Part shown: positions 1 through 64,000 of the stretch, piece after piece
How positions within the stretch are numbered: position 1 is the first letter of the stretch
Layout of the letters: each line of letters starts with the position of its first letter
Source of the DNA: Acidobacteriota bacterium
GTDB lineage: Bacteria > Acidobacteriota > Thermoanaerobaculia > Thermoanaerobaculales > Thermoanaerobaculaceae
Length of the DNA: 64,000 nt
Reading direction: 5' to 3'
Assembly (NCBI GenBank): GCA_004298115.1
Contig: SCRJ01000051.1
Coordinates: 1-64,000, forward strand
Program-made: the position numbers and the translations under genes
Notes under the pieces: model-generated
Seen by the model: only the letters and a program-made list of their open reading frames with translations
Told to the model about the DNA's origin: nothing
The model's database searches: none

Positions 1-199
1 CGACGCCGGAGAGCGAGGCGATCTCGCCGGTCACCAGTTCCTCGAGGCGCTCGTTGCGGGAGGTGCGCAGCACGGCGACCATGTCGTAGGCGCCGGCCAC
101 CGAGTACAGCTCGTGCACGCCTTCGCGCTCCATCAGCGCTTCCGCGACCGTGTGCAGCTGGCCGGGCTTGACGTTGATCAGGACGACCGCCTCGAGCAT
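1..199 (-). CDS. Lrp/AsnC ligand-binding (RAM) domain protein, partial
   Basis: Reading leftward from the ATG at 199, 66 codons are visible before the window edge, so the C-terminus is missing. The peptide opens MLEAVVLINVKPGQ and continues with VHELYSVAGAYDMVAVLR, the beta-alpha-beta pattern of the Lrp/AsnC effector-binding (RAM) domain. No helix-turn-helix precedes it, so this is the stand-alone form, which in other bacteria senses small molecules or modulates full-length Lrp proteins. A clear GGGAGG ribosome binding site lies 4-5 bases upstream of the ATG, which fixes the start. The ligand cannot be inferred. It diverges from the YitT-like gene. Confidence 0.75.
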   Translation of the reverse strand, partial: MLEAVVLINVKPGQLHTVAEALMEREGVHELYSVAGAYDMVAVLRTSRNERLEELVTGEIASLSGV

Positions 200-284
200 G
201 GCCACCTCCCGGCGTCAGGGTAGCAGCGGCGCCGGCCGGAGAGAAGCTTGGCACGGCGGCCGCTTCGTGCCACCATTCGGGGCG

Positions 285-1169
285 ATGAAGCTGCCGGTGG
301 TGGCGCCGAAAGGCCGTCTCGGTGTGGCGTTCGACTACACCCAGATCGTGGCCGGTTCGCTGCTCGTCGCCGCGGGGACGAACCTCTTCTTCGTTCCCAA
401 CCACGTCGTTTCCGGCGGCGTGACCGGCCTGGCGATCATCGCCAACCACCTCTTCAAGACGCCGGTCGGGATGGTCGTGCTCCTGCTCAACCTCCCGCTG
501 CTGTGGCTGGGGTGGCGGTTCTCCGGCGGGATGCGGTTCTTCGTCCGCACCGCGGTTTCGGTGCTGATCATGGCGGTGGCGATCGACCTCTCGGCGCCGT
601 GGCTGGTGCCGCCGACGCACGACCGGCTCTTGGTCATCTGTTACGGCGGGCTCATGGACGGCCTCGGCATGGGCCTGGTGTTCCGCGGGCGCGGCACGAC
701 CGGCGGCACGGACGTCCTGGCCCGCCTCGCGCACCGCTACCTCGGGGTCGGGATCGGCCAGGCGCTCCTCGCGATGAACGTGGCGATCTTCGGCGGCGCC
801 GGCTTCGTGTTCGGCGCCGAGGCGGTCATGGTCGCGCTGGCGCTGGCGTTCGTGTCGGCGCGGGTGCTCGACCTCGTGCAGGAAGGCTTTTCGGCGGCGC
901 GCGCCGCTCTGATCATCAGCGAACATTGCGACGCCGTGCGCGAAGCCGTGCTCGGCCAGCTCGGCCGCGGGGTGACCGTGTTGCACGGGCAGGGCGGCTT
1001 CACCGGCGAGAAGCGGCCGGTGCTGTACGTCGTCGTGGCGCCACACGAGGTCGGCCGCCTCAAGCGGCTGGTGGCGCAGGTGGACCGCTCGGCGTTCGTC
1101 GCGATCACCCCCGCGCAGGAAGTGCTCGGCGAGGGCTTTTCCCCTCACGCCGGGGAAGAACAGACATGA
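285..1169 (+). CDS. YitT family membrane protein (DUF161/DUF2179)
   Basis: A 294-residue protein with five to six hydrophobic segments in the first 215 residues, then a soluble C-terminal domain of about 70 residues. The conserved loop GRGTTGGTDVLARLAHR matches the YitT membrane domain, and the tail (VTVLHGQGGFTGEKRPVLYVVV) matches DUF2179. Family members are inner-membrane proteins without an agreed substrate. The frame is open further upstream, to an ATG at 150, but the extra residues are Arg/Ser-rich and overlap the divergent gene, so the ATG at 285 directly before the first conserved segment is preferred; its ribosome binding site (GGGGCG) is weak. It converges on the MFS gene. Confidence 0.85.
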   Translation: MKLPVVAPKGRLGVAFDYTQIVAGSLLVAAGTNLFFVPNHVVSGGVTGLAIIANHLFKTPVGMVVLLLNLPLLWLGWRFSGGMRFFVRTAVSVLIMAVAIDLSAPWLVPPTHDRLLVICYGGLMDGLGMGLVFRGRGTTGGTDVLARLAHRYLGVGIGQALLAMNVAIFGGAGFVFGAEAVMVALALAFVSARVLDLVQEGFSAARAALIISEHCDAVREAVLGQLGRGVTVLHGQGGFTGEKRPVLYVVVAPHEVGRLKRLVAQVDRSAFVAITPAQEVLGEGFSPHAGEEQT

Positions 1170-1172
1170 CGA

Positions 1173-1188
1173 CCGGGCCGTGGCCCGG
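1173..1188. terminator. GC hairpin between convergent genes, possible bidirectional terminator
   Basis: CCGGGC (1173-1178), loop CGTG, GCCCGG (1183-1188): a perfect 6-bp stem that starts 4 bases after the yitT-like stop and sits 18 bases from the stop of the opposing MFS gene. There is no T-tract on either strand, so intrinsic termination is uncertain. Confidence 0.35.
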
Positions 1189-1206
1189 CGGCGGCGGCGC
1201 CGCCGG

Positions 1207-2538
1207 TCACAGCCGCTCCGACGAGCTCACCCGGGTCGCCGCCGCGATGCCGGCCGCGACCTCCGGGACGATCCCGCGCTCGAGGTAGACGGGCCGGACG
1301 AGCCGGCGCAGCACCGGGAGGCGCCAGGCGAACAGCGCCGCCCCCGCGATGCAGACCGCCCCCCCGAGCATGACCGTGTGCGGCGCTCCGATGCGATGGG
1401 CCAGCGCCCCGGCGAGGAGGCTTCCGAACGGCATCATCCCCATGAACGCCATCGCGTAGAAGCTCATCACCCGCCCCCGCCACTCGTCGCCGACCAGGGT
1501 CTGCAGGATGGTGTTCGAGACCGCCAGGTGCGTGAGCATGGCCAGGCCCGCGCCGGCCTGCAGGACCAGCGACAGCGGCAACGAGCGCGAGAGGGAGAAA
1601 CCGATCAAGGCGGCCCCGAAACCGCCGCAGGCGATCGGGATCCAGCGCCCCAACCCGAGCACGCTCCGGCGCGAGGCCAGCGCGATCGCCCCGATGAAGG
1701 CGCCCACCCCGGCGGCGCCGGAGAGGAAGCCGAGGGTGCTGGCGCCCCCGTGCAGGATCTGGACAGCGAAGATCGGCATCAGCGTCGCGTACGGCATGGC
1801 GGCGACGCTCGCGAGACCGAGCAACAGAATGATCTCCCGGATCGGCGCGAACCCGAAGGTGTACGCGAACCCCTCCCGCAACTCCGGCCACACCCGCCGG
1901 GCGGGACCGCGCGGCGCGTGCGCCGGGATCCTCATGGCCAGCAGCGCCGCGATGACCGCCAGGTAGCTGGCGGCGTTGATCAGGAAGCACGCGGCTTCGC
2001 CCGCGGCCGCGATGAGCAGCCCCGCCACGGCGGGTCCGATCAGCCGCGCGCCGTTGACCATCGACGAGTTGAGCGCGATGGCGTTCGGCAGGTCGGCGCG
2101 GTCCTCGATCATCTCGACCAGGAACGCCTGCCTCGCCGGCATGTCGAAGGCGTTGACGATCCCGAGGAAGAGGGAGAGCACCACGATCTGCCAAACGGCC
2201 ACCGCGTGCACGAGGACGAGGACGCCGATCGCCAGCGCCTGCGCCATCGCGAGCGACTGCGTCAGGACCAGCAGGCGGTGGCGGTTGAGCCGATCGGCGA
2301 CCACGCCGGCGACCGGCGAGAGGACGAACGTGCCGATCTGCGACGAGAAGCCCACGACGCCGAGGAGAAAAGCCGAGCGCGTCAGGGTGTAGACGAGCCA
2401 CGACATTGCGATCTGCTGGATCCAGGTTCCGATCAGCGAAACCCCTTGCCCGGCGATGAAGAGTCTGTAGTTACGAGACTTGAGGGCGCGCAGCATGGCC
2501 GCCGCGCCGGCGCCGCGCCCGCCGCCGGCGGCTCTCAT
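1207..2538 (-). CDS. MFS transporter, EntS/MFS_3-like
   Basis: A 443-residue protein with about 12 predicted membrane helices. The opening LRALKSRNYRLFIAGQGVSL followed by IGTWIQQIAMSWLVYTLT is the signature start of the MFS_3 (enterobactin-exporter-like) family, and loop 2-3 carries VADRLNRHRLL, a form of the MFS GxxxDRxGRR motif. Members export small molecules such as siderophores or drugs by proton antiport; the substrate here is unknown. The GTG/ATG-type start at 2538 has GGCGAGG upstream; an internal ATG at 2496 begins exactly at the conserved region but lacks a ribosome binding site. It lies 63 bases downstream of the Nramp-Usp gene on the same strand and may be co-transcribed with it. 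Confidence 0.85.
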   Translation of the reverse strand: MRAAGGGRGAGAAAMLRALKSRNYRLFIAGQGVSLIGTWIQQIAMSWLVYTLTRSAFLLGVVGFSSQIGTFVLSPVAGVVADRLNRHRLLVLTQSLAMAQALAIGVLVLVHAVAVWQIVVLSLFLGIVNAFDMPARQAFLVEMIEDRADLPNAIALNSSMVNGARLIGPAVAGLLIAAAGEAACFLINAASYLAVIAALLAMRIPAHAPRGPARRVWPELREGFAYTFGFAPIREIILLLGLASVAAMPYATLMPIFAVQILHGGASTLGFLSGAAGVGAFIGAIALASRRSVLGLGRWIPIACGGFGAALIGFSLSRSLPLSLVLQAGAGLAMLTHLAVSNTILQTLVGDEWRGRVMSFYAMAFMGMMPFGSLLAGALAHRIGAPHTVMLGGAVCIAGAALFAWRLPVLRRLVRPVYLERGIVPEVAAGIAAATRVSSSERL

Positions 2539-2601
2539 GCGAGCCTCGCCCGGCCGGTGGGGTTCATCCGAGCGCGCACCGTTCCCGCCACGCCGATCCC
2601 G

Positions 2602-4527
2602 TCACCCGGCGGTGGGGACGACGAGGACGGGCACCCGCACGTGGTGGCGCAAGCGTTCGACGGTGGTGCCGTGGACGAAATCCCCCACGGCCCGGTGGCC
2701 GTGGCTCCCGAGAACCGCCAGGTCCGGCTTGTGGGACTGGATCAGCGCGATGAGCTGGTCGGCGGGGTCGCCGAACCCGAGGTCGTAGGTCGCATCGACC
2801 CCGAGCTCGGCCAGCTCGTTGCGGTACAGCTCGAGGCGCTGCTGGTCGGCGCGCGCCTCGCTGTCGTGCATCTCCTCCCCCATGATCCTGGCTCCGCCCG
2901 ACTCGACGACGTGCAGGAGCAGGACGGACGCGCCGCGGCCCGCGGAGCGCGCCAGGGTCACGGCGTGGGAGAGGACCGCGGTGTCGGCGGCCGAGAAGTC
3001 CACGGCAGCGGCGATGCGCCGGGCCGCGGGTCCGGGCGTCACCGCCGGCATGGCGGTCGGGCCGTGCACGCTCGCGATCGCGGGGGTGGGCGCTCCCCGG
3101 CGGCGCTCGCGCCAGGGCACCACGGTCACGTAGCCGAGCAGCGCCACGAGGCCGGCCGCGGCGGGCACGACGGTGACCCACAGGAGCCACGCGTGGCCTC
3201 CGGCGCCCGCCATCCAGGCCGCGATCGCGTCGTAGGACAGCTTGAGGTTGAGCACGGCGATCGTGCCGGCCGTCAGCCAGGCGAGGCCCTGCAGCAGCGG
3301 CTTGATGGCGTACTGACCCATCCAGCGCCGGTCGGAGACGAGATGGATGAGTGGGATGACGGCGAACGAGAGCTGCAGGGAGAGCACGACCTGCGAGAGG
3401 ACGAGCAGGTTCCCGGTGCCGCGCTCGCCGTACCAGACGATCGTCAGGACCGCCGGGATGATGGCGAGCGTCCGCGTCAGCAGGCGCCGGACGACGGGGC
3501 GCAGGCGGATCTGGACGAACCCCTCCATCACGATCTGGCCGGCGAGCGTCCCGGTGATCGTGGACGACTGCCCGGACGCGATGAGCGCCACCGCGAAGGC
3601 GATCGGGGCCACCGTGGCGCCCAGGATCGGTTGCAGCAGGCGGTGGGCGTCCTGGATCTCGGCCACGTCGTGGAGCCCAGCCCGGAAGAACGTCGCCGCC
3701 GCCATGACCAGGAGCGCGGCGTTGACGAAGAAGGCGCCGTTGAGCGCCACCAGCGAGTCGATGATGTTGAACTTGACCCCGCTGCGGATCCCGGCCGGGG
3801 TCTGGGTGATCCGGCGCGACTGCACGAGGGCGGAGTGGAGGTAGAGGTTGTGCGGCATGACGGTGGCGCCGAGGATGCCGATCGCGACGTAGAGCGCGCC
3901 GGCGCCGGGCAGCGACGGCGCGAACCCGCCCGCGATCGAGCCCCATGCCGGTTTCGACAGCACGACCTCGAGCGCCAGGCACCCCCCGATCGTGGTGATC
4001 AGCACCACGATGAACGCCTCCATCATGCGCACGCCGCGCGACTGCAGCACGAGCAGGAGCAGCGTGTCGAAGGCGGTGATCACGACGCCCACGAGGAGCG
4101 GGAGTCCGAACAGGAGCTGCAGGCCGATCGCCGAGCCCAGGACCTCGGCGAGGTCGCAGGCGGCGATGGCGACCTCGGCCAGGCCCCACAGCAGCCGCGA
4201 GACGCGCCGGTCGAACATCGCCCGGCACGCCTGCGCGAGGTCCATGCCGGTCACGATCCCGAGCCGCGCGGACAGGCTCTGCAGCAGGATCGCCATCAGG
4301 TTCGACATCGCGAGGACCCAGATGAGCGCGTACCCGAACTTGGAGCCGGCCGCGATGTCCGTCGCCCAGTTGCCCGGGTCCATGTACCCGACGCTGACCA
4401 GGTAGGCCGGGCCGGAGAACGCGAACAGGCGCCGCCAGAAGGAGAGTTGCCTCGGCACCGCGACCGACCCGTGCACCTCACCGAGCGAGGGCGGCCTTGC
4501 GCCGGGAAGCGGATTGTCGTTCGCCAT
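2602..4527 (-). CDS. Nramp divalent metal transporter fused to a universal stress protein domain
   Basis: A 641-residue two-domain protein. Residues about 30-470 are an Nramp (MntH-like) proton-coupled Mn/Fe transporter: helix 1 carries the metal-binding DPGN motif (50-53) and helix 6 carries MPHNLYLHS (224-231). Residues about 503-641 form a UspA fold, with the VDFS start and the nucleotide-binding GSHGHRAVGDFVHGTTVERL segment near the C-terminus, which would face the cytoplasm. Ordinary MntH is about 410 residues, so the extra length is the Usp domain plus a Pro-rich linker (480-502). The fusion suggests that transport is coupled to nucleotide or stress state, an inference. The start ATG at 4527 diverges from the DUF480 gene. 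Confidence 0.93.
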   Translation of the reverse strand: MANDNPLPGARPPSLGEVHGSVAVPRQLSFWRRLFAFSGPAYLVSVGYMDPGNWATDIAAGSKFGYALIWVLAMSNLMAILLQSLSARLGIVTGMDLAQACRAMFDRRVSRLLWGLAEVAIAACDLAEVLGSAIGLQLLFGLPLLVGVVITAFDTLLLLVLQSRGVRMMEAFIVVLITTIGGCLALEVVLSKPAWGSIAGGFAPSLPGAGALYVAIGILGATVMPHNLYLHSALVQSRRITQTPAGIRSGVKFNIIDSLVALNGAFFVNAALLVMAAATFFRAGLHDVAEIQDAHRLLQPILGATVAPIAFAVALIASGQSSTITGTLAGQIVMEGFVQIRLRPVVRRLLTRTLAIIPAVLTIVWYGERGTGNLLVLSQVVLSLQLSFAVIPLIHLVSDRRWMGQYAIKPLLQGLAWLTAGTIAVLNLKLSYDAIAAWMAGAGGHAWLLWVTVVPAAAGLVALLGYVTVVPWRERRRGAPTPAIASVHGPTAMPAVTPGPAARRIAAAVDFSAADTAVLSHAVTLARSAGRGASVLLLHVVESGGARIMGEEMHDSEARADQQRLELYRNELAELGVDATYDLGFGDPADQLIALIQSHKPDLAVLGSHGHRAVGDFVHGTTVERLRHHVRVPVLVVPTAG

Positions 4528-4558
4528 CGCGGCTCAAGCTTCACCGGGCGGGCTGCGG

Positions 4559-4587
4559 CTGTCAAGGCCGGCGCGAGGCCGTATCAT
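4559..4587 (+). promoter_or_regulatory. Sigma-70-type promoter for the DUF480 gene
   Basis: -35 CTGTCA (4559-4564), 17-base spacer, -10 TATCAT (4582-4587). Transcription would begin near 4594, immediately before GGAGG (4595-4599), which excludes the ATG at 4586 as a start for the downstream gene. Confidence 0.5.
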
Positions 4588-4605
4588 GGGCGCCGGAGGT
4601 GCGCC

Positions 4606-5247
4606 ATTCGCCTGCCGAAGGTGCTCGATGCCGTCGAGGTGCGGGTGCTCGGCTGCCTGCTCGAAAAGCAGCAGGCCACCCCCGAGTACTACCCGCTGAC
4701 GCAAAACGCCCTGGTCGCGGCGTGCAACCAGAAGAGCAACCGCGACCCGGTCATGGAGCTTGCGGATCGGGACGTGCGGGAGGCGCTCGACCGCCTGCGG
4801 GCCGACGTGCTGGTGTGGCCGGTGGAGGGGGCCAGGGTCGAGCGCTGGGAGCACAACCTGGACCGGAGCTGGGAGCTGGATGCCGCGGCGAAGGCGCTCG
4901 TGACCGTGCTGCTGCTGCGCGGGCCGCAGACCCCGGGGGAGCTGCGCACGCGGTGCGAGCGGTTGCACCCGTTCGCGTCGGTCGGGGAGGTGGAGGCGGG
5001 ACTCCGCCGTCTCGCCGCGGGTCCCGAGCCGCTGGTGACGGAGCTCGGCCGCGGCCCGGGGCAGAAGGAGAGCCGCTGGATGCACCTCGTGTCCGGTCCG
5101 CCGCCCGAGAACGCGGATCGGTCGCCGGCGCCGCGGCCGCCCGCCGCCGCGGTCCTTGCGGACAGGGTTGCGGAACTCGAGCGGCGACTCACCGAGCTCG
5201 TCGACCAGGTGAGTCGGCTCGCGGCCAAGCTCGGCGACAAGGTGTGA
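4606..5247 (+). CDS. DUF480/YceH family protein
   Basis: The segment VRVLGCLLEKQQATPEYYPLT, then LVAACNQKSNRDPVMEL and LLLRGPQTPGELRTR, is typical of the DUF480 (E. coli YceH) family, which folds as tandem winged helices; function unsettled. The C-terminus adds a predicted coiled coil (about 185-210) after a Pro/Ala linker. The start is odd: by alignment it should fall near 4606, where the codon is ATT, six bases after a perfect GGAGG. The alternatives are CTG 4612 and GTG 4621, the latter with no usable ribosome binding site. An ATT start, or a base error separating the out-of-frame ATG at 4586, are both possible. Family assignment is firm; the exact start is not. Confidence 0.85.
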   Translation: MRLPKVLDAVEVRVLGCLLEKQQATPEYYPLTQNALVAACNQKSNRDPVMELADRDVREALDRLRADVLVWPVEGARVERWEHNLDRSWELDAAAKALVTVLLLRGPQTPGELRTRCERLHPFASVGEVEAGLRRLAAGPEPLVTELGRGPGQKESRWMHLVSGPPPENADRSPAPRPPAAAVLADRVAELERRLTELVDQVSRLAAKLGDKV

Positions 5248-5314
5248 CGCCCGCCCGGCGCGGTCCCGCGCCCGTTGGCGGCTCGCGGGGCAGGACGGCG
5301 AGGCCCGTCCTGGT

Positions 5315-5343
5315 TTGACGCGGCGGCGGGCTGTTGCTATGCT
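5315..5343 (+). promoter_or_regulatory. Sigma-70 promoter of the yceD-rpmF-plsX-fab operon
   Basis: TTGACG (5315-5320), 17 bases, TATGCT (5338-5343): one of the best consensus matches in the window. It lies 25 bases before the GTG start of the DUF177 gene. Confidence 0.7.
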
Positions 5344-5368
5344 TCACGGTCCCCGAAAGGGGAAGCGT

Positions 5369-5890
5369 GTGCTCCGGATCGACTTGACCCATGCCGACAC
5401 CGAGCCGCAGGAGTTCGACGAGCGGCCGGTCGTACCACCCGCTGCGGGCGGGGAGGACGTGGTGTCGGTTGCGCCGGTGGAGCTTTCCGGCCGGGTAGAG
5501 CGGGCCGGGCGAGGATATTTGCTCGAGGGCCGCGTCGCCGGCAGCGCCAGACTGAGGTGCGGCCGCTGCCTGGCCGAGTTCGACTTCTCGTTCGCCGAGC
5601 CGATCGAGCTGCACCTGTTGCCGTTGGCGGCGGCGCCTCAGGATGACGAGACCCGCCTGGGCCGCCATGAACTCGAAGTGCGCTATTACGCCGAACCGTC
5701 CGTAGACCTTGTCGAGCTGGCGGCGGAGCAGTTCGCGCTCGTCGTGCCGATGAAACCGCTTTGCGCCGAGGAGTGCCGCGGGTTCTGCGCGCGCTGCGGC
5801 GCCAACCTCAACCTGGGGGCGTGCTCGTGCCCCCCACAGAGCACCGATGTTCGGTTCGCGCCGCTGGCTGGCTGGCGGCCGGACGAGTAG
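5369..5890 (+). CDS. DUF177/YceD family protein
   Basis: A 173-residue protein starting at GTG 5369, which has AGGGGAAG three bases upstream; ATGs at 5315 and 5339 lie on or before the promoter. It matches the DUF177 (YceD) family by position and sequence: a middle CGRCLAEFDF segment and a C-terminal Cys cluster (CAEECRGFCARCGANLN, then CSCPP) that probably binds zinc. The family almost always precedes rpmF, as here (18-base gap), and in plants and bacteria is linked to 23S rRNA/large-subunit accumulation. First gene of a six-gene ribosome-lipid operon. Confidence 0.88.
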   Translation: MLRIDLTHADTEPQEFDERPVVPPAAGGEDVVSVAPVELSGRVERAGRGYLLEGRVAGSARLRCGRCLAEFDFSFAEPIELHLLPLAAAPQDDETRLGRHELEVRYYAEPSVDLVELAAEQFALVVPMKPLCAEECRGFCARCGANLNLGACSCPPQSTDVRFAPLAGWRPDE

Positions 5891-5908
5891 ACGCGGGAGG
5901 TAGTACCG

Positions 5909-6094
5909 ATGCCCAACCCAAAGAGTCGTCATTCCAAGGCGCGCCGCGACCGGCGGCGGGCGCATGATCACCTGGCCGAGCCGGCGCAGTCGGTGTGCCC
6001 GAACTGCTTCCAGCCGAAGCAGCCGCACCGCGTGTGCCAGCACTGCGGCATGTACGAGGGCCGTCAGGTCCTGCACGTCGAGGAGATCGCCTGA
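5909..6094 (+). CDS. rpmF: 50S ribosomal protein L32
   Basis: A 61-residue protein beginning MPNPKSRHSKARRDRRRAHD, the highly conserved L32 N-terminus. Two Cys pairs, CPNC and CQHC, form the zinc ribbon, so this is the C+ (zinc-dependent) paralogue. It lies between the DUF177 gene and plsX, the order seen in many bacteria, linking ribosome production to phospholipid synthesis. A purine stretch (GGGAGGTAG) at 5892-5900 serves as ribosome binding site. Confidence 0.97.
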   Translation: MPNPKSRHSKARRDRRRAHDHLAEPAQSVCPNCFQPKQPHRVCQHCGMYEGRQVLHVEEIA

Positions 6095-6107
6095 CCCAGG
6101 TCGCGGC

Positions 6108-7143
6108 ATGACCAAGGCGGTTTCGGGTGCGGTAGCCCTGGACGCGATGGGAGGCGACCACGCCCCCGCGGCGACGGTGGCGGGCGCGGTCGAGGCGGTT
6201 CGGCGGTTCGGGGTACGGGTTCTCCTGGTGGGACGCGAGGCGGTGCTGCGCCGCGAGTTGGCGCACGCCGGCGGCGCCCCGAGCGGTCTCGAGGTCGTAG
6301 ACGCGGCCGAGGTGGTGGCGATGGACGACCCGCCCACCGCGCCGGTCCGCGGCAAGCGCGGCTCCTCGATGGCGGAGGCCGCCCGCCTGGTGCGCGACGG
6401 CGACGCGTGCGCGTTCGTGACCGCCGGGAACTCGGGCGCGGCGATGATCGCCGCCAAGTTGATCATCGGCACGATCCCGGGGGTGGAGCGTCCCGCGCTC
6501 GCGACGCCCGTGCCCGGCCTCGAGCGCGAGACCCTGCTCCTCGACGTGGGCGCCAACGTCGACTGCAAGCCCCAGAACCTCGAGCAGTTCGCCGTCATGG
6601 GCCACTTCTACTCGCAGGCGGTGCTGGGGGTGTCGAACCCCCGCGTCGGCCTGCTCTCGATCGGCGAGGAAGAGGGCAAGGGCGACCGCGTCACGGTGGA
6701 GGCGTACCGCCTGCTCGCCGACGCCGGGTTGAACTTCGTCGGCAACGTCGAGGGACGCGACATCTACAACGGCAGCGTGGACGTGGTGGTCTGCGACGGC
6801 TTCGTCGGCAACGTCGTCCTCAAGGTCTCCGAAGGGCTGGGCGAGATGATCTACGCCTTGCTGCGCCGCGAGGCCCGGCGCTCGGCCACGTCGGCGATCG
6901 GCATGCTGCTGGCGAAGGGCGTGCTCACGGCGCTCAAGCGCAAAGCCGACTACGCCGAGTACGGCGGCGCGCCGTTGCTCGGCGTGCGCGGGGCGTGCCT
7001 GGTGGGGCACGGCCGCTCGAGCCCGAAGGCGATCAGGAACGCCATCCGCTTCGCCCACAGCTACGCCGCGCGCGGGGTCGTCGGCGACATCGCCGCCAGG
7101 ATCGGCGAGCTTCGCGCCCGCGACGCATTGGAGGGGGTCCAAC

Positions 7144-7151
<8 letters not shown>
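6108..7151 (+). CDS. plsX: Phosphate acyltransferase PlsX
   Basis: A 347-residue soluble enzyme converting acyl-ACP and phosphate to acyl-phosphate, the donor for PlsY in the first step of phosphatidic acid synthesis. Diagnostic segments are VALDAMGGDHAP near the N-terminus, VTAGNSGAAM around residue 105, LLDVGANVDCKP around 145, and NVEGRDIYNGSVDVVVCDGFVGN in two parts around 210-230. The ATG at 6108 is chosen over an upstream in-frame ATG at 5964 because that one lies inside rpmF. It overlaps fabH by 8 bases, so translation is probably coupled. Confidence 0.96.
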
Positions 7152-8142
<991 letters not shown>

Positions 8143-8151
8143 GTTGAAACG

Positions 8152-9087
8152 ATGGGCAAGACCGCCTTCGTCTTCCCCGGCCAGGGGAGCCAGTTCGCGG
8201 GGATGGGAGAGGACCTCGCCCGGCAGTACCCCGAGGCACGGGCCGTGTTCGAGCGCGCCGACGCTGCGCTCGGCGAATCGCTTTCCCGTCTTTGCTTCGA
8301 AGGGCCGGATGACCAGCTCCGGCTCACCGCCAACACCCAGCCGGCGATCCTGACCGCCTCGCTGGCCGCGTTCGCGGTCCTGGCGGCGCGCGGGGCGAGG
8401 TTCGACGGCGTCGCCGGGCACTCCCTGGGCGAGTACAGCGCGATCGGCGCCGCGGGAGGGCTCGGGGTCGAGGACCTGGTGCGCGCGGTACGGAAGCGGG
8501 GCCAGCTCATGCAGGAGGCGGTGCCGGTCGGCGTCGGTGCGATGTCCGCGGTGCTGGGGCCCGCCCGCGACCTGGTCGAGGCGTGCTGCCGGGAGGCGAG
8601 CACGGGCGGCGAGGCCGTCGTGGCAGCCAACTTCAACGCCCCGGAGCAGACCGTGATCGCCGGCCACGCCGGCGCGGTCGCGCGAGCCGGGGAGTTGCTG
8701 GTCGCGCGCGGCGCCAAGCGCGTGGTCCCGCTGCCGGTCTCGGCGCCGTTCCACTCGCCGCTGATGGCGCCGGCGCGCGCCGGCCTCGCACCGGTCCTGG
8801 CGGCGCTCCCGTTCGCGGGGCTCTCGGTGGCGCTTTACAACAACGTGGACGCGGCGCCGGTGGCGGACGCCGACGCGGTGCGAGACGGCCTCGTCCGGCA
8901 GGTGGACGCGCCGGTGCGGTGGGTCGAGCTGGTCGAGCGCATGGTCGCCGACGGGTTCGACACGTTCGTCGAGGTCGGGCCGGGGAGCGTGCTCTCGGGC
9001 CTGATCCGGCGGATCGCCCGCCCGGTCGCGACGGCCCAGGCCGGCACCGCCGAGCAGGTCGAGGCGTATCTGGCAAAGCAGGGTTGA
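8152..9087 (+). CDS. fabD: Malonyl-CoA:ACP transacylase
   Basis: A 311-residue enzyme that loads malonate onto acyl carrier protein. It carries the FVFPGQGSQFAGMG start, the nucleophile motif GHSLGEYSA with Ser91, and the second catalytic His in APFHSPLM around residue 200. It sits between fabH and fabG as in the standard cluster. Its stop is followed by a 133-base gap before fabG, longer than the other junctions here. Confidence 0.97.
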   Translation: MGKTAFVFPGQGSQFAGMGEDLARQYPEARAVFERADAALGESLSRLCFEGPDDQLRLTANTQPAILTASLAAFAVLAARGARFDGVAGHSLGEYSAIGAAGGLGVEDLVRAVRKRGQLMQEAVPVGVGAMSAVLGPARDLVEACCREASTGGEAVVAANFNAPEQTVIAGHAGAVARAGELLVARGAKRVVPLPVSAPFHSPLMAPARAGLAPVLAALPFAGLSVALYNNVDAAPVADADAVRDGLVRQVDAPVRWVELVERMVADGFDTFVEVGPGSVLSGLIRRIARPVATAQAGTAEQVEAYLAKQG

Positions 9088-9220
9088 CGGCTGCGAGCTG
9101 GCAGCCCCTCGCGAGGCCGCCAGGCGGTTCGCAATGCGGACGAGGGCGTTTCGGTTTTCTGCCGTGAGCTGCGGGCTGTAGGTTATCGGCTGTACGCTTG
9201 AACGTGAGACGGAGGGAACG

Positions 9221-9967
9221 ATGGCTGGAACCCTGCAGGGTAAGGTGGCACTGGTGACGGGGGCGGCGACCGGGATCGGCGCCGCGTGCGCGCGTGCGCT
9301 CGCCCGCGAGGGCGCCGTGGTCGTGTGCACCTCGCTGCCGACCGACCCCACCCAGGCGGTGGCGGACGACATCGTGGCGGGCGGCGGCAAGGCGGTCGTC
9401 AAGCCGCTGAACGTCACCGACCCCGAGTGGTGTCAGCGCGTCGTCGAGGAGGTCGCGGCGGAGCTGGGTGGTCTGCACATCCTGCTCAACAACGCCGGCA
9501 TCACCGACGACGGCCTGTTCATGCGGATGAAGCCGGAGTCGTGGCGCAAGGTGCTGTCCGTCAACCTCGACGGCGCCTTCAACGTGACGCAGCCGGCGGT
9601 CAAGGTCATGGTCAAACAGCGCGAGGGGCGGATCATCAGCATCTCCTCCGTGGTCGGCCTGATGGGCAACCCCGGCCAGGCGAACTACTCGGCGTCCAAG
9701 GCGGGGATCGTTGGTCTCACCAAGTCGCTGGCGCGCGAGCTCGGCAGCCGCAACATCACGGCCAACGCGATCGCGCCCGGGTACATCCAAACCCCGATGA
9801 CCGACAAGCTCAACGAGGAGCAGAAGAAGGCGCTCATGGCCAACCTCGCGGTCCCGCGCCTCGGCACCCCGGAGGACATCGCGGCGGTGGTGCTGTTCCT
9901 TGCGGGACCGGGGGGCTCCTACATCACCGGAGAGGTGGTCAACGTCTCCGGCGGCCTCTACATGTAG
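9221..9967 (+). CDS. fabG: 3-oxoacyl-ACP reductase
   Basis: A 248-residue short-chain dehydrogenase that reduces 3-oxoacyl-ACP with NADPH. Seen: the nucleotide motif TGAATGIG (13-20), NNAG (90-93), and catalytic Ser143, Tyr156 and Lys160 (YSASK). The ending GEVVNVSGGLYM is typical of FabG. GGAGGG lies 6 bases upstream of the ATG. The 133-base leader contains low-complexity words (CTGTAGG...CGGCTGTA) and a 14-base stretch, 9099-9112, repeated exactly at 16985-16998. The gene is followed not by acpP but by a dispersed repeat and an opposing glycosyltransferase gene. Confidence 0.95.
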   Translation: MAGTLQGKVALVTGAATGIGAACARALAREGAVVVCTSLPTDPTQAVADDIVAGGGKAVVKPLNVTDPEWCQRVVEEVAAELGGLHILLNNAGITDDGLFMRMKPESWRKVLSVNLDGAFNVTQPAVKVMVKQREGRIISISSVVGLMGNPGQANYSASKAGIVGLTKSLARELGSRNITANAIAPGYIQTPMTDKLNEEQKKALMANLAVPRLGTPEDIAAVVLFLAGPGGSYITGEVVNVSGGLYM

Positions 9968-10005
9968 CCCTCCTGGCGCCGCCGATAGCGGACCATCTTT
10001 CCGGG

Positions 10006-10046
10006 CGGGGGGCCCGTCCCGCCTGCGGCGGGACTCTTGCCCCCCG
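10006..10046 (+). terminator. Long GC hairpin downstream of fabG
   Basis: Outer stem CGGGGGGC (10006-10013) with GCCCCCCG (10039-10046), and inner stem TCCCGCC (10017-10023), loop TGC, GGCGGGA (10027-10033). It begins 38 bases after the fabG stop. There is no U-run after it, only CTCTT inside the internal loop, so it could be a terminator or an mRNA-stabilising end. Confidence 0.45.
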
Positions 10047-10161
10047 AGCCCCCCGCGAGCCGCGGCGGAGCCGCGTCTCGCCCGGCGTTGCACTCGGCGG
10101 ATCGGATCCTCATGTGGCCTCCGGCCACACTCCGCTGCGGCGGGGTTCGCGCGCCTTGCCA

Positions 10162-10271
10162 GGGGCCGGGCATCACACTTTGTTCGCGGTTCGGCAACGC
10201 GGCTCTGGCGGTGGAGCGATATCGGCACCCACTGGTCAGGCCGCCGACACCAAAGTGTGATCACCGGCCCC
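10162..10271. repeat. 110-bp inverted-repeat element nested in the dispersed repeat
   Basis: Arms of 21 bases (19 matching): GGGGCCGG + 2 mismatches + ATCACACTTTG (10162-10182) against CAAAGTGTGAT + 2 + CCGGCCCC (10251-10271), enclosing 68 bases without an ORF. Copy 2 of the host repeat lacks this segment at the equivalent place (about 16870), so it looks like an insertion: a miniature mobile element or a hairpin-forming unit. Confidence 0.55.
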
Positions 10272-10456
10272 TACCAACGGCGGCGACGCGGCTACACGCC
10301 GCAAGCTCCGAGGCCCTGCCTGTCAAGGAGTGGTCACCTTCGGGCGTGGTGCTCGAGGCTGCGCGGTCTGCGGCCGGCGCGGCCGGGTAAGGCGTGGAGT
10401 GCGCCCGCTTCTGATGTGGGGCGCGCCCGCCGGGCGCGCTGTCGTTGATCTCCACT

Positions 10457-10473
10457 GACCACGGACCACGGAC
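10457..10473. repeat. Short tandem repeat, GACCACG unit
   Basis: GACCACG repeated 2.4 times, just downstream of the glycosyltransferase gene on the minus strand. Its core GACCACGGAC is the reverse complement of GTCCGTGGTC in the 14-base tandem repeat at 13321-13350. Confidence 0.5.
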
Positions 10474-10500
10474 AACGGGCCGCGTCTCTTCTGTGCCAGG

Positions 10501-12342
10501 TCACGGGCGCGGCGGCGCGAGGGTGATGCCCCAGAGCTGGACCGCGAGGCGGCGGGTGTCGCCGTTGCTCGGGGAGTACGCCTCGGCGCGGCGGAAGACG
10601 AGGCGCGCGGTGCGGCCCGCCGGGAAGAAGCCCGCCCCGATCTCCCGGGCCGCCCGCGGGGCGTTGCCCGGAACCGTCAGCGCGACGGACCCGTCGATGA
10701 CGACGTCGAGCGGGGCCGGGCCCGGGTAGGGCACGAAGTCGAGGGCGAGGCCGGCGCCCGGCGGCAGCGGCGGGATGAGGAGCTCGGCGTCGCGGCCGCC
10801 CCACATGAACTTCCCGCTCGCGCCCGGCGGCCGCTCCGGCAGCCACCACCCCCGCACCGGCAACGGCACGTCGCGGGCGACGAGGACGTTGAGGAAGCGC
10901 CCCTGGGTCAAGGGAAGGAGACGGTCGGAAACCGTCGGGAAGCGCTCGCTCTGGCCCGACAGACTCGAAAAGTAGTGGAACGGGTAATCCGTGAGGAGGA
11001 CGTAGGGGCCGGTCGGGAGCGTCTTGGAGTCCGGGCTGGCCGGGGCGAGGTACCACTTGAACGCCCACGGGTGCCCGGCGGCCCGGTCGAGCTGCTCGCG
11101 GTAGGAGAGGAACGGGTAGAGGCCGGGCTCGACGACCAGCGCGTCGCCGGTCGCCCGGGCCGTGCGCACCGCGGCCTGCACCGCCGCCCACCCCGGCAGC
11201 CGTGTCCGGTGCTGTTCGAGCACCGGGGGGTAGGCTTCGACCGCCCAGGCGGCGCCGAGGGCGGCAAGGCCTCCGGCCGCGATGATCGGCGGCGCCGCCG
11301 CAGCGGCGGCCGCGGCGAACAGAGGCGCCGCCGCTTCCTGCAGCGGCACGGCGTAGCGCGAGAAGCGACGGTTCTGGAGCCAGACGAACTGGACAAGCGT
11401 CGCCGCCAGGATCGCGACCCACGCTCCCGCCGCCCGCCGGCCCACCCGCCGCGCCCAGACGAGCGCCCCGAGCAGCGCCAGCACCGCCGCGCCGGCGGCG
11501 AACGCCGCGCCGCCGAACCCCTTGACGATCCCGAGCTCGAGGATGCCGCCGGGGTTGTGCTCGACGAGGTTGATGGCGTGGGTCTTGGCGTGTGCGGCGA
11601 ACGCCGAGGCGAATGCCGACCAGCTTCCCTGCACCGCCACGAGGCCGGCGACGGACGCCGCCACGGCGAGCGCCGCCAACGCGACCCCGGCGAGCAGCCG
11701 CCGCCGCGGGCGCACGGTCGCCGCGCCGGCGAGCCAGAGCAGGCCGAGCGGCGGCAGCAGGATCGGGCGGACCAGGAACGCGGCGGTGACGAGCAGCGTG
11801 AACCCGGTCGCGCGCCGGCCCTCCAGGCCCCAGACCACGAGCGCCGCCGCCCAGAGGGCGAAGAACGCCGCGGGGGTGTCGGAGAACCCTCGTCCCGCGT
11901 GCAGCCAGACCCCCGGCACGGCGAGGACGGCCACGCCCGCGACGGCGGCGACCGGGGCCGGGGCGGCCCGGCGGCCGAGCGCGGCGAGGGGGAACAGCGT
12001 CAGGCACGAGGCCGCGGCGGAGAGGAGCTGCAGACCGCGCAACGGGTCGGGTACGAACGGCCGCATCAGCCAGCCGAGCGCCATCCACAGGGGGAACCCG
12101 GGCGGGTGCGGGAAGTGCGACGGGAGGTCGAACGCGAGCAGGCCGCGCGCGAACAACGTCTCGTCCCACTCCCACGGCCCGGACGGCACGAGCGCGAAGC
12201 GGCTCAGCGCGAGGACGGCGAGGGCGGCGACGGTCAGCGCCGCGTCGAGACCCGGCCGGCGCGCGCCCCACAGGCGCCAGGTCCAGACTCGCGGGGTGTA
12301 CGATACGCCGCGCTGGGCAAGGGTTGGCGGTACGCTCGTCAT
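10501..12342 (-). CDS. GT-C type membrane glycosyltransferase candidate
   Basis: A 613-residue integral membrane protein with roughly 9-11 hydrophobic helices in the first two thirds and a soluble beta-rich C-terminal domain (about 450-613). The first extracytoplasmic loop carries GPWEWDETLFARGL, the acidic Asp/Glu position typical of GT-C (GT39/PMT-like) enzymes that use lipid-linked sugars, followed by HFPHPPGFPLW, resembling the HPPG motif of the PMT_2 family. The acceptor is unknown. ATG 12342 is preferred; an in-frame GTG at 12363 is possible. Neither start has a good ribosome binding site. It diverges from yicC. Confidence 0.75.
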   Translation of the reverse strand: MTSVPPTLAQRGVSYTPRVWTWRLWGARRPGLDAALTVAALAVLALSRFALVPSGPWEWDETLFARGLLAFDLPSHFPHPPGFPLWMALGWLMRPFVPDPLRGLQLLSAAASCLTLFPLAALGRRAAPAPVAAVAGVAVLAVPGVWLHAGRGFSDTPAAFFALWAAALVVWGLEGRRATGFTLLVTAAFLVRPILLPPLGLLWLAGAATVRPRRRLLAGVALAALAVAASVAGLVAVQGSWSAFASAFAAHAKTHAINLVEHNPGGILELGIVKGFGGAAFAAGAAVLALLGALVWARRVGRRAAGAWVAILAATLVQFVWLQNRRFSRYAVPLQEAAAPLFAAAAAAAAPPIIAAGGLAALGAAWAVEAYPPVLEQHRTRLPGWAAVQAAVRTARATGDALVVEPGLYPFLSYREQLDRAAGHPWAFKWYLAPASPDSKTLPTGPYVLLTDYPFHYFSSLSGQSERFPTVSDRLLPLTQGRFLNVLVARDVPLPVRGWWLPERPPGASGKFMWGGRDAELLIPPLPPGAGLALDFVPYPGPAPLDVVIDGSVALTVPGNAPRAAREIGAGFFPAGRTARLVFRRAEAYSPSNGDTRRLAVQLWGITLAPPRP

Positions 12343-12422
12343 GGGCGGAGGCGTCTTCTCCACGGTCGCGGGCGCGAATCTACCACGGCGGGCGGCGGCG
12401 CCGGCGCCGGAAAGGGGAGCCG

Positions 12423-13316
12423 ATGGCTGGGACGTTGCGCAGCATGACCGGGTTCGGGCAGGCGGGCGGGGAGCTTTCGGAGCGCCTGCGCGCCGAGGTG
12501 CGGCTCACCTCGGTCAACTCTCGCTTCCTGGAGGTGGCGCTGCGCACCCACCCGCGGCTCGACAGCGCGGAGCTGGAGACGGCGCTGCGCTCGGTGCTGG
12601 CGGCCGGCGTCGCCCGCGGGCGTGTCCAGGTCACGATGGACTTCGCCGTGCTGGGGCGCGCCGCGACCGGCCTGGTGCTGCACTGGGAGGTGGCCGAGGC
12701 GCTGCTCGCGGCCCTGGCGCAGCGGCCCGCCGGGATCGAGCTGGCTCCGCTCGAGCTGCGCGACCTGCTGGCGCTTCCCGGGTTCGCCGAGGGCGGCGGG
12801 GAGTTGGCGCTGACGGCCGACGAGCAGCAGGCGCTCCTTGCGCTCGTCGGGGACGCGCGCGACGGCCTGGTCGCGGCGCGAGAGCGCGAGGCGGCCGCGC
12901 TGCTGCCGCAGGTCGCCGGCGAGCTCGACCTGCTGACCTCGTTCCGCGGCTGGCTCGCCGAGGTCAACGACCAGGTGCGGACCAGCCTGATGGCGCGCCT
13001 CTCGGACCGTCTGGCGGCGTTGCTGGACGGCGCCGAGGTCAACCAGGACCGCCTGCTGCAGGAGGCGGCGATCGCCGCCGACCGCGCCGACGTCGCCGAG
13101 GAGGTGCAGCGTCTCGCCGCGCACCTCGATCACTTCTCGCGGCTGCTGGCGCAGGGCGGGCCGGTGGGCAAGAAGATCGACTTCCTCCTCCAGGAGCTGC
13201 TCCGCGAGGTCAACACCGCGGGGTCGAAGTGCCGCGAGGCGGGGATGGGGGAGCGCGTCGTCGAGGCCAAGGCCGCGCTCGAGAAGCTCCGCGAGCAGTG
13301 CGCGAACCTGGAGTAG
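12423..13316 (+). CDS. yicC: YicC/YloC family endoribonuclease
   Basis: A 297-residue protein with the family-defining MTGFG at residues 8-12, VNSRFLEV near 36 and the C-terminal LLQELLREVNTAGSKC, then VVEAKAALEKLREQCANLE. YicC-type proteins form hexameric RNases that cleave small or structured RNAs. AGGGGAG lies 4 bases before the ATG. In many genomes gmk follows yicC; here a glycosyltransferase follows 5 bases later instead. Confidence 0.93.
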   Translation: MAGTLRSMTGFGQAGGELSERLRAEVRLTSVNSRFLEVALRTHPRLDSAELETALRSVLAAGVARGRVQVTMDFAVLGRAATGLVLHWEVAEALLAALAQRPAGIELAPLELRDLLALPGFAEGGGELALTADEQQALLALVGDARDGLVAAREREAAALLPQVAGELDLLTSFRGWLAEVNDQVRTSLMARLSDRLAALLDGAEVNQDRLLQEAAIAADRADVAEEVQRLAAHLDHFSRLLAQGGPVGKKIDFLLQELLREVNTAGSKCREAGMGERVVEAKAALEKLREQCANLE

Positions 13317-13320
13317 AGAC

Positions 13321-13350
13321 CGTGGTTCGGGGTCCGTGGTCCGGGGTCCG
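13321..13350 (+). repeat. 14-bp tandem repeat overlapping a gene start
   Basis: Two copies of CGTGGTyCGGGGTC plus a trailing CG. It covers the proposed GTG start and first nine codons of the glycosyltransferase gene and shares the core GTCCGTGGTC, inverted, with the repeat at 10457-10473. Confidence 0.55.
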
Positions 13351-14881
13351 AGAACCGCAAGACGGCTGGACGGGCCGGCGGTACCTGTGGCTGCTGCTGG
13401 CGTTCGTGCTCGCGCACGCGGTGCTGGCGATGGCGCTGCCGGTCTCCGGCGACGAGGCGTACTACTGGGACTGCTCCCGCCACCCCGACTGGGCGACGTA
13501 CGACCAGCCCCCCCTGATGATGCTCGCGCCGATTCCGTTCCGGGCGGTGTTCGGCGAGACCGCCCTCGGTGTGCGCGGTCCGGCGATCCTGGCGAGCTTC
13601 CTCATCGGAGCGTTCCTGCTGCCGCTCGCACGTCGCCTGGGAGGCGGGCCGCGCGAGGCGGCGTGGACGTACCTCCTCCTCCACGCCACGCCGCTGTTCT
13701 TCTTCGGCTCGTTCTACGCCTCCACCGACATCGGCATGATGACGGGCTACCTCGGCGCCGCGTGGGCGGCCGTCGCGATCGCGCAGGGCGAGAGACGCGC
13801 CTGGTGGGGGTTCGGCGTGGCGGTCGCGCTCGGTTTCCTCGCCAAGTTTCCCGCGGTGCTGGTGCTGCCGGTCCTGGTCCCCGTTCTGGCCAGCCGCAAG
13901 GCCAGGGCGGACCTGCGCACGCCGGTGCCGTACCTCGCCGGCCTCCTGTCGTTCGCCATCACGGCGCCGGTGTGGATCTGGGGCGCGCGCCACGACTGGG
14001 TGAACATCGCCTTCCAGCTCGAGCAACGGCACGAGCGCGGCCCGCTCACCGCCGTCTACCTGCTCGAATTCCTGGCGTTCGTCGCGCTGCTGACGTCGCC
14101 GCCGCTGTTCGGCGCGATGGGGGCGGCGTGGTGGCGCGCCTGGAAGCGGCACGACCCCGCCTGGAACGCCGTCCTCGTCGGAGCCGTCTCGCCGTTCGTG
14201 TTCTTCGGCTACGTCGCGTTGCGGGAGGACATCTCGCCGCACTGGGCGGGCCCCGGGATCGTGCTCGCCGCGCTCGTCCTCGCGCTCGCGGCGCCGCGCC
14301 CGCGCCGACTCGTGCGCTGGGGCGCCGCGTTCGGGGTCGCCGTCTCGCTGGCGGCGGTCGCGCTCGTGCTCTTCGCCACGACGGCCCTCGACGTCCGCTG
14401 GCCGCTGGTGGGGCGGATGCGCGGCGTCGTCGCCGACAAGCTGGCGGCCGCCGTCGCCAACCGCGAGATCGTGGCCGAGATCGAGCGCCGGCTGCAGCCG
14501 GGGGAGATGATGGCCTCCGAGAGCTACACCGACGTCCACCTGTACGCGTACCTCTCGCACGGGCGGATGCCGACGCGGCTCGCGCGGGTGCACGGCGGCA
14601 TTCACGGCCTCGCGTCGCTGTACTGGTACCCGCCCGAGGCGCTGCGCGGCCGGGACTTCCTCTTCGTCACCGAGCGCACCGGGCTCGAGGCGCCGCTCGC
14701 GGCGATCTTCGCGTCGGTGCGCGAGGAGCCTCCGTTCGTCGTCGCGCGCGACGGCCGCGCGGTGCGGACGATCCGCTTCCTGCGTTGCCGCGATCTGCTG
14801 CGGCCGGAGGGCGTCTTCACCCGGTTGCCGGCGAGTGCCCTGGGCCCGCCGCCGCCGGTGCCCACGCCGCCAGCCGGGTGA
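13322..14881 (+). CDS. GT-C/ArnT-like membrane glycosyltransferase
   Basis: A 519-residue protein with about ten hydrophobic helices. The first loop has LPVSGDEAYYWDCSRHPDW and then YDQPPLMM, the SGDEAYYW...DxPPL pattern of ArnT-like/PMT_2 glycosyltransferases that transfer sugar from polyprenyl phosphate on the outer face of the inner membrane. Acceptor (lipid A, protein or other glycan) unknown. GTG 13322 is chosen because GGAG (13310-13313) is 8 bases upstream, but the first codons consist of a tandem repeat, so a later in-frame GTG near 13409 cannot be excluded. It nearly abuts yicC and ends 22 bases from an opposing gene. Confidence 0.8.
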   Translation: MVRGPWSGVREPQDGWTGRRYLWLLLAFVLAHAVLAMALPVSGDEAYYWDCSRHPDWATYDQPPLMMLAPIPFRAVFGETALGVRGPAILASFLIGAFLLPLARRLGGGPREAAWTYLLLHATPLFFFGSFYASTDIGMMTGYLGAAWAAVAIAQGERRAWWGFGVAVALGFLAKFPAVLVLPVLVPVLASRKARADLRTPVPYLAGLLSFAITAPVWIWGARHDWVNIAFQLEQRHERGPLTAVYLLEFLAFVALLTSPPLFGAMGAAWWRAWKRHDPAWNAVLVGAVSPFVFFGYVALREDISPHWAGPGIVLAALVLALAAPRPRRLVRWGAAFGVAVSLAAVALVLFATTALDVRWPLVGRMRGVVADKLAAAVANREIVAEIERRLQPGEMMASESYTDVHLYAYLSHGRMPTRLARVHGGIHGLASLYWYPPEALRGRDFLFVTERTGLEAPLAAIFASVREEPPFVVARDGRAVRTIRFLRCRDLLRPEGVFTRLPASALGPPPPVPTPPAG

Positions 14882-14903
14882 GGTCGCTCGGGGGCGCCCC
14901 GGG

Positions 14904-15308
14904 TCAGTTCGGCCGGGCGGCGCTCGGGGGAGGCTGCCGCACCGCCGTCGGCGCCGGCCGCGGTGGCTCGATCACCGCCGTGAACCGCCGCCGCCCGATC
15001 GCGAACGCCGTCTGAACCCGGCCGCGCGTGTGCACCTTCTCGCCGACCCGGGGAAGGGGGCCGGTCGTGGAGACGGCGATCGTTCCGGTGCCGTCGTCGA
15101 GGATGTAGCACTGGAGGTGCGGCAGGTCGATGCGCTCCTTCACCGTGCCGTAGACCGTGACCGTCTTGCCGTCGTACTCGCCGGTCTTCGCGTCGATCGA
15201 GCTGACCTTCGTGGCGGTGAACCGGTAGCACGCCGCCGACCCGATGACGGCGGCCGAGATCAGCAGCAGCGCAAGCTCCCGGGTTCCCCGGACCAGAGCA
15301 TCCGTCAT
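14904..15308 (-). CDS. OB-fold protein, probable envelope-anchored or lipoprotein
   Basis: A 134-residue protein with a single N-terminal hydrophobic segment (about 12-27, ending GSAAC, a poor lipobox) and then a small beta-barrel-like domain: [25 protein letters not shown], split here as [11 protein letters not shown] and [17 protein letters not shown], a pattern of the tRNA_anti-like OB fold. Such exported OB-fold proteins have no settled function. It is transcribed toward the upstream glycosyltransferase and away from asnS. Confidence 0.65.
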
Positions 15309-15434
15309 CGGTCTCTCCCTGCCGTCGCCGCAGCGGTGCGCCGGCGCCGTTTCATTCTAGTGCAGCCGGCGGCGGGGCGCAGCGACCGCCGCCCGCGCGG
15401 GTCGAACCGCCGCCGCCCGCCCCGCTGCCTGCGC

Positions 15435-15440
15435 TACAAT
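15435..15440 (+). promoter_or_regulatory. -10 box of asnS
   Basis: TACAAT (5 of 6 consensus), 23 bases before the asnS ATG. No convincing -35 was found at 16-18 bases. Confidence 0.4.
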
Positions 15441-15463
15441 GCCCGGCCGGACGGAGGTTTGCG

Positions 15464-16759
<1,296 letters not shown>

Positions 16760-16771
16760 GCACCGCCGGCG

Positions 16772-16926
16772 GGCGCCGCCGATAGCGGACCGTCTGCGTC
16801 GTTGCGCTCGCCGGCTCGAATCCTCATGTAGCCTCCGGCTACACTCCGGTTCGGCCGGCTCGCGCGCCTAGCATCCGGCCCACTCTCGGCGGCGCGGCTG
16901 CACGCCCCAAGCTTGGAGGCCCTGCC
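16772..16926 (+). repeat. Dispersed intergenic repeat, copy 2
   Basis: It starts 12 bases after the asnS stop, mirroring copy 1 after fabG. It has the 20-base identity (16772-16791), the hairpin TGTAGCC-TCC-GGCTACA (16827-16843), whose one changed base pair is compensated relative to copy 1 (A-T for G-C), and the end block (about 16893-16926). It contains GGCTCGAATCC, which resembles a tRNA T-arm, but no tRNA fold. It makes up most of the 376-base gap before the DUF3800 gene; the remainder holds the small-RNA candidate. Confidence 0.75.
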
Positions 16927-17030
16927 TTCCGTCGTCAATTCCGGGCTAGTGGAAATCAGTCTCGGAGCCCCTTCGCCGAGCGCGTGGCAGCCCCTCGCCC
17001 AGAAACCCACAGCGGATCACGGCTTGAGCC

Positions 17031-17059
17031 TTGACTTCCGGCCGCACCGAACCTAGCTT
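17031..17059 (+). promoter_or_regulatory. Promoter of the small-RNA candidate
   Basis: TTGACT (17031-17036), 17-base spacer, TAGCTT (17054-17059). The -35 is 5 of 6 consensus; the -10 is 3 of 6. Predicted start near 17066. Confidence 0.5.
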
Positions 17060-17065
17060 GGTGGC

Positions 17066-17142
17066 AATCCGGGAAACCGGAGGTGGATCGCCCGAGCAGG
17101 GCGAGCGTGAGGGGCCCCAAGCGATTGGGGCTCTTTCATTTT
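17066..17142 (+). ncRNA. Candidate structured small RNA (three hairpins)
   Basis: About 77 bases with three perfect hairpins in a row: TCCGG-GAAA-CCGGA (17068-17081, GNRA tetraloop), TCGCCC-GAGCA-GGGCGA (17088-17104), and GCCCCAA-GCGA-TTGGGGC (17114-17131, second GNRA loop) followed by TCTTTCATTTT. A promoter-like pair lies directly upstream and there is no ORF of note. It does not match an RNA family that I recognise. It is transcribed toward, and terminates over, the 3' end of the opposing DUF3800 gene. Could also be a decayed attenuator. Confidence 0.5.
17114..17142 (+). terminator. Rho-independent terminator
   Basis: A perfect 7-bp stem GCCCCAA/TTGGGGC with GCGA loop, then TCTTTCATTTT. 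It is the only hairpin with a real T-tract found in this window; it terminates plus-strand transcription. Confidence 0.7.
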
Positions 17143-17969
17143 GGAAACAGAACCGAACCGTAGCCTTCGACCCGCCCGTTGTAGAGGTGCCTATTGAACT
17201 TCAGGTTCGCAACCGAAACGATTGTCGTGGCGAAAGCTGTCGGTGTGGGCACCTGAACGCCGTTCTCTGCCAAAACCGACTGCTTGACGGGATGCCCGAG
17301 CAGGTCGGCCAGCTGAAGGCCGGCGATGTTCGCGGTCTTCGGCTTGAGCTTCAACTCATGACTCGTGAGGGCCTGCTGGAAAGCGTCAGAGGTCATCTTG
17401 CCCCACGATCCGCGATTGTAGACCCATGAATAGCAATCTCGGAGCAGGAAATCCTCTTTCTTGCCTCGGGTCTCCGCCATCACGTCACCCTGGCGGTTGA
17501 TGTGGTTCAAGTACCCGCAATAGCGCTGCAAGAGGAAGCCGAGCGCCAGATGGTAGGGGTGTGCTGGCGACGGGTACTTCTCTCGCAGGCGCAACTTGTC
17601 GATCACCACCGCGACGACCCTGAACTCCGCGTTCGACAAGATCTTGACCAGGCCAGCATCAAAACGCGCGGCTGCGTCAGGCTCGCGCAGTCGCCAGAAG
17701 GCCCCCCGGCGGTTAATGATGTCCTCCCGGTGCAAGACAATCGGCTCATCAGGGCTGTGTCTCAACTGCTCTTGCTTGAACTTCTCAAGATCCCAGTGGA
17801 ACGGAAGATAGTCGCCCATCCTGAACCAGCAACCAAGCAGACAGAGGTAGCGGTGGCTGGGTTCTTCCAGCTTGTTGAAGACGTGATCGCCCGATTCGTC
17901 GACGTAGAGGCGGTACCGCTCCTCCGGAGGAAGCGAAGGCATTCCAGGATTCGGAGGGTCGATGTTCAC
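17136..17969 (-). CDS. DUF3800 domain protein
   Basis: A 277-residue protein with RLYVDESGDHVF at residues 20-31 and, near the C-terminus, NIAGLQLADLLGHPVKQ: the paired acidic motifs of DUF3800, a predicted RNase H-like fold common in phage and defence regions. No catalytic activity has been settled for the family. It overlaps the preceding nuclease-methyltransferase gene by 4 bases (17966-17969) and so is translationally coupled to it. Its base composition is visibly less GC-rich than the flanking genes, pointing to transfer. A role as an accessory or toxin-like nuclease of the restriction system is inference only. Confidence 0.85.
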   Translation of the reverse strand: MNIDPPNPGMPSLPPEERYRLYVDESGDHVFNKLEEPSHRYLCLLGCWFRMGDYLPFHWDLEKFKQEQLRHSPDEPIVLHREDIINRRGAFWRLREPDAAARFDAGLVKILSNAEFRVVAVVIDKLRLREKYPSPAHPYHLALGFLLQRYCGYLNHINRQGDVMAETRGKKEDFLLRDCYSWVYNRGSWGKMTSDAFQQALTSHELKLKPKTANIAGLQLADLLGHPVKQSVLAENGVQVPTPTAFATTIVSVANLKFNRHLYNGRVEGYGSVLFPK

Positions 17970-20900
17970 GCCTTGTCACCTCGGATGCTGCGCCAGTCGA
18001 ACGTGGCGTCCTTGACGCGGAGGTAGTTCGCATCGAGGGCGGGGGAAAGCAGCAGGATGGCGGCGATGCGGCGCGCGACCTCCATGAAATACCGCGCCTC
18101 CTCCGGCTTGAGGTCGCGGCCGAGGAGGTCGCGCTCGCGGTAGGAGAGCCACTTCTTGAGCACCTGGTAGCCGCCGATCGTGTACTCCCAGACGCGGCAC
18201 GGGACGCAGCGCCAGTAGGCGCGATCGTTGAGTGCCACGTCGAGGCAGCGATCGCCGAGGAGCGCGAACGCCTGCTCGACGGAAAGGCCGAGCGCGGCAA
18301 CGCCCGCCTCGATCGCGGCGCGCTCGTCGCTTCCGTAGGCGCGCTCGACGGCTCGGCCGCGGCCCGGCATCGTCACGCCGCCCTTGCCGGCGTGGCCCCA
18401 GCCGGCGCTGACCGCCAGGTCGCCACCAGGAAGATCGAGCGGCTTGCCCGAGGCGCTCGCGATCGCGCCGATGGTCCGCAGCTCGGACCGGATGTCACCC
18501 GAGCTAATGCCAGGCACATCGCTCTCGGGGTCGAGCAGCCCAGCGACCTGCCGGCCAAGCGCAGCGGAGGCTTCGAGCAGCTCGCGCGTCGCCGGCAGGG
18601 GGATGCGCGGCCACTCCTGCCGCAGCGCGTCGGCGTTCTCATTACCGTAGAGGGGTGCGTGCATGGTCGCGAGCGCATGGAAGAAGAGTGCGTCCTTGGG
18701 AACCGCGAGTTCCGAGACGCCAGCCACGGCCGCTGAACTCAGGTTGGGGACAGTGTCGCTGACACCCGAGACCCCTCTGGCCCTCCCGCCACGAACCAAC
18801 AGGAGAGGGAACATCTGAACGTTTGCCTCGATGACATTTAGGTCGGCGAGGCGGCGTGTGACCTGCGGGCAGTAGAACCGCCCCTTGCGGAATCGCGTCG
18901 TTGTCGCCAGCCATGAATTACCCGGAAACACGTGCGCCAGGTAGTCCTCGCGCTTCCTGTCCAGGAGCTTGGTGTCCGGCTCCCAATAGAGCCATCGCAC
19001 GTCGAATGGCCTGTAGCAGTAGGGGATGATGTGCTCAGGCAAGAAACCACGTTTGATGAGGCGGCCACGGGTTTCACGGGCGTTGAAACCACCGGCGTTA
19101 CCCATGACTGCAGGAAGTTCGCGGGCGATGTCGTCGTCGCTGACCGCCGGATCGAAGTACCGGTGCATCCGTGCTTCGAGGCGCTCGCGGTCGATGCCCA
19201 CGACCACGTCGTCTCGGCTCGTCTTCACCCCTGGGAAGGAGACAGGCAGTAGCTCGGTCAGTAGCGGCCAAAATAGGTAGTCGCTCGCGAAGGTGCGGGG
19301 CTTGAATGGGAAACCTAAGCGCGCCACGGGTTCCAGCGGGACAAGAGCACTTGGGGTTTCCGAGCCGAGACTTGCAAGCAGAGCTGCTCGCCGGTCTGCG
19401 GCTCGTGCCTCATCCCGGTCGAGGTAGAGGATCTCAGCCCCATTGCATTTCTCCGGACCGCGGCGGGCCAGCAGCGCGATCGCGGTACCAACCTTGATGC
19501 CGGTCGAGAAGCCCTGCGTCGCCATGACCGTTTCGGAGGTTCGCCCGTCCGGGGCGTATTCCGAGATGATGCGATCGCCATGCAGGTTGTCGATCCAGAT
19601 GCGGTCGAAGGCGTCGAGGAAGTGCTCGCGCATGCCGGTGAACGAGAGCCCGTCGAGCCAGGAGTAGTTGGAGATGAAGCACACGACGCCGCGTCCGGTG
19701 CCATCGACGATCTTGCGCTCGGCCATCCGGTAGAAGCGCACGTAAAGATCGTTCAGCCCCTGACCCTGCGGTTGCGGGGCGCGCTTTGCGATCCGATAGG
19801 CGGTCGAAAGGTCGCGCTCCTCGGCGACGGCGATCCCCGCGAAGCCGTTGTACGGGGGGTTGCCGAGGATAACGAGGATGGGCTGGTCGCGCTTGACGTG
19901 CTCGGCCGCTTCGCGCTCCTCCTCGAGGTCGGGGAACGGCAGCACCTTCTGCTTCGGCCCCTTTGGCGGCTCCCAGCCTGTCAGCGCGTTGGTGAGGTAG
20001 ACGCCGACACGCTCGCCGTCGCCGCCGAGCGGCGCGCCCAGGTGCGAGAGCAGGAGGCCGAGCTGGAGGTGGGCGACGACGAACGGCGCAGGGAGGATCT
20101 CGAAGCCGAAGACGCGCTCGATCGCCGCGCGCTTGAGGTCGTTGGCGAGCAGCGCGTCGCCGCCCTTGGCCTTGAGCGTCTCGGCGATGCGCTTGAGCAC
20201 CTCGACGAGGTAGGTGCCGGTGCCGCAGCAGGGGTCGAGGACGACGACGCGGGGATCGGCGAGGCCGTCGGCGATCTCCAGCTCCTCGCGCAGCACCGTG
20301 TCCACCCGGGCGACCTGGTACTGGACGATCTCGCGGGGCGTGTACCAGACGCCGAGCTGCTTGCGCAGGTCGGGGTCGAACGCCTGCAGGAACGGCTCGT
20401 AGAAGTACTGCACCGCGAGTCCTTCCTCGAACCTGGCGAAGAACTGGACCCGGTCCACCCGGTTGAGGGCGCGGCAGGCGCTGTCGATGAGCGGCACCAG
20501 CTCCAGCGGCTGCAGCGTCGAGCGGGTGGAGATCAGACCAAAGAGCGTGCGCAGGACGGGCAGCTCGATGCTCCAGGATGCCGTTCGCCAGTCAAACACG
20601 GCGCGCGCGTCCTCACGCGGTCGCTCCTGCGCCCAGATCACCCAGGCGGAGAAGATGCCGTAGAACAGCGTCTGCACCAGCGTCGAGCGGAAGAAGTGCT
20701 CGCCCTTCTCGCCCTCGAACCGCATCCCGAGCGCCTCTTCGAGGGCGGCGCGCAGGCTCGCGAGGGCGGGCAGGTCGTGCCCTTCGAGACGCATCCGAGC
20801 GTCGCGGGCGTACGAGGCGAGGAACGCGGCGAGGTCCTGCGGGGCGGCGAGCGGCGCGGCGTGGAGCATGACGCGCTTGAGGCACTCGACCAGGCGCGCG

Positions 20901-21394
20901 CCCTCGCGCTGCGCCAGGGCGCGGGGGTGCTCGACCTCTTGCCAGAACAGACGTTCGTCCGCTGCCAGCGAGCCCCGTTCAAGCTCGACGGTCTTGCCGT
21001 CGGCGTCGCGCCCGAACAACGCGAAATCGCGCAGGTTGGTGACGAGGACCTGCCGGTAGCGCTCCAGGTACCTGGCCAGCTGCGGTGTCTTGACGATCTC
21101 GTCCACGCTGGCGTCGGGCGGCTTGACCTCGATCGCGCCGCGAGCGGGGACTTGGGTGGTGAGGGCGTCTGGCTCGGCGGTGCGGCGGAGCTGGTCGGCC
21201 GTGAACAGGCCGCCGTCGGGCAGCCCGGCTCCGACGCTGGCCGGGTGGAGGATGCACCGCACCCTTGGGTTCAGCGTCTTGCCGACCTCGTCGAACAGGT
21301 TTGATAGCGCCGGGTAGTACGACGTCTCCGGGACGCCGGCGCCCGAGAGGTGGATCGCCCGCACCTGTTCGAGATACGCCTCGACGGGGTTCAT
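17966..21394 (-). CDS. Single-chain nuclease and N6-adenine methyltransferase (type ISP/IIG-like restriction enzyme)
   Basis: A 1142-residue protein. Residues about 55-92 hold a PD-(D/E)xK nuclease pattern: GLPDGGLF (PD 59-60) and AIEVKPP (E89, K91). An N6-adenine methyltransferase core follows, with SAM motif LDPCCGTGTYLVEV near 390 and catalytic GNPPYNGF near 510. The long C-terminal part (about 640-1142) resembles the specificity region of type ISP enzymes (RPFDVRWLYWEPDTK; YKWLSYRERD-like KKWLSYRERDLLG near 1090). Classical type ISP proteins are about 1600 residues with an SF2 helicase; no Walker A or DEAD box is visible here, so this is a helicase-less form closer to IIG layout. It should methylate and cut one sequence; the target is unknown. 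Confidence 0.88.
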   Translation of the reverse strand: MNPVEAYLEQVRAIHLSGAGVPETSYYPALSNLFDEVGKTLNPRVRCILHPASVGAGLPDGGLFTADQLRRTAEPDALTTQVPARGAIEVKPPDASVDEIVKTPQLARYLERYRQVLVTNLRDFALFGRDADGKTVELERGSLAADERLFWQEVEHPRALAQREGARLVECLKRVMLHAAPLAAPQDLAAFLASYARDARMRLEGHDLPALASLRAALEEALGMRFEGEKGEHFFRSTLVQTLFYGIFSAWVIWAQERPREDARAVFDWRTASWSIELPVLRTLFGLISTRSTLQPLELVPLIDSACRALNRVDRVQFFARFEEGLAVQYFYEPFLQAFDPDLRKQLGVWYTPREIVQYQVARVDTVLREELEIADGLADPRVVVLDPCCGTGTYLVEVLKRIAETLKAKGGDALLANDLKRAAIERVFGFEILPAPFVVAHLQLGLLLSHLGAPLGGDGERVGVYLTNALTGWEPPKGPKQKVLPFPDLEEEREAAEHVKRDQPILVILGNPPYNGFAGIAVAEERDLSTAYRIAKRAPQPQGQGLNDLYVRFYRMAERKIVDGTGRGVVCFISNYSWLDGLSFTGMREHFLDAFDRIWIDNLHGDRIISEYAPDGRTSETVMATQGFSTGIKVGTAIALLARRGPEKCNGAEILYLDRDEARAADRRAALLASLGSETPSALVPLEPVARLGFPFKPRTFASDYLFWPLLTELLPVSFPGVKTSRDDVVVGIDRERLEARMHRYFDPAVSDDDIARELPAVMGNAGGFNARETRGRLIKRGFLPEHIIPYCYRPFDVRWLYWEPDTKLLDRKREDYLAHVFPGNSWLATTTRFRKGRFYCPQVTRRLADLNVIEANVQMFPLLLVRGGRARGVSGVSDTVPNLSSAAVAGVSELAVPKDALFFHALATMHAPLYGNENADALRQEWPRIPLPATRELLEASAALGRQVAGLLDPESDVPGISSGDIRSELRTIGAIASASGKPLDLPGGDLAVSAGWGHAGKGGVTMPGRGRAVERAYGSDERAAIEAGVAALGLSVEQAFALLGDRCLDVALNDRAYWRCVPCRVWEYTIGGYQVLKKWLSYRERDLLGRDLKPEEARYFMEVARRIAAILLLSPALDANYLRVKDATFDWRSIRGDKA

Positions 21395-21484
21395 GCGTGC
21401 ATTGTGACTCGCCCCGTTCGTTCACGCCAGCGCCATGCTCCTCGCGGCGCCCGGTGTACCCTTGCCACCGAGACTCGGAGGGGC

Positions 21485-22786
21485 ATGGCACATCGCACGG
21501 CGCGTTCCGGTTACGAGAGCCTGGTGGAGCGGCTCAACCGCTTCCCCCAGGGAGCGCCGCCGTCGGAACTGTTGTTCAAGATCCTCGGGGTTCTGTTCTC
21601 CGAGCGCGAAGCCGGCCTCGTGGCCCGGCTGCCGATCAGGCCCTTCACGGCGGCCGACGCGGCCGCCGCCTGGAGGTCGAGCGAAGCCCAAGCGCGCCGC
21701 CAGCTCGACGCGCTGGCCGATCGCGCGCTCCTTCTCGACGCGCACGACGGCCGCGAGACCACCTACACGCTGCCGCCCCCGATGGCGGGGTTCTTCGAGT
21801 TCTCGATGATGCGGGTGCGCGAGGACGTCGATCAGCGCCTCCTGGCCGAGCTCTTCTACCGGTACCTCAACGTCGAGGACGATTTCATCCGCGAGCTGTT
21901 CGCCGAGGGGGAAACCCATCTCGGTCGCGCGTTCGTGCACGAGCCCGCCCTCGCGGCGGCGAGCGCCGTGCACGTGCTCGATCACGAGCGTGCGAGCGCC
22001 GTCGTCCGCGCCGCCACCGCGATCGGCGTCGGGACCTGCTACTGCCGCCACAAGATGGCGCACCTCGGCCGCGCCTGCGGCGCGCCGATGGAGATCTGCA
22101 TGACCTTCAACGGGGTCGCCGACTCGCTGATCCGCCACGGGTTCGCCCGGCGGACCGACGCGGCCGAGACGCTGGACCTGCTCGGTCAGGCCTGGGGGGG
22201 CGGCCTCGTGCAGTTCGGCGAGAACGTGCGCCAGGAGGTGAGCTTCATCTGCAACTGCTGCGGCTGCTGCTGCGAGGCGATGATCGCGCAGCGCCGGTTC
22301 GGCGTGCTGCACCCCGTCCACACGACGAACTTCCTGCCCCACTTCGACGGTGAAGCGTGCGTCGGGTGCGGGAAGTGCGTCGCGGCGTGTCCGGTGGAGG
22401 CCGTGGCGCTGGTGTCGGCGCACGACCCGCTGCGGCCGAAGGCGCGGAAGGCGAGGCTCGACGCCGAGATCTGCCTGGGGTGCGGCGTGTGCGTCCCGGC
22501 GTGCGCTCGCCGCGCGATCGCGCTTCGCGAGCGAGGGCAGCGGGTGATCACCCCCGTCAACTCGGCGCACCGGGTCGTCCTGGCGGCGATCGAGCGCGGG
22601 AAGCTCGCCGAGCTGATCTTCGACAAGCGCCACCTCGCGAGCCACCGGGCGATGGCCGCGATCCTCGGGGTGATGCTCAAGCTGCCGCCCGTGAAGCAGG
22701 CGATGGCGAGCCGCCAGATGCGCTCCCGCTACCTGGAGCGGCTCCTCGCCCGTCGCTCGGGCACGGCGCCGGCCTCGACGCACTGA
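21485..22786 (+). CDS. Winged-helix and 4Fe-4S ferredoxin-like protein with extra Cys motifs
   Basis: A 433-residue protein. Residues about 30-95 look like a winged helix (LLFKILGVLFSEREAGL...). A central region carries two unusual Cys clusters: GTCYCRHKMAHLGRAC...EICMTF near 183-205 and ICNCCGCCCEAMI near 254-264. Two 4Fe-4S ferredoxin motifs follow, CVGCGKCVAACP near 291 and CLGCGVCVPACA near 331. I know similar proteins only as uncharacterised Fe-S proteins of anaerobes and facultative bacteria; electron transfer or redox sensing is inferred. ATG 21485 has a perfect GGAGGGG. It is transcribed divergently from the restriction gene and alone. Confidence 0.82.
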   Translation: MAHRTARSGYESLVERLNRFPQGAPPSELLFKILGVLFSEREAGLVARLPIRPFTAADAAAAWRSSEAQARRQLDALADRALLLDAHDGRETTYTLPPPMAGFFEFSMMRVREDVDQRLLAELFYRYLNVEDDFIRELFAEGETHLGRAFVHEPALAAASAVHVLDHERASAVVRAATAIGVGTCYCRHKMAHLGRACGAPMEICMTFNGVADSLIRHGFARRTDAAETLDLLGQAWGGGLVQFGENVRQEVSFICNCCGCCCEAMIAQRRFGVLHPVHTTNFLPHFDGEACVGCGKCVAACPVEAVALVSAHDPLRPKARKARLDAEICLGCGVCVPACARRAIALRERGQRVITPVNSAHRVVLAAIERGKLAELIFDKRHLASHRAMAAILGVMLKLPPVKQAMASRQMRSRYLERLLARRSGTAPASTH

Positions 22787-22839
22787 GGCCTCGGGGGAGG
22801 GTCGGCACCCGTGGGACCGCCGGGCTGACGGGCGTGGAG

Positions 22840-22861
22840 CGCCGGGCCGCGACACCCGGCG
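22840..22861. terminator. GC hairpin between convergent genes
   Basis: CGCCGGG (22840-22846), 8-base loop, CCCGGCG (22855-22861), extendable by GGAG/CTCC. It lies between the stops of the Fe-S gene and apaG. No T-tract. Confidence 0.35.
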
Positions 22862-22893
22862 GGGCTCCGCTCCTCGGTCGCCCCTGGGCTGCG

Positions 22894-23280
22894 TCAGTTC
22901 ACCGCCTGGGGGGCGATGAGGGAGAACGGGGCGATCTCGACGTCGAAATCGCCGCCGCCCTCCGCCCGCATCAGATAGCTGCCGCGCATCGTCCCGAACG
23001 GGGTGGGCAGCGGGCAGAAGCTCGTGTACTCGAACGAGGCGCCCGGGCGCAGGACGGGGGTCTCGCCGACGACGCCGGCGCCCTCCACCTCCTCGACGCG
23101 GCCGTTTCCGTCCGTGATCGTCCAGTGGCGGCGGAGGAGCTGGACGACGCCGTCGCCCTGGTTCGTGATGCGGATGCGGTACGAGAAGAGGTAGGCACCG
23201 CGCTCCGGCGCGCTCGACTCCGGCAGGTACGAGGGCGTCACCAGGACGCGGATCCCCATCGTCGTCACGTCGCTCATCAT
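22894..23280 (-). CDS. apaG: ApaG protein
   Basis: A 128-residue single-domain protein with the ApaG beta-sandwich signatures YLFSYRIRITNQGDGVVQLL, HWTITDGNG, VVGETPVLRPG and FEYTSFCPLPTPFGTMRGSY. The family is linked to Co/Mg resistance and, as the same fold, to F-box substrate recognition; biochemical role unclear. Start ambiguous between ATG 23280 and ATG 23277. Divergent from rimO. Confidence 0.93.
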   Translation of the reverse strand: MMSDVTTMGIRVLVTPSYLPESSAPERGAYLFSYRIRITNQGDGVVQLLRRHWTITDGNGRVEEVEGAGVVGETPVLRPGASFEYTSFCPLPTPFGTMRGSYLMRAEGGGDFDVEIAPFSLIAPQAVN

Positions 23281-23365
23281 GAGCAGGAATGCCGGCGAGC
23301 GGTCCCCGATTCCCGCCGCGGCCCGAGAACGTGAGGCCGGGAATCATTCTCCTGCGGCCCGATGT

Positions 23366-23371
23366 TAGAAT
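23366..23371 (+). promoter_or_regulatory. -10 box placed for a leaderless rimO transcript
   Basis: TAGAAT ends 8 bases before the GTG start codon of rimO at 23380, so transcription would begin at or next to the start codon. No Shine-Dalgarno sequence is present and no clear -35. Confidence 0.4.
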
Positions 23372-23379
23372 GACCGCTC

Positions 23380-24822
23380 GTGAAGACGGCCGCGCGTCCC
23401 GCGCGCGCCCCGAAGTCGGTCAAAGTCGGAATGATAGGGCTCGGGTGCGCCAAGAACCTGGTGGACGGAGAGGTCATGCTCGGCCACCTGGTCGAGCACG
23501 GCGCCGAGGTCGTCACCGACATCGACTCCGCCGAGGTCGTGATCGTCAACACCTGCGGCTTCGTCGAGGACGCGAAGCGGGAGTCGATCGACGCGATCCT
23601 GGAGGTGGCGCGGCGCAAGGGGGACGGGACCCTGCGCCGCCTGGTGGTCGCCGGGTGCATGGCGCAGCGCTACGCTCCGGAGCTGGCCGCCGAGGTGCCG
23701 GAGATCGACGCCTTCGTCGGTCTCGACGAGCTCGAGCGCGCGCCGGAGGCGGTGCTCGGCCGGCTCGGGCGCCACCTGCCGGACCAGCGCGGCGCTCTCA
23801 AGCTCTACGACCACACCGCACCGCGCCTGCTTGCCACCGGCGGCGTCTTCGCCTATCTGAAGGTGGCGGAGGGGTGCGACAACCCGTGCACGTTCTGCCA
23901 CATCCCGGCGATGCGCGGCGCCTTCCGCTCGCGCACGCCCGACTCGCTCGTGGCCGAAGCGCGCCGCCTCGAAGAGGCGGGCGTGCGCGAGCTGGTGCTG
24001 ATCGCCCAGGACACGACGCGCTACGGGGAGGACCTCGGGATGGGTCGCGCCGGGCTGCGCCGCCTGCTGGAGGCGCTGCTGGCGGGGACCACGTTGCCGT
24101 GGCTGCGCTTCATGTACGCGTACCCCGCGACGCTCGATCCCGGCATCTTCCCGCTGATGGCGCGCGAGAGCCGCCTCGTACCCTACCTCGACATCCCGTT
24201 GCAGCACGCCGCCCGTCCCGTCCTCAAGCTGATGAAGCGGGGCGGCGACGCGCGTCGCTACCGGGAGCTGATCGCGAAGGCGCGCGAGACCGTGCCGGGC
24301 CTCGCGGTCCGCACCACGTTCATCGTGGGGTTCCCGGGCGAGGGGGAAGCCGAGTTCGCCGAGCTGCAGGCGTTCGTGGACGAGGTCCGCTTCGACCACG
24401 TCGGGGTGTTCGCCTACTCGTTCCAGGACGAGAACCCCGGCGCCGCGCTCGGCGACCCGGTGCCGCGGCGAACGAAGGAGCGGCGCCGGCGCGTGCTCAT
24501 GAAGCAGCAGGAGCGCATCAGCCGCGAGCACAACCGTACGCTCAGGCGGCAGGAGCTCACCGCCATCGTGGAGGGCGCCAGCCCGGAATCCGAGTACCTG
24601 CTGCAAGGTCGCCTGCCGCGCCAGGCGCCGGAGGTGGACGGCCGGCTGCTCTTTGCGGACGGGACCGCCCGCGCCGGCGACATCGTTCGTGTCCGCATCA
24701 CGAAGGCGTACGCCTTCGACCTGGTGGGCGAGATCCGCGAGGTGCTGCAGCCCGCGCCGACGCGCCGTCTGCCGTTGCTCCCGTCGCGGCTGCCGGCGCT
24801 GCCCGCGGCGGTCGCGCGATAA
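23380..24822 (+). CDS. rimO: Ribosomal protein S12 methylthiotransferase
   Basis: A 480-residue radical-SAM enzyme that adds a methylthio group to Asp of ribosomal protein S12. The N-terminal domain holds three auxiliary-cluster Cys (Cys23 in GLGCAKNLVDGE, Cys near 59 in NTCGFV, Cys near 93 in AGCMAQRY). The radical-SAM motif is CDNPCTFC at about 167-174, and the C-terminus is a TRAM domain (VEGASPESEYLLQGR). LGCAKNLVD favours RimO over MiaB (LGCQMN). A GTG start. ribF follows 4 bases later. Confidence 0.95.
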   Translation: MKTAARPARAPKSVKVGMIGLGCAKNLVDGEVMLGHLVEHGAEVVTDIDSAEVVIVNTCGFVEDAKRESIDAILEVARRKGDGTLRRLVVAGCMAQRYAPELAAEVPEIDAFVGLDELERAPEAVLGRLGRHLPDQRGALKLYDHTAPRLLATGGVFAYLKVAEGCDNPCTFCHIPAMRGAFRSRTPDSLVAEARRLEEAGVRELVLIAQDTTRYGEDLGMGRAGLRRLLEALLAGTTLPWLRFMYAYPATLDPGIFPLMARESRLVPYLDIPLQHAARPVLKLMKRGGDARRYRELIAKARETVPGLAVRTTFIVGFPGEGEAEFAELQAFVDEVRFDHVGVFAYSFQDENPGAALGDPVPRRTKERRRRVLMKQQERISREHNRTLRRQELTAIVEGASPESEYLLQGRLPRQAPEVDGRLLFADGTARAGDIVRVRITKAYAFDLVGEIREVLQPAPTRRLPLLPSRLPALPAAVAR

Positions 24823-24826
24823 GCCG

Positions 24827-25792
24827 ATGGACGTCCTGCGCGACCCGGCGCCGTCCTCCGACCTCCCCCGCGGGGGCGTGGTTACGATCGGCAACTTCGA
24901 CGGCGTGCACGCCGGCCACCGGATGCTGCTCGCCGGAGCGGTGGCGCGGGCGCGGGAGCTCGGCGTGCCGGCGGTGGCGCTGACGTTCGAACCGCACCCC
25001 GAGAAGGTGTTGCGGCCGGACTCGGGGCTGAAGCTCGTCAACACGCGGGCACAGAAGGCGCAGCTGCTCGAGCGACTCGGCGTCGGCACCCTGGTGGAGA
25101 TCGGTTTCGACCGGCGCTTCGCGGCGATCTCGGCGCAGGATTTCGCCCGCGAGTTCCTCTTCCGCCGCCTCGCGCCCGCCGAGGTGCGCCTCGGGACCAA
25201 CTTCCGCTTCGGTTCCGGCCGGCTGGGGGACGTCAACTTCCTCTCGACGCTCGGCCACGAGATGGGGTTTGCGGTCGTCGGCGTCGAGCCGCTCAAGGAG
25301 GGCGGCGAGGTCGTCTCGTCCACGCGCGTCCGCCGGGAGATCGCGCGCGGCCACGTGGACGAGGCCTGGCGGCTCCTGGCGCGCCCGTTCTACGTGGACG
25401 GCCGCGTGTACCGGGGCAAGCGGTTCGGCCGCCAGCTCGGATTCCCGACGATCAACGTCAACGTCGAGAACGAGCTGCTACCGGCGCACGGGGTGTACGT
25501 GACCGCCATCCACATCCCTTCGTACTCGCGGGTGTTTCCTTCGGTGACCAACATCGGCGTGCGCCCCACCGTCTATGAGAACTCGCAGGTGACCGTCGAG
25601 TGCCACGTCCTGAACTTCACCGGCGACGTCTACCAGGAACCCGTGCGCCTGTCGTTCCTCCGGCGCGTGCGCGACGAGAAGGTGTTCGGGTCGAGCATGG
25701 AGCTGGTCGCGCAGATTCGCCGCGACGTGCAGGCGGCCGAGCTCTACTTCGCTCAGGCCGGACTTCCCGCGGACGAGCTGGTGCGACGGTGA
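24827..25792 (+). CDS. ribF: Bifunctional riboflavin kinase/FAD synthetase
   Basis: A 321-residue two-domain enzyme making FMN and FAD. The N-terminal nucleotidyltransferase domain has VTIGNFDGVHAGHRML (HxGH) and the C-terminal flavokinase domain has GKRFGRQLGFPTINV (near 200) and TNIGVRPTV. It starts 4 bases after the rimO stop and overlaps the following membrane-protein gene by 4 bases (GTGA), forming a rimO-ribF unit. Confidence 0.96.
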   Translation: MDVLRDPAPSSDLPRGGVVTIGNFDGVHAGHRMLLAGAVARARELGVPAVALTFEPHPEKVLRPDSGLKLVNTRAQKAQLLERLGVGTLVEIGFDRRFAAISAQDFAREFLFRRLAPAEVRLGTNFRFGSGRLGDVNFLSTLGHEMGFAVVGVEPLKEGGEVVSSTRVRREIARGHVDEAWRLLARPFYVDGRVYRGKRFGRQLGFPTINVNVENELLPAHGVYVTAIHIPSYSRVFPSVTNIGVRPTVYENSQVTVECHVLNFTGDVYQEPVRLSFLRRVRDEKVFGSSMELVAQIRRDVQAAELYFAQAGLPADELVRR

Positions 25793-26772
25793 GCCTGGCT
25801 CTTCTGTGGCCGCTCGTCACGACGGCCGTCCTGCTGGTCGCGGCGTTCGCCATGCTGCGGCTCGACAGCCACCGGTGGGGTGCGCTCGCGTGGCTGGGGG
25901 CGAGCGCCGTCTGGAGCTTTGCGGCGCCGGCGCTGCTCGCGCTTGGGCCGACCGCTCGCCTGCTGCGGGCTCCCCAGCGCGGCGGTGCGATCCCGGAGAC
26001 GTGGCTGAGCGCGCCCGCGCTCGCCCTCGCCGTGGTCGTCGTCGCGGTGGCGCTGCCGACGGCCGCGGCGGCGCGCTGGCGCGCGATCGAAGGGCCGGTC
26101 GACGGGGCGGTGTTCGGCGGCGTGGGTGGCATCGGACTCGCAGCCGGGTCGACGTGGCTGCTCCTGGCGCGGCAGGCGTGGCACCCGGACGGCGCCGCGC
26201 TGGTGTTCGTGACCGCGATGCACGCCGCGGCCGGGGCGCTGCTGGGCGCCGGGTTCGGAGCGGCCAAGCTCGCCTCGCACCGCGCTCGGCGCGTGCCGGC
26301 GGCGCTGGCCGCGGCCGCCGGAGCCGGCATCCTGGTCGCCGCGCTCACCGTCGCGGCCCTCGCCTGCTGGCGGGCGTGGGGGGAGGACGGCGTCGCCTGC
26401 AACCTGGGGCTGGCCGGGGCGGCGCTGGCGGCGCTGGCGGCGGTGCTCGCCGCCTGCCTGGCGCACGAGCGCCGCATCGTGACCGGCCAACTCGAAGACG
26501 AGGTCAAGCTCGGGGTGCTGCCGGGCTGGGTCGTGGACGTGCTCCCGAGCTACCGCCGTCGTATTCGTTCCGACTGGTGGCCGCGCCGGGACGAGCGGCG
26601 GGAGATCGCGCGCCTGCTCGTCACGCTGGCGTTCCGCAAGCAGCAGCTCAGGACGCTTCCGGACGATCGCCTGCGCCTGTACGGCCTCGAGGTCGGGCGC
26701 TTGCGGCAGCGGGCGCGCGCGGTCCTGGCCCTGGCGCCGGAGCGGCCGGTCGCCGGCGGCGGCGACGCGTGA
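25789..26772 (+). CDS. Membrane protein of unknown function
   Basis: A 327-residue protein I cannot assign. It shows about 7 hydrophobic helices in the first 225 residues, very rich in Ala, Leu and Val, followed by a basic cytoplasmic tail of about 100 residues (VLPSYRRRIRSDWWPRRDERREIARLLVTLAFRK in part, then RLYGLEVGRLRQRARAVL). The GTG at 25789 overlaps the ribF stop, so it is translated with ribF. Confidence 0.7.
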   Translation: MSLALLWPLVTTAVLLVAAFAMLRLDSHRWGALAWLGASAVWSFAAPALLALGPTARLLRAPQRGGAIPETWLSAPALALAVVVVAVALPTAAAARWRAIEGPVDGAVFGGVGGIGLAAGSTWLLLARQAWHPDGAALVFVTAMHAAAGALLGAGFGAAKLASHRARRVPAALAAAAGAGILVAALTVAALACWRAWGEDGVACNLGLAGAALAALAAVLAACLAHERRIVTGQLEDEVKLGVLPGWVVDVLPSYRRRIRSDWWPRRDERREIARLLVTLAFRKQQLRTLPDDRLRLYGLEVGRLRQRARAVLALAPERPVAGGGDA

Positions 26773-26782
26773 GGACGGCGCG

Positions 26783-26810
26783 TTCCTGAGCCGGGCCCGT
26801 GTGCTATCGT
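26783..26810 (+). promoter_or_regulatory. Candidate promoter of metK
   Basis: Weak -35 TTCCTG (26783-26788), 16 bases, then extended -10 TGCTATCGT (hexamer TATCGT at 26805-26810). It is the best candidate in the 96-base gap before metK; no SAM riboswitch fits there. Confidence 0.4.
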
Positions 26811-26868
26811 TTGCGCCAAGCCCTGGGCGAAACGAGAGTTGGCGAGGCCGGGGCGGGGGAGAGAACCA

Positions 26869-28065
26869 GTGAACAACCGCGGGATTCACGTGTTCACGTC
26901 GGAGTCGGTGACGGAGGGTCACCCCGACAAGGTGTGCGATCAGATCTCGGATGCGGTGCTCGACGAGGTGCTCAAGCAGGACATCGAGCGCGGCACCGTC
27001 GGACAGGGGCGCGTGGCGTGCGAGAGCTTCATCACGGTCGGCCTCGTCATCGTCGGCGGCGAGATCACCACCGACGGCTGGGTTGACGTGCAGGACCTCG
27101 TCCGCGACCTGGTCCGCCGCATCGGGTACACCGACGCCAAGTACGGGTTCAACCACGCAACCTGCGGCATCCTCAACGCGATCGGCCGGCAGTCGGGCGA
27201 TATCGCGCAGGGCGTCGACACCGGCGGCGCGGGCGACCAGGGGTTGATGGTCGGCTACGCCTGCGACGAGACCGCCGAGCTGATGCCGATGCCGATCACC
27301 CTCGCGCACCGGCTCACCCGCCGTCTCGCCGAGGTGCGCCGCAAGGGCGTGCTGCCCTACCTGGGGCCGGACGGCAAGTCGCAGGTGACGGTCGAGTACC
27401 GCGACGGCAAGCCGCACCGGATCGACACCGTCGTGATCTCCTCGCAGCACACCGAGGAGATCCTCAACCGCAAGGGGGATCGCATCACCACCGCGGCGCG
27501 CGACGAGATCATCGAGAAGGTCGGCCTCGCGGTGTTGCCGAAGAAGCTCGTCGACGCCCGGACCCGCTTCCTCGTCAACCCGACCGGGAAGTTCGTGATC
27601 GGCGGGCCGCAGTCCGACACCGGGATGACCGGCCGCAAGATCATCGTCGACACCTACGGCGGCTGGGCCCCCCACGGCGGCGGCGCGTTCTCCGGCAAGG
27701 ACCCCACCAAGGTCGACCGCTCCGCCACGTACATGGCGCGCCACATCGCCAAGAACATCGTCGGCGCCAAGCTCGCCCGCGAGGCGCTGGTGCAGCTCGC
27801 GTACGCGATCGGGGTCGCGGACCCGGTGTCGGTGATGGTCGATACCAACGGCACGGGCGTGGTTCCGGACGAACGGCTCACGGACGCGGTCCGCGAGGTG
27901 TTCCCGCTCACGCCGCGCGGCATCATCACCGAGCTCGACCTGCTCCGGCCGATCTACCGCATCACCGCCAGCTACGGGCATTTCGGCCGTACGGAACCCG
28001 AGTTCCGCTGGGAGAGCCTGCACCACGTGGACGAGCTCAAGGCGGCGGCCGCGAAGCTCGCCTGA
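26869..28065 (+). CDS. metK: S-adenosylmethionine synthetase
   Basis: A 398-residue enzyme making SAM from methionine and ATP. Clear motifs: [20 protein letters not shown] at 9-28, [15 protein letters not shown] (the hexapeptide GAGDQG) and [16 protein letters not shown] near 275. The GTG at 26869 follows GGGGGAGAG and begins the conserved N-terminus; an ATG at 26839 would add ten non-conserved residues. It supplies the methyl donor for RimO and the adenine methyltransferase in this window, among others. Confidence 0.97.
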
Positions 28066-28073
28066 GCGGTCGT

Positions 28074-28091
28074 TCCGGCCCCCCGGCCGGA
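28074..28091 (+). terminator. Hairpin after metK
   Basis: TCCGGCC (28074-28080), loop CCCC, GGCCGGA (28085-28091), 8 bases past the metK stop. No T-tract. The following 250 bases to 28341 show no gene; two overlapping 69-codon frames there have no recognisable features. Confidence 0.4.
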
Positions 28092-28341
28092 GGTCGTCTG
28101 AAGCCGGAAGCCCTCGAGAGGGCGACGAAGCGCGGTGGGGTGGCGCGGGGTGAGGGGGTGGCGGCCGCCCCGCCCGGCCGGCGGAGGCCGATCTCGCGGG
28201 AGCTCACGGGCGCGACGCGACGGCCTCACGCAGGAAAGAGAGAAACCTCCCCCGCGGGACCGGCAAGGGACGAGGCTCTCCACGCGGTGGGGGAGGAGCG
28301 GGCCGCCCAGGGTACGCTTAGCCAATCGCGGGGCCGTGCCG

Positions 28342-28347
28342 TAGACT
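28342..28347 (+). promoter_or_regulatory. -10 box placed for a leaderless transcript
   Basis: TAGACT ends 7 bases before the GTG start at 28355. No Shine-Dalgarno sequence; -35 not clear. Confidence 0.35.
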
Positions 28348-28354
28348 GACGGCA

Positions 28355-29740
28355 GTGAACCGGTTCCACTATGTCCTCGGCGTCGTGGTGGCGGCGGCGG
28401 CTGCCGTCGGCGCCGTGGCGCTCATCCGCGGCCGCGGCGTGACCGGGGAGGCCGAAGCGGCCGCCGTCGCCCGCGCCGCGATGGAGCGACTCGGGTACGC
28501 GCCGCTCGGCGAACCGGACGCCACCTTCGAGGGCGACCAGGAACTGGCGTGGGCGCTGGAGCGGGCGAGCGCCGGCCCGGCCGGAGCCGCGCTCGCGCGC
28601 GGCGAGGGCGGCGCCGTGCGCTGGCGCCTCGTCTTCCCCGCGGGCGGCGAGGCGCAGGTGACCGTGGACGGCGTGGTGTGGTCGCTGCGGCGCCCCGTCC
28701 CCGCGGAGCCGGGTCCCGACCTCTTCCCCTCGCTCGCGAAGGCGCGCGTGGAGGCGGCCATCGCCCAGACGGTGCCCGATCCCTCCCGCTGGCGCCTGGT
28801 GCGCGCGCAGAGCTGGCGGGAGGGCGCGCACACCTGGGAGCGGGCGTGGTTCGTCGGCGGTGCCGGGCCGCTCCCCCCCGGGTGGCGCCGCGAGCTCGAG
28901 CTGGAGATGGTCGGTTCCTCGGTGGTCTCGTGGCGGCGCTTCGTGCACCCCCTGGGGACCGACCTCGGGGTGGTGACCGGGCGGATGGCCGAGCTGCGCC
29001 TCCTGCGCCGGCCGGCGCTGCTCGGCCTGGCGATCGTGGTGATCGGGGTCCTGATCGCCGGCGCCGAAGCGGTCGCGTATCGGGAATCGACCGCCGTGGT
29101 GCGTGGCCTGGTCTACGGCGCGGTGGTGGCCACCGCCGGGAGCTTCGCGGCGGACACGCTGGCGTCGGCGCCGGTCCAGGCCGTGGTCCTGGCGGCCGTC
29201 GTCGCGCTGCTGCCCGCCTGGACGGACCTCCCGCCGACGCGCCTGAGCTGGGGACCCGCGGCCGGGGTTGGGCTGGCGGCGGCGACGCTGGCGGGGCACG
29301 CGGCCATCCTCGGCGCCGGCGGCTGGGTCCCGGTGACCTCCCCGGTGCCGGCGGGCACCGGGTGGGAACGCCAGCTGGCCGACGCCTGGTTGCCCGCATT
29401 GGTCGAGGAGCCGCTGTTGCGCGGGGCGCTCCCGGCGTTCGCGGCGCCGCTGCTGGGGTGGTGGGGCGCGGCGCTCCTCGCGGCGCCGATCGGGGCGCTG
29501 CTCCACCCCGAACCCGCGGTCCCCCTGTTGGCGTCGATCGGTCTCGAGGTGGTGCTGCAGCTCGGCCTCGCGGTCGTGGCGCGGTTCGCCGGCGTCGGGG
29601 GCGCGGTGCTCGCACGGGGCACGTGCGAGGCTCTGGTGCAGCGGGCGTCGTTTCCGGTGGGCTGGACGTGGGACCGCGTCGCGCTGCTCGGCGTGGCGCT
29701 CGGAACGGTCTTGCTGCTATGGCCGCGCCGGCGCGACTGA
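28355..29740 (+). CDS. CPBP-like membrane protein with N-terminal extracytoplasmic domain
   Basis: A 461-residue protein: a signal-anchor helix (about 5-24), a soluble region to about 215, then 7-8 hydrophobic helices. In the membrane part, LVEEPLLRGALPAF (near 350) matches the EExxxR motif of CPBP (CAAX/bacteriocin-processing) intramembrane proteases, and PIGALLHPEP (near 380) supplies a His as in motif 2. The third His/Asn motif of the family is not evident, so activity is doubtful. It overlaps the next gene by 22 bases and begins a four-gene envelope operon. Confidence 0.65.
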   Translation: MNRFHYVLGVVVAAAAAVGAVALIRGRGVTGEAEAAAVARAAMERLGYAPLGEPDATFEGDQELAWALERASAGPAGAALARGEGGAVRWRLVFPAGGEAQVTVDGVVWSLRRPVPAEPGPDLFPSLAKARVEAAIAQTVPDPSRWRLVRAQSWREGAHTWERAWFVGGAGPLPPGWRRELELEMVGSSVVSWRRFVHPLGTDLGVVTGRMAELRLLRRPALLGLAIVVIGVLIAGAEAVAYRESTAVVRGLVYGAVVATAGSFAADTLASAPVQAVVLAAVVALLPAWTDLPPTRLSWGPAAGVGLAAATLAGHAAILGAGGWVPVTSPVPAGTGWERQLADAWLPALVEEPLLRGALPAFAAPLLGWWGAALLAAPIGALLHPEPAVPLLASIGLEVVLQLGLAVVARFAGVGGAVLARGTCEALVQRASFPVGWTWDRVALLGVALGTVLLLWPRRRD

Positions 29741-30966
29741 CGCCGCTCCTGGTCGTCGCGGCCGCGATCGGGCTCGCGGCGGCGGCGCTATGGGTGCCGG
29801 CGAGGTCCCCGATTCCGCCCGCGGCGCAGCCGCCGGAGGCGGCCGCCGAACGGGCGGAGAGGGAACTGCCGTCCCTGGGCCTGCCCTGGGGCAAGGTGCG
29901 CGGTTGGGAGCGGGTGAACGGCGGGTGGACCGTGACCTGGCAGCCCGCGCACGGGATGTGGCTGGTCCGCGTCTGGGTGCCGGACGGGCCGGGCGAGATG
30001 AGCTGGCGGATCGACGCCGCCTCGTGGCTGCCCGGCGTCAGGCTCTCCCGGCGCGCCGCCCGGGCGTTGACCGAGGGTGACGAGGGGGTCGGGCAGGCGC
30101 GGGAGCGTCTCGGACGGCGCGACTGGCTGCTCGGCGACGCCCGCCTGGTCGGGGCGTTGCCGGCGGGCGGCGAGCTTCCGACCGACCCCCGCCGCAGGCC
30201 CTCGCCGGCGGGGGCCGTGCTGGCCGGACTTCTGCTCGCGGGAGCGGCCGCCCGCCACCTCGTGCCCGGAGTGCCCAGCCGCCGGTGGCGGCAGGCGGTG
30301 AGCTGGTCCGCGGTGGCGCTCGTGCCCCTGCTGCCGCAACTCTCGGCCGTGGCGCCGGCGTTTCGAGCCGGCGTCCGGCCCTGGGTGGGGGAGCTGGCGT
30401 TCGGAGGGGCGGCGATCCTCCTCCTCGGAGCGCTCGTCTTCGGCGCGCAGCGGTTCGCGGCCGTCGTGGGCCGGCCCCTCGCCGGGTGGTTGGCGGTCGG
30501 CCTCGCCGCCGGCGTGGTGGCCGGACGGCTGCAGCCCGCGCCGTGGCTGCTGGGGGTCGCCGCCCTGCCGCTCCGCCTCCCGGCGCTGATGGCGCTCGCG
30601 GTCCTGCTCGGGTGGCTGATGGGCCTCGCGGGGGACGGACTGCGGGAACTGGCGAGGCCCGTGGGCCGGGCGCGCCCCGCCGTATTCGCGGCGCTCGGCG
30701 TCGCGGCGGTGGCGTTCGCCGGCCCCTGGCTCGGGGTCGCGCTCGCGGTCGTCGCGGCCGCCGCCGTCGAACGCGGCTCGGGGACGGGGATGGCGGTCGC
30801 CGGGGTGTGGGGGTGGGTGTTCGGGAGCGTCTGGGCCCTCGCCGAGTGGGAGCCCGCGCTGCGCGACGCCCTGGCGCTGCTGCTGGTGGGGGTCGGCACC
30901 CTGGCGGCCGCCGGTCTGGCTCCGCGGACGGCCGGCGCCTCCTCGCCGGCCATCGAAGAGTCGTGA
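29719..30966 (+). CDS. Membrane protein of unknown function
   Basis: A 415-residue protein that I do not recognise. It has an N-terminal signal-anchor (about 5-25), a soluble domain to about 165 with LGLPWGKVRGWERVNGGWTV, and then 7-8 helices. The architecture (anchor, soluble domain, multi-helix block) parallels that of the preceding CPBP-like gene, so the pair may be ancient duplicates with the protease motifs lost in this copy; that is inference. It overlaps its upstream neighbour by 22 bases. Confidence 0.65.
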   Translation: MAAPARLTPLLVVAAAIGLAAAALWVPARSPIPPAAQPPEAAAERAERELPSLGLPWGKVRGWERVNGGWTVTWQPAHGMWLVRVWVPDGPGEMSWRIDAASWLPGVRLSRRAARALTEGDEGVGQARERLGRRDWLLGDARLVGALPAGGELPTDPRRRPSPAGAVLAGLLLAGAAARHLVPGVPSRRWRQAVSWSAVALVPLLPQLSAVAPAFRAGVRPWVGELAFGGAAILLLGALVFGAQRFAAVVGRPLAGWLAVGLAAGVVAGRLQPAPWLLGVAALPLRLPALMALAVLLGWLMGLAGDGLRELARPVGRARPAVFAALGVAAVAFAGPWLGVALAVVAAAAVERGSGTGMAVAGVWGWVFGSVWALAEWEPALRDALALLLVGVGTLAAAGLAPRTAGASSPAIEES

Positions 30967-31003
30967 CGTTGGCCTCCATCCCCGGCGCCGGCGCGTAAGG
31001 GGC

Positions 31004-31009
31004 TAGAAT
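31004..31009 (+). promoter_or_regulatory. -10 box placed for a leaderless permease transcript
   Basis: TAGAAT, inside GGGG-CTAGAAT-CCCC, ends 6 bases before the GTG start at 31016. It could provide an internal promoter to the operon. Confidence 0.35.
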
Positions 31010-31015
31010 CCCCGG

Positions 31016-32200
31016 GTGAGAATGGCGTGGTTCCTCGCGGTGCGGTTGCTGCGGCGGCGGGGGACGTCACTGCTGCGGACGAGCGCGCTGGCCGCGCTTT
31101 CGGCCGTGGCGCTGGGGTCCGCCTCGCTCGTCGTCGTGCTGGCGCTGATGAGCGGCTACACCGCCGCGCTGCGCGACGGCATCCTGGCCGCCAGCGGCCA
31201 CCTCGTCGCGCTGCTGCCGCCGGGGGCGACCGTCGAGGAGGGAGCGGCCGCGGCGGCCCGGGTCGCCCGGATCCCGGGCGTGGTGCGGGTCGGGCCTGTG
31301 GTGTACCTGCCGGGGATGCTCTTTCCGCCCCGGGGGGGCGCCGAGCTCGTGACCGTCCGGGCGAGCGACACGCCCGCCCCGTTCTTCCGCCTCGGCGAGA
31401 GCGGCGGGAACGGGCCGCTGCCGGTGGCGATCGGGCGCGGCGTCGCCCGCAAGCTCGCGGTCCGAGAGGGGGAGGTCCTGTCCCTCCAGGTCGTCACCTC
31501 CGGAACCCCGCGCGGCGTGCCGGTGGTGGTCCGGCAGGTGTTCGGCACCGGGTACGCGGAGCTGGACGAAGGCTTCGTGATGGCGAGCCTCGCGGGACTC
31601 CGGCGCCGGGTGCCGGGGTTGCCGAACGGCGGGCTCGAGGTGTGGGTCGCCGACCCGGATCGCGCGGCGGCGTTTCGCGATCGGGTCGAGACGGCGTGCG
31701 GCACCGGGGCGATCGTCACGACGTGGCAGGAGAGCACCAGCAACCGCAACCTGTTCGCCGCCCTGCGCTGGCAGAAGATCTCCCTGGGTCTCGTGCTCTC
31801 GCTCGTGCTCGGAGTCGGGGCGTTCGAGGTCGCATCGGCGCTCGTCGTGCTGGTGACGGAGAAGCGGCGCGAGTTCGGCGTTCTGCTCGCGATCGGCGGT
31901 CCCCCGCGCCTGGTGCGGCGCACCCTGATGCTCGCGGGCGGCGCCCTTGGCGGGGCCGGCGTCGCGGTCGGCATCGGGCTCGGGATCGCGATCGTGCTCG
32001 TGTTGACGGCGCTCGGCGTTCCTCACTTCCCTCCCGACATCGCCAGCATCTACATGGTGGACACCATCCCGCTGCGGTTGCTCCCCGGCGACCTCGCGGT
32101 GGTGCTCGGGCTCTCGCTGCTCGAGGTCCTCTTGGCGGCGCTCTTGCCCGCGACGCGGACCTCCAGGCGGGAGCCCGTCGAGGTGTTGCGGTGGGTCTGA
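31016..32200 (+). CDS. LolC/LolE-type (FtsX/MacB fold) ABC permease
   Basis: A 394-residue protein with helix 1 at about 20-48, a large periplasmic domain (50-255) and three C-terminal helices, the MacB/FtsX topology. The N-terminus AVRLLRRRGTSLLRTSALAALS and the post-domain segment LRWQKISLGLVLSLVLGVGAFEVASAL, then KRREFGVLLAIGG, match LolC/LolE, which pull lipoproteins from the inner membrane. No ATPase partner (LolD/FtsE) is encoded nearby. It overlaps the degenerate LytM gene by 10 bases. Start GTG 31016 or ATG 31022. Confidence 0.82.
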   Translation: MRMAWFLAVRLLRRRGTSLLRTSALAALSAVALGSASLVVVLALMSGYTAALRDGILAASGHLVALLPPGATVEEGAAAAARVARIPGVVRVGPVVYLPGMLFPPRGGAELVTVRASDTPAPFFRLGESGGNGPLPVAIGRGVARKLAVREGEVLSLQVVTSGTPRGVPVVVRQVFGTGYAELDEGFVMASLAGLRRRVPGLPNGGLEVWVADPDRAAAFRDRVETACGTGAIVTTWQESTSNRNLFAALRWQKISLGLVLSLVLGVGAFEVASALVVLVTEKRREFGVLLAIGGPPRLVRRTLMLAGGALGGAGVAVGIGLGIAIVLVLTALGVPHFPPDIASIYMVDTIPLRLLPGDLAVVLGLSLLEVLLAALLPATRTSRREPVEVLRWV

Positions 32201-33270
32201 ACGACAGGACCATCTGGGAGGTGCAGTGGCACCCCGGCGGCGGAGGCAGGTTCAGGCGCCTGGTGCTGACGCGGCGCGGGCTGCGGCGTGCGTTGATCGC
32301 ACTGGGGCTGGCCGGCGTCCTCGCGCTCGCGATCGTCGGCGCGCTGCCGCTCGGGTTGCGGGGCTTCCTCACCTCGTTCACGGTGGACGCCGCCCGGAGG
32401 GACAACCGCGCGCTGAAGGCTCGCCGGGACTCGTTGCGCGAGCGCTCGCTCGCCCTCGCCGGCCGCGTGTACGTCCAGCTCCAGCGCGGCCGCCGCCTGG
32501 CGTGGGCGATCGGGCTGCCGCAAGGAGCGTGGGGAGCGCCGTGCCCGGCGCCGCCCGCCGCCGGCGCCGCCGACGAGACGGCGGCCGCGTGGCTGTCGCA
32601 GCAAGGGGCGCGCCTGGAACGGCTCGGGAGCGAGCTGGCGGGCGCGGGCGCCGGCTCGTTGCGATGCCCGCTCGCCGCGATGCCCACCGGGCCGCCGATC
32701 AACGAGTCGCACGCGGTGGCGGTGGCGCTGTACGGGTGGCGCCTGTCGCCGTTCACGGGGAAGACGGAGGCGCACTACGGCACCACGCTGGCGGCGCCCG
32801 AGGGCGAGCCGGTGCTGGCGGCGGGAGGGGGGCGCGTGCTGTTCGCCGGCGTCGTCCGCGAACGCGCGACCAACGACTGGACGCGGATGGGCAACCTCGT
32901 CGTGATCGACCACGGCGGCGAGGTCGCGACGGTGTTCGGCCACCTCCGCGACATCGCCGTCAAGCGCGGTCAGATCGTGGCGCGCGGCGACCGCATCGGG
33001 ACGGTGGGGCAGACCGGCTGGACGCGGGTGCCGGCGCTCTACTACGAGCTGCGCTGGCCCACCGGCGGCGCGAGCCGCCCGATCGACCCCGGACTCGTGA
33101 CGCTGTCGCTTCCCGTCGAGGACCTCGACGCGCGGCTCGCGGACCCGTCCGCAGGGCTGCCGCCCGAGTATCCGGCGCTGGAGCGCCTGCCGACCGGCGG
33201 CGCCGCCCGCCCGATCCGCCGCCGCCCGGTCCGCAACGACCCGCAAGGCTCCCCGCGCGCCCGGCAATGA
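32191..33270 (+). CDS. Degenerate LytM/M23 family protein (predicted inactive)
   Basis: A 359-residue protein with one inner-membrane helix (about 32-58), a short coiled-coil segment (70-110) and a LytM/M23 domain (about 185-325). The fold signatures are there (RLSPFTGKTEAHYG, PVLAAGGGRVLFAG, VFGHLRD, GQIVARGDRIGTVGQTG), but the zinc site is broken: the first His (EAHYG) remains, the ligand Asp of GxD is Thr, and the C-terminal HxH is replaced (PALYYEL). Inactive LytM factors such as EnvC and NlpD activate cell-wall amidases. Coupling to an FtsX-like permease recalls FtsEX-EnvC. Confidence 0.82.
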   Translation: MGLNDRTIWEVQWHPGGGGRFRRLVLTRRGLRRALIALGLAGVLALAIVGALPLGLRGFLTSFTVDAARRDNRALKARRDSLRERSLALAGRVYVQLQRGRRLAWAIGLPQGAWGAPCPAPPAAGAADETAAAWLSQQGARLERLGSELAGAGAGSLRCPLAAMPTGPPINESHAVAVALYGWRLSPFTGKTEAHYGTTLAAPEGEPVLAAGGGRVLFAGVVRERATNDWTRMGNLVVIDHGGEVATVFGHLRDIAVKRGQIVARGDRIGTVGQTGWTRVPALYYELRWPTGGASRPIDPGLVTLSLPVEDLDARLADPSAGLPPEYPALERLPTGGAARPIRRRPVRNDPQGSPRARQ

Positions 33271-33271
33271 G

Positions 33272-33348
33272 CCCGGCGCGGGCGCGTGGCTGTGTTGCCG
33301 CTCCTGCGGCGCGGTGATAGGCTTCACGAGCGGCGCGCCCGCGCCGGG
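33272..33348. repeat. 15-bp perfect inverted repeat around the gcvT promoter
   Basis: CCCGGCGCGGGCGCG (33272-33286) pairs with CGCGCCCGCGCCGGG (33334-33348) across 47 bases. The left arm begins one base after the stop of the LytM gene. The right arm runs into GGGAGGG, the gcvT ribosome binding site. It may terminate the upstream operon, hide the binding site in read-through mRNA, or bind a protein. No glycine riboswitch aptamer fits in this 86-base gap. Confidence 0.6.
33295..33323 (+). promoter_or_regulatory. Candidate promoter of the gcv operon
   Basis: TTGCCG (33295-33300), 17 bases, TAGGCT (33318-33323), followed by TCACG as after the -10 at 5338. It lies wholly inside the loop of the inverted repeat 33272-33348. 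Confidence 0.45.
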
Positions 33349-33356
33349 AGGGCTGG

Positions 33357-34463
33357 ATGGTCGATACGCGCCTGAAACGGACACCCCTGTACGAATGCCA
33401 CCTCGAGGCGAAGGCGCGCATCGTGCCGTTCGCCGGGTACGAGATGCCGGTGCAGTACGCGGGGGTCATCGAGGAGCACCGGGCCGTCCGCACCGCGGTC
33501 GGTCTCTTCGACGTGTCGCACATGGGCGAGATCGAGGTGACGGGGCGGCGGGCGCTGGACTTCGTGCAGTACGTGACGTGCAACGACGCCGCGAAGCTCA
33601 CGGTGGGGCGGGCGCACTACTCCGGCCTTATGACGCCCCGCGGCACGTTCGTGGACGACCTGCTCGTCCACAAGATGGCGGACGACCGCTACTTCCTGGT
33701 CGTCAACGCGGCCAACAAGGACAAGGACTACGCCTACCTGTGCGCCCAGTGCGTCGGCTTCGACGGTGTGGACGTGACCGACCGCTCGGACGAGTACGCC
33801 CAGATCGCGGTGCAGGGACCGAAGGCGCTGCCGACGCTGCAGAAGCTCACGCCGGTCAGGCTCGACGAGATCAAGTACTACCGTTTCGTCGAGGGGCCGG
33901 TGGACGGCGTCGCGGCGATCATCGCCCGCACCGGCTACACCGGCGAGGACGGTTTCGAGGTCTACGTGGCGGCCGGCGAGGCGGCGCGCCTGTGGCGGGC
34001 CCTGCTCGTGGCGGGCGGCGAGTTCGGAGTCGTCCCCGCCGGGCTCGGCGCCCGGGACACCCTCCGGTTCGAAGCGAGCATGCCGCTGTACGGGAACGAT
34101 ATCGACGATACGACCACGCCGTTCGAGGCTGGCCTCGGTTGGATCGTCAAGCTCGACAAAGGGGTCTTCCTCGGGCGCGACGCGCTGCTGCGGCAGCAGG
34201 CCGACGGTGTCCGCCGCGCCCTCGTGGGGTTCGAGATGACCGGCCGCGGCATCGCGCGGCACGGGTATCCGATCTGGGCCGGAGGAAGTGAGGTCGGCGC
34301 GGTCACATCGGGGACGCACGCGCCGACGCTGGGCAAGCCGCTCGGCATGGGGTACGTGCCGGTCGAGCGTTCCGCTGTGGGCTCGGTGTTCGAGGTGGAG
34401 ATCAGGGAGCAGAAGGTCGCGGCGCGGGTGGTGGGGATGCCGTTCTACCGCCGGGCGCGCTAG
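33357..34463 (+). CDS. gcvT: Aminomethyltransferase, glycine cleavage T protein
   Basis: A 368-residue protein that moves the methylene carbon from lipoyl-bound aminomethyl to tetrahydrofolate. Typical segments: KRTPLYECHLEAKARIVPFAGYEMPVQY in its start, GLFDVSHMGEI near 55, LMTPRGTFVDDLL near 95, RTGYTGEDGFEVY near 188 and GLGARDTLRFEASMPLYGND near 230. The first gene of the gcvT-H-PA-PB operon; GGGAGGG lies 6 bases before the ATG. Confidence 0.97.
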   Translation: MVDTRLKRTPLYECHLEAKARIVPFAGYEMPVQYAGVIEEHRAVRTAVGLFDVSHMGEIEVTGRRALDFVQYVTCNDAAKLTVGRAHYSGLMTPRGTFVDDLLVHKMADDRYFLVVNAANKDKDYAYLCAQCVGFDGVDVTDRSDEYAQIAVQGPKALPTLQKLTPVRLDEIKYYRFVEGPVDGVAAIIARTGYTGEDGFEVYVAAGEAARLWRALLVAGGEFGVVPAGLGARDTLRFEASMPLYGNDIDDTTTPFEAGLGWIVKLDKGVFLGRDALLRQQADGVRRALVGFEMTGRGIARHGYPIWAGGSEVGAVTSGTHAPTLGKPLGMGYVPVERSAVGSVFEVEIREQKVAARVVGMPFYRRAR

Positions 34464-34486
34464 GGGACTTCAAGGAGGAGCAGGCC

Positions 34487-34876
34487 ATGGCACAACCGAA
34501 CGACCGCCTCTACACGAAGACGCACGAGTGGGTTCTCCTGGCTGGCGGTGAGGCGACCGCCGGGATCACCCAGTACGCTCAGGAGCAGCTCGGCGATGTG
34601 GTCTTCGTCGAACTCCCGGCGCCCGGGAAGAAGGTCGAGAAGGGCGCCGCCCTCGGCAACATCGAGTCGGTGAAGGCGGTGTCGGAGGTGTTCGCGCCGG
34701 TGGCGGGCGACGTGTCCGCGACCAACGGCGAGCTCGAGAGCCACCCCGAACTCGTCAACCAGGATCCGTACGGAAAGGGTTGGCTGGTCCGCCTCAAGGT
34801 CGCGCCGGGGGTGGCCGACGGCCTCATGGACGCCGCTGCCTACGAGAAGTTCCTCGCCGAAGAGGGCGCGCACTGA
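34487..34876 (+). CDS. gcvH: Glycine cleavage H protein
   Basis: A 129-residue lipoyl carrier that shuttles the aminomethyl group between GcvP, GcvT and Lpd. The lipoylated Lys is Lys63 in GNIESVKAVSEVFAP; YTKTHEWVLL near the N-terminus is also typical. AAGGAGGAG precedes the ATG. Its TGA shares one base with the gcvPA ATG, so translation is coupled. Confidence 0.97.
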   Translation: MAQPNDRLYTKTHEWVLLAGGEATAGITQYAQEQLGDVVFVELPAPGKKVEKGAALGNIESVKAVSEVFAPVAGDVSATNGELESHPELVNQDPYGKGWLVRLKVAPGVADGLMDAAAYEKFLAEEGAH

Positions 34877-36231
34877 TGCACCGCTACCAGGCGGGGCAAG
34901 CCGACCGCCGCGCGATGCTCGATGCGGTCGGCTGTGCGTCGGTGGACGATCTGTTCGCCACCATCCCACCCGAGGTGCGCTGCGGCGCCCTCGACCTCCC
35001 TTCGGCCCACAGCGAGGAGGAGGTCCGGCGTGAGTTCTGGGCGTACGCCGGCGCCAACGCAGCCCCGGAGTGCTTCGCCAGCTTCCTCGGCGGCGGCGTG
35101 TACGGTCACGTCACGCCGGCGGTGGCCGACGCGCTGTTGCAGCGGGGCGAGTTCTTCACCGCCTACACGCCGTACCAGCCGGAGGTCAGCCAGGGCACGC
35201 TGCAGGCCATCTTCGAGTTCCAGACCTACGTCTGCCAGCTCACCGAACTGGACGTCGCCAACGCGTCGCTGTACGACGGCGCGACCGCGGTGGTCGAGGC
35301 GGTGCTGATGGCGGCGCGCACGCTTCCCGGCCGCCGGCGGGTGGTCGTGGCCGGTGCGCTCCACCCCGACTGGCGCGCCGTGCTCGAGACCTACTGCGAG
35401 CCGATGGGTGTCGCGGTCGACCAGGCCGCCTGGGGCGAGGACGGTCGGGTGGACGCCGCCGCGCTCGAGCGCGCGCTCGGCGCCGACGTGTGCGCGGTGG
35501 TCGTGGCGTCGCCCAACTTCCTCGGGGTGATCGAGGACCTCCCGGCGCTGGGGAAGGTGATCGCGGCCAGCGGGGCCCTCGGCGTGCACGCGGTCGCCGA
35601 GGCGACATCGCTCGGGATGCTCGCCCCCGGCGGGAGCTTCGGCTTCGACGTCGTGTGCGGCGAGCTGCAGGCGTTCGGGATCCCGGCCGCGTTCGGCGGC
35701 CCGCTGCTCGGGTTCTTCGCCGCGCGGCAGACACACCTGCGGCAGATGCCCGGCAGGCTGGTGGGCGAGACCGCGGACGCGAGCGGGCGGCGGGGCTACG
35801 TGCTCACCCTCTCGACCCGCGAGCAGCACATCCGGCGCGCCAAGGCGACCTCGAACATCTGCACCAACCACGGCCTGATGGCGCTCGCCGCGACGATCGT
35901 CCTGTCGTTGCTCGGGAAGAAGGGCGTGCGCGAGGTGGCGCTTGCCTCCCACGCCAAGGCCGAGTACCTCAAGGCCGGGCTCCGGGCGCAGGGCACCGGG
36001 CACAGGGCGAGACTCGCGTTCCCGCAGAGTCCCTCCTACGACGAGTTCCTCGTGCTTCACGACGACCCGGACGGCCTTCTCGCCCGGCTGAAGGGCGAAG
36101 GGATCCTGGGCGGGGTCTCCACCTCCCAGTTCGGCGCCTCATGGCCGAAGGGGATCCTCGTCGCGGCCACGGAGCGCAACACCCGGGAGGAGTGCGACCG
36201 CCTCCTCGACGCACTGCGGAGGCTGGCATGA
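34876..36231 (+). CDS. gcvPA: Glycine dehydrogenase (decarboxylating) subunit 1
   Basis: A 451-residue N-terminal half of the split P protein, which lacks the PLP lysine. Recognised from FLGGGVYGHVTPAVADALL, FTAYTPYQPEVSQGTLQ, FEFQTYVCQLTELDVANAS and SLYDGATAVVEAVLMA. It forms a heterotetramer with subunit 2. ATGA overlap with gcvPB. The split form is usual in Gram-positives, archaea and several other phyla, while proteobacteria of the E. coli type have one fused chain. Confidence 0.97.
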   Translation: MHRYQAGQADRRAMLDAVGCASVDDLFATIPPEVRCGALDLPSAHSEEEVRREFWAYAGANAAPECFASFLGGGVYGHVTPAVADALLQRGEFFTAYTPYQPEVSQGTLQAIFEFQTYVCQLTELDVANASLYDGATAVVEAVLMAARTLPGRRRVVVAGALHPDWRAVLETYCEPMGVAVDQAAWGEDGRVDAAALERALGADVCAVVVASPNFLGVIEDLPALGKVIAASGALGVHAVAEATSLGMLAPGGSFGFDVVCGELQAFGIPAAFGGPLLGFFAARQTHLRQMPGRLVGETADASGRRGYVLTLSTREQHIRRAKATSNICTNHGLMALAATIVLSLLGKKGVREVALASHAKAEYLKAGLRAQGTGHRARLAFPQSPSYDEFLVLHDDPDGLLARLKGEGILGGVSTSQFGASWPKGILVAATERNTREECDRLLDALRRLA

Positions 36232-37709
36232 GCGACACGCGCACGTTGCGGGACCGGGAGGGGCTGATCTTCGAACGCTCGTCCGCCGGCCGCGTCGGCT
36301 ACCAGCTCCCGCCCCTGGAAGTGCCGCAGGCCGACCCGGCCGCGACCGTACCGGCCGGCCTGCTGCGCGGCGAGATCGACGGCCTTCCGGAGGTGAGCGA
36401 GGTGGACGTGATGCGCCACTTCACCCGCCTGTCGAAGTGGAACTACAGCGTGGACGAGGGGCTCTACCCTCTGGGTTCGTGCACGATGAAGTACAACCCG
36501 CGCATCAACGAGGAAGTGGCCCGCCTGGCCGGACTCGCGCAGCTCCACCCGTTGCAGCCCGAGGATCAGGTGCAGGGCGCGCTCGCCCTGATGTGGCAGC
36601 TCGAACAGGCGCTGATCGCCGTGACCGGGATGGCGCGGGTGACGCTGCAGCCGGCGGCGGGCGCCCACGGCGAGCTGACCGGAATGCTGATGATCCGCAA
36701 GGCGCTCCTGGCGAGAGGGGAGCGACGCCGCAAGGTGCTGATCCCGGACTCGGCGCACGGCACCAACCCGGCGTCCGCCGTGTTCGCCGGGTTCGAGACC
36801 GTGGAGATCGGGTCCACGCCCCAGGGCACGCTGGACCTCGCGGCCGTCGCGCGCCACCTCGACGGCGGCGACGTCGCCGCGCTCATGGTCACGGTGCCCA
36901 ACACCCTCGGCGTGTTCGAGCCCGAGATCGTCAAGGCGGCGGCGATGCTGCACGAGAAGGGCGCGTTCCTGTACATGGACGGCGCCAACCTCAACGCCTT
37001 CGTCGGCATCGCGCTCCCCGGCAAGATGGGCGCGGACGCCCTGCACATCAACCTGCACAAGACGTTCTCGACGCCCCACGGCGGCGGCGGCCCGGGGGCG
37101 GGACCGGTGGCGGTCTCGCAGACGTTGGCGCCGTACCTGCCGGTGCCGATGGTCGAGCGGGTCGGGGAGGGGTACACGCTCGCCTACGACCGCCCGGGGA
37201 CCATCGGCAAGGTCCGGGGGTTCTACGGCAACTTCGGCATGCTGGTGCGGGCGCTCGCGTACATCCGCTCGCTCGGCCGCGACGGCCTCAAGTCGATGGC
37301 CGAAGGCGCGGTGCTCAACGCCAACTACCTGCGCAAACGGCTCGCGGCGGACTACCACCTGCAGTACGACGGTCCGAGCCTGCACGAGGTCGTGTTCGAC
37401 GACTCGATCCAGACCGCCGCCGGCGTCAAGAACATCGACATCGCGAAGCGGCTGCTCGATTACGGGTTCCACCCGCCGACCATGTCGTTCCCGCTGATCG
37501 TGCACGGGGCCCTGATGATCGAGCCCACCGAGAGCGAGGGGATCGACGAGCTCGACGCGTTCGTCGCCGCGATGAAGGCGATCGCGCGTGAGGCACGGGA
37601 GACCCCGGATCTGGTGAGGGGTGCGCCGTACTCGACGCCGGTCCAGCGGCTCGACGAGGTGAGGGCCGCGCGCCAGCCGGTCCTGCGCTGGCGGCGTCCC
37701 GGCGATTGA
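36228..37709 (+). CDS. gcvPB: Glycine dehydrogenase (decarboxylating) subunit 2
   Basis: A 493-residue PLP-binding half of the P protein. The PLP lysine is about Lys278 in HINLHKTFSTPHGGGGPG; LYPLGSCTMKYNP near 80 and PDSAHGTNPASA near 180 are signature segments. With gcvPA it decarboxylates glycine and loads GcvH. The last gene of the operon. Lpd for the complex may come from the gene at 54894. Confidence 0.97.
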   Translation: MSDTRTLRDREGLIFERSSAGRVGYQLPPLEVPQADPAATVPAGLLRGEIDGLPEVSEVDVMRHFTRLSKWNYSVDEGLYPLGSCTMKYNPRINEEVARLAGLAQLHPLQPEDQVQGALALMWQLEQALIAVTGMARVTLQPAAGAHGELTGMLMIRKALLARGERRRKVLIPDSAHGTNPASAVFAGFETVEIGSTPQGTLDLAAVARHLDGGDVAALMVTVPNTLGVFEPEIVKAAAMLHEKGAFLYMDGANLNAFVGIALPGKMGADALHINLHKTFSTPHGGGGPGAGPVAVSQTLAPYLPVPMVERVGEGYTLAYDRPGTIGKVRGFYGNFGMLVRALAYIRSLGRDGLKSMAEGAVLNANYLRKRLAADYHLQYDGPSLHEVVFDDSIQTAAGVKNIDIAKRLLDYGFHPPTMSFPLIVHGALMIEPTESEGIDELDAFVAAMKAIAREARETPDLVRGAPYSTPVQRLDEVRAARQPVLRWRRPGD

Positions 37710-37760
37710 GCGCGGCGGCCGGCCGCGGTCGCTGCGGCCGGCATGGCCGGAGGTGCATGG

Positions 37761-38393
37761 ATGCAGCGCACGCACGTGTTCGTGGACTATTGGAACTTCC
37801 AGTTGCGGTGGAACGAGCGCGCCGGCGACGCGCGCTGCGACTGGGCGCATCTGCCCGGGGTGCTGCTCGAGAAGATGCGTTCCCTGCCGATCGCGGACGA
37901 CCTCGACTTCCAGGGGATGCGCGTGTACGCCTCGTGCGACCCCGACGATGAGAACCTCCGGCGCTGGCTCGAGAACTTCCTCGAGCGCCAGCCGGGAACC
38001 AGCGTGGTCGTCCTCGAGCGGCGGCGGCGCTTCGATCACATCCGCTGCCGCTCGTGCGGTTACGAGACGGGCGCCTGCCCGTCGTGCGGCCAGCCGCTCG
38101 TGTGGTCGGCGGAGAAGGGCGTCGAGTCGGCGCTGATCTCCGACCTGTACGAGCTGGCCTGGTCGGACGCGCTCGACGTTGCGGTCGTCGTCTCCTCGGA
38201 CAGCGACTTCGTGTTTCCCGTTGCGGGACTGCAGGGGCGCGGCGTCAAGGTGATCAACGCCGCCTGGCGCGGGGCGGGGCAGGAACTCGCCCGCGCGAGC
38301 TGGGCCACGCTCGACCTCGACGAATTGATCCCAAGCCTCGTGCGCGAGCCGAACGGCGCCGAGCGCAAAGGGGCGGCGGAAGCGCACGCCTGA
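37761..38393 (+). CDS. NYN-domain ribonuclease candidate with zinc-ribbon insertion
   Basis: A 210-residue protein. THVFVDYWNFQLRW at the start and VAVVVSSDSDFVFPVAGLQGRG near 145 are the two acidic motifs of NYN (LabA/DUF88, PIN-like) nucleases. Between them sits an insertion with two Cys pairs, CRSCGYETGACPSCG (near 95-109), a likely zinc ribbon. The ATG at 37761 is exactly 7 bases after GGAGG (37749-37753), better than the in-frame ATG at 37743. It follows gcvPB by 51 bases. RNA substrate unknown. Confidence 0.78.
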   Translation: MQRTHVFVDYWNFQLRWNERAGDARCDWAHLPGVLLEKMRSLPIADDLDFQGMRVYASCDPDDENLRRWLENFLERQPGTSVVVLERRRRFDHIRCRSCGYETGACPSCGQPLVWSAEKGVESALISDLYELAWSDALDVAVVVSSDSDFVFPVAGLQGRGVKVINAAWRGAGQELARASWATLDLDELIPSLVREPNGAERKGAAEAHA

Positions 38394-38478
38394 AGAGCGG
38401 AGGAAGCGCCGAGGGCCGGGGAGGCACCGGCGACTGCGGAGCCGAACCGCTCTCGCCTTCTCCTTGGCCTTTGCCGCT

Positions 38479-38925
38479 TTACCCTTTTTCGGTCCGTCCC
38501 TCTTGCCGAGGGGGGGCGAGGAGCAGCACCAGCGCGGCGGCGAACATCGGCAGGTCGCGCAGGACCAGCAGCCAGGCGTTGCTGACGTCCTCGGCGCTGG
38601 CCGAGAAGCAACCGCAGGCGACGTTGACTCCCCGCAGCGCGTTGACCGCGAGCGCGGTGATGAACATCGTGAGCAGGCCGGAGGCGAGCAGCGCGGCGGC
38701 CCGCCGCTTGTAGCCGGTGAGCAACCCGATCGCGACGAGCAGCTCCAGCCACGGCATGTAGATGGCCATCAGATTGATCGGACCTGCCGGCAGGATCCGG
38801 TACCCCCAGATGATCGTGACCAGCGGGCGGGGGTCGATCAGCTTGCTGCCCGCGGCGTAGAGGAAGATGCCGCCGAGGGCGACGCCGAGCGCGGTGTGCA
38901 GCCAGCGGTTGCGGAGGAACGTCAC
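38479..38925 (-). CDS. MauE/DoxX-like membrane protein
   Basis: A 148-residue protein with four hydrophobic helices. LGGIFLYAAGSKLIDPRPL and NLMAIYMPWLELLVAIGLL match DoxX/MauE, and NVACGCFS (near 110) is the Cys pair seen in MauE-like proteins, which assist disulfide or redox maturation. The GTG start overlaps the stop of the rhodanese-like gene by 4 bases, so the pair is translated together. The stop codon falls in a purine-rich stretch resembling 54780-54815. Confidence 0.75.
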   Translation of the reverse strand: MTFLRNRWLHTALGVALGGIFLYAAGSKLIDPRPLVTIIWGYRILPAGPINLMAIYMPWLELLVAIGLLTGYKRRAAALLASGLLTMFITALAVNALRGVNVACGCFSASAEDVSNAWLLVLRDLPMFAAALVLLLAPPRQEGRTEKG

Positions 38926-39398
38926 GGCGCGCCCCCTTCGACCGGCAGCCCGCCCCCCTGCCACGCCATGAAGCCGCCCATCACCACGTACGGCCGGGTC
39001 ACGCCGCGCCGGCGCAGCTCCTGGGCGAGGAGCTGCTCGACGTCGGTCTCATCGCCGTCGCCGTAGACGAAGACGGCGTCGGCGCCCCGCAGCGCGGCGA
39101 GCAAGGCCGGTGTCAGCTGGGCCTCGACGTTGGCGAACGAAATCCGCGTCGCCCCGGGGACGTGGCCGGCCGCGAACTCCGCCGCGGAGCGGGTGTCGAG
39201 GACGACCACGTGCGGCAGCGAGGTGCGGGCCGCGTCGGCGGAGGCGGCATCGATGAACTGAAAGTCCGAGCCGGCCTTCGGAGGCTCGGCGCCCTTGCCC
39301 CACCACGCGAGCCGGCGTCCGGGGACGAAGTTGGCGGCCGTCCCGAGCACGAGAACGGCGGTGAGGATGAGCGCGGCGTCGCGAACGAGTCCCCGCAT
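38922..39398 (-). CDS. Membrane-anchored rhodanese-like protein lacking the catalytic Cys
   Basis: A 158-residue protein: an N-terminal helix (about 7-26), then a rhodanese fold with VVVLDTRSAAEFAAGHVPGA and ending VVMGGFMAWQGGGLPVEGG. The active-site loop, normally a Cys after the strand (VYCxxG), reads VFVYGDGDETD, so sulfur transfer by the usual route is unlikely; a binding role is inferred. The start codon lies only 17 bases from the start of the divergent cytochrome gene. Confidence 0.82.
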   Translation of the reverse strand: MRGLVRDAALILTAVLVLGTAANFVPGRRLAWWGKGAEPPKAGSDFQFIDAASADAARTSLPHVVVLDTRSAAEFAAGHVPGATRISFANVEAQLTPALLAALRGADAVFVYGDGDETDVEQLLAQELRRRGVTRPYVVMGGFMAWQGGGLPVEGGAP

Positions 39399-39415
39399 CG
39401 GTCGGGGAGTTTATC

Positions 39416-39760
39416 ATGGCGGCGATGCGGTCGCGGGCGCGGTTGTTCGCGTGGGTCGTGGGGCTGGCGGCGCCGGTGGCGATCGGCGTGTGGGCGACGT
39501 CGGGCAAACCGCCGCGCCTCCCCGCCGATCGCGACCACGCCGTCGCGCAGGCCGAGTCGAAGTGTCTGGGGTGCCACACGCGCTCCGGCGCGCACCCGCG
39601 TCCGGCCGACCACCCGTTGCGCGACGATTGCTTCTCCTGCCATCGCGATGCGCGGGGCGAGCTGCACCCCCGGCCGGGGGCGCCGACGAGCGTGCCGGGC
39701 GGGTGGCGGGACGACCCGCTGCTCGCCGGCAGCGCCGCAACGAAAGGGGCAGGTCGATGA
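39416..39760 (+). CDS. Small dihaem c-type cytochrome, membrane-anchored or secreted
   Basis: A 114-residue protein with an N-terminal hydrophobic segment (about 9-27) and two c-haem sites, CLGCH (near 50) and CFSCH (near 72), with further His residues around them (HPRPADHP) that could be distal ligands. The pattern resembles the small NapB/doublet CXXCH repeats of multihaem cytochromes, but no family is certain. GGGGAG precedes the ATG; an ATG 9 bases later is also possible. It overlaps the next gene by 4 bases. Confidence 0.78.
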   Translation: MAAMRSRARLFAWVVGLAAPVAIGVWATSGKPPRLPADRDHAVAQAESKCLGCHTRSGAHPRPADHPLRDDCFSCHRDARGELHPRPGAPTSVPGGWRDDPLLAGSAATKGAGR

Positions 39761-40854
39761 GCGTGTGCGGATGGCGCCGAGTCCTCTCGTTCGCCGTGAC
39801 GGTCGCGGGCGCCGCCGCCGCGTGGTCGCAGACGGCTCCGGCGCCGCGCTTCCCGGGCGCCGCGACCACGGTGGCCGTGAACCGCGCCAGCGGCAAGGTC
39901 GCGGTCCTCGTCGGCGGGCAACTCCAGCTCTTCGACGACGTCCGGGCGCCGTCGCCGAGCGCGCGGCTCGAACTGCCGGGGAGCGGGCCGCGCGTGCTCG
40001 AGTTCTGCGGGCCGAACCTGCGTTACGTGACGCACGGTGTCCAGGGGATGGCGCAGGTGTTCGTGGCGATCACGGCGGACGGGCGGGAGCGCCTGGCGTG
40101 GCCGAACTCGGGGCTCTCCGAACTCTTCCCGACCCAGGACAGCCGTCTCACGCTCGACGGCAAGGGGCTGTACGGCTTCCTGCCCCTCGACCCCGCGGCG
40201 CGAGAGTACTTCGGTCTGCCGGGCGACATCCCCACCGGCGCCGGTGTCGCGGCGACGTTTCGCTTCGCAGGCGAGAAGCTGCTGGCGCGCGCGTCCGCGG
40301 CGTTCGCCGGGGTCGTCGCGCTCTCGCCCGACGACATGCTCCTGACCCTCGACGGCGGCGGGTTGATGCGGTACCGCTCGCCGGGCGGCGTCGCCTGGAA
40401 GCGGGAGGGGCGCGGCGGCGCCTGGCGGGTCGTCGATGTGGACCCCGCGGGCGGAGTGGCGGCGGCGGTCGACGGCGAGGGCGCCGTCGTGGGAATCGGG
40501 ATCGAGCGCGGCGAGCCCCGCTTCCGCGGCGCCCTGCCCGGGGCGAGGGTGCGGGATGCCCGCCTCCTTTCCGATTCCAGGCTGCTCGTGCTGCAAGTCG
40601 CGCCGGAGCGGCGGGCCGCGATCCTCGACACGACGACGATGAGGCCGGCCGGCGAGCAGCCCGCCGAGCTCTGCGCGCGGCAGGGCCTCGCCGCGGTCTA
40701 CGAGAGCTGGCTGGGGACGGCCGACTCGCTGGCGGGGCTCCTCGACGCGGGCGCGGCCGGTCACCCGGCGTTGCTCCTGCACGGCGCCGCCGGCTGGTAC
40801 CTGGTGACGCTCCGCGAGCGCCCGGCGGCCGCCTCGACAGCCGAGAAGCCGTGA
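39757..40854 (+). CDS. Secreted propeller-like protein of unknown function
   Basis: A 365-residue protein with a signal peptide (about 1-24, AAAAWSQ cleavage region) and then many short beta-strand blocks of about 40 residues (VAVNRASGKVAVLVGGQLQLF; FAGVVALSPDDMLLTLDGGGLMRY), suggesting a beta-propeller. No catalytic motif was recognised. Overlap with the cytochrome gene (ATGA) suggests a joint periplasmic role. The 303-base gap after it holds a 29-codon basic frame (40851-40940) and the hemA upstream region. Confidence 0.68.
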   Translation: MSVCGWRRVLSFAVTVAGAAAAWSQTAPAPRFPGAATTVAVNRASGKVAVLVGGQLQLFDDVRAPSPSARLELPGSGPRVLEFCGPNLRYVTHGVQGMAQVFVAITADGRERLAWPNSGLSELFPTQDSRLTLDGKGLYGFLPLDPAAREYFGLPGDIPTGAGVAATFRFAGEKLLARASAAFAGVVALSPDDMLLTLDGGGLMRYRSPGGVAWKREGRGGAWRVVDVDPAGGVAAAVDGEGAVVGIGIERGEPRFRGALPGARVRDARLLSDSRLLVLQVAPERRAAILDTTTMRPAGEQPAELCARQGLAAVYESWLGTADSLAGLLDAGAAGHPALLLHGAAGWYLVTLRERPAAASTAEKP

Positions 40855-41053
40855 GCGCCCGAACGCGGGCGGCGGCGAAGGCGGCGGCGGGGCCGGGGCG
40901 ACGGCGGCCGTCCTCCCGCGCGACGGCGATCACACTCTGACACTCCGGCCTCTCGCGGACCGGTGCGTGCCCCCGCCGCGCGGAGGGCCGCGGCGAGGCC
41001 GGGAACGCTGCTGCGGCGTCGGGGAAGCATCTCCGGAACGGGCCATGAGATCA

Positions 41054-41105
41054 TTTCGCAAGATTGCCGAAACATTGCACTTTCGTAACGAAACGCTGAC
41101 CGAAA
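41054..41105 (+). promoter_or_regulatory. TTTCG/CGAAA operator-like cluster upstream of hemA
   Basis: TTTCG-N9-CGAAA (41054-41072), TTTCG-TAA-CGAAA (41081-41093) and a further CGAAA (41101-41105), within an unusually AT-rich stretch. A possible -10 CATATGAC lies at 41115-41122. The symmetric sites suggest a regulator that controls the haem operon; no -35 stands out. Confidence 0.4.
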
Positions 41106-41157
41106 CCCGCTTCACATATGACAGTTCACTCCTCATACTTCGACTTCGGGGGGAACG

Positions 41158-42402
41158 ATGCGACGCTACGTGGTCATTGGCTGCAACCAGGCCGACGCGG
41201 GCCCGGAGGAAGTTGGACGCGCGCAAATACCGGCCGAGGCGGTGGCCGAGGTTCTCCCCGGTCTCAAGGCCGACCTTGGGGCGCAGGAGCTGGTCTACCT
41301 CGCCACCTGCCACCGCACGGAGTTCTACCTCGCGTACGACGGCCCGCTCTGCCCGGGGCGTCTGTTGCTGGCGCTGGCTTCGGCGCTGCCGCGGCGCACC
41401 GGTGGGAAGGCGTCGCTCCCGGCCCTGGAGAAGTGTCTGGCCGAGCACGAGCAGAACGCGTCCAGACACCTGTTCCGCGTCGCGGCGGCGCTGAACTCGT
41501 TGATGCCCGGCGACAACCAGATCCTCGGCCAGGTCAAGGAGGCGTTCCGGGTGGCGAGCGACGCGGGCGCCGCCGGCCCGCACCTCTCCGCGCTGTTCAC
41601 GCAGGCGTTCCGCGCCGCCAAGCGGGTGCGCACGGAGACCGGTTTGTCGCGCCATCCGGTGTCGCTGCTCTCGCTGGCGGAGCGCCGGCTCGGCAAGCGC
41701 ATGGCCGCCGCCGGCGGACCGGTGGCCGTGGTCGGCGCCGGCAGCATGGCGGCGCTGGCGGTCGAGCTCGTCCGCAAGCTCGACCCGGCGCGCGCCATCG
41801 TGGTGTTCAACCGCGGCCGCGAACGCGGCGAGGCGCTCGCGACCCGGGGCGGCGGTGCGTACCGCCCGCTCGATGCGCTTGCGGCGGCCGACGACCGCTT
41901 CGCCGCGGTGATCACGGCCGCTTCGTTGCCGGCGCCGCTGATCGGTCCCGAACTCGCCGCGCGCCTGGCGCCGGCGCTCCTCCTCGACCTCGGCATGCCG
42001 CCCAACGTCGCGCCGGGGTGCGGCGGGGTCGCCGGGATCGAGCACGTCGATCAGGTCGCGCTGCGTCTCGAGGCGGAAAGCAACCGCACGGCGCGCCACG
42101 CCGAGATCGCCCAGGCCGAGGCGATCGTCGAAGAGCAACTGCGCGAGCTGGCCTACGAGGTGATGGAGGTCGAGCTGTCGCCGGTGGCGCGCCACCTCGT
42201 CGCGGCGTTCCGCGAACTCGCGCGCAGCGAGATGACGCGCATGGTGGACGGCCGGCAGGACGTGCCGCCGGAACGGCTCGACGAAGCGGTCGACCGGTTG
42301 TCGCAACGCCTCGTGCGCGTGCCGCTGCGCGGCCTGCGCGAGGTGGCCTGGCAGCACTCCCCGGACGTGCTCAACACCTTTCTCACGGCGGTGGAGAAGT
42401 GA
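41158..42402 (+). CDS. hemA: Glutamyl-tRNA reductase
   Basis: A 414-residue enzyme reducing Glu-tRNA to glutamate-1-semialdehyde, the committed step of C5-pathway haem synthesis. The nucleophilic Cys51 is in LATCHRTEFY (most relatives have TCNRTE). LNSLMPGDNQILGQVKEAF, the NADPH site VAVVGAGSMAALAVELV and the C-terminal dimerisation helix are present. First of nine overlapping hem genes; stop overlaps hemC by 4 bases. GGGGGGAA serves as ribosome binding site. Confidence 0.96.
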   Translation: MRRYVVIGCNQADAGPEEVGRAQIPAEAVAEVLPGLKADLGAQELVYLATCHRTEFYLAYDGPLCPGRLLLALASALPRRTGGKASLPALEKCLAEHEQNASRHLFRVAAALNSLMPGDNQILGQVKEAFRVASDAGAAGPHLSALFTQAFRAAKRVRTETGLSRHPVSLLSLAERRLGKRMAAAGGPVAVVGAGSMAALAVELVRKLDPARAIVVFNRGRERGEALATRGGGAYRPLDALAAADDRFAAVITAASLPAPLIGPELAARLAPALLLDLGMPPNVAPGCGGVAGIEHVDQVALRLEAESNRTARHAEIAQAEAIVEEQLRELAYEVMEVELSPVARHLVAAFRELARSEMTRMVDGRQDVPPERLDEAVDRLSQRLVRVPLRGLREVAWQHSPDVLNTFLTAVEK

Positions 42403-43313
42403 ACCCTGCGGTGCGGATCGGAACCAGAGGCTCCGACCTGGCGCTCTGGCAGTCCCGCCGTGTGGCGGCGCTGCTGCTCGAGCTCTCCGGGGCCGCGAGC
42501 GAGCTGGTCGTCGTTCGCACCAGCGGCGACGCCGACCGTTCGCGCGCGCTGCACGAGCTTCCCGGCAGCGGATTCTTCACCCGGGAGCTGCAGGCGGCGC
42601 TCGCCGCCGGCAAGGTCGACCTCGTCGTCCACTCGCTGAAGGATCTCCCGACCGACGAGCCGGCCGGTCTCGCGGTGGGCGCGGTGCTGCTGCGCCAGGA
42701 CCCCCGCGAGCTGATGCTGGCGCGCCCGGAGGCGGTCGGCGGCGGCGGTCTCGGTCTCGCCCCCGGCACCGTCGTGGGGACCTCGTCGTTGCGCCGCGCC
42801 GGGCAGGCGTTGGCCATGCAACCCGACCTCGTGATCCGGCCGCTGCGCGGCAACCTGCCGACGCGCCTGCAGCGGGTGCGCGAGGGCGCGTTCGGCGCGA
42901 TCCTGCTCGCCTGTGCCGGCGTGGACCGTCTCGGCCTCGACCTGCAGGGGCTGGCCACGGCGCGTTTCGAGGTCGAGCAGTTCCTCCCGTCGCCCGGTCA
43001 GGGCGCCTTGGCGATCGAGGTACGCGCCGACGACGCCGCGGTCGCGAGGCTGGTCGTTCCGCTCAACGAACCCGACGTCGCCGAGGTCACCGCCTGTGAG
43101 CGCGCGGTGCTCAAGGGCCTGGGCGGCGGCTGCCACCTGCCGCTGGGCGCGCACGCCCGCCGTTGCGCCGGGGGGATCGAGTTGCTGGCCGCGCTTGCCG
43201 AGCTCGACGAGGGCGTGACCCGGTCGTCCCTCCGCCGGGTGCGGGTGGAGGGCGCCGTTCCCCAGGCCGCCGCGCGGGCCGCCCTGGCGGCGTTGAGCGG
43301 AGACCGACGGTGA
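42399..43313 (+). CDS. hemC: Porphobilinogen deaminase
   Basis: A 304-residue enzyme joining four porphobilinogens to hydroxymethylbilane. Seen: RIGTRGSDLALWQSR start, VVHSLKDLPTD, VVGTSSLRRAGQ, RPLRGNLPTRLQR and the dipyrromethane-attachment Cys in GGGCHLPLGAHA near 247. GTG start inside the hemA stop. Confidence 0.97.
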   Translation: MNPAVRIGTRGSDLALWQSRRVAALLLELSGAASELVVVRTSGDADRSRALHELPGSGFFTRELQAALAAGKVDLVVHSLKDLPTDEPAGLAVGAVLLRQDPRELMLARPEAVGGGGLGLAPGTVVGTSSLRRAGQALAMQPDLVIRPLRGNLPTRLQRVREGAFGAILLACAGVDRLGLDLQGLATARFEVEQFLPSPGQGALAIEVRADDAAVARLVVPLNEPDVAEVTACERAVLKGLGGGCHLPLGAHARRCAGGIELLAALAELDEGVTRSSLRRVRVEGAVPQAAARAALAALSGDRR

Positions 43314-44035
43314 GTCGGCGCTGGGTCCTCGCGACCCGCGGGGCCGAGGAGCTCGAGGCCCTGGCCGCCGTGCTGGAGAAACGCGGCGTCGACGTGGTGC
43401 CCCTCGCGCTGACGCGGGAGGTCCCGGTGGACGACGCGGCCGGCCGGGCGCGGGTCGAGGCGGCGCTCGGAGCCGCGGAGCTCGTCGCCTTCACCAGCAA
43501 GCGCGCGCCGCGCGCGCTGCGGCAGGCCGCTCCCGATCTGGCGGCGACGCTGGCGACCCTGCCCGCCGCCGCCGTCGGGGCGGCGACGGCGGACGCGGCA
43601 CGGCGGGAGGGTTTCGACGTCCAAATCGTCGGTGGCGGCGGCGGCGCGGCGCTGGCGGCGGCACTGGCGCCGCGCCTGCGGCCCGGCGCCGCCGTCGTGC
43701 ACCCGTGCGGGCGCGAGCGGCGGGGCGAGTTCGGCGACGCGCTCGCCGAGATCGGCGCGCGGGAGGTGGCGCTCGTGGTGTACGCCATGGAAGAGATTCC
43801 GGCGACCGAGCCCCTGTCGTTCCCGGGAGAGAGTCCGTCCGCGGTCGTGCTGACCAGCCCGCGCGCCGTGCGCGCGTACCTCGCCCGCTGCGGCGCGCGC
43901 TGGGCCGGCGTGCCGCACATCGCGATCGGCGCGACCACGGCGGCCGCCGCCGCGGCGGCCGGCGTGCGCGCGGTCGTCTCACCGCAACCGACAACCGAAA
44001 GCATCGTGGAGGAGCTATGGCAGACCTGCTCGTGA
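43310..44035 (+). CDS. hemD: Uroporphyrinogen-III synthase
   Basis: A 241-residue two-lobed protein closing hydroxymethylbilane to uroporphyrinogen III. HemD is poorly conserved; the call rests on length, the WVLATRGAEE start, LVAFTSKRAPRAL, the LTSPRAVRAYL segment with GATTAAAA near the end, and its position between hemC and hemB. GTGA overlap with hemC; overlaps hemB by 19 bases. Confidence 0.9.
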   Translation: MSRRWVLATRGAEELEALAAVLEKRGVDVVPLALTREVPVDDAAGRARVEAALGAAELVAFTSKRAPRALRQAAPDLAATLATLPAAAVGAATADAARREGFDVQIVGGGGGAALAAALAPRLRPGAAVVHPCGRERRGEFGDALAEIGAREVALVVYAMEEIPATEPLSFPGESPSAVVLTSPRAVRAYLARCGARWAGVPHIAIGATTAAAAAAAGVRAVVSPQPTTESIVEELWQTCS

Positions 44036-45003
44036 GACCCCGCCGCCTTCGCTTCAACCCTGTCGTCCGCGACCTCGTGGCCGAGGCCCGGCTGGACGCG
44101 CGCGCGTTCGTGATGCCGCACTTCGTACTCCGCAATCCGGTCGCCGCCGAGGAGATCGACGCCATGCCGGAGATCCGCCGCGAGGGGATCGACCGCCTGT
44201 CGGCGACGGTCGAGGCCGACCTCAAGCTCGGTATCCGCGCGGTGCTGCTCTTCGGCGTCCCCGGCGACGACGAACCCAAGCACCCCGACGGCCGCAGCTC
44301 GTACGCCGACGACGCGATCACCCCGCGCGCCGTCGCCGCACTCAAGAAGCGCTTCGGCAACGACCTCGTGGTGATCACCGACGTCTGCCTGTGCGCCTAC
44401 ACCGACACCGGGCACTGCGGCGTGATCGAGCACGGGCGGGTCGCCAACGATCCCTCGCTCGAGCACCTCGCGCGCCAGGCGGTGGCGCACGCCGCGGCCG
44501 GCGCGGACATCGTCGCCCCGTCCGACATGATGGACGGCCGGGTGCTGGCGATCCGCCAGGCGCTCGACGGCGCGGGTCTCGTCGACACCCCGATCATGAG
44601 CTACTCGTGCAAGTACTCCTCGGGCTACTACGGACCGTTCCGCGAGGCGGCGCACTCGGCGCCGCAGTTCGGCGACCGGCGCTCGTACCAGATGGACGCG
44701 CGCAACCGACGGGAAGCGTTGCTCGAGGCGGAGCTCGACGTCGAGGAAGGCGCCGACATCCTGATGGTCAAGCCCGGCCTCGCGTACCTCGACGTGCTGC
44801 GCGACATCAAGGAGAACTTCACGCAGCCGGTGGCGGTCTACAACGTGTCGGGGGAGTACTCGATGGTCAAGGCGGCGGCGGCGCGCGGTTGGATCGACGA
44901 GCGCACCGTCACCATGGAGAACCTGCACGCGTTCCGGCGCGCGGGCGCGGACATCGTCATCACGTACCACGCCCGCAAGGCGCTGGCCGAGGGTTGGCTG
45001 TGA
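44017..45003 (+). CDS. hemB: Delta-aminolevulinic acid dehydratase
   Basis: A 328-residue enzyme condensing two ALA to porphobilinogen. The zinc-type Cys cluster DVCLCAYTDTGHCG (near 121-134) is present, so it uses catalytic Zn rather than Mg only. Schiff-base lysines appear in CKYSSGYYGPFREA and MVKPGL. GGAGGAG precedes the ATG inside the end of hemD. Overlaps hemL by 4 bases. Confidence 0.97.
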   Translation: MADLLVRPRRLRFNPVVRDLVAEARLDARAFVMPHFVLRNPVAAEEIDAMPEIRREGIDRLSATVEADLKLGIRAVLLFGVPGDDEPKHPDGRSSYADDAITPRAVAALKKRFGNDLVVITDVCLCAYTDTGHCGVIEHGRVANDPSLEHLARQAVAHAAAGADIVAPSDMMDGRVLAIRQALDGAGLVDTPIMSYSCKYSSGYYGPFREAAHSAPQFGDRRSYQMDARNRREALLEAELDVEEGADILMVKPGLAYLDVLRDIKENFTQPVAVYNVSGEYSMVKAAAARGWIDERTVTMENLHAFRRAGADIVITYHARKALAEGWL

Positions 45004-46301
45004 CGGAGCTGGTGCTGGACCGGTCAGCGGCGCTCTACGAGCGGGCCTGCGCCGTCCTCCCCGGCGGGGTCAACTCGCCGGTGCGGGCGTTCCGCGCCGT
45101 CGGCGGCGGGCCGCTCTTCTACCGCGAGGCGGCGGGCGCGCGCTTCACCGATGCGGACGGCAACTCCTATCTCGATTACGTCATGTCGTGGGGCCCGCTG
45201 ATCCTCGGGCACGCCCATCCGGCGGTCGTCGCGGCGGTGCGAGCGGCGGCCGGGCGCGGGCTGTCGTACGGCGCGCCGTGCGCGGCGGAGGTGGAGCTCG
45301 CCGAGCGGGTCGTCGCGAGCTACCCCGGCTGCGAGATGGTGCGCTTCGTCTCCTCGGGGACCGAGGCGGTGATGTCGGCGATCCGCCTCGCCCGCGGGGC
45401 GACCGGGCGGCCGCGGGTGCTCAAGTTCGACGGCTGCTACCACGGCCACGTCGACTCGCTCCTCGTCAAGGCGGGCTCCGGCCTCGCGACGTTCGCGACG
45501 CCGAACTCGGCCGGCGTGCCCGCGGCCCTCGCCGAGCTCACGGTGGTCGTGCCCCTCGACGACGACGCGGCGCTCGAACGGGCGTTCGCCGCCCACGGCG
45601 CCGAGCTCGCCGCGGCGATCGTCGAGCCGGTGCCGGCCAACGCCGGGCTGCTCGTACAGCGCCGCGACTTCCTGCAGCATCTCGCGGACCTCGCCCGCCG
45701 CGCCGGCACGCTGCTCATCTTCGACGAGGTGATCAGCGGCTTCCGCCTCGGGCCGGGCGGCGCCGCCGCGCACTACGGGATCACCCCCGACCTGGCGACG
45801 TTCGGCAAGGTCATCGGCGGCGGCATGCCGGTGGGCGCCTACGGCGGCCGCCGCGACCTCATGGAGCAGGTTTCGCCGCTCGGCGCCGTTTACCAGGCCG
45901 GCACGCTTTCCGGGAACCCGGTGGCGATGGCGGCCGGCCTCGCGACGCTGGACGCCCTCGCCGCCGAGGACGGCTGGCGGCGTCTCGACGCGCTCGGGGC
46001 CCGGCTCGAGGCCGGGGTGCGGGCCGTGCTGGCGGGGCGGCCGGTGCCGGTCGGCTTCGTCCGCCTGGGGTCGTTGTTCTGGCTCGCGATGCAACCCGGC
46101 GAGCCGCCGCGCCGCTTCGACGCCGTCGCGTGCGAGGGCGCGCCGCGCTACGCCGCGCTGCACCGGGCGCTGCTCGAGCGCGGCGTCTACCTGGCGCCGT
46201 CGGCGTTCGAAGTCGGCTTCCTGTCGCTCGCGCACACCGCAGCCGACGTGGACGCGACGGTCGGGGCGCTCGAGACGGCGCTCGCGGAGGCGATCCGGTG
46301 A
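45000..46301 (+). CDS. hemL: Glutamate-1-semialdehyde 2,1-aminomutase
   Basis: A 433-residue class III aminotransferase fold making ALA. PLP lysine in FGKVIGGGMPVGAYGG (near 265); LPGGVNSPVRAFRAVGG at the start and FVSSGTEAVMSAIRLAR near 120 are diagnostic. GTG start overlapping the hemB stop. Together with hemA it shows the C5 route; no ALA synthase was found. Confidence 0.97.
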   Translation: MTELVLDRSAALYERACAVLPGGVNSPVRAFRAVGGGPLFYREAAGARFTDADGNSYLDYVMSWGPLILGHAHPAVVAAVRAAAGRGLSYGAPCAAEVELAERVVASYPGCEMVRFVSSGTEAVMSAIRLARGATGRPRVLKFDGCYHGHVDSLLVKAGSGLATFATPNSAGVPAALAELTVVVPLDDDAALERAFAAHGAELAAAIVEPVPANAGLLVQRRDFLQHLADLARRAGTLLIFDEVISGFRLGPGGAAAHYGITPDLATFGKVIGGGMPVGAYGGRRDLMEQVSPLGAVYQAGTLSGNPVAMAAGLATLDALAAEDGWRRLDALGARLEAGVRAVLAGRPVPVGFVRLGSLFWLAMQPGEPPRRFDAVACEGAPRYAALHRALLERGVYLAPSAFEVGFLSLAHTAADVDATVGALETALAEAIR

Positions 46302-47311
46302 GCCGGCTCGTCGCCGCCTGCCGCCGCGAGAGCGTGGACCGGCCGCCGGTCTGGATCATGCGACAGGCCGGCCGCTTCCTGCCGGAGTACCGGGCGACGC
46401 GCGCGCGGGCCGGTTCGTTCCTCGCCCTGTGCCGTACGCCCGAGCTGGCCGCGGAGGTGACGCTGCAGCCGGTGACCAGGTTCGGGTTCGACGCCGCGAT
46501 CATCTTCTCGGACATCCTGCTGCCGCTGGCGCCGATGGGGGTGGAGTTCGCGTTTCCCGACGAGGGCGGGCCGCGCGTCGAGCGTGCGCTCGCGGGGCCG
46601 GCCGACTGGGCCCGGCTCGCGCCCCCGGTTGACGGGCGCGGCACCGCGTTCGTCGCCGAGGCGATCGCCCTCGTCCGGGCCAAGCTGGCGCCCGAGGTGG
46701 CGATGATCGGCTTCTGCGGGGCGCCGTGGACCCTCGCCAGCTACCTCGTCGAGGGCGGCACCTCGCGCGACCACGCCGCGGTGCGGGCGGCGATGGCGTC
46801 GCACCCGGACGAGTTCCGCGCGCTGCTCGACGTGCTCGCCGACGCCATGGCGGCGTACCTGCGGCAGCAGGTCGCGGCCGGCGCCGGGGTGGTGCAGGTC
46901 TTCGACTCGTGGGCGATGGCGTTGTCGGCGAAGAGCTACGGCGACGTCGTCGTGCCCGCGCTCGTCCGCCTGCTGCGTCAGCTCGACGACCTGGGCGTGC
47001 CGCGCATCGTCTACGCCTCCGGCGGCCACCTCGTGCCCGCGCTGGCCGGCCTCCCGTGCGAGGCGGTGAGCGTGGACTGGCGCACGGATCTGACCGAGGC
47101 CGCGGCGGGGCTGGCGGGGAAGGCCGTGCAGGGCAACCTCGACCCGGCCGTCCTGCTGGCGCCGCCCGAGGCGGTGCGCGCCGCGACGCGCGCCATGCTC
47201 GACCGCGCCCCCGCGAACGGCTACGTCGCCAACCTCGGGCACGGCATCCTGCCGGCGACGCCGCTCGAGTCGGTCGCGGCGTTCCTCGACGTGATCAGGG
47301 GGGCGCGGTGA
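46298..47311 (+). CDS. hemE: Uroporphyrinogen decarboxylase
   Basis: A 337-residue enzyme converting uroporphyrinogen III to coproporphyrinogen III. Diagnostic segments: PVWIMRQAGRFLPEYRATR (near 17-35), FSDILLPLAPMG, GFCGAPWTLASYLVEGG and NLGHGILPATP near the end. GTG start overlapping hemL; overlaps hemN by 4 bases. Confidence 0.97.
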   Translation: MSRLVAACRRESVDRPPVWIMRQAGRFLPEYRATRARAGSFLALCRTPELAAEVTLQPVTRFGFDAAIIFSDILLPLAPMGVEFAFPDEGGPRVERALAGPADWARLAPPVDGRGTAFVAEAIALVRAKLAPEVAMIGFCGAPWTLASYLVEGGTSRDHAAVRAAMASHPDEFRALLDVLADAMAAYLRQQVAAGAGVVQVFDSWAMALSAKSYGDVVVPALVRLLRQLDDLGVPRIVYASGGHLVPALAGLPCEAVSVDWRTDLTEAAAGLAGKAVQGNLDPAVLLAPPEAVRAATRAMLDRAPANGYVANLGHGILPATPLESVAAFLDVIRGAR

Positions 47312-48720
47312 GCGGCCCCGGCGCCACGGACCCCGGCGTGGACTTCGCCGGCATCACCCCCGAGCTGCTGGCGCGCTACGACCGGCCCGGCCCGCGCTAC
47401 ACCTCGTACCCGACGGCGCCGCACTTCACCCCGAGCTTCGGGGAGACGGAGTACCGGGCGGCGCTCGCCCGCGCGGCCGCGACGCCCGACGCGCCGCTGT
47501 CGCTGTACGTGCACATCCCGTTCTGCGAGGCGCGCTGCACCTACTGCGGCTGCAGCATCGTCGTCGCCCCGCACCGCGGGCCCGAGGAGCGCTACCTCGA
47601 GGCCGTCGAGCGCGAGCTGGAGATCGTCGCCGCGAGCCTCGGCGCCCGGCGGACGTTGTCGCAGTTCCACTGGGGCGGCGGCACGCCGACGTACCTGACG
47701 CCCGCCCAGTGCGAGCGGCTCTTCGGCGCGGTCATGCGCCACTTCCGGCTCGCGCCCGGGGCCGAGGTCGCGATCGAGATCGACCCGTGCGTGACCACCG
47801 ACGAGCACCTGGCGACCTTGCGGCGGCTCGGTTTCAACCGCGTCTCGCTCGGCGCCCAGGACTTCGATCCGCGGGTGCAGGAGGCGGTGCACCGGGTGCA
47901 GCCGCTTGCGCTCACGCGCCACCAGGTCGAGCTGGCGCGCTCGCTCGGCTTCTCCTCCGTGAACATCGACCTCATCTACGGCCTGCCGTTTCAGACCGAC
48001 CGGTCCTTCAAGGTCGCGGTGGAGTCGGTGATCCGCGAGCTGGCGCCCGATCGCGTGGCGGTGTTCTCGTACGCCCACGTGCCCTGGCTCAAGCCGCACC
48101 AGAAGGCGCTGGAGAACCTGCCGATGCCGCGCGGCTGGGAGAAGTTCCGCGTCTTCGCCGCCGCGGCCGAGTCGTTCCTGGGGGCCGGTTACCGCTTCAT
48201 CGGCATGGACCACTTCGCCCGTCCCGGCGACGAGCTGGCGCGCGCCCTCGAGGCCGGGACCCTGCACCGCAACTTCATGGGCTACACCGTGCTTCCCGCC
48301 AGCGACCTGGTGGGCGTCGGCATGACCGCGATCGGGGACGTGGGCGGGGCGTACGTGCAGAACGAGAAGAACCTGGCTCGCTACGAGCGGACGCTGGCCG
48401 CCGGGGGGCTCCCGGTCGAGCGCGGGCTCCGCCGGACGGAGGAGGACGAGATGCGCCGGCGGGTGATCGAGCGCCTCATCTGCACCTTCGGGCTCGACTT
48501 CGCCTGGGTGCGGGAGCAGTTCGGGATCGACGCGCCCGTGGTGTTCGAGCGCGAGCTGGCGGCGCTCGCCGGACCGGCCGCCGACGGCCTCGTCGAGGTC
48601 GGCGCCGGCGGGGTTCGCGTCCTGCCGCGCGGCCGCGTGTTCATCCGCAACCTGTGCATGCCGTTCGATGCCTACCTCGCGGGCGACGCCGGCAAGACGG
48701 TGTACTCGCGCACGGTGTGA
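47308..48720 (+). CDS. hemN: Oxygen-independent coproporphyrinogen III dehydrogenase
   Basis: A 470-residue radical-SAM enzyme forming protoporphyrinogen IX without oxygen. The motif YVHIPFCEARCTYCGCSIVV (CxxxCxxCxC) with the extra Cys identifies true HemN rather than HemW. RYTSYPTAPHF near the start, and PWLKPHQKALENLPMP are also HemN-like. GTG start. Its presence points to the protoporphyrin rather than the coproporphyrin branch. Confidence 0.96.
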   Translation: MSGPGATDPGVDFAGITPELLARYDRPGPRYTSYPTAPHFTPSFGETEYRAALARAAATPDAPLSLYVHIPFCEARCTYCGCSIVVAPHRGPEERYLEAVERELEIVAASLGARRTLSQFHWGGGTPTYLTPAQCERLFGAVMRHFRLAPGAEVAIEIDPCVTTDEHLATLRRLGFNRVSLGAQDFDPRVQEAVHRVQPLALTRHQVELARSLGFSSVNIDLIYGLPFQTDRSFKVAVESVIRELAPDRVAVFSYAHVPWLKPHQKALENLPMPRGWEKFRVFAAAAESFLGAGYRFIGMDHFARPGDELARALEAGTLHRNFMGYTVLPASDLVGVGMTAIGDVGGAYVQNEKNLARYERTLAAGGLPVERGLRRTEEDEMRRRVIERLICTFGLDFAWVREQFGIDAPVVFERELAALAGPAADGLVEVGAGGVRVLPRGRVFIRNLCMPFDAYLAGDAGKTVYSRTV

Positions 48721-50096
48721 CGGTGGCGGCGCGCGCACCCCTCCATGACCTCGCGGTCTGCGGCGGCGGTATCTCCGGCCTGGCGCTCGCGTACCTCGCC
48801 GGCACCCGGGGGGTCGCCGACGTCGTGGTCCTGGAAGGCGCCGGCCGGCCGGGCGGGAAGATCCAGACCGAGTGGGTCGACGGCTTCTGCTGCGAGTGGG
48901 GGCCGCAGGGCTTCCTCGACAACGTGCCGGAGACGCTGGCGCTCGTGGCCGGCCTCGGCCTCGACGGCGAGCTGGTGCGCGCCGACGACGCCGCCGGCGA
49001 CCGCTTCATCGCCCGCAACGGCCGCCTGCGCAAGGTGCCGCTCTCCCCGCCGGCGTTCCTGACCTCGGACGTGCTCTCGCTGCCCGGCCGCCTGCGCGTC
49101 CTGCTCGAGCCGTTCCAGCGCCGCGGCGCACTTGAAGAGTCGGTGTTCACCTTCGCCGCGCGCCGGATCGGCCGCGAGGCCGCCGAGGTGCTGGTCGACG
49201 CGATGGTGACCGGGGTGTACGCCGGCGACCCGGCGCGGCTCTCACTCCCGGCCACCTTCCCGAAGATGCGCGCGATGGAGCGCGACTACGGCTCGCTGGT
49301 GCGGGCGATGCTGGCGCGGCGGAAGTCGGGCGGCGGCGGCCCGGCGGGCCCGGGCGGTACCCTGACCACGTTGCGGCTCGGCATGCAGCAGCTGACCGAT
49401 GCGCTGGCGAGCGCCCTCGGCGCCGGGGTGCGGCTGGGCGTTCCCGTCGAGCGGATCACGCGGGGCGCGGGCGCGTTCGCGGTGCGGCTCGGCGACGGGT
49501 CGGAGGTGGCCGCGAAACAGGTGGCCGTGGCCATGCCCCCCGGCGCCGCGGCGCGGGCGCTCGGGGAGCTGCTCCCCGAGGGCGCGGTGGCGGCGCTGCA
49601 GGGGATCCCGTACGCGAAGGTGGCGGTGGTGATGACCGGCTACCGCGCGCCGCACCCGTTCGCCCATCCGACCCGCGGCTTCGGCTTCCTCGTCCCCGGC
49701 CGCGAACGGCGGCGCATCCTCGGCTCGATCTTCTGCGACGCCACGTTCCCGGCGCAGGCGCCGGCGGGCGCGACGCTGCTGCGCACGCTTCTCGGGGGCG
49801 CGCGCGACCCGGGCGCGCTCGACCTGTCCGACGGCGAGCTGCTCGCGCTCGCGCGCCGGGAGCTCGATCACTTCCTCGGCGGCGACCCCGAGCCCGACTT
49901 CGTGCGCATCATCCGCCACGACTACGGCATCCCGCAGTACACGCTCGGCCACCTCGCCCGCCTCGACGAGATCGAGCGCGCGGCGGCGGCGATCCCCGGC
50001 CTGCACCTGCTCGGCAACGGCTTCCACGGCATCGCCGCGAACGCCTGCGTCGTCGAGGCGGAGCGGATCGCGGCGGCGGTCGCGGGGGGCGCGTGA
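48717..50096 (+). CDS. hemY: Protoporphyrinogen oxidase, FAD-dependent (HemY type)
   Basis: A 459-residue FAD amine-oxidase-fold protein. The dinucleotide motif CGGGISGLALAYLAG lies near residue 16, followed by VVLEGAGRPGGKIQT; GPQGFLDN and the C-terminal GLHLLGNGFHGIAANACVVEAE support PPOX. HemY uses oxygen, unlike the HemN upstream, so the cell appears equipped for varying oxygen. A coproporphyrinogen oxidase role is less likely with hemN adjacent. Starts at GTG 48717 within the hemN stop. Confidence 0.92.
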   Translation: MTVAARAPLHDLAVCGGGISGLALAYLAGTRGVADVVVLEGAGRPGGKIQTEWVDGFCCEWGPQGFLDNVPETLALVAGLGLDGELVRADDAAGDRFIARNGRLRKVPLSPPAFLTSDVLSLPGRLRVLLEPFQRRGALEESVFTFAARRIGREAAEVLVDAMVTGVYAGDPARLSLPATFPKMRAMERDYGSLVRAMLARRKSGGGGPAGPGGTLTTLRLGMQQLTDALASALGAGVRLGVPVERITRGAGAFAVRLGDGSEVAAKQVAVAMPPGAAARALGELLPEGAVAALQGIPYAKVAVVMTGYRAPHPFAHPTRGFGFLVPGRERRRILGSIFCDATFPAQAPAGATLLRTLLGGARDPGALDLSDGELLALARRELDHFLGGDPEPDFVRIIRHDYGIPQYTLGHLARLDEIERAAAAIPGLHLLGNGFHGIAANACVVEAERIAAAVAGGA

Positions 50097-51136
50097 GGCC
50101 GCGCTACCCGGGCTACGCCCGGCCGGACGGGGGCGGTCCGGCGCCGATCGGCGTCCTCGTCTCCAACCTCGGCACCCCGCAGGCGCCGACGGCGGCAGCG
50201 GTACGCCGCTACCTCGCGGAGTTCCTCTGGGACCCGCGCGTCGTGGAGCTGCCGCGGCCGCTGTGGTGGCTCATCCTGAACCTGGCCGTGCTGCCGTTGC
50301 GGCCGCGGCGCTCGGCGCGCCTGTACGCCAGGGTGTGGGGCCGCGACGGCTCGCCGCTCCTCGTCGCCAGCCGCGCGATCGCCGCCGGCCTGACGGCCCG
50401 CCTGCGCGAGCGCACCCCGGCGCCGGTTCACGTGGCGCTCGGGATGCGGTACGGCGAGCCCGCCGTCGGGGGCGCGCTGCGCGAGCTGGCCGCGCGCGGC
50501 TGCTCCCGGATCCTGGTGCTGCCGCTGTACCCGCAGTACTCCTCGCCGACCACGGGCTCGACGTTCGACGCGGTGGCGGCGGAACTGGCCGGATGGCGGC
50601 GGGTGCCGGAGCTGCGCACCGTCTCGTCGTACCACGACGATCCGGCGTACGTGGCGGCGCTCGCCGCGAGCATTCGCGAGGCGTGGGCCGCAGCCGGCGT
50701 CCCCGAGCGGCTGATGCTGTCGTTCCACGGCCTGCCGCAGCGTTACGTGGACGCCGGCGACCACTACCAGGAGGAGTGCCTGGCGACCGCCGGCCTGCTG
50801 CGCGCGGCGCTCGACTGGCCCCAGGAGCGCCTGGTCGTCTCCTTCCAGTCCCGGTTCGGCCGCGATCCCTGGATCCAGCCGGCCACCGACGCGACGCTGC
50901 TGCGGCTGGCGGGCGAGGGCGCCGGCCGGGTGGACGTCGTGTGCCCGGGGTTCGCCGCGGACTGCCTGGAGACGCTCGAGGAGATCGCGATCACGAACCG
51001 CGAGCGGTTCCTCGCGGCGGGCGGCGGGGAGCTGCGCTACATCCCCGCGCTCGGCGCCCGCGCCGACCACGTGGACGCCCTGGCCGCGCTCGCGGAGCGC
51101 TCCCTCGCCGGCTGGGCGCCCCCGCTCCCGGTCTGA
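50093..51136 (+). CDS. hemH: Ferrochelatase
   Basis: A 347-residue enzyme inserting iron into protoporphyrin IX. Catalytic His in LSFHGLPQRYVDAGDHY (near 205), Glu in CLETLEEI (near 300), and LVSNLGTPQAPT at the start. No C-terminal iron-sulfur tail. GTG start overlapping hemY. Last gene of the haem operon. Confidence 0.97.
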   Translation: MRPRYPGYARPDGGGPAPIGVLVSNLGTPQAPTAAAVRRYLAEFLWDPRVVELPRPLWWLILNLAVLPLRPRRSARLYARVWGRDGSPLLVASRAIAAGLTARLRERTPAPVHVALGMRYGEPAVGGALRELAARGCSRILVLPLYPQYSSPTTGSTFDAVAAELAGWRRVPELRTVSSYHDDPAYVAALAASIREAWAAAGVPERLMLSFHGLPQRYVDAGDHYQEECLATAGLLRAALDWPQERLVVSFQSRFGRDPWIQPATDATLLRLAGEGAGRVDVVCPGFAADCLETLEEIAITNRERFLAAGGGELRYIPALGARADHVDALAALAERSLAGWAPPLPV

Positions 51137-51267
51137 CCAGGGCGGTCGAGCGGGTTGCCGCCGCGGCCGGGCCCGGCCCCGCGCGGCGGTCGGGTCCCGC
51201 GGTCGCGGAGCGGAATAGCCTCCCCGTGGGCGGCGTTGCCATCTCCAAGTCGACCAGGAGGTGACTC

Positions 51268-51756
51268 ATGAAGAACGGGTTCGGGTTTTCGGCGGTGGCC
51301 GTGCTGGCGGTCGGCGTCGTCCTCGCGCTGGCCGCTCCGCCGGCATCGGGGTTCACCCTCGTCGAGCACGGGGGCGAGGGCGGCCTGCTGTTCCGCTCGA
51401 TCATCGCCATCGACCAGGCGATGATGTGCGACGGCAGCCACAAGCTGCCGCCCGGCCGGTACGACATCGAGGTCTACTCGATGGGCGACGGGTCGGTGCG
51501 GGCCAAGTTCATTCAGGGCGGGGTCGAACAGTGCACCGCCATGGGCCGGCTGCAGCGCGGCCGGCCGAACGTGAACGCGCAGCAGTTCCGCTTCGTGCCC
51601 CAGGGCCGCCGGGAGACGCTCGAGTTCGGTGCGCCCGGCATGGACCAGGCCCTGATCGGGCTGCTCCTGCCCGCGGTCCAGCTGCCTGCGGTCCAGGCGC
51701 CGGGCATGAAGGGGATGGCGGCGCCGGGGAAGGTGAACGGAGGCGCGCACCGCTGA
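51268..51756 (+). CDS. Secreted protein of unknown function
   Basis: A 162-residue protein with a signal peptide (about 1-28, LALAAPPASG) and a compact domain with KLPPGRYDIEVYSMGDGSVRAKF, then a Pro/Ala/Met-rich tail (LPAVQLPAVQAPGMKGM). No family was recognised; the middle resembles small beta-sandwich domains. It has the strongest ribosome binding site in the window, AGGAGGTGA 4 bases before the ATG, suggesting high expression. It is 131 bases from hemH. Confidence 0.65.
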   Translation: MKNGFGFSAVAVLAVGVVLALAAPPASGFTLVEHGGEGGLLFRSIIAIDQAMMCDGSHKLPPGRYDIEVYSMGDGSVRAKFIQGGVEQCTAMGRLQRGRPNVNAQQFRFVPQGRRETLEFGAPGMDQALIGLLLPAVQLPAVQAPGMKGMAAPGKVNGGAHR

Positions 51757-51774
51757 CCCGGGGGTCGTGACCGC

Positions 51775-53250
51775 GTGCGGCTGAGCCTCGGCGCGTTCGT
51801 CGCCGGTTTCGTGACCCTCGCGCTCGAGGTGACCTCGGTGCGGTTGCTGGCGCCGTCGTTCGGGGCGAGCCTGCTCGTGTTCACGAGCGTGGTGGGGGTC
51901 ATCCTCGCGGGCCTCGCGGCGGGCTATGCCGCCGGCGGCCGCCTGGCCGACCGCCGGCCCGCGCCGAGGCCGCTGGGGTGGGTATTCCTGTCCGCCGGGG
52001 TTCTCGTCCTCCTCCTGCCCGCGGCTTCGCGCCCCCTCCTGGCCGCCGCGCGTGCGGCGCTGTCCGGGGCCTCGCTGCCGCTGTTCCTCTGGTCCCTCCT
52101 CGCGGCGACGTTGCTCGTCCTCCCCGCCACGTTCCTGCTCGGGATGGTGTCCCCGTTTCTCCTCCGCCTCAAGGCGAAGGAGATCGTCGGCGTGGGCCGC
52201 GCGGCGGGAAGCCTCGCGGCGGTCGGAACGACCGGCTCGATCCTCGGGACGTTCGCGCCGGTGCTGGTCCTGATCCCGACGCTCGGCACCGCGGCGACGC
52301 TCCGCCTGCTCGGGGGGCTCGCGGTCCTGACCTCGCTCCTCTTCCTGCGCGGGCGTCGCCTGGCCGCTGTGGCGGTCGCGGCCGCGGCCGCGCTGGTTCC
52401 GGCGCGGGGCGCGCGGGCGGCGGGGACCCTCGCTCAGGTCGAGTCGCCGTATCAGCACATCGCCGTGGAGCAGCGCGGCGACGGGGCCAGGATCCTGCGC
52501 GTCAACGAGGGGCTCGCCGCACAGTCCACCTACGTGCCGGGCGCGAAGCTGTCGGGAACGCCGTACGACGCATTCCTGCTCGCCGGCGGGATGCGGGACG
52601 GCGGCGTCCGCACGCTCGTCGTGATCGGTCTGGCCGGGGGGACGATCGCCCACGATTTCCAGCTCCAGCTTCCGAACGTGCGCGTGACGGGGGTCGAGCT
52701 GGATCCGGACGTCATCGCCCTCGGCCGGAAGTACTTCACGCTCGACGACCCCAACCTCACGGTGGTGAACGCGGACGGCAGGGTGTTCCTGCGGGCGACT
52801 CACGCCCGTTTCGACGCGATCGCGGTGGACGTCTTCCGCCAGCCGCACATCCCCTTTCCGTTCACCACCGCCGAGTTCTTCGGCCTGGTGCGCTCGCGCC
52901 TGGAGCCCGGCGGCGTCCTGGTGATGAACGTGGCGGCGTTCGACCGGCACGACCGGCTTCTGGCCGGCATCCTGAACACGATCGCCGGCGTGTTTCGCGA
53001 GGTGTGGGTGTTCCACCCGCTGGACTACATGAACTTCCTGGTGTTCGCCAGCGACGCCCCCGGGTTGCGCGACCGGCTCGCCGTCGATCCGGTGCCCGCC
53101 GACGTCGAAGGGTGGCGGCTCGCGGTGCTCCGGACCATGGTGCGCGTCCGTCCCGACGCCAGCCGGCCAGTGTTCACCGACGACCGCTCACCCGCCGAGG
53201 TCTGGGGCGACCTCCTCTTCCTCCGCTGGCTGGCGTCCGAGCGCCGCTGA
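51775..53250 (+). CDS. Membrane spermidine-synthase-like (fused MFS-type) protein
   Basis: A 491-residue protein: five to six membrane helices in the first 215 residues (FVAGFVTLALEVTSVRLLAPSFG is the typical start), then a soluble Rossmann domain of the spermidine synthase type. The SAM-binding motif reads VVIGLAGGTIAHDF in place of GGGDGG, followed by TGVELDPDVIALGRKYF and a gatekeeper-like Asp in AVDVFRQPHIPF. Such fused proteins are common in soil bacteria and their product is unproven. Starts at GTG 51775. A second such protein is at 59592. Confidence 0.8.
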   Translation: MRLSLGAFVAGFVTLALEVTSVRLLAPSFGASLLVFTSVVGVILAGLAAGYAAGGRLADRRPAPRPLGWVFLSAGVLVLLLPAASRPLLAAARAALSGASLPLFLWSLLAATLLVLPATFLLGMVSPFLLRLKAKEIVGVGRAAGSLAAVGTTGSILGTFAPVLVLIPTLGTAATLRLLGGLAVLTSLLFLRGRRLAAVAVAAAAALVPARGARAAGTLAQVESPYQHIAVEQRGDGARILRVNEGLAAQSTYVPGAKLSGTPYDAFLLAGGMRDGGVRTLVVIGLAGGTIAHDFQLQLPNVRVTGVELDPDVIALGRKYFTLDDPNLTVVNADGRVFLRATHARFDAIAVDVFRQPHIPFPFTTAEFFGLVRSRLEPGGVLVMNVAAFDRHDRLLAGILNTIAGVFREVWVFHPLDYMNFLVFASDAPGLRDRLAVDPVPADVEGWRLAVLRTMVRVRPDASRPVFTDDRSPAEVWGDLLFLRWLASERR

Positions 53251-53275
53251 TCCCCCGGTGCCCACCCGCCGCCCG

Positions 53276-53295
53276 GGTCCGCGCGCCCGCGGACC
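53276..53295. terminator. GC hairpin between convergent genes
   Basis: GGTCCGCG (53276-53283), loop CGCC, CGCGGACC (53288-53295): a perfect 8-bp stem between the stops at 53250 (plus) and 53359 (minus). No T-tract. Confidence 0.4.
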
Positions 53296-53358
53296 GGCGC
53301 CGGGTCGTCCAGGGTTCGCCGGCCGACGACCGCTGCCGGGCCCGCTCCGCGCTCGGCC

Positions 53359-54738
<1,380 letters not shown>

Positions 54739-54893
54739 GTCAGCCCTCCGGGGGTGGTGCAGAGTCAAGAGTGAAACGCAAAAGGGCAAAGGAACGAAGC
54801 CAAGAAGACAGAGAGGCCAAGGACGACGTCGGGATGCGGCCCGACAGCCAGGAACACGCGGGTCCGAGCGAACCTTCCCACCCGGGCGCGGGA

Positions 54894-56297
54894 CTAGAAG
54901 TGGATCGTGGCACCGTGCACCCCCTCGGCCGCCTCGTGGATCGCCTCGTGCAACGTCGGGTGGGCGTGAATCGTGCGGATGAGCTCCTCGGCGGTGAGCT
55001 CGCCGCGCAGCGCCGCCTCGCCCTCGGCGACCAGCTCGGTGGCGTGCGGGCCGACGATGTGGAGCCCCAGCACCTCGTCGTACTTCGCCTCCGCGACGAT
55101 CTTCACGAAGCCCGCGGTCTCGCCGAGGATCGCGGCCTTGGCGCTGGCGGTGAAGGGGAACGTGCCGATGCGCACGTCGTATCCCTTCTCTCGCGCCTGC
55201 GCCTCGGAGAGGCCGATCGCGCCGACCTCTGGCCAGCAGTACGTGCAGGACGGGACCTGGCCGTAATTGATCGGCGGCGGGTTCTTGCCCGCGATGTGCT
55301 CGGCGACCAGCACGCCCTGCATCGAGGCGACGTGGGCGAGCCACGGCGTCGCCAACAGATCGCCGATCGCGTAGACCCCCTCTTCGTGCGTGCGGCAGAA
55401 CCCGTCCACGACGATGCGGCCGCGCTCGATCTGCACCTTCGTGCTCTCGAGCCCGATCCCCTTGAAGTTGGCCTGCCGCCCGACGGCCAGCAGCAGCTTG
55501 TCGGCCTCCAGGGCGAGCGTCTCGGAACCCGCGGTGACCGCCTTGCAGCGGACGAACCCCTCGGCGACCTTGACGTCCTCGGCCCGGGTCGCGACGTGCA
55601 CCGCGATCCCCTGGCGCCGGAACGCCTTGGCGACCTCGGTGGAGACGTCGGCATCCTCGAGCGGCAGGACGCGGTCGAGCAGCTCGACCACCGTGACCTT
55701 GGAGCCGAAGCGGGAGAAGATCGAGGCGAACTCCATCCCGACCGCGCCGGCGCCGAGCACGAGCAGGCGCGGCGGCACCTCGGTGAGCTCGAGGATCTGG
55801 TCCGAGTTGACGAAGTAGCGGCCGTCGGCCGCCAGGAACGGCAGGTCGCCGCAGCGCGAGCCCGTCGCCAGGATGACGTTCTTCGCGGCGAGCTTCTCGA
55901 CCTTCCCGTCCGGCCTCGTGACCTCGACCGTCCGCCCGCCCGCGAGGCGGCCCGTCCCCTGCACCCATCCGACCTTGTTCTTCTTGAACAGGCCCTCGAT
56001 CCCCTTGGCGTTCTTGGCCACGACCCGGCGCTTGTGCGCGTGGGCGGCGGCGAGGTCGAGCGACACGCCGGCGCAGACGACGCCGAACTTGACCCCCTCG
56101 CGCGCCTGCTGCAGCAGGTCCGCCGTGTGCAGCAGCGCCTTGGTGGGGATGCAGCCGCGGTGGAGACAGGTGCCGCCGAGGAACTGATCCTTCTCCACGA
56201 CGAGGACGTTCAACCCGAGCTGGCCGGCGCGGATCGCGGCGACGTACCCGCCGGGTCCCGAACCGATAACGACGAGGTCGTATGCGGCATCAGTCAT
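54894..56297 (-). CDS. lpd: Dihydrolipoamide dehydrogenase (E3)
   Basis: A 467-residue FAD disulfide oxidoreductase: GSGPGGYVAAIRAGQLG near 12, redox disulfide GGTCLHRGCIPTKALLH (near 41-57), NAD motif LLVLGAGAVGMEFASIF and the catalytic HAHPTLHEA at the C-terminus. It reoxidises lipoyl groups of the adjacent E2 and probably also GcvH. It precedes the E2 gene on the same strand with a 155-base gap that contains a purine-rich stretch (54780-54815). Confidence 0.96.
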   Translation of the reverse strand: MTDAAYDLVVIGSGPGGYVAAIRAGQLGLNVLVVEKDQFLGGTCLHRGCIPTKALLHTADLLQQAREGVKFGVVCAGVSLDLAAAHAHKRRVVAKNAKGIEGLFKKNKVGWVQGTGRLAGGRTVEVTRPDGKVEKLAAKNVILATGSRCGDLPFLAADGRYFVNSDQILELTEVPPRLLVLGAGAVGMEFASIFSRFGSKVTVVELLDRVLPLEDADVSTEVAKAFRRQGIAVHVATRAEDVKVAEGFVRCKAVTAGSETLALEADKLLLAVGRQANFKGIGLESTKVQIERGRIVVDGFCRTHEEGVYAIGDLLATPWLAHVASMQGVLVAEHIAGKNPPPINYGQVPSCTYCWPEVGAIGLSEAQAREKGYDVRIGTFPFTASAKAAILGETAGFVKIVAEAKYDEVLGLHIVGPHATELVAEGEAALRGELTAEELIRTIHAHPTLHEAIHEAAEGVHGATIHF

Positions 56298-56362
56298 GGC
56301 GACAGTTCCTCCGGGGCCGCACGGTGCGGCGACTCATTCTAACCTGGGGGAGGGGGAACGGC

Positions 56363-56788
56363 CTACCCGACGATCATCCTCGGGAACGACGCCCTGGCGA
56401 ACGACTGATGCCTGCGGCAGTAGACGGAGTACGTGTAGACGACCGGTTCCTTCACCTTCGCCGTCGCGACCGTGAGCGTCCTGCCCTCGCCCGGCACCGC
56501 GAACAGCGGCCCGCCGGTGCGCGGGAAGAGACTCGCCGCCCGGGCCGGCGTCGGGGCGAACACCGTCAGGGGTCCGACCTCGGACACGAAGGCGACCGTG
56601 CCGCCGGGGCGCACGTGGGCCTCCTTTGGCTCCACGCGGCACTCGCCCCGGTCGTCGAGGAACACCCTCACGGTCACGTCCACGCCCTCCGGCGCCGTGC
56701 CCCCCGGGCCTTTCCGCGGCACCCTTCCCCCGGTCGCCCTGATCGTCCGCTTCGGTTGGGTCCTGGTCCTGCGGGTGATCCTTTGCAT
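56363..56788 (-). CDS. Cupredoxin-like protein without a visible signal peptide
   Basis: A 141-residue protein with an Arg/Lys-rich N-terminus (MQRITRRTRTQPKRT) and a beta-sandwich region. VTVRVFLDDRGECRVEPKEAHVRPGG, seen in two parts, and the end EPVVYTYSVYCRRHQ...MIVG resemble the Cys-His-Met copper loop of cupredoxins (YxxxCxxHxxM), although the spacing is loose. No hydrophobic signal sequence is present, unusual for the fold. It lies 60 bases downstream of the kinase gene on the same strand. Confidence 0.6.
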   Translation of the reverse strand: MQRITRRTRTQPKRTIRATGGRVPRKGPGGTAPEGVDVTVRVFLDDRGECRVEPKEAHVRPGGTVAFVSEVGPLTVFAPTPARAASLFPRTGGPLFAVPGEGRTLTVATAKVKEPVVYTYSVYCRRHQSFARASFPRMIVG

Positions 56789-56848
56789 GCTCCCTCTCCT
56801 TTCCCTTCGTGGCCGGCGAACGCCTCTCCGAGGCGCCGCCGGTGTGCG

Positions 56849-59449
56849 CTACATCGTGCCGTTTCCCTTCCCGCTCCCGCCCGGATGCAGCAGCCTGGCG
56901 ACGCGCGGGTCCTGCAGCAAGCGTGCGAAGGCGGGCCTCTGCTCGATGTCCGCCGTCGGAAATCCGAGCTTGAGGCCGGTTGCGATCCAGGCGATCGCCC
57001 GATCGGTCTCGCCGAGGTCGGCCCAGACGTCCGCGACCGCGACCGCGAGGTCTGCCTGCTCGCGCGCCGCGGCCTCGACCCGGACGAGAAACGCCCGCGC
57101 CCTCTCCCGATCCCCGAGGGTGGCACAGTAGCTGGCCAGGTCGGCCATGACGACCGGGTCGTGAGGGTTGACGCCCAGCTGGCGCTCGGCGAGCGTCACG
57201 GCCGTCGTGAGCGCTTCCCGCGCCTGCGGTTCGTGGCCCCCGAGCCAGTGGTAGGCGATCCCGGTGTTGCCCCAGACGACGTAGTCGCGGGCGTCGAGCG
57301 CGCACGCCTTCTCGTATTGGCGGATCGCCTCGCCCCAGTCCTTCTGCACGAACGCGAGCGTGCCGAAGTTCGAGTACGCGGCGTAGGTGGGCCGGATCGT
57401 CAGCGAGCGCTCGAACATCGCCCGCGCATCGGGGTAGCGCCCGGCGCTGAAGTAGAGGGCGCCGAGGTTGTTGGGGATCCACTCGTTGTTCGGGTCGAGC
57501 GCCATCGCCTGGCGGTACAGAGCCTCGGCCTCGGCGTACCGGCTGCGGTGCCAGTAGAACTGGGCGAGGCTCTTGTACGACGGCCACAGGCCCGGCTGGG
57601 CGGCGATCGCGCGCTTGTACGCCGCCTCGGCCTTGTCGAAGCGGCCGAGCGTCTCGTACGCCCGCGCGAGGCCGCGCAGCGCGCCCGCGTCCGCGGGGTT
57701 CGGAACGAGCGCCAGCTCGAACTCCCTGACCGCGTCCTCGGCGTCGCCCTTGGTGAGGCGGATGACCCCGAGGGCGGCGTGGACCTGGGGAAGGGTGGGG
57801 TCGAGCTCGGCGGCCTTGTTGCCCGCGGCGACGGCCTTGGCGACGAGATCGGGGTCTCTGGCCGTCTGGTAGCGGGCGAGGTAGGCCTCGCCGAGACCCG
57901 CGTACGCGAGCGCGAACCTGGGGTCCAGCGCCGCCGCCCGTTCGAAGAGCGCGACGGCCGCCGCCGCGTCCGGCGTTCCCCGGGTCGGGTGCAGCGCGCC
58001 GAACGCCTGCAGGTAGCAGTCCTGCGCCGCGGCGACCGTCGTGCCGCCGGGCAACGGCGTCCGCTGGGCCTCGCGCGGCAGCTCGAGGTCCAGCATTTCG
58101 GCGAGGGCCCACACGGTCTTGTCCTCGATCAGGTAGAGCTCCGAGACGCTCTCGTCGATGGTCTTGGAGCGGATCTGACGCGCCGTCTGGCCGTCCACGC
58201 GGTTGAGGTTGAGCGTGACGCGGACGTGGCCCGATTCCCGCTGCACGAACCCGGTGACCGCCAGGTTCACGCCCAGCCCGTCGCGGGCCCTCATCGGGCT
58301 CGTGATCCCACGGTCCCGGACGTCGGAGAACGGCACGACCCACACCTGATAGCGCTCGAGCTGGGTGAGCCGGCTGGTCAGGCTCTCCGGCAGGCCGTCG
58401 CAGAACCCCTGGTTGGACGGATCGTCGCCGACGTTGGTGAACGGCAGCACCGCGAGGATCTTGTGGGTCGACGAATCGGGCGGATGGACGAGGGCGCGGA
58501 GCTCGGTCCGGAGCGCGACGGCGGCGCCGAGAGCGACGAGCAGCGCCCCCAGCAGGACGGCCATCGTCGGGCGGCGGCGCCTTCGTGTCGGGGCCGGCGG
58601 CACGTCGGCGACGATCGGCGCGGTCGCGAGGCTGAGGGTACGCCGGACGCAGTCGAGGTCGGCGCGAAGATCGGTGGCGCTCTGGTAGCGCTCGGACGGC
58701 TCCGTGGCCAGGCAGCGGGCCACGATCGTGGCGAGCGGCCGCGGCAGGCCGGGCCGAGCGCTCTCCAGCGGCGAGAAGCGCCCGCTGAGGATCGATTGGA
58801 GAACCCCCTGCTCGCTGCCGGACGCGAACGGGGGGCGCCCGGCGAGCATCTCGTACATCACGACGCCGAGCGACCACAGGTCGGAGCGCCGGTCGACCGC
58901 GGCGCCGCGCGCCTGCTCGGGGGACATGTACGCCGCCGTGCCGACGACCTGGTCGGGCCTGGTGACCCGCGCCTGGCCGGCCAGCGTCGCGAGGCCGAAG
59001 TCCACGATCTTGACGGCGCCGTCGCCGGTCAGCATCACGTTCGCCGGCTTGATGTCGCGGTGGACGATGCCGTGCTGGTGCGCCTGGGCCAGCCCCTCGG
59101 CGATCTGCATCGCGATGACGATCGCCTCGTCGATCGCGAGCGGCCCGCGCACGATGCGGCTCGTCAACGGCTCGCCGTCGACGTACGCCATGCAGATGAA
59201 CACCTGGCCGTCCGGCGTCTCGTCGATCTCGTGGATGGCGCAGACGTGCGGGTGGTCGAGGGCGCTGGCCGCCTGCGCCTCCAGCAGGAACCGCTCCTTC
59301 GCCGTCTCGTCCCGGGTCAGCTCGGGCGGGAGGAACTTCAGGGCGACGAAACGCTTGAGGCGCGTGTCCTCGGCCTTGAACACGACGCCCATCCCGCCTC
59401 CGCCCAGGCGCTCGACGATCGTGTAGTGGGAAACCTTCGATCCGATCAC
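56849..59449 (-). CDS. Ser/Thr protein kinase with TolB-like and TPR domains
   Basis: An 866-residue membrane kinase. Residues about 8-270 are a PknB-type kinase: LGGGGMGVVFKAED, VALKF (ATP Lys), HRDIKPANVML (catalytic loop), DFGLATL and GTAAYMSPEQARG. One helix follows (about 300-322), then an AVLPFTNVGDDPSNQGFCDGL segment typical of the extracytoplasmic TolB/FlgO-like domain, and 8-10 TPR repeats to the end (for example YAEAEALYRQAMALDPNN). This layout is abundant in Acidobacteriota and Myxococcota. Targets unknown. Confidence 0.93.
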   Translation of the reverse strand: MIGSKVSHYTIVERLGGGGMGVVFKAEDTRLKRFVALKFLPPELTRDETAKERFLLEAQAASALDHPHVCAIHEIDETPDGQVFICMAYVDGEPLTSRIVRGPLAIDEAIVIAMQIAEGLAQAHQHGIVHRDIKPANVMLTGDGAVKIVDFGLATLAGQARVTRPDQVVGTAAYMSPEQARGAAVDRRSDLWSLGVVMYEMLAGRPPFASGSEQGVLQSILSGRFSPLESARPGLPRPLATIVARCLATEPSERYQSATDLRADLDCVRRTLSLATAPIVADVPPAPTRRRRRPTMAVLLGALLVALGAAVALRTELRALVHPPDSSTHKILAVLPFTNVGDDPSNQGFCDGLPESLTSRLTQLERYQVWVVPFSDVRDRGITSPMRARDGLGVNLAVTGFVQRESGHVRVTLNLNRVDGQTARQIRSKTIDESVSELYLIEDKTVWALAEMLDLELPREAQRTPLPGGTTVAAAQDCYLQAFGALHPTRGTPDAAAAVALFERAAALDPRFALAYAGLGEAYLARYQTARDPDLVAKAVAAGNKAAELDPTLPQVHAALGVIRLTKGDAEDAVREFELALVPNPADAGALRGLARAYETLGRFDKAEAAYKRAIAAQPGLWPSYKSLAQFYWHRSRYAEAEALYRQAMALDPNNEWIPNNLGALYFSAGRYPDARAMFERSLTIRPTYAAYSNFGTLAFVQKDWGEAIRQYEKACALDARDYVVWGNTGIAYHWLGGHEPQAREALTTAVTLAERQLGVNPHDPVVMADLASYCATLGDRERARAFLVRVEAAAREQADLAVAVADVWADLGETDRAIAWIATGLKLGFPTADIEQRPAFARLLQDPRVARLLHPGGSGKGNGTM

Positions 59450-59579
59450 GGGTCACCCGGGGGCGAACGAGGTCCGCCCCCCCGCAACCCGCGAAAACGG
59501 TGAGACCCGCGTCCCCATCGAGGTGGCTCTATGTCTCCATATCGCGCAGGAGCAGGGGTTTGTCAAGTCGCAACGGGGC

Positions 59580-59585
59580 GATAAT
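59580..59585 (+). promoter_or_regulatory. -10 box placed for a leaderless transcript
   Basis: GATAAT ends 6 bases before the ATG at 59592; TTGTCA (59560-59565) is a possible -35, though with only 14 bases between. No Shine-Dalgarno sequence precedes the ATG. Confidence 0.4.
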
Positions 59586-59591
59586 CGAACG

Positions 59592-61754
59592 ATGCACGCT
59601 GCCGCCGCTCCCGTCGCACCGACCGTCACGCTGCCGGCGCTCGGCTTCGCCACCGCTGTCGCGCAGGCAGTGCTGCTGCGCGAGGCGATGGCGGCGGTCG
59701 GGGGCTCGGAGCTGGCGTGGGGCGCCGTGCTCGCCGTGTGGCTGGCCGCGATCGGCGCCGGGGCGTGGCTCGGCGCCCGGCGGGGCGGCGAGCGGCTCGC
59801 CGCGATCGGGCCGTTCGCGGTCATGGTGTTGACCGGCGCTGCGGTCGTGCTGGTGCGTGCCGGCCCGGTGCTGACCGGCGCCGCCGCCGGCGAGGCCGCG
59901 ACCGCGTGGGGCGGCGCCTGGGTGTGGGCGGTCGCCGTGACGGCGCCGGCCCTCGCCGGCGGGTGGTGCTTCCCGGTCGCCGCGGCGGGGCTCGCCGGGG
60001 CGGGCGGGCCGGCGCTGGCGTACGCGCTCGAGAGCGCCGGGGCGATGGCCGGCGGGCTCGTGTTCACGTTCGCGCTGGCGCAGGGAGGCGCGGCCGTCGC
60101 CGTGTGTGTCGGGGCGGGGGTCTGCGCCGCGGCGCTTTTGGCTTCCCGCGGCGCCCGCTGGCTGGCGCTCGCGCCGCTGCTGGCCGGGCTCGCGGTGGCG
60201 GGGCCGGCGGGCCGCGAGCTGGCGCACGCGGCGTGGCGCTGGTCCGCCCGGTTGGGCGATCTCGCCGCCTGGCGGGAGACGCACGTCCAGCGCCTCGAAC
60301 TCGCCGCCGGCGCGCCGGCGGCGATCTACGCCGACGGCCGGCTCGCCGCCTCGTTCCCCGATCCGTTCGGGACGGTCCCGCGCGCCCACCTGGTGATGCT
60401 GCTCCACCCGCGCCCGGCGCGCGTGCTCGTGGTCGGCGCGGCCGACGGCGGCTTCGTTGCGATGTTGCGCCACCCGGTGGAACGCCTCGTCGCCGTCGAG
60501 GAGGACCCCGGCCTGGCGGCGGTGCTGCCGCGTTGGCTCGGGGCGGCGGCGGCGCCGGCGTGGGCCGATCCCCGGTTCGAGCTCGCGGCGGGGGATCCGC
60601 TGCGGTTGGTGCGCGGCATGACAGGGTTCGACCTCATCGTTCTCGGCGACGGCGACCCGACCACGCTGCGGCGCAACCGCACCCGGACGGCGGAGTTCTT
60701 CCGCGCGTGCCGCGGCGCGCTCGGCCCGGGAGGCATCCTGGTGCTGCGGGTCGGAGTGGGCGATACGTACCTCGCGGGGGCGGGAGGGCGTTTGCTCGCG
60801 ATCCTGGCGGCGACGCTCGCCCAGACGTTTCCAGAGGTGGTGGCCGTGCCCGGGGACGAGGTGGCGCTGGTCGCGGGCCGCGATCCCGGAACGGTGGTCG
60901 TGGATCCGGCCGTGCTGCTCGCCCGTTGGCGCGCGCGCGGCGTGCGTGACGACGCGTTCGATCCCCGCACGGTATCGCTCCTCGTCGACACGGCGCGGGC
61001 CGCGCCGCTGCAGGCGTTCGTCCGCGCGGCGCGAGCGAGCGTGAACAGTTCGCGGCATCCCCGCGCCGTGCCGCTCGCCGCGGCGTTGCGCGAGGCGCGC
61101 GGGGCGCCGCCGCTGCTGAACGCGGCGCGCGCGCTGGACCGGCACGCACCGGCCGTGCTCCTCGCCGCGCTCGCGGCGGCGGCCGCGTTGCTGCTCGCGC
61201 GCGGGGCGACCGGTGCCGCGTTCGGAATCGAGGCGGGCGCGGTCGTCGGGTTCGCCTCGATGGGGTGGTGGGTGCTGCTGCTCGCGTGCTGGCAGGAGAC
61301 CGTCGGCTCGGTGTATGGCGAGGTCGGAGCGCTGTCGGCGGCGTTCATGGCGGGGACGGTCGGCGGCGCGGCGGGCGCGCGGCGCTGGCTGCGGTCCGGC
61401 GCGGTCCCGCTCGCGGGTGTGCAAAGCGCCGGGGCGGCCGTCTCGCTCGCGATCGCGAGCGGGATCCCGCTGGCGTTCCCCAGGGCCGCGGTCGTCCCGT
61501 TGCTGCTCGTGGGCGGCGCCCTGACCGGGGCGGCGTTCCCCTCGGTGTCGCGGCTCGCGGGCGGCGGCGCGACGCGGCGCGGGGCCGGGCGCGGCTTTGC
61601 CGCCGACGAGGTCGGGGCGGCCGCCGGCGCGTTGCTCGTGGGCCTGGTCGTGCTGCCGTGGGCGGGGCTCGCGGCCGGCGCGCTCGGGATCGCGGCGCTG
61701 CAGCTCGCGGCCGCGGCGGCGCTGCTCCTGGCGGCGTCGCGGGCGGGGCGCTAG
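59592..61754 (+). CDS. Large membrane protein with a spermidine-synthase-like domain
   Basis: A 720-residue protein: six to seven N-terminal helices (to about 215), a Rossmann domain (RVLVVGAADGGFVAMLRH; LVAVEEDPGLA; LIVLGDGDPTTLRRNRTRTAEFF, about 270-400), and six to seven more helices from about 515. The two membrane blocks around one domain fit the fused spermidine synthase group. The ATG at 59592 is preferred to one at 59523, which lies upstream of the -10 box. Divergent from the kinase. Enzymatic activity not established. Confidence 0.75.
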   Translation: MHAAAAPVAPTVTLPALGFATAVAQAVLLREAMAAVGGSELAWGAVLAVWLAAIGAGAWLGARRGGERLAAIGPFAVMVLTGAAVVLVRAGPVLTGAAAGEAATAWGGAWVWAVAVTAPALAGGWCFPVAAAGLAGAGGPALAYALESAGAMAGGLVFTFALAQGGAAVAVCVGAGVCAAALLASRGARWLALAPLLAGLAVAGPAGRELAHAAWRWSARLGDLAAWRETHVQRLELAAGAPAAIYADGRLAASFPDPFGTVPRAHLVMLLHPRPARVLVVGAADGGFVAMLRHPVERLVAVEEDPGLAAVLPRWLGAAAAPAWADPRFELAAGDPLRLVRGMTGFDLIVLGDGDPTTLRRNRTRTAEFFRACRGALGPGGILVLRVGVGDTYLAGAGGRLLAILAATLAQTFPEVVAVPGDEVALVAGRDPGTVVVDPAVLLARWRARGVRDDAFDPRTVSLLVDTARAAPLQAFVRAARASVNSSRHPRAVPLAAALREARGAPPLLNAARALDRHAPAVLLAALAAAAALLLARGATGAAFGIEAGAVVGFASMGWWVLLLACWQETVGSVYGEVGALSAAFMAGTVGGAAGARRWLRSGAVPLAGVQSAGAAVSLAIASGIPLAFPRAAVVPLLLVGGALTGAAFPSVSRLAGGGATRRGAGRGFAADEVGAAAGALLVGLVVLPWAGLAAGALGIAALQLAAAAALLLAASRAGR

Positions 61755-61773
61755 GATGGCGGCGGAGGGGCGG

Positions 61774-62235
61774 ATGGACGTCGAGCAGAGAACGGCGCGC
61801 TACGGACGCATCGTCGAGCAGTTGCGAGCGCTCTTTGCCGGGACCACCGATCCGGTGGCCCGGATGGCGACCGCGGCCGCGGTCCTGCACGCGAAGATGC
61901 CGGGGTTCTTCTGGACCGGCTGGTACCTGCTGCGCGACGGCGCGCTCACGGTGGGGCCGTACCAGGGTTCGCTCGCCTGCCTGGTGCTGAAGGCGCACAC
62001 GGGCGTCTGCTGGGACGCGCTCGATCGCGGCGCGAGCACGATCGTCCCCGACGTGCACGCGTTCCCGGGACACATCGCCTGCGACTCGCGTTCGCGCTCC
62101 GAGATCGTGGTGCCGCTGCGCGACTCCGCCGGCGCGATCGTCGGCGTGCTGGACGTCGACTCGGAGGCGCTCGCCCGGTTCGACGACGCGGACCGCGATG
62201 GCCTCGAGGCCGTCGCGGCGCTCATCTTCGCCTGA
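61774..62235 (+). CDS. msrC: Free methionine-(R)-sulfoxide reductase (GAF domain)
   Basis: A 153-residue GAF-domain enzyme that reduces free Met-R-sulfoxide. The three catalytic/resolving Cys are present: LACLVLKAHTGVCWDAL (two) and VPDVHAFPGHIACDSRSRSEIVVPL (one), the latter being the fRMsr signature. ATG 61774 follows GGAGGGG and is preferred to ATG 61756, which lies one base after the previous stop. Confidence 0.9.
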   Translation: MDVEQRTARYGRIVEQLRALFAGTTDPVARMATAAAVLHAKMPGFFWTGWYLLRDGALTVGPYQGSLACLVLKAHTGVCWDALDRGASTIVPDVHAFPGHIACDSRSRSEIVVPLRDSAGAIVGVLDVDSEALARFDDADRDGLEAVAALIFA

Positions 62236-62417
62236 GCCCGGTCCCTTCCGCGCCGCCCGCGACCGCGCGCCCTGAGCGGGCGCTGCGGGCGGCGGCGCCC
62301 CCGGCGAGCGGCCCCTCGCTTGCTGGCACGGCCCGGGTTCCCGCGTGCCGATCCCGCTGCCGGCCGGACACAGGCCCTTGCGGCGCGGCGCCCGAGCCCG
62401 CCCTCCTCCGTCCGCGA

Positions 62418-62434
62418 TCCCGCCGCTGGCGGGA
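62418..62434. repeat. Recurrent TCCCGCC hairpin
   Basis: TCCCGCC, loop GCT, GGCGGGA. The identical 7-bp stem with loop TGC occurs at 10017-10033 after fabG. It lies in the 390-base gene-free gap 62236-62625, which otherwise holds only the promoter at 62459 and a weak stem GGCACG/CGTGCC at 62325-62349. Confidence 0.4.
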
Positions 62435-62458
62435 CGATCCCCGCCGGCCGCTGGGGGC

Positions 62459-62488
62459 TTGACAGGGGGTCAGGCTTGGGCGTACAAG
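62459..62488 (+). promoter_or_regulatory. Sigma-70-type promoter of the OxlT-like gene
   Basis: TTGACA (62459-62464, perfect), 18 bases, TACAAG (62483-62488). It gives a leader of about 130 bases that is less GC-rich than its surroundings. Confidence 0.55.
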
Positions 62489-62625
62489 GGCGCCAAGTTA
62501 ATCGTCTTCACTCGCGACCGCGCAAAAATCTTCCGGGGGGGAGATTCGATTCTTTCAGGCCGACGCCACGACAGGGAAATCACTTCCCATTCGGGAGCGC
62601 GGCGGCCTTGTGTCTGGAGGGGGCG

Positions 62626-63936
62626 ATGAATCGATGGCTGGTCGTGGTGGGGGCGCTTCTCATTCAACTTTGCCTGGGGGCGATCTACGCGTGGTCGGCG
62701 TTCACCCAGGCGCTGACGACGCCGCTCGCGAAAGGGGGGGTGTTCGGTTTCACGGCGACGCAGAGCCAGACGATCTTCTCGGTTGAGCTGGCGGTGTTCG
62801 CCGTCGTGATGGTGCTGGCCGGCCGCTGGCAGGCCAAGGTCGGACCCCGGCTGGTGGCGTTCCTGGGCGGCATCCTGGTCGGGCTCGGGTACATCCTGGC
62901 GTCGTTCGTCGGCCAGACCTTCGGTGCCCAGTTGCTCACGATCGGTGTGATCGCCGGCGCGGGGATCGGCCTCGCGTACGTCTGCCCGATCACGGTGGGC
63001 ATCCAGTGGTTCCCCAAGCAGAAGGGGATGATCACCGGTATCGCCGTGGCGGGGTTCGGCTTCGGCGCGTTGCTCTGGGTCAAGCTCGCCGGGCCGTGGG
63101 CCAACCTGATCAAGACCCACGGCGTGCTCGGCACCTACCGGATCTATGGGGTGATCTTCCTGATCGCGGTCGTCATCGGCTCGATCTGGATGGTCAAGCC
63201 CAAGGAGTACGCGGCCGCGGCCAAGGGCGCCACTGGCCCCAACCTTCCCACCGGGATCCTGCCGGGACAGATGCTGCGCACGCCGCAGTTCTACATCATC
63301 TGGCTCACCTTCGCGGTCGGCGGCATGGCGGGTCTGATGGTGATCGGCGTCATCGGCCTCTTCATCAAGGACGCGCTGACGGCGACCGGCATGGAGACGG
63401 CGCGGGCGCTGGTGATCGCGGGGACGGCGATGGGCGTCTTCTTCGCGATCGCCAACGGGCTCGGCCGTCTCGTCTGGGGCAGCATCTCCGACAAGCTGGG
63501 GCGCAAGACGTCGGTAATCATCATGTCCGCGATCCAGGGCGTCATGATGCTCCTCTTCTACTTCGTGCTCTCGTCGTCGGAGTGGCCGCTCTACTTCGGC
63601 GCGGCGCTGATCGGCTTCAACTTCGGCGGCAACTTCGCGCTCTTCCCGGCGCTCACCGCCGACGTTTTCGGCGCGGTGACGGTGGGGCGCAACTACGGCT
63701 GGGTGTTCACCTCGTACGGCGTCGGCGGCATCGTCGGCCCGCTCATGGCCGGCGTGTTCAAGGACATGGGTCAGGGCAAGGGGGTCAGCGCCTGGATGCC
63801 GGCGTTCGTCATCGCCGGTGTCGCGTTGCTGCTCGTCGCGTTGTTGATGACCCGGTTGAAGCCCGTCGGGGAGGGCGCCGAGAGCGCCGAGACGGCGAGA
63901 GCGGCAACCGTCGGCGAGAGGCGGGTTCCGGCGTGA
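62626..63936 (+). CDS. MFS transporter, oxalate/formate antiporter (OxlT) family
   Basis: A 436-residue protein with 12 helices. The start RWLVVVGALLIQLCLGAIYAWSAF and then YVCPITVGIQWFPKQKGMITGIAVAGFGFG are strongly OxlT-family; SISDKLGRKTSVI is the second-half MFS loop motif. OxlT exchanges oxalate for formate, but most relatives carry other small organic acids, so the substrate is open. GGAGGGGG precedes the ATG. A short frame begins 13 bases after the stop. Confidence 0.9.
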   Translation: MNRWLVVVGALLIQLCLGAIYAWSAFTQALTTPLAKGGVFGFTATQSQTIFSVELAVFAVVMVLAGRWQAKVGPRLVAFLGGILVGLGYILASFVGQTFGAQLLTIGVIAGAGIGLAYVCPITVGIQWFPKQKGMITGIAVAGFGFGALLWVKLAGPWANLIKTHGVLGTYRIYGVIFLIAVVIGSIWMVKPKEYAAAAKGATGPNLPTGILPGQMLRTPQFYIIWLTFAVGGMAGLMVIGVIGLFIKDALTATGMETARALVIAGTAMGVFFAIANGLGRLVWGSISDKLGRKTSVIIMSAIQGVMMLLFYFVLSSSEWPLYFGAALIGFNFGGNFALFPALTADVFGAVTVGRNYGWVFTSYGVGGIVGPLMAGVFKDMGQGKGVSAWMPAFVIAGVALLLVALLMTRLKPVGEGAESAETARAATVGERRVPA

Positions 63937-63949
63937 GGGAACGGGATCC

Positions 63950-64000
63950 ATGGCGTTGCGCCGCGGGCCGGAGGAGAACGCCGGCGGCATCGCCGCGGCC
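63950..64000 (+). CDS. Start of a possible small downstream gene, partial
   Basis: ATG 63950 opens a frame (MALRRGPEENAGGIAA) that runs off the window. GGGAACGGGA upstream is a poor ribosome binding site. Small partner proteins are annotated after some OxlT-type transporters, but nothing visible proves this here. Confidence 0.25.
   Translation, partial: MALRRGPEENAGGIAAA

Follow-up and report, generated by a model that had tools for sequence, protein, structure and literature searches.

The window analysed here, the whole 64,000-nucleotide stretch, belongs to a draft genome of 3.97 Mb in 203 contigs. Two genes of the locus are read from the minus strand. The first (38479..38925) encodes a MauE/DoxX-superfamily membrane protein of 148 aa with a GTG start, which scores 82.9 bits against Pfam PF07291 (cut-off 27), and the second (38922..39398) encodes a membrane-anchored rhodanese-fold protein of 158 aa, which scores 47.6 bits against Pfam PF00581 (cut-off 22.2). 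Facing them on the plus strand are a gene for a small, N-terminally anchored dihaem c-type cytochrome (39425..39760, with the start placed at 39416 in the first-pass annotation) and a gene for a secreted beta-propeller-like protein of 365 aa (39757..40854). This divergent layout is as the first-pass annotation had described it, coordinates included, and so are the 4-base overlaps within both gene pairs: the rhodanese stop and the MauE start share GTGA on the minus strand (38922-38925), and the cytochrome and propeller genes overlap at 39757-39760 on the plus strand. A search with a rhodanese profile returned 11 loci in named relatives, all of them metagenome-assembled Acidobacteria (e.g. Thermoanaerobaculaceae and Thermoanaerobaculum), and the window and all 11 of these share the rhodanese/MauE overlap. 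The cytochrome/propeller overlap, ATGA, is kept in the window and at three of the six other loci that have both genes.

We looked for the four genes in a family sample of 17 genomes, the window's own and 16 relatives (G001-G016). The MauE-rhodanese pair of the window's type is present in 13 (own, G001, G002, G005, G006, G008 and G010-G016). The cytochrome gene is present in 11 of the 17, each time divergent from and adjoining the rhodanese gene, and is missing from G013 and G015 among the 13. With the divergent order kept in 11 of 11 genomes that have a cytochrome orthologue, the conserved overlap and order are more than chance. The propeller gene occurs at the locus in 7 of the 17 genomes (own, G001, G002 at a contig edge, G005, G006, G008 and G010); 4 of the 11 cytochrome-bearing genomes lack it there, and relatives lie elsewhere in two genomes, G012 and G013, with a more distant one in G015. 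The three-gene core spans five genera and the propeller two. None of the four genes was found in G003, G004, G007 or G009; three of these also lack the adjoining NYN gene, so the genes may have been lost or may be missing from the assembly. In G004, a C-terminal NYN remnant (L186) lies behind gcvPB, with no MauE in the remaining ~390 bases fetched. The locus is a real, vertically kept divergent unit of three genes with an optional fourth.

The flanking genes gcv, NYN, sucB and lpd also keep their order. The NYN-domain protein (37743-38393) carries two CXXC pairs, and its gene is kept between gcvPB and MauE at several family loci. At the g4 loci, the unit adjoins sucB/lpd and the stretch read contains no gcv or NYN, and in the window hem genes lie next door. 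This haem-synthesis run follows the cassette at 41158-51136 and comprises, by our own labels, hemA, C, D, B, L, E, N, G and H; among the loci read through, it sits beside the cassette in the window only. A link to haem synthesis via hemA was considered and rejected, as sucB and lpd come directly after the cassette at L047 and L048. At L049 and L051, one other gene separates the cassette from sucB.

The 17-base gap reported between the two start codons (39399-39415) is correct as sequence, up to the upstream ATG at 39416. As a functional gap it is probably 26 bases (39399..39424), because the 11 aligned loci have only one start in common, the ATG at 39425, which lies 9 bases after the one at 39416. 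At the position of ATG 39416, two of the other ten loci have ATG, five have ATA and three, the g4 loci, are differently spaced; a GGGGAG lies upstream of ATG 39416 in the window. From this alignment we place the cytochrome start, with probability rather than certainty, at 39425.

Measured in this way, the gap is 24-26 bases long and centred on TANCAT at 8 of the 11 loci (g1, g3 and g5). At these 8 loci, which include the window, the start of TANCAT is 12-13 bases from the rhodanese start on one side and 12-13 bases from the cytochrome start on the other, and the A at position 2 and the T at position 6 can be read on both strands. In the window, the predicted symmetric -10-like core is TATCATG (39412..39418). 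The three g4 loci have C for T at position 6 and gaps of 17-31 bases. Bidirectional promoters are described as having a near-symmetric -10 element and two transcription starts that are typically 18 bases apart (PMC10268837). The family gaps are alike in that A and T are placed to be readable on both strands and in that the genes diverge (PMC10268837). The gap core matches the rule for a symmetric bidirectional promoter, which fits the joint control proposed in the first-pass annotation. Joint control is probable, since all 11 genomes that have both genes keep the divergent order and 8 of 11 gaps have the symmetric core; the three g4 loci without T6 count against the shared-promoter part. We propose that a single symmetric -10 element could drive both arms, such that the cytochrome would be made together with MauE and the rhodanese. 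The predicted cytochrome message would begin at the start codon or one base before it, and the predicted rhodanese leader would be ~7-8 bases. Across 119 family genes, TANNNT occurs 11-13 bases before the start in 8, against ~1.4 expected, in a count where the genes are partly orthologues and the starts come from our own gene calling; a second peak lies at 39-40. This is suggestive of a leaderless signature in the family.

In the methylamine system, MauE proteins have been linked to the formation of disulfides. In the window's family, the VACGCFS motif of MauE is invariant, with C104 and C106 present in 13 of 13 aligned rows, and we infer that its CGCF (Cys-x-Cys) motif is redox-active. No sequence relative of MauE was found in the PDB at E<=1. 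For comparison outside the window's unit, another 40 MauE loci were retrieved, 20 from the class and 20 from the phylum, picked mostly by match strength and family spread and not at random. A rhodanese adjoins MauE in 36 of the 40, and none of the 40 has the dihaem cytochrome of the window's unit within 1.5 kb. Where the rhodanese of such a pair carries a CX4C motif, the gene order and the MauE CGCF motif are the same as in the window. From these comparisons, the MauE-rhodanese pair appears to be older than the four-gene set and widespread in Acidobacteriota. No description or name for the pair was found in the open-access literature, which is weak evidence of absence.

What distinguishes the family's rhodanese is its active-site loop. 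At the catalytic Cys position there is an invariant Gly (G113) in 13 of 13 aligned family rows, none of the 13 has CX4C, and a loop of the form G..DE.D.EQLLAQ.L is conserved in place of the catalytic loop; L059 has a Cys one place before the usual catalytic position. The rhodanese fold is kept, with an AF2 model (mean pLDDT 87.3) that comprises an N-terminal helix (2-22) and a rhodanese domain, and the top Foldseek matches to this model are rhodaneses. Of the 36 MauE-adjacent rhodaneses outside the unit, 31 have CX4C: 13 of the 18 from the class and all 18 from the phylum sample. The five without it (L107-L110 and L112) form a second Cys-less clade in which MauE is followed by a DsbA-like gene. 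The product of that gene has a Thioredoxin_4/DSBA domain, from a Pfam run on two of the five loci, and its motif is CPYC in four of the five and GPYC in L109. This second clade is a parallel case in which rhodanese thiols were lost beside another redox protein.

In a 51-row MauE tree, which has a midpoint root only and several rows on long branches, the family unit is recovered as a single clade (100/100), and so is the second Cys-less group (100/99). CX4C rows surround both Cys-less clades, and the CX4C label needs three changes on the tree. Read as an order of events, this topology would place CX4C first, with the thiols lost twice. The locus is a variant of the common MauE-rhodanese pair, and its lost cysteines are of more interest than its four-gene layout.

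The cytochrome has both CXXCH motifs, H38 and H63 in 11 of 11 rows of alignment A5, and these two histidines are candidate distal haem ligands. No Pfam family scored above its cut-off for the window's cytochrome; Paired_CXXCH_1 reached 18.9 bits against 20.6, and others were lower. Among PDB sequences, the best match is 8k9e, a protein with a cytochrome c7-like domain (E 2.8e-4). The window's genome has two Cytochrom_C_asm matches, so the organism can probably attach haem. When 297 genomes of the phylum were searched with a cytochrome profile at E<=0.001, 41 had a relative; 21 of these genomes lie outside the family and have a match at E<1e-10. In the 27 loci fetched elsewhere, some on short contigs, the profiles placed no MauE or rhodanese gene nearby. 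These data point to a widespread type of small anchored cytochrome that was recruited at the locus of the window's family. Co-occurrence of the cytochrome with MauE was tried as support and set aside as uninformative, with MauE in 13 of the 21 non-family cytochrome genomes vs 139 of 297 overall. In three loci from other families (L139, L142 and L159), cytochrome relatives lie convergent to a flavoprotein that reads, from its sequence, as geranylgeranyl-reductase-like.

The first-pass annotation had proposed a four-part redox cassette and had held that the idea would fail if its halves occurred independently in related genomes. They do so both in the family and outside it. In 2 of the 13 family genomes that have it, and in the 36 of 40 MauE loci elsewhere with an adjacent rhodanese, the MauE-rhodanese pair stands without the cytochrome; cytochrome relatives stand without the pair nearby in 27 of 27 loci elsewhere. 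On this distribution we rejected a four-part system, and the stable family unit is the three-gene one of MauE-rhodanese and cytochrome. Of the single periplasmic redox function suggested for the four genes, the membrane/periplasmic redox theme is supported, and the four-part system is not.

We read the product of the fourth gene as an accessory beta-propeller, and the gene as a later add-on. Pfam has no match for the propeller protein of the window, whose AF2 model is mostly beta, with a mean pLDDT of 68.4 and weak stretches; four of seven propeller relatives have a PQQ_2/BamB-like match (best E 2.1e-6). Foldseek matches to the model are generic propellers, BamB among them. As a later accessory, the propeller may bind a substrate or a partner. 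In G013, a propeller homologue lies 6 bases behind a DsbA-like gene (L054:6908-9124). We do not retain a link between propeller and DsbA-like genes, which was seen in G013 only, while other propeller relatives have other neighbours.

The closest described systems share parts of the cassette. In methylamine utilisation, MauE-MauD has a thiol/disulfide role in enzyme maturation. That system shares with the cassette a membrane protein of the MauE family (PF07291), but the thioredoxin-like MauD, heavy chain and light chain are absent from the cassette, where the partners are instead a rhodanese-fold protein and a cytochrome. The thiosulfate:quinone oxidoreductase DoxDA has a DoxX-superfamily membrane subunit; the cassette has no DoxA-like neighbour, and its MauE scores 23.0 against DoxX in Pfam, under the cut-off of 23.6. 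DsbB and VKOR thiol oxidases resemble the job proposed here for MauE, in that electrons are taken from periplasmic thiols via a membrane protein, but they belong to a different family. The CX4C rhodanese-MauE pair of other Acidobacteriota differs from the window's in having the CX4C motif and no divergent dihaem cytochrome. SseA of M. tuberculosis is a rhodanese-type protein. In M. tuberculosis, a DoxX protein (Rv3005c), SseA and SodA are reported as a membrane oxidoreductase complex, which likewise joins a DoxX-superfamily protein to a sulfurtransferase-type partner (PMC6930017). The cassette differs from this complex in that it has no superoxide dismutase, its rhodanese is Cys-less and membrane-anchored, and a dihaem cytochrome is added.

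We tentatively favor, at somewhat short of an even chance, the view that the locus is a rewired, vertically inherited MauE-rhodanese pair in which the dihaem cytochrome stands in for the lost rhodanese thiols and exchanges electrons with MauE. The sequence itself provides the family rhodanese loop without both cysteines and the dihaem cytochrome across a gap of 17-31 bases. As MauE keeps CGCF, the rhodanese loses its thiols and the cytochrome appears, the locus is most simply read as one in which the role of periplasmic redox partner passed to the cytochrome. We hypothesize that MauE takes electrons from periplasmic thiols via its CGCF cysteines; in the ancestral unit, these electrons would have been passed through the two cysteines of the rhodanese. 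The Cys-less rhodanese would then only dock or scaffold, and the bis-His dihaem cytochrome would carry the electrons to the respiratory chain. G013 and G015 have the Cys-less rhodanese without a cytochrome at the locus, and thus Cys loss and the cytochrome are not strictly tied. A haem-coupled thiol oxidase, in which MauE passes electrons from periplasmic thiols to a dedicated bis-His dihaem cytochrome and the rhodanese, once a thiol enzyme, is now a cysteine-free docking subunit, is an unlikely reading in our estimation. The window's genome has a VKOR gene separate from the cassette, so MauE would not be its sole membrane thiol oxidase. Of the 17 family genomes, 13 have VKOR, the window's among them, and DsbB was found in none of 39 relatives searched. 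We rejected the idea of MauE as sole thiol oxidase. That VKOR and MauE are never both missing among the 17 genomes carries no weight here, since with four absences each the probability of this by chance is, by our own count, about 0.3.

The cytochrome family is found phylum-wide and usually elsewhere, and adjacency may therefore be mainly a matter of shared regulation. Under that explanation, which we rate only slightly less probable than the favored one, two unrelated envelope genes, one of which encodes a general dihaem cytochrome, share a vertically inherited promoter region without sharing a function. The 27 of 27 unlinked cytochrome loci agree with it, as does the kept order of the flanking genes, which indicates that the neighborhood is generally stable. 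However, five genera retain the divergent pair despite changes in the flanking genes, and the gap core lies at a fixed distance. Sulfur-compound oxidation would give the rhodanese a different task, the handling of sulfane sulfur, with the DoxX-like protein passing electrons to quinone and the cytochrome as a second acceptor, as in thiosulfate oxidation. The rhodanese and DoxX-superfamily names invite this explanation, and NCBIfam shows a weak resemblance to sulfur/selenium rhodaneses; however, the catalytic Cys is Gly in 13 of 13 family rows, the DoxX score is below its cut-off and no sulfur-oxidation enzyme was seen among the neighbors read, and we consider it improbable.

A mau-like set, with the propeller as heavy chain, MauE as maturation factor and the cytochrome as electron acceptor, would account for MauE family membership alongside a secreted propeller and a cytochrome. 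We regard it as very improbable, as the propeller has no Me-amine-dh_H match and is absent at 4 of 11 cytochrome loci, the cassette contains no light chain or MauD, and none of the genes at 37743-42402 fits a mau heavy chain, light chain or MauD. The genuine operon in a class relative also differs from the cassette: in L117:3698-6609, an Acidobacteriota sequence, Pfam identifies a methylamine-dehydrogenase-type operon of heavy chain, MauE, redoxin and light chain.

Proteins of the DoxX superfamily, MauE included, are common. If the haem-coupled thiol oxidase reading is true, the locus and the second Cys-less clade would together describe a modular system that retains MauE and the rhodanese scaffold but has interchangeable periplasmic redox partners. 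If the swap is functional, the two losses of the rhodanese thiols, with a DsbA-like protein alongside in one case and a dihaem cytochrome in the other, would point to MauE as a general hub from thiols to electron carriers, and the partner of MauE would be directly testable. The locus also illustrates, on a small scale, how two operons may share a single symmetric -10 element.
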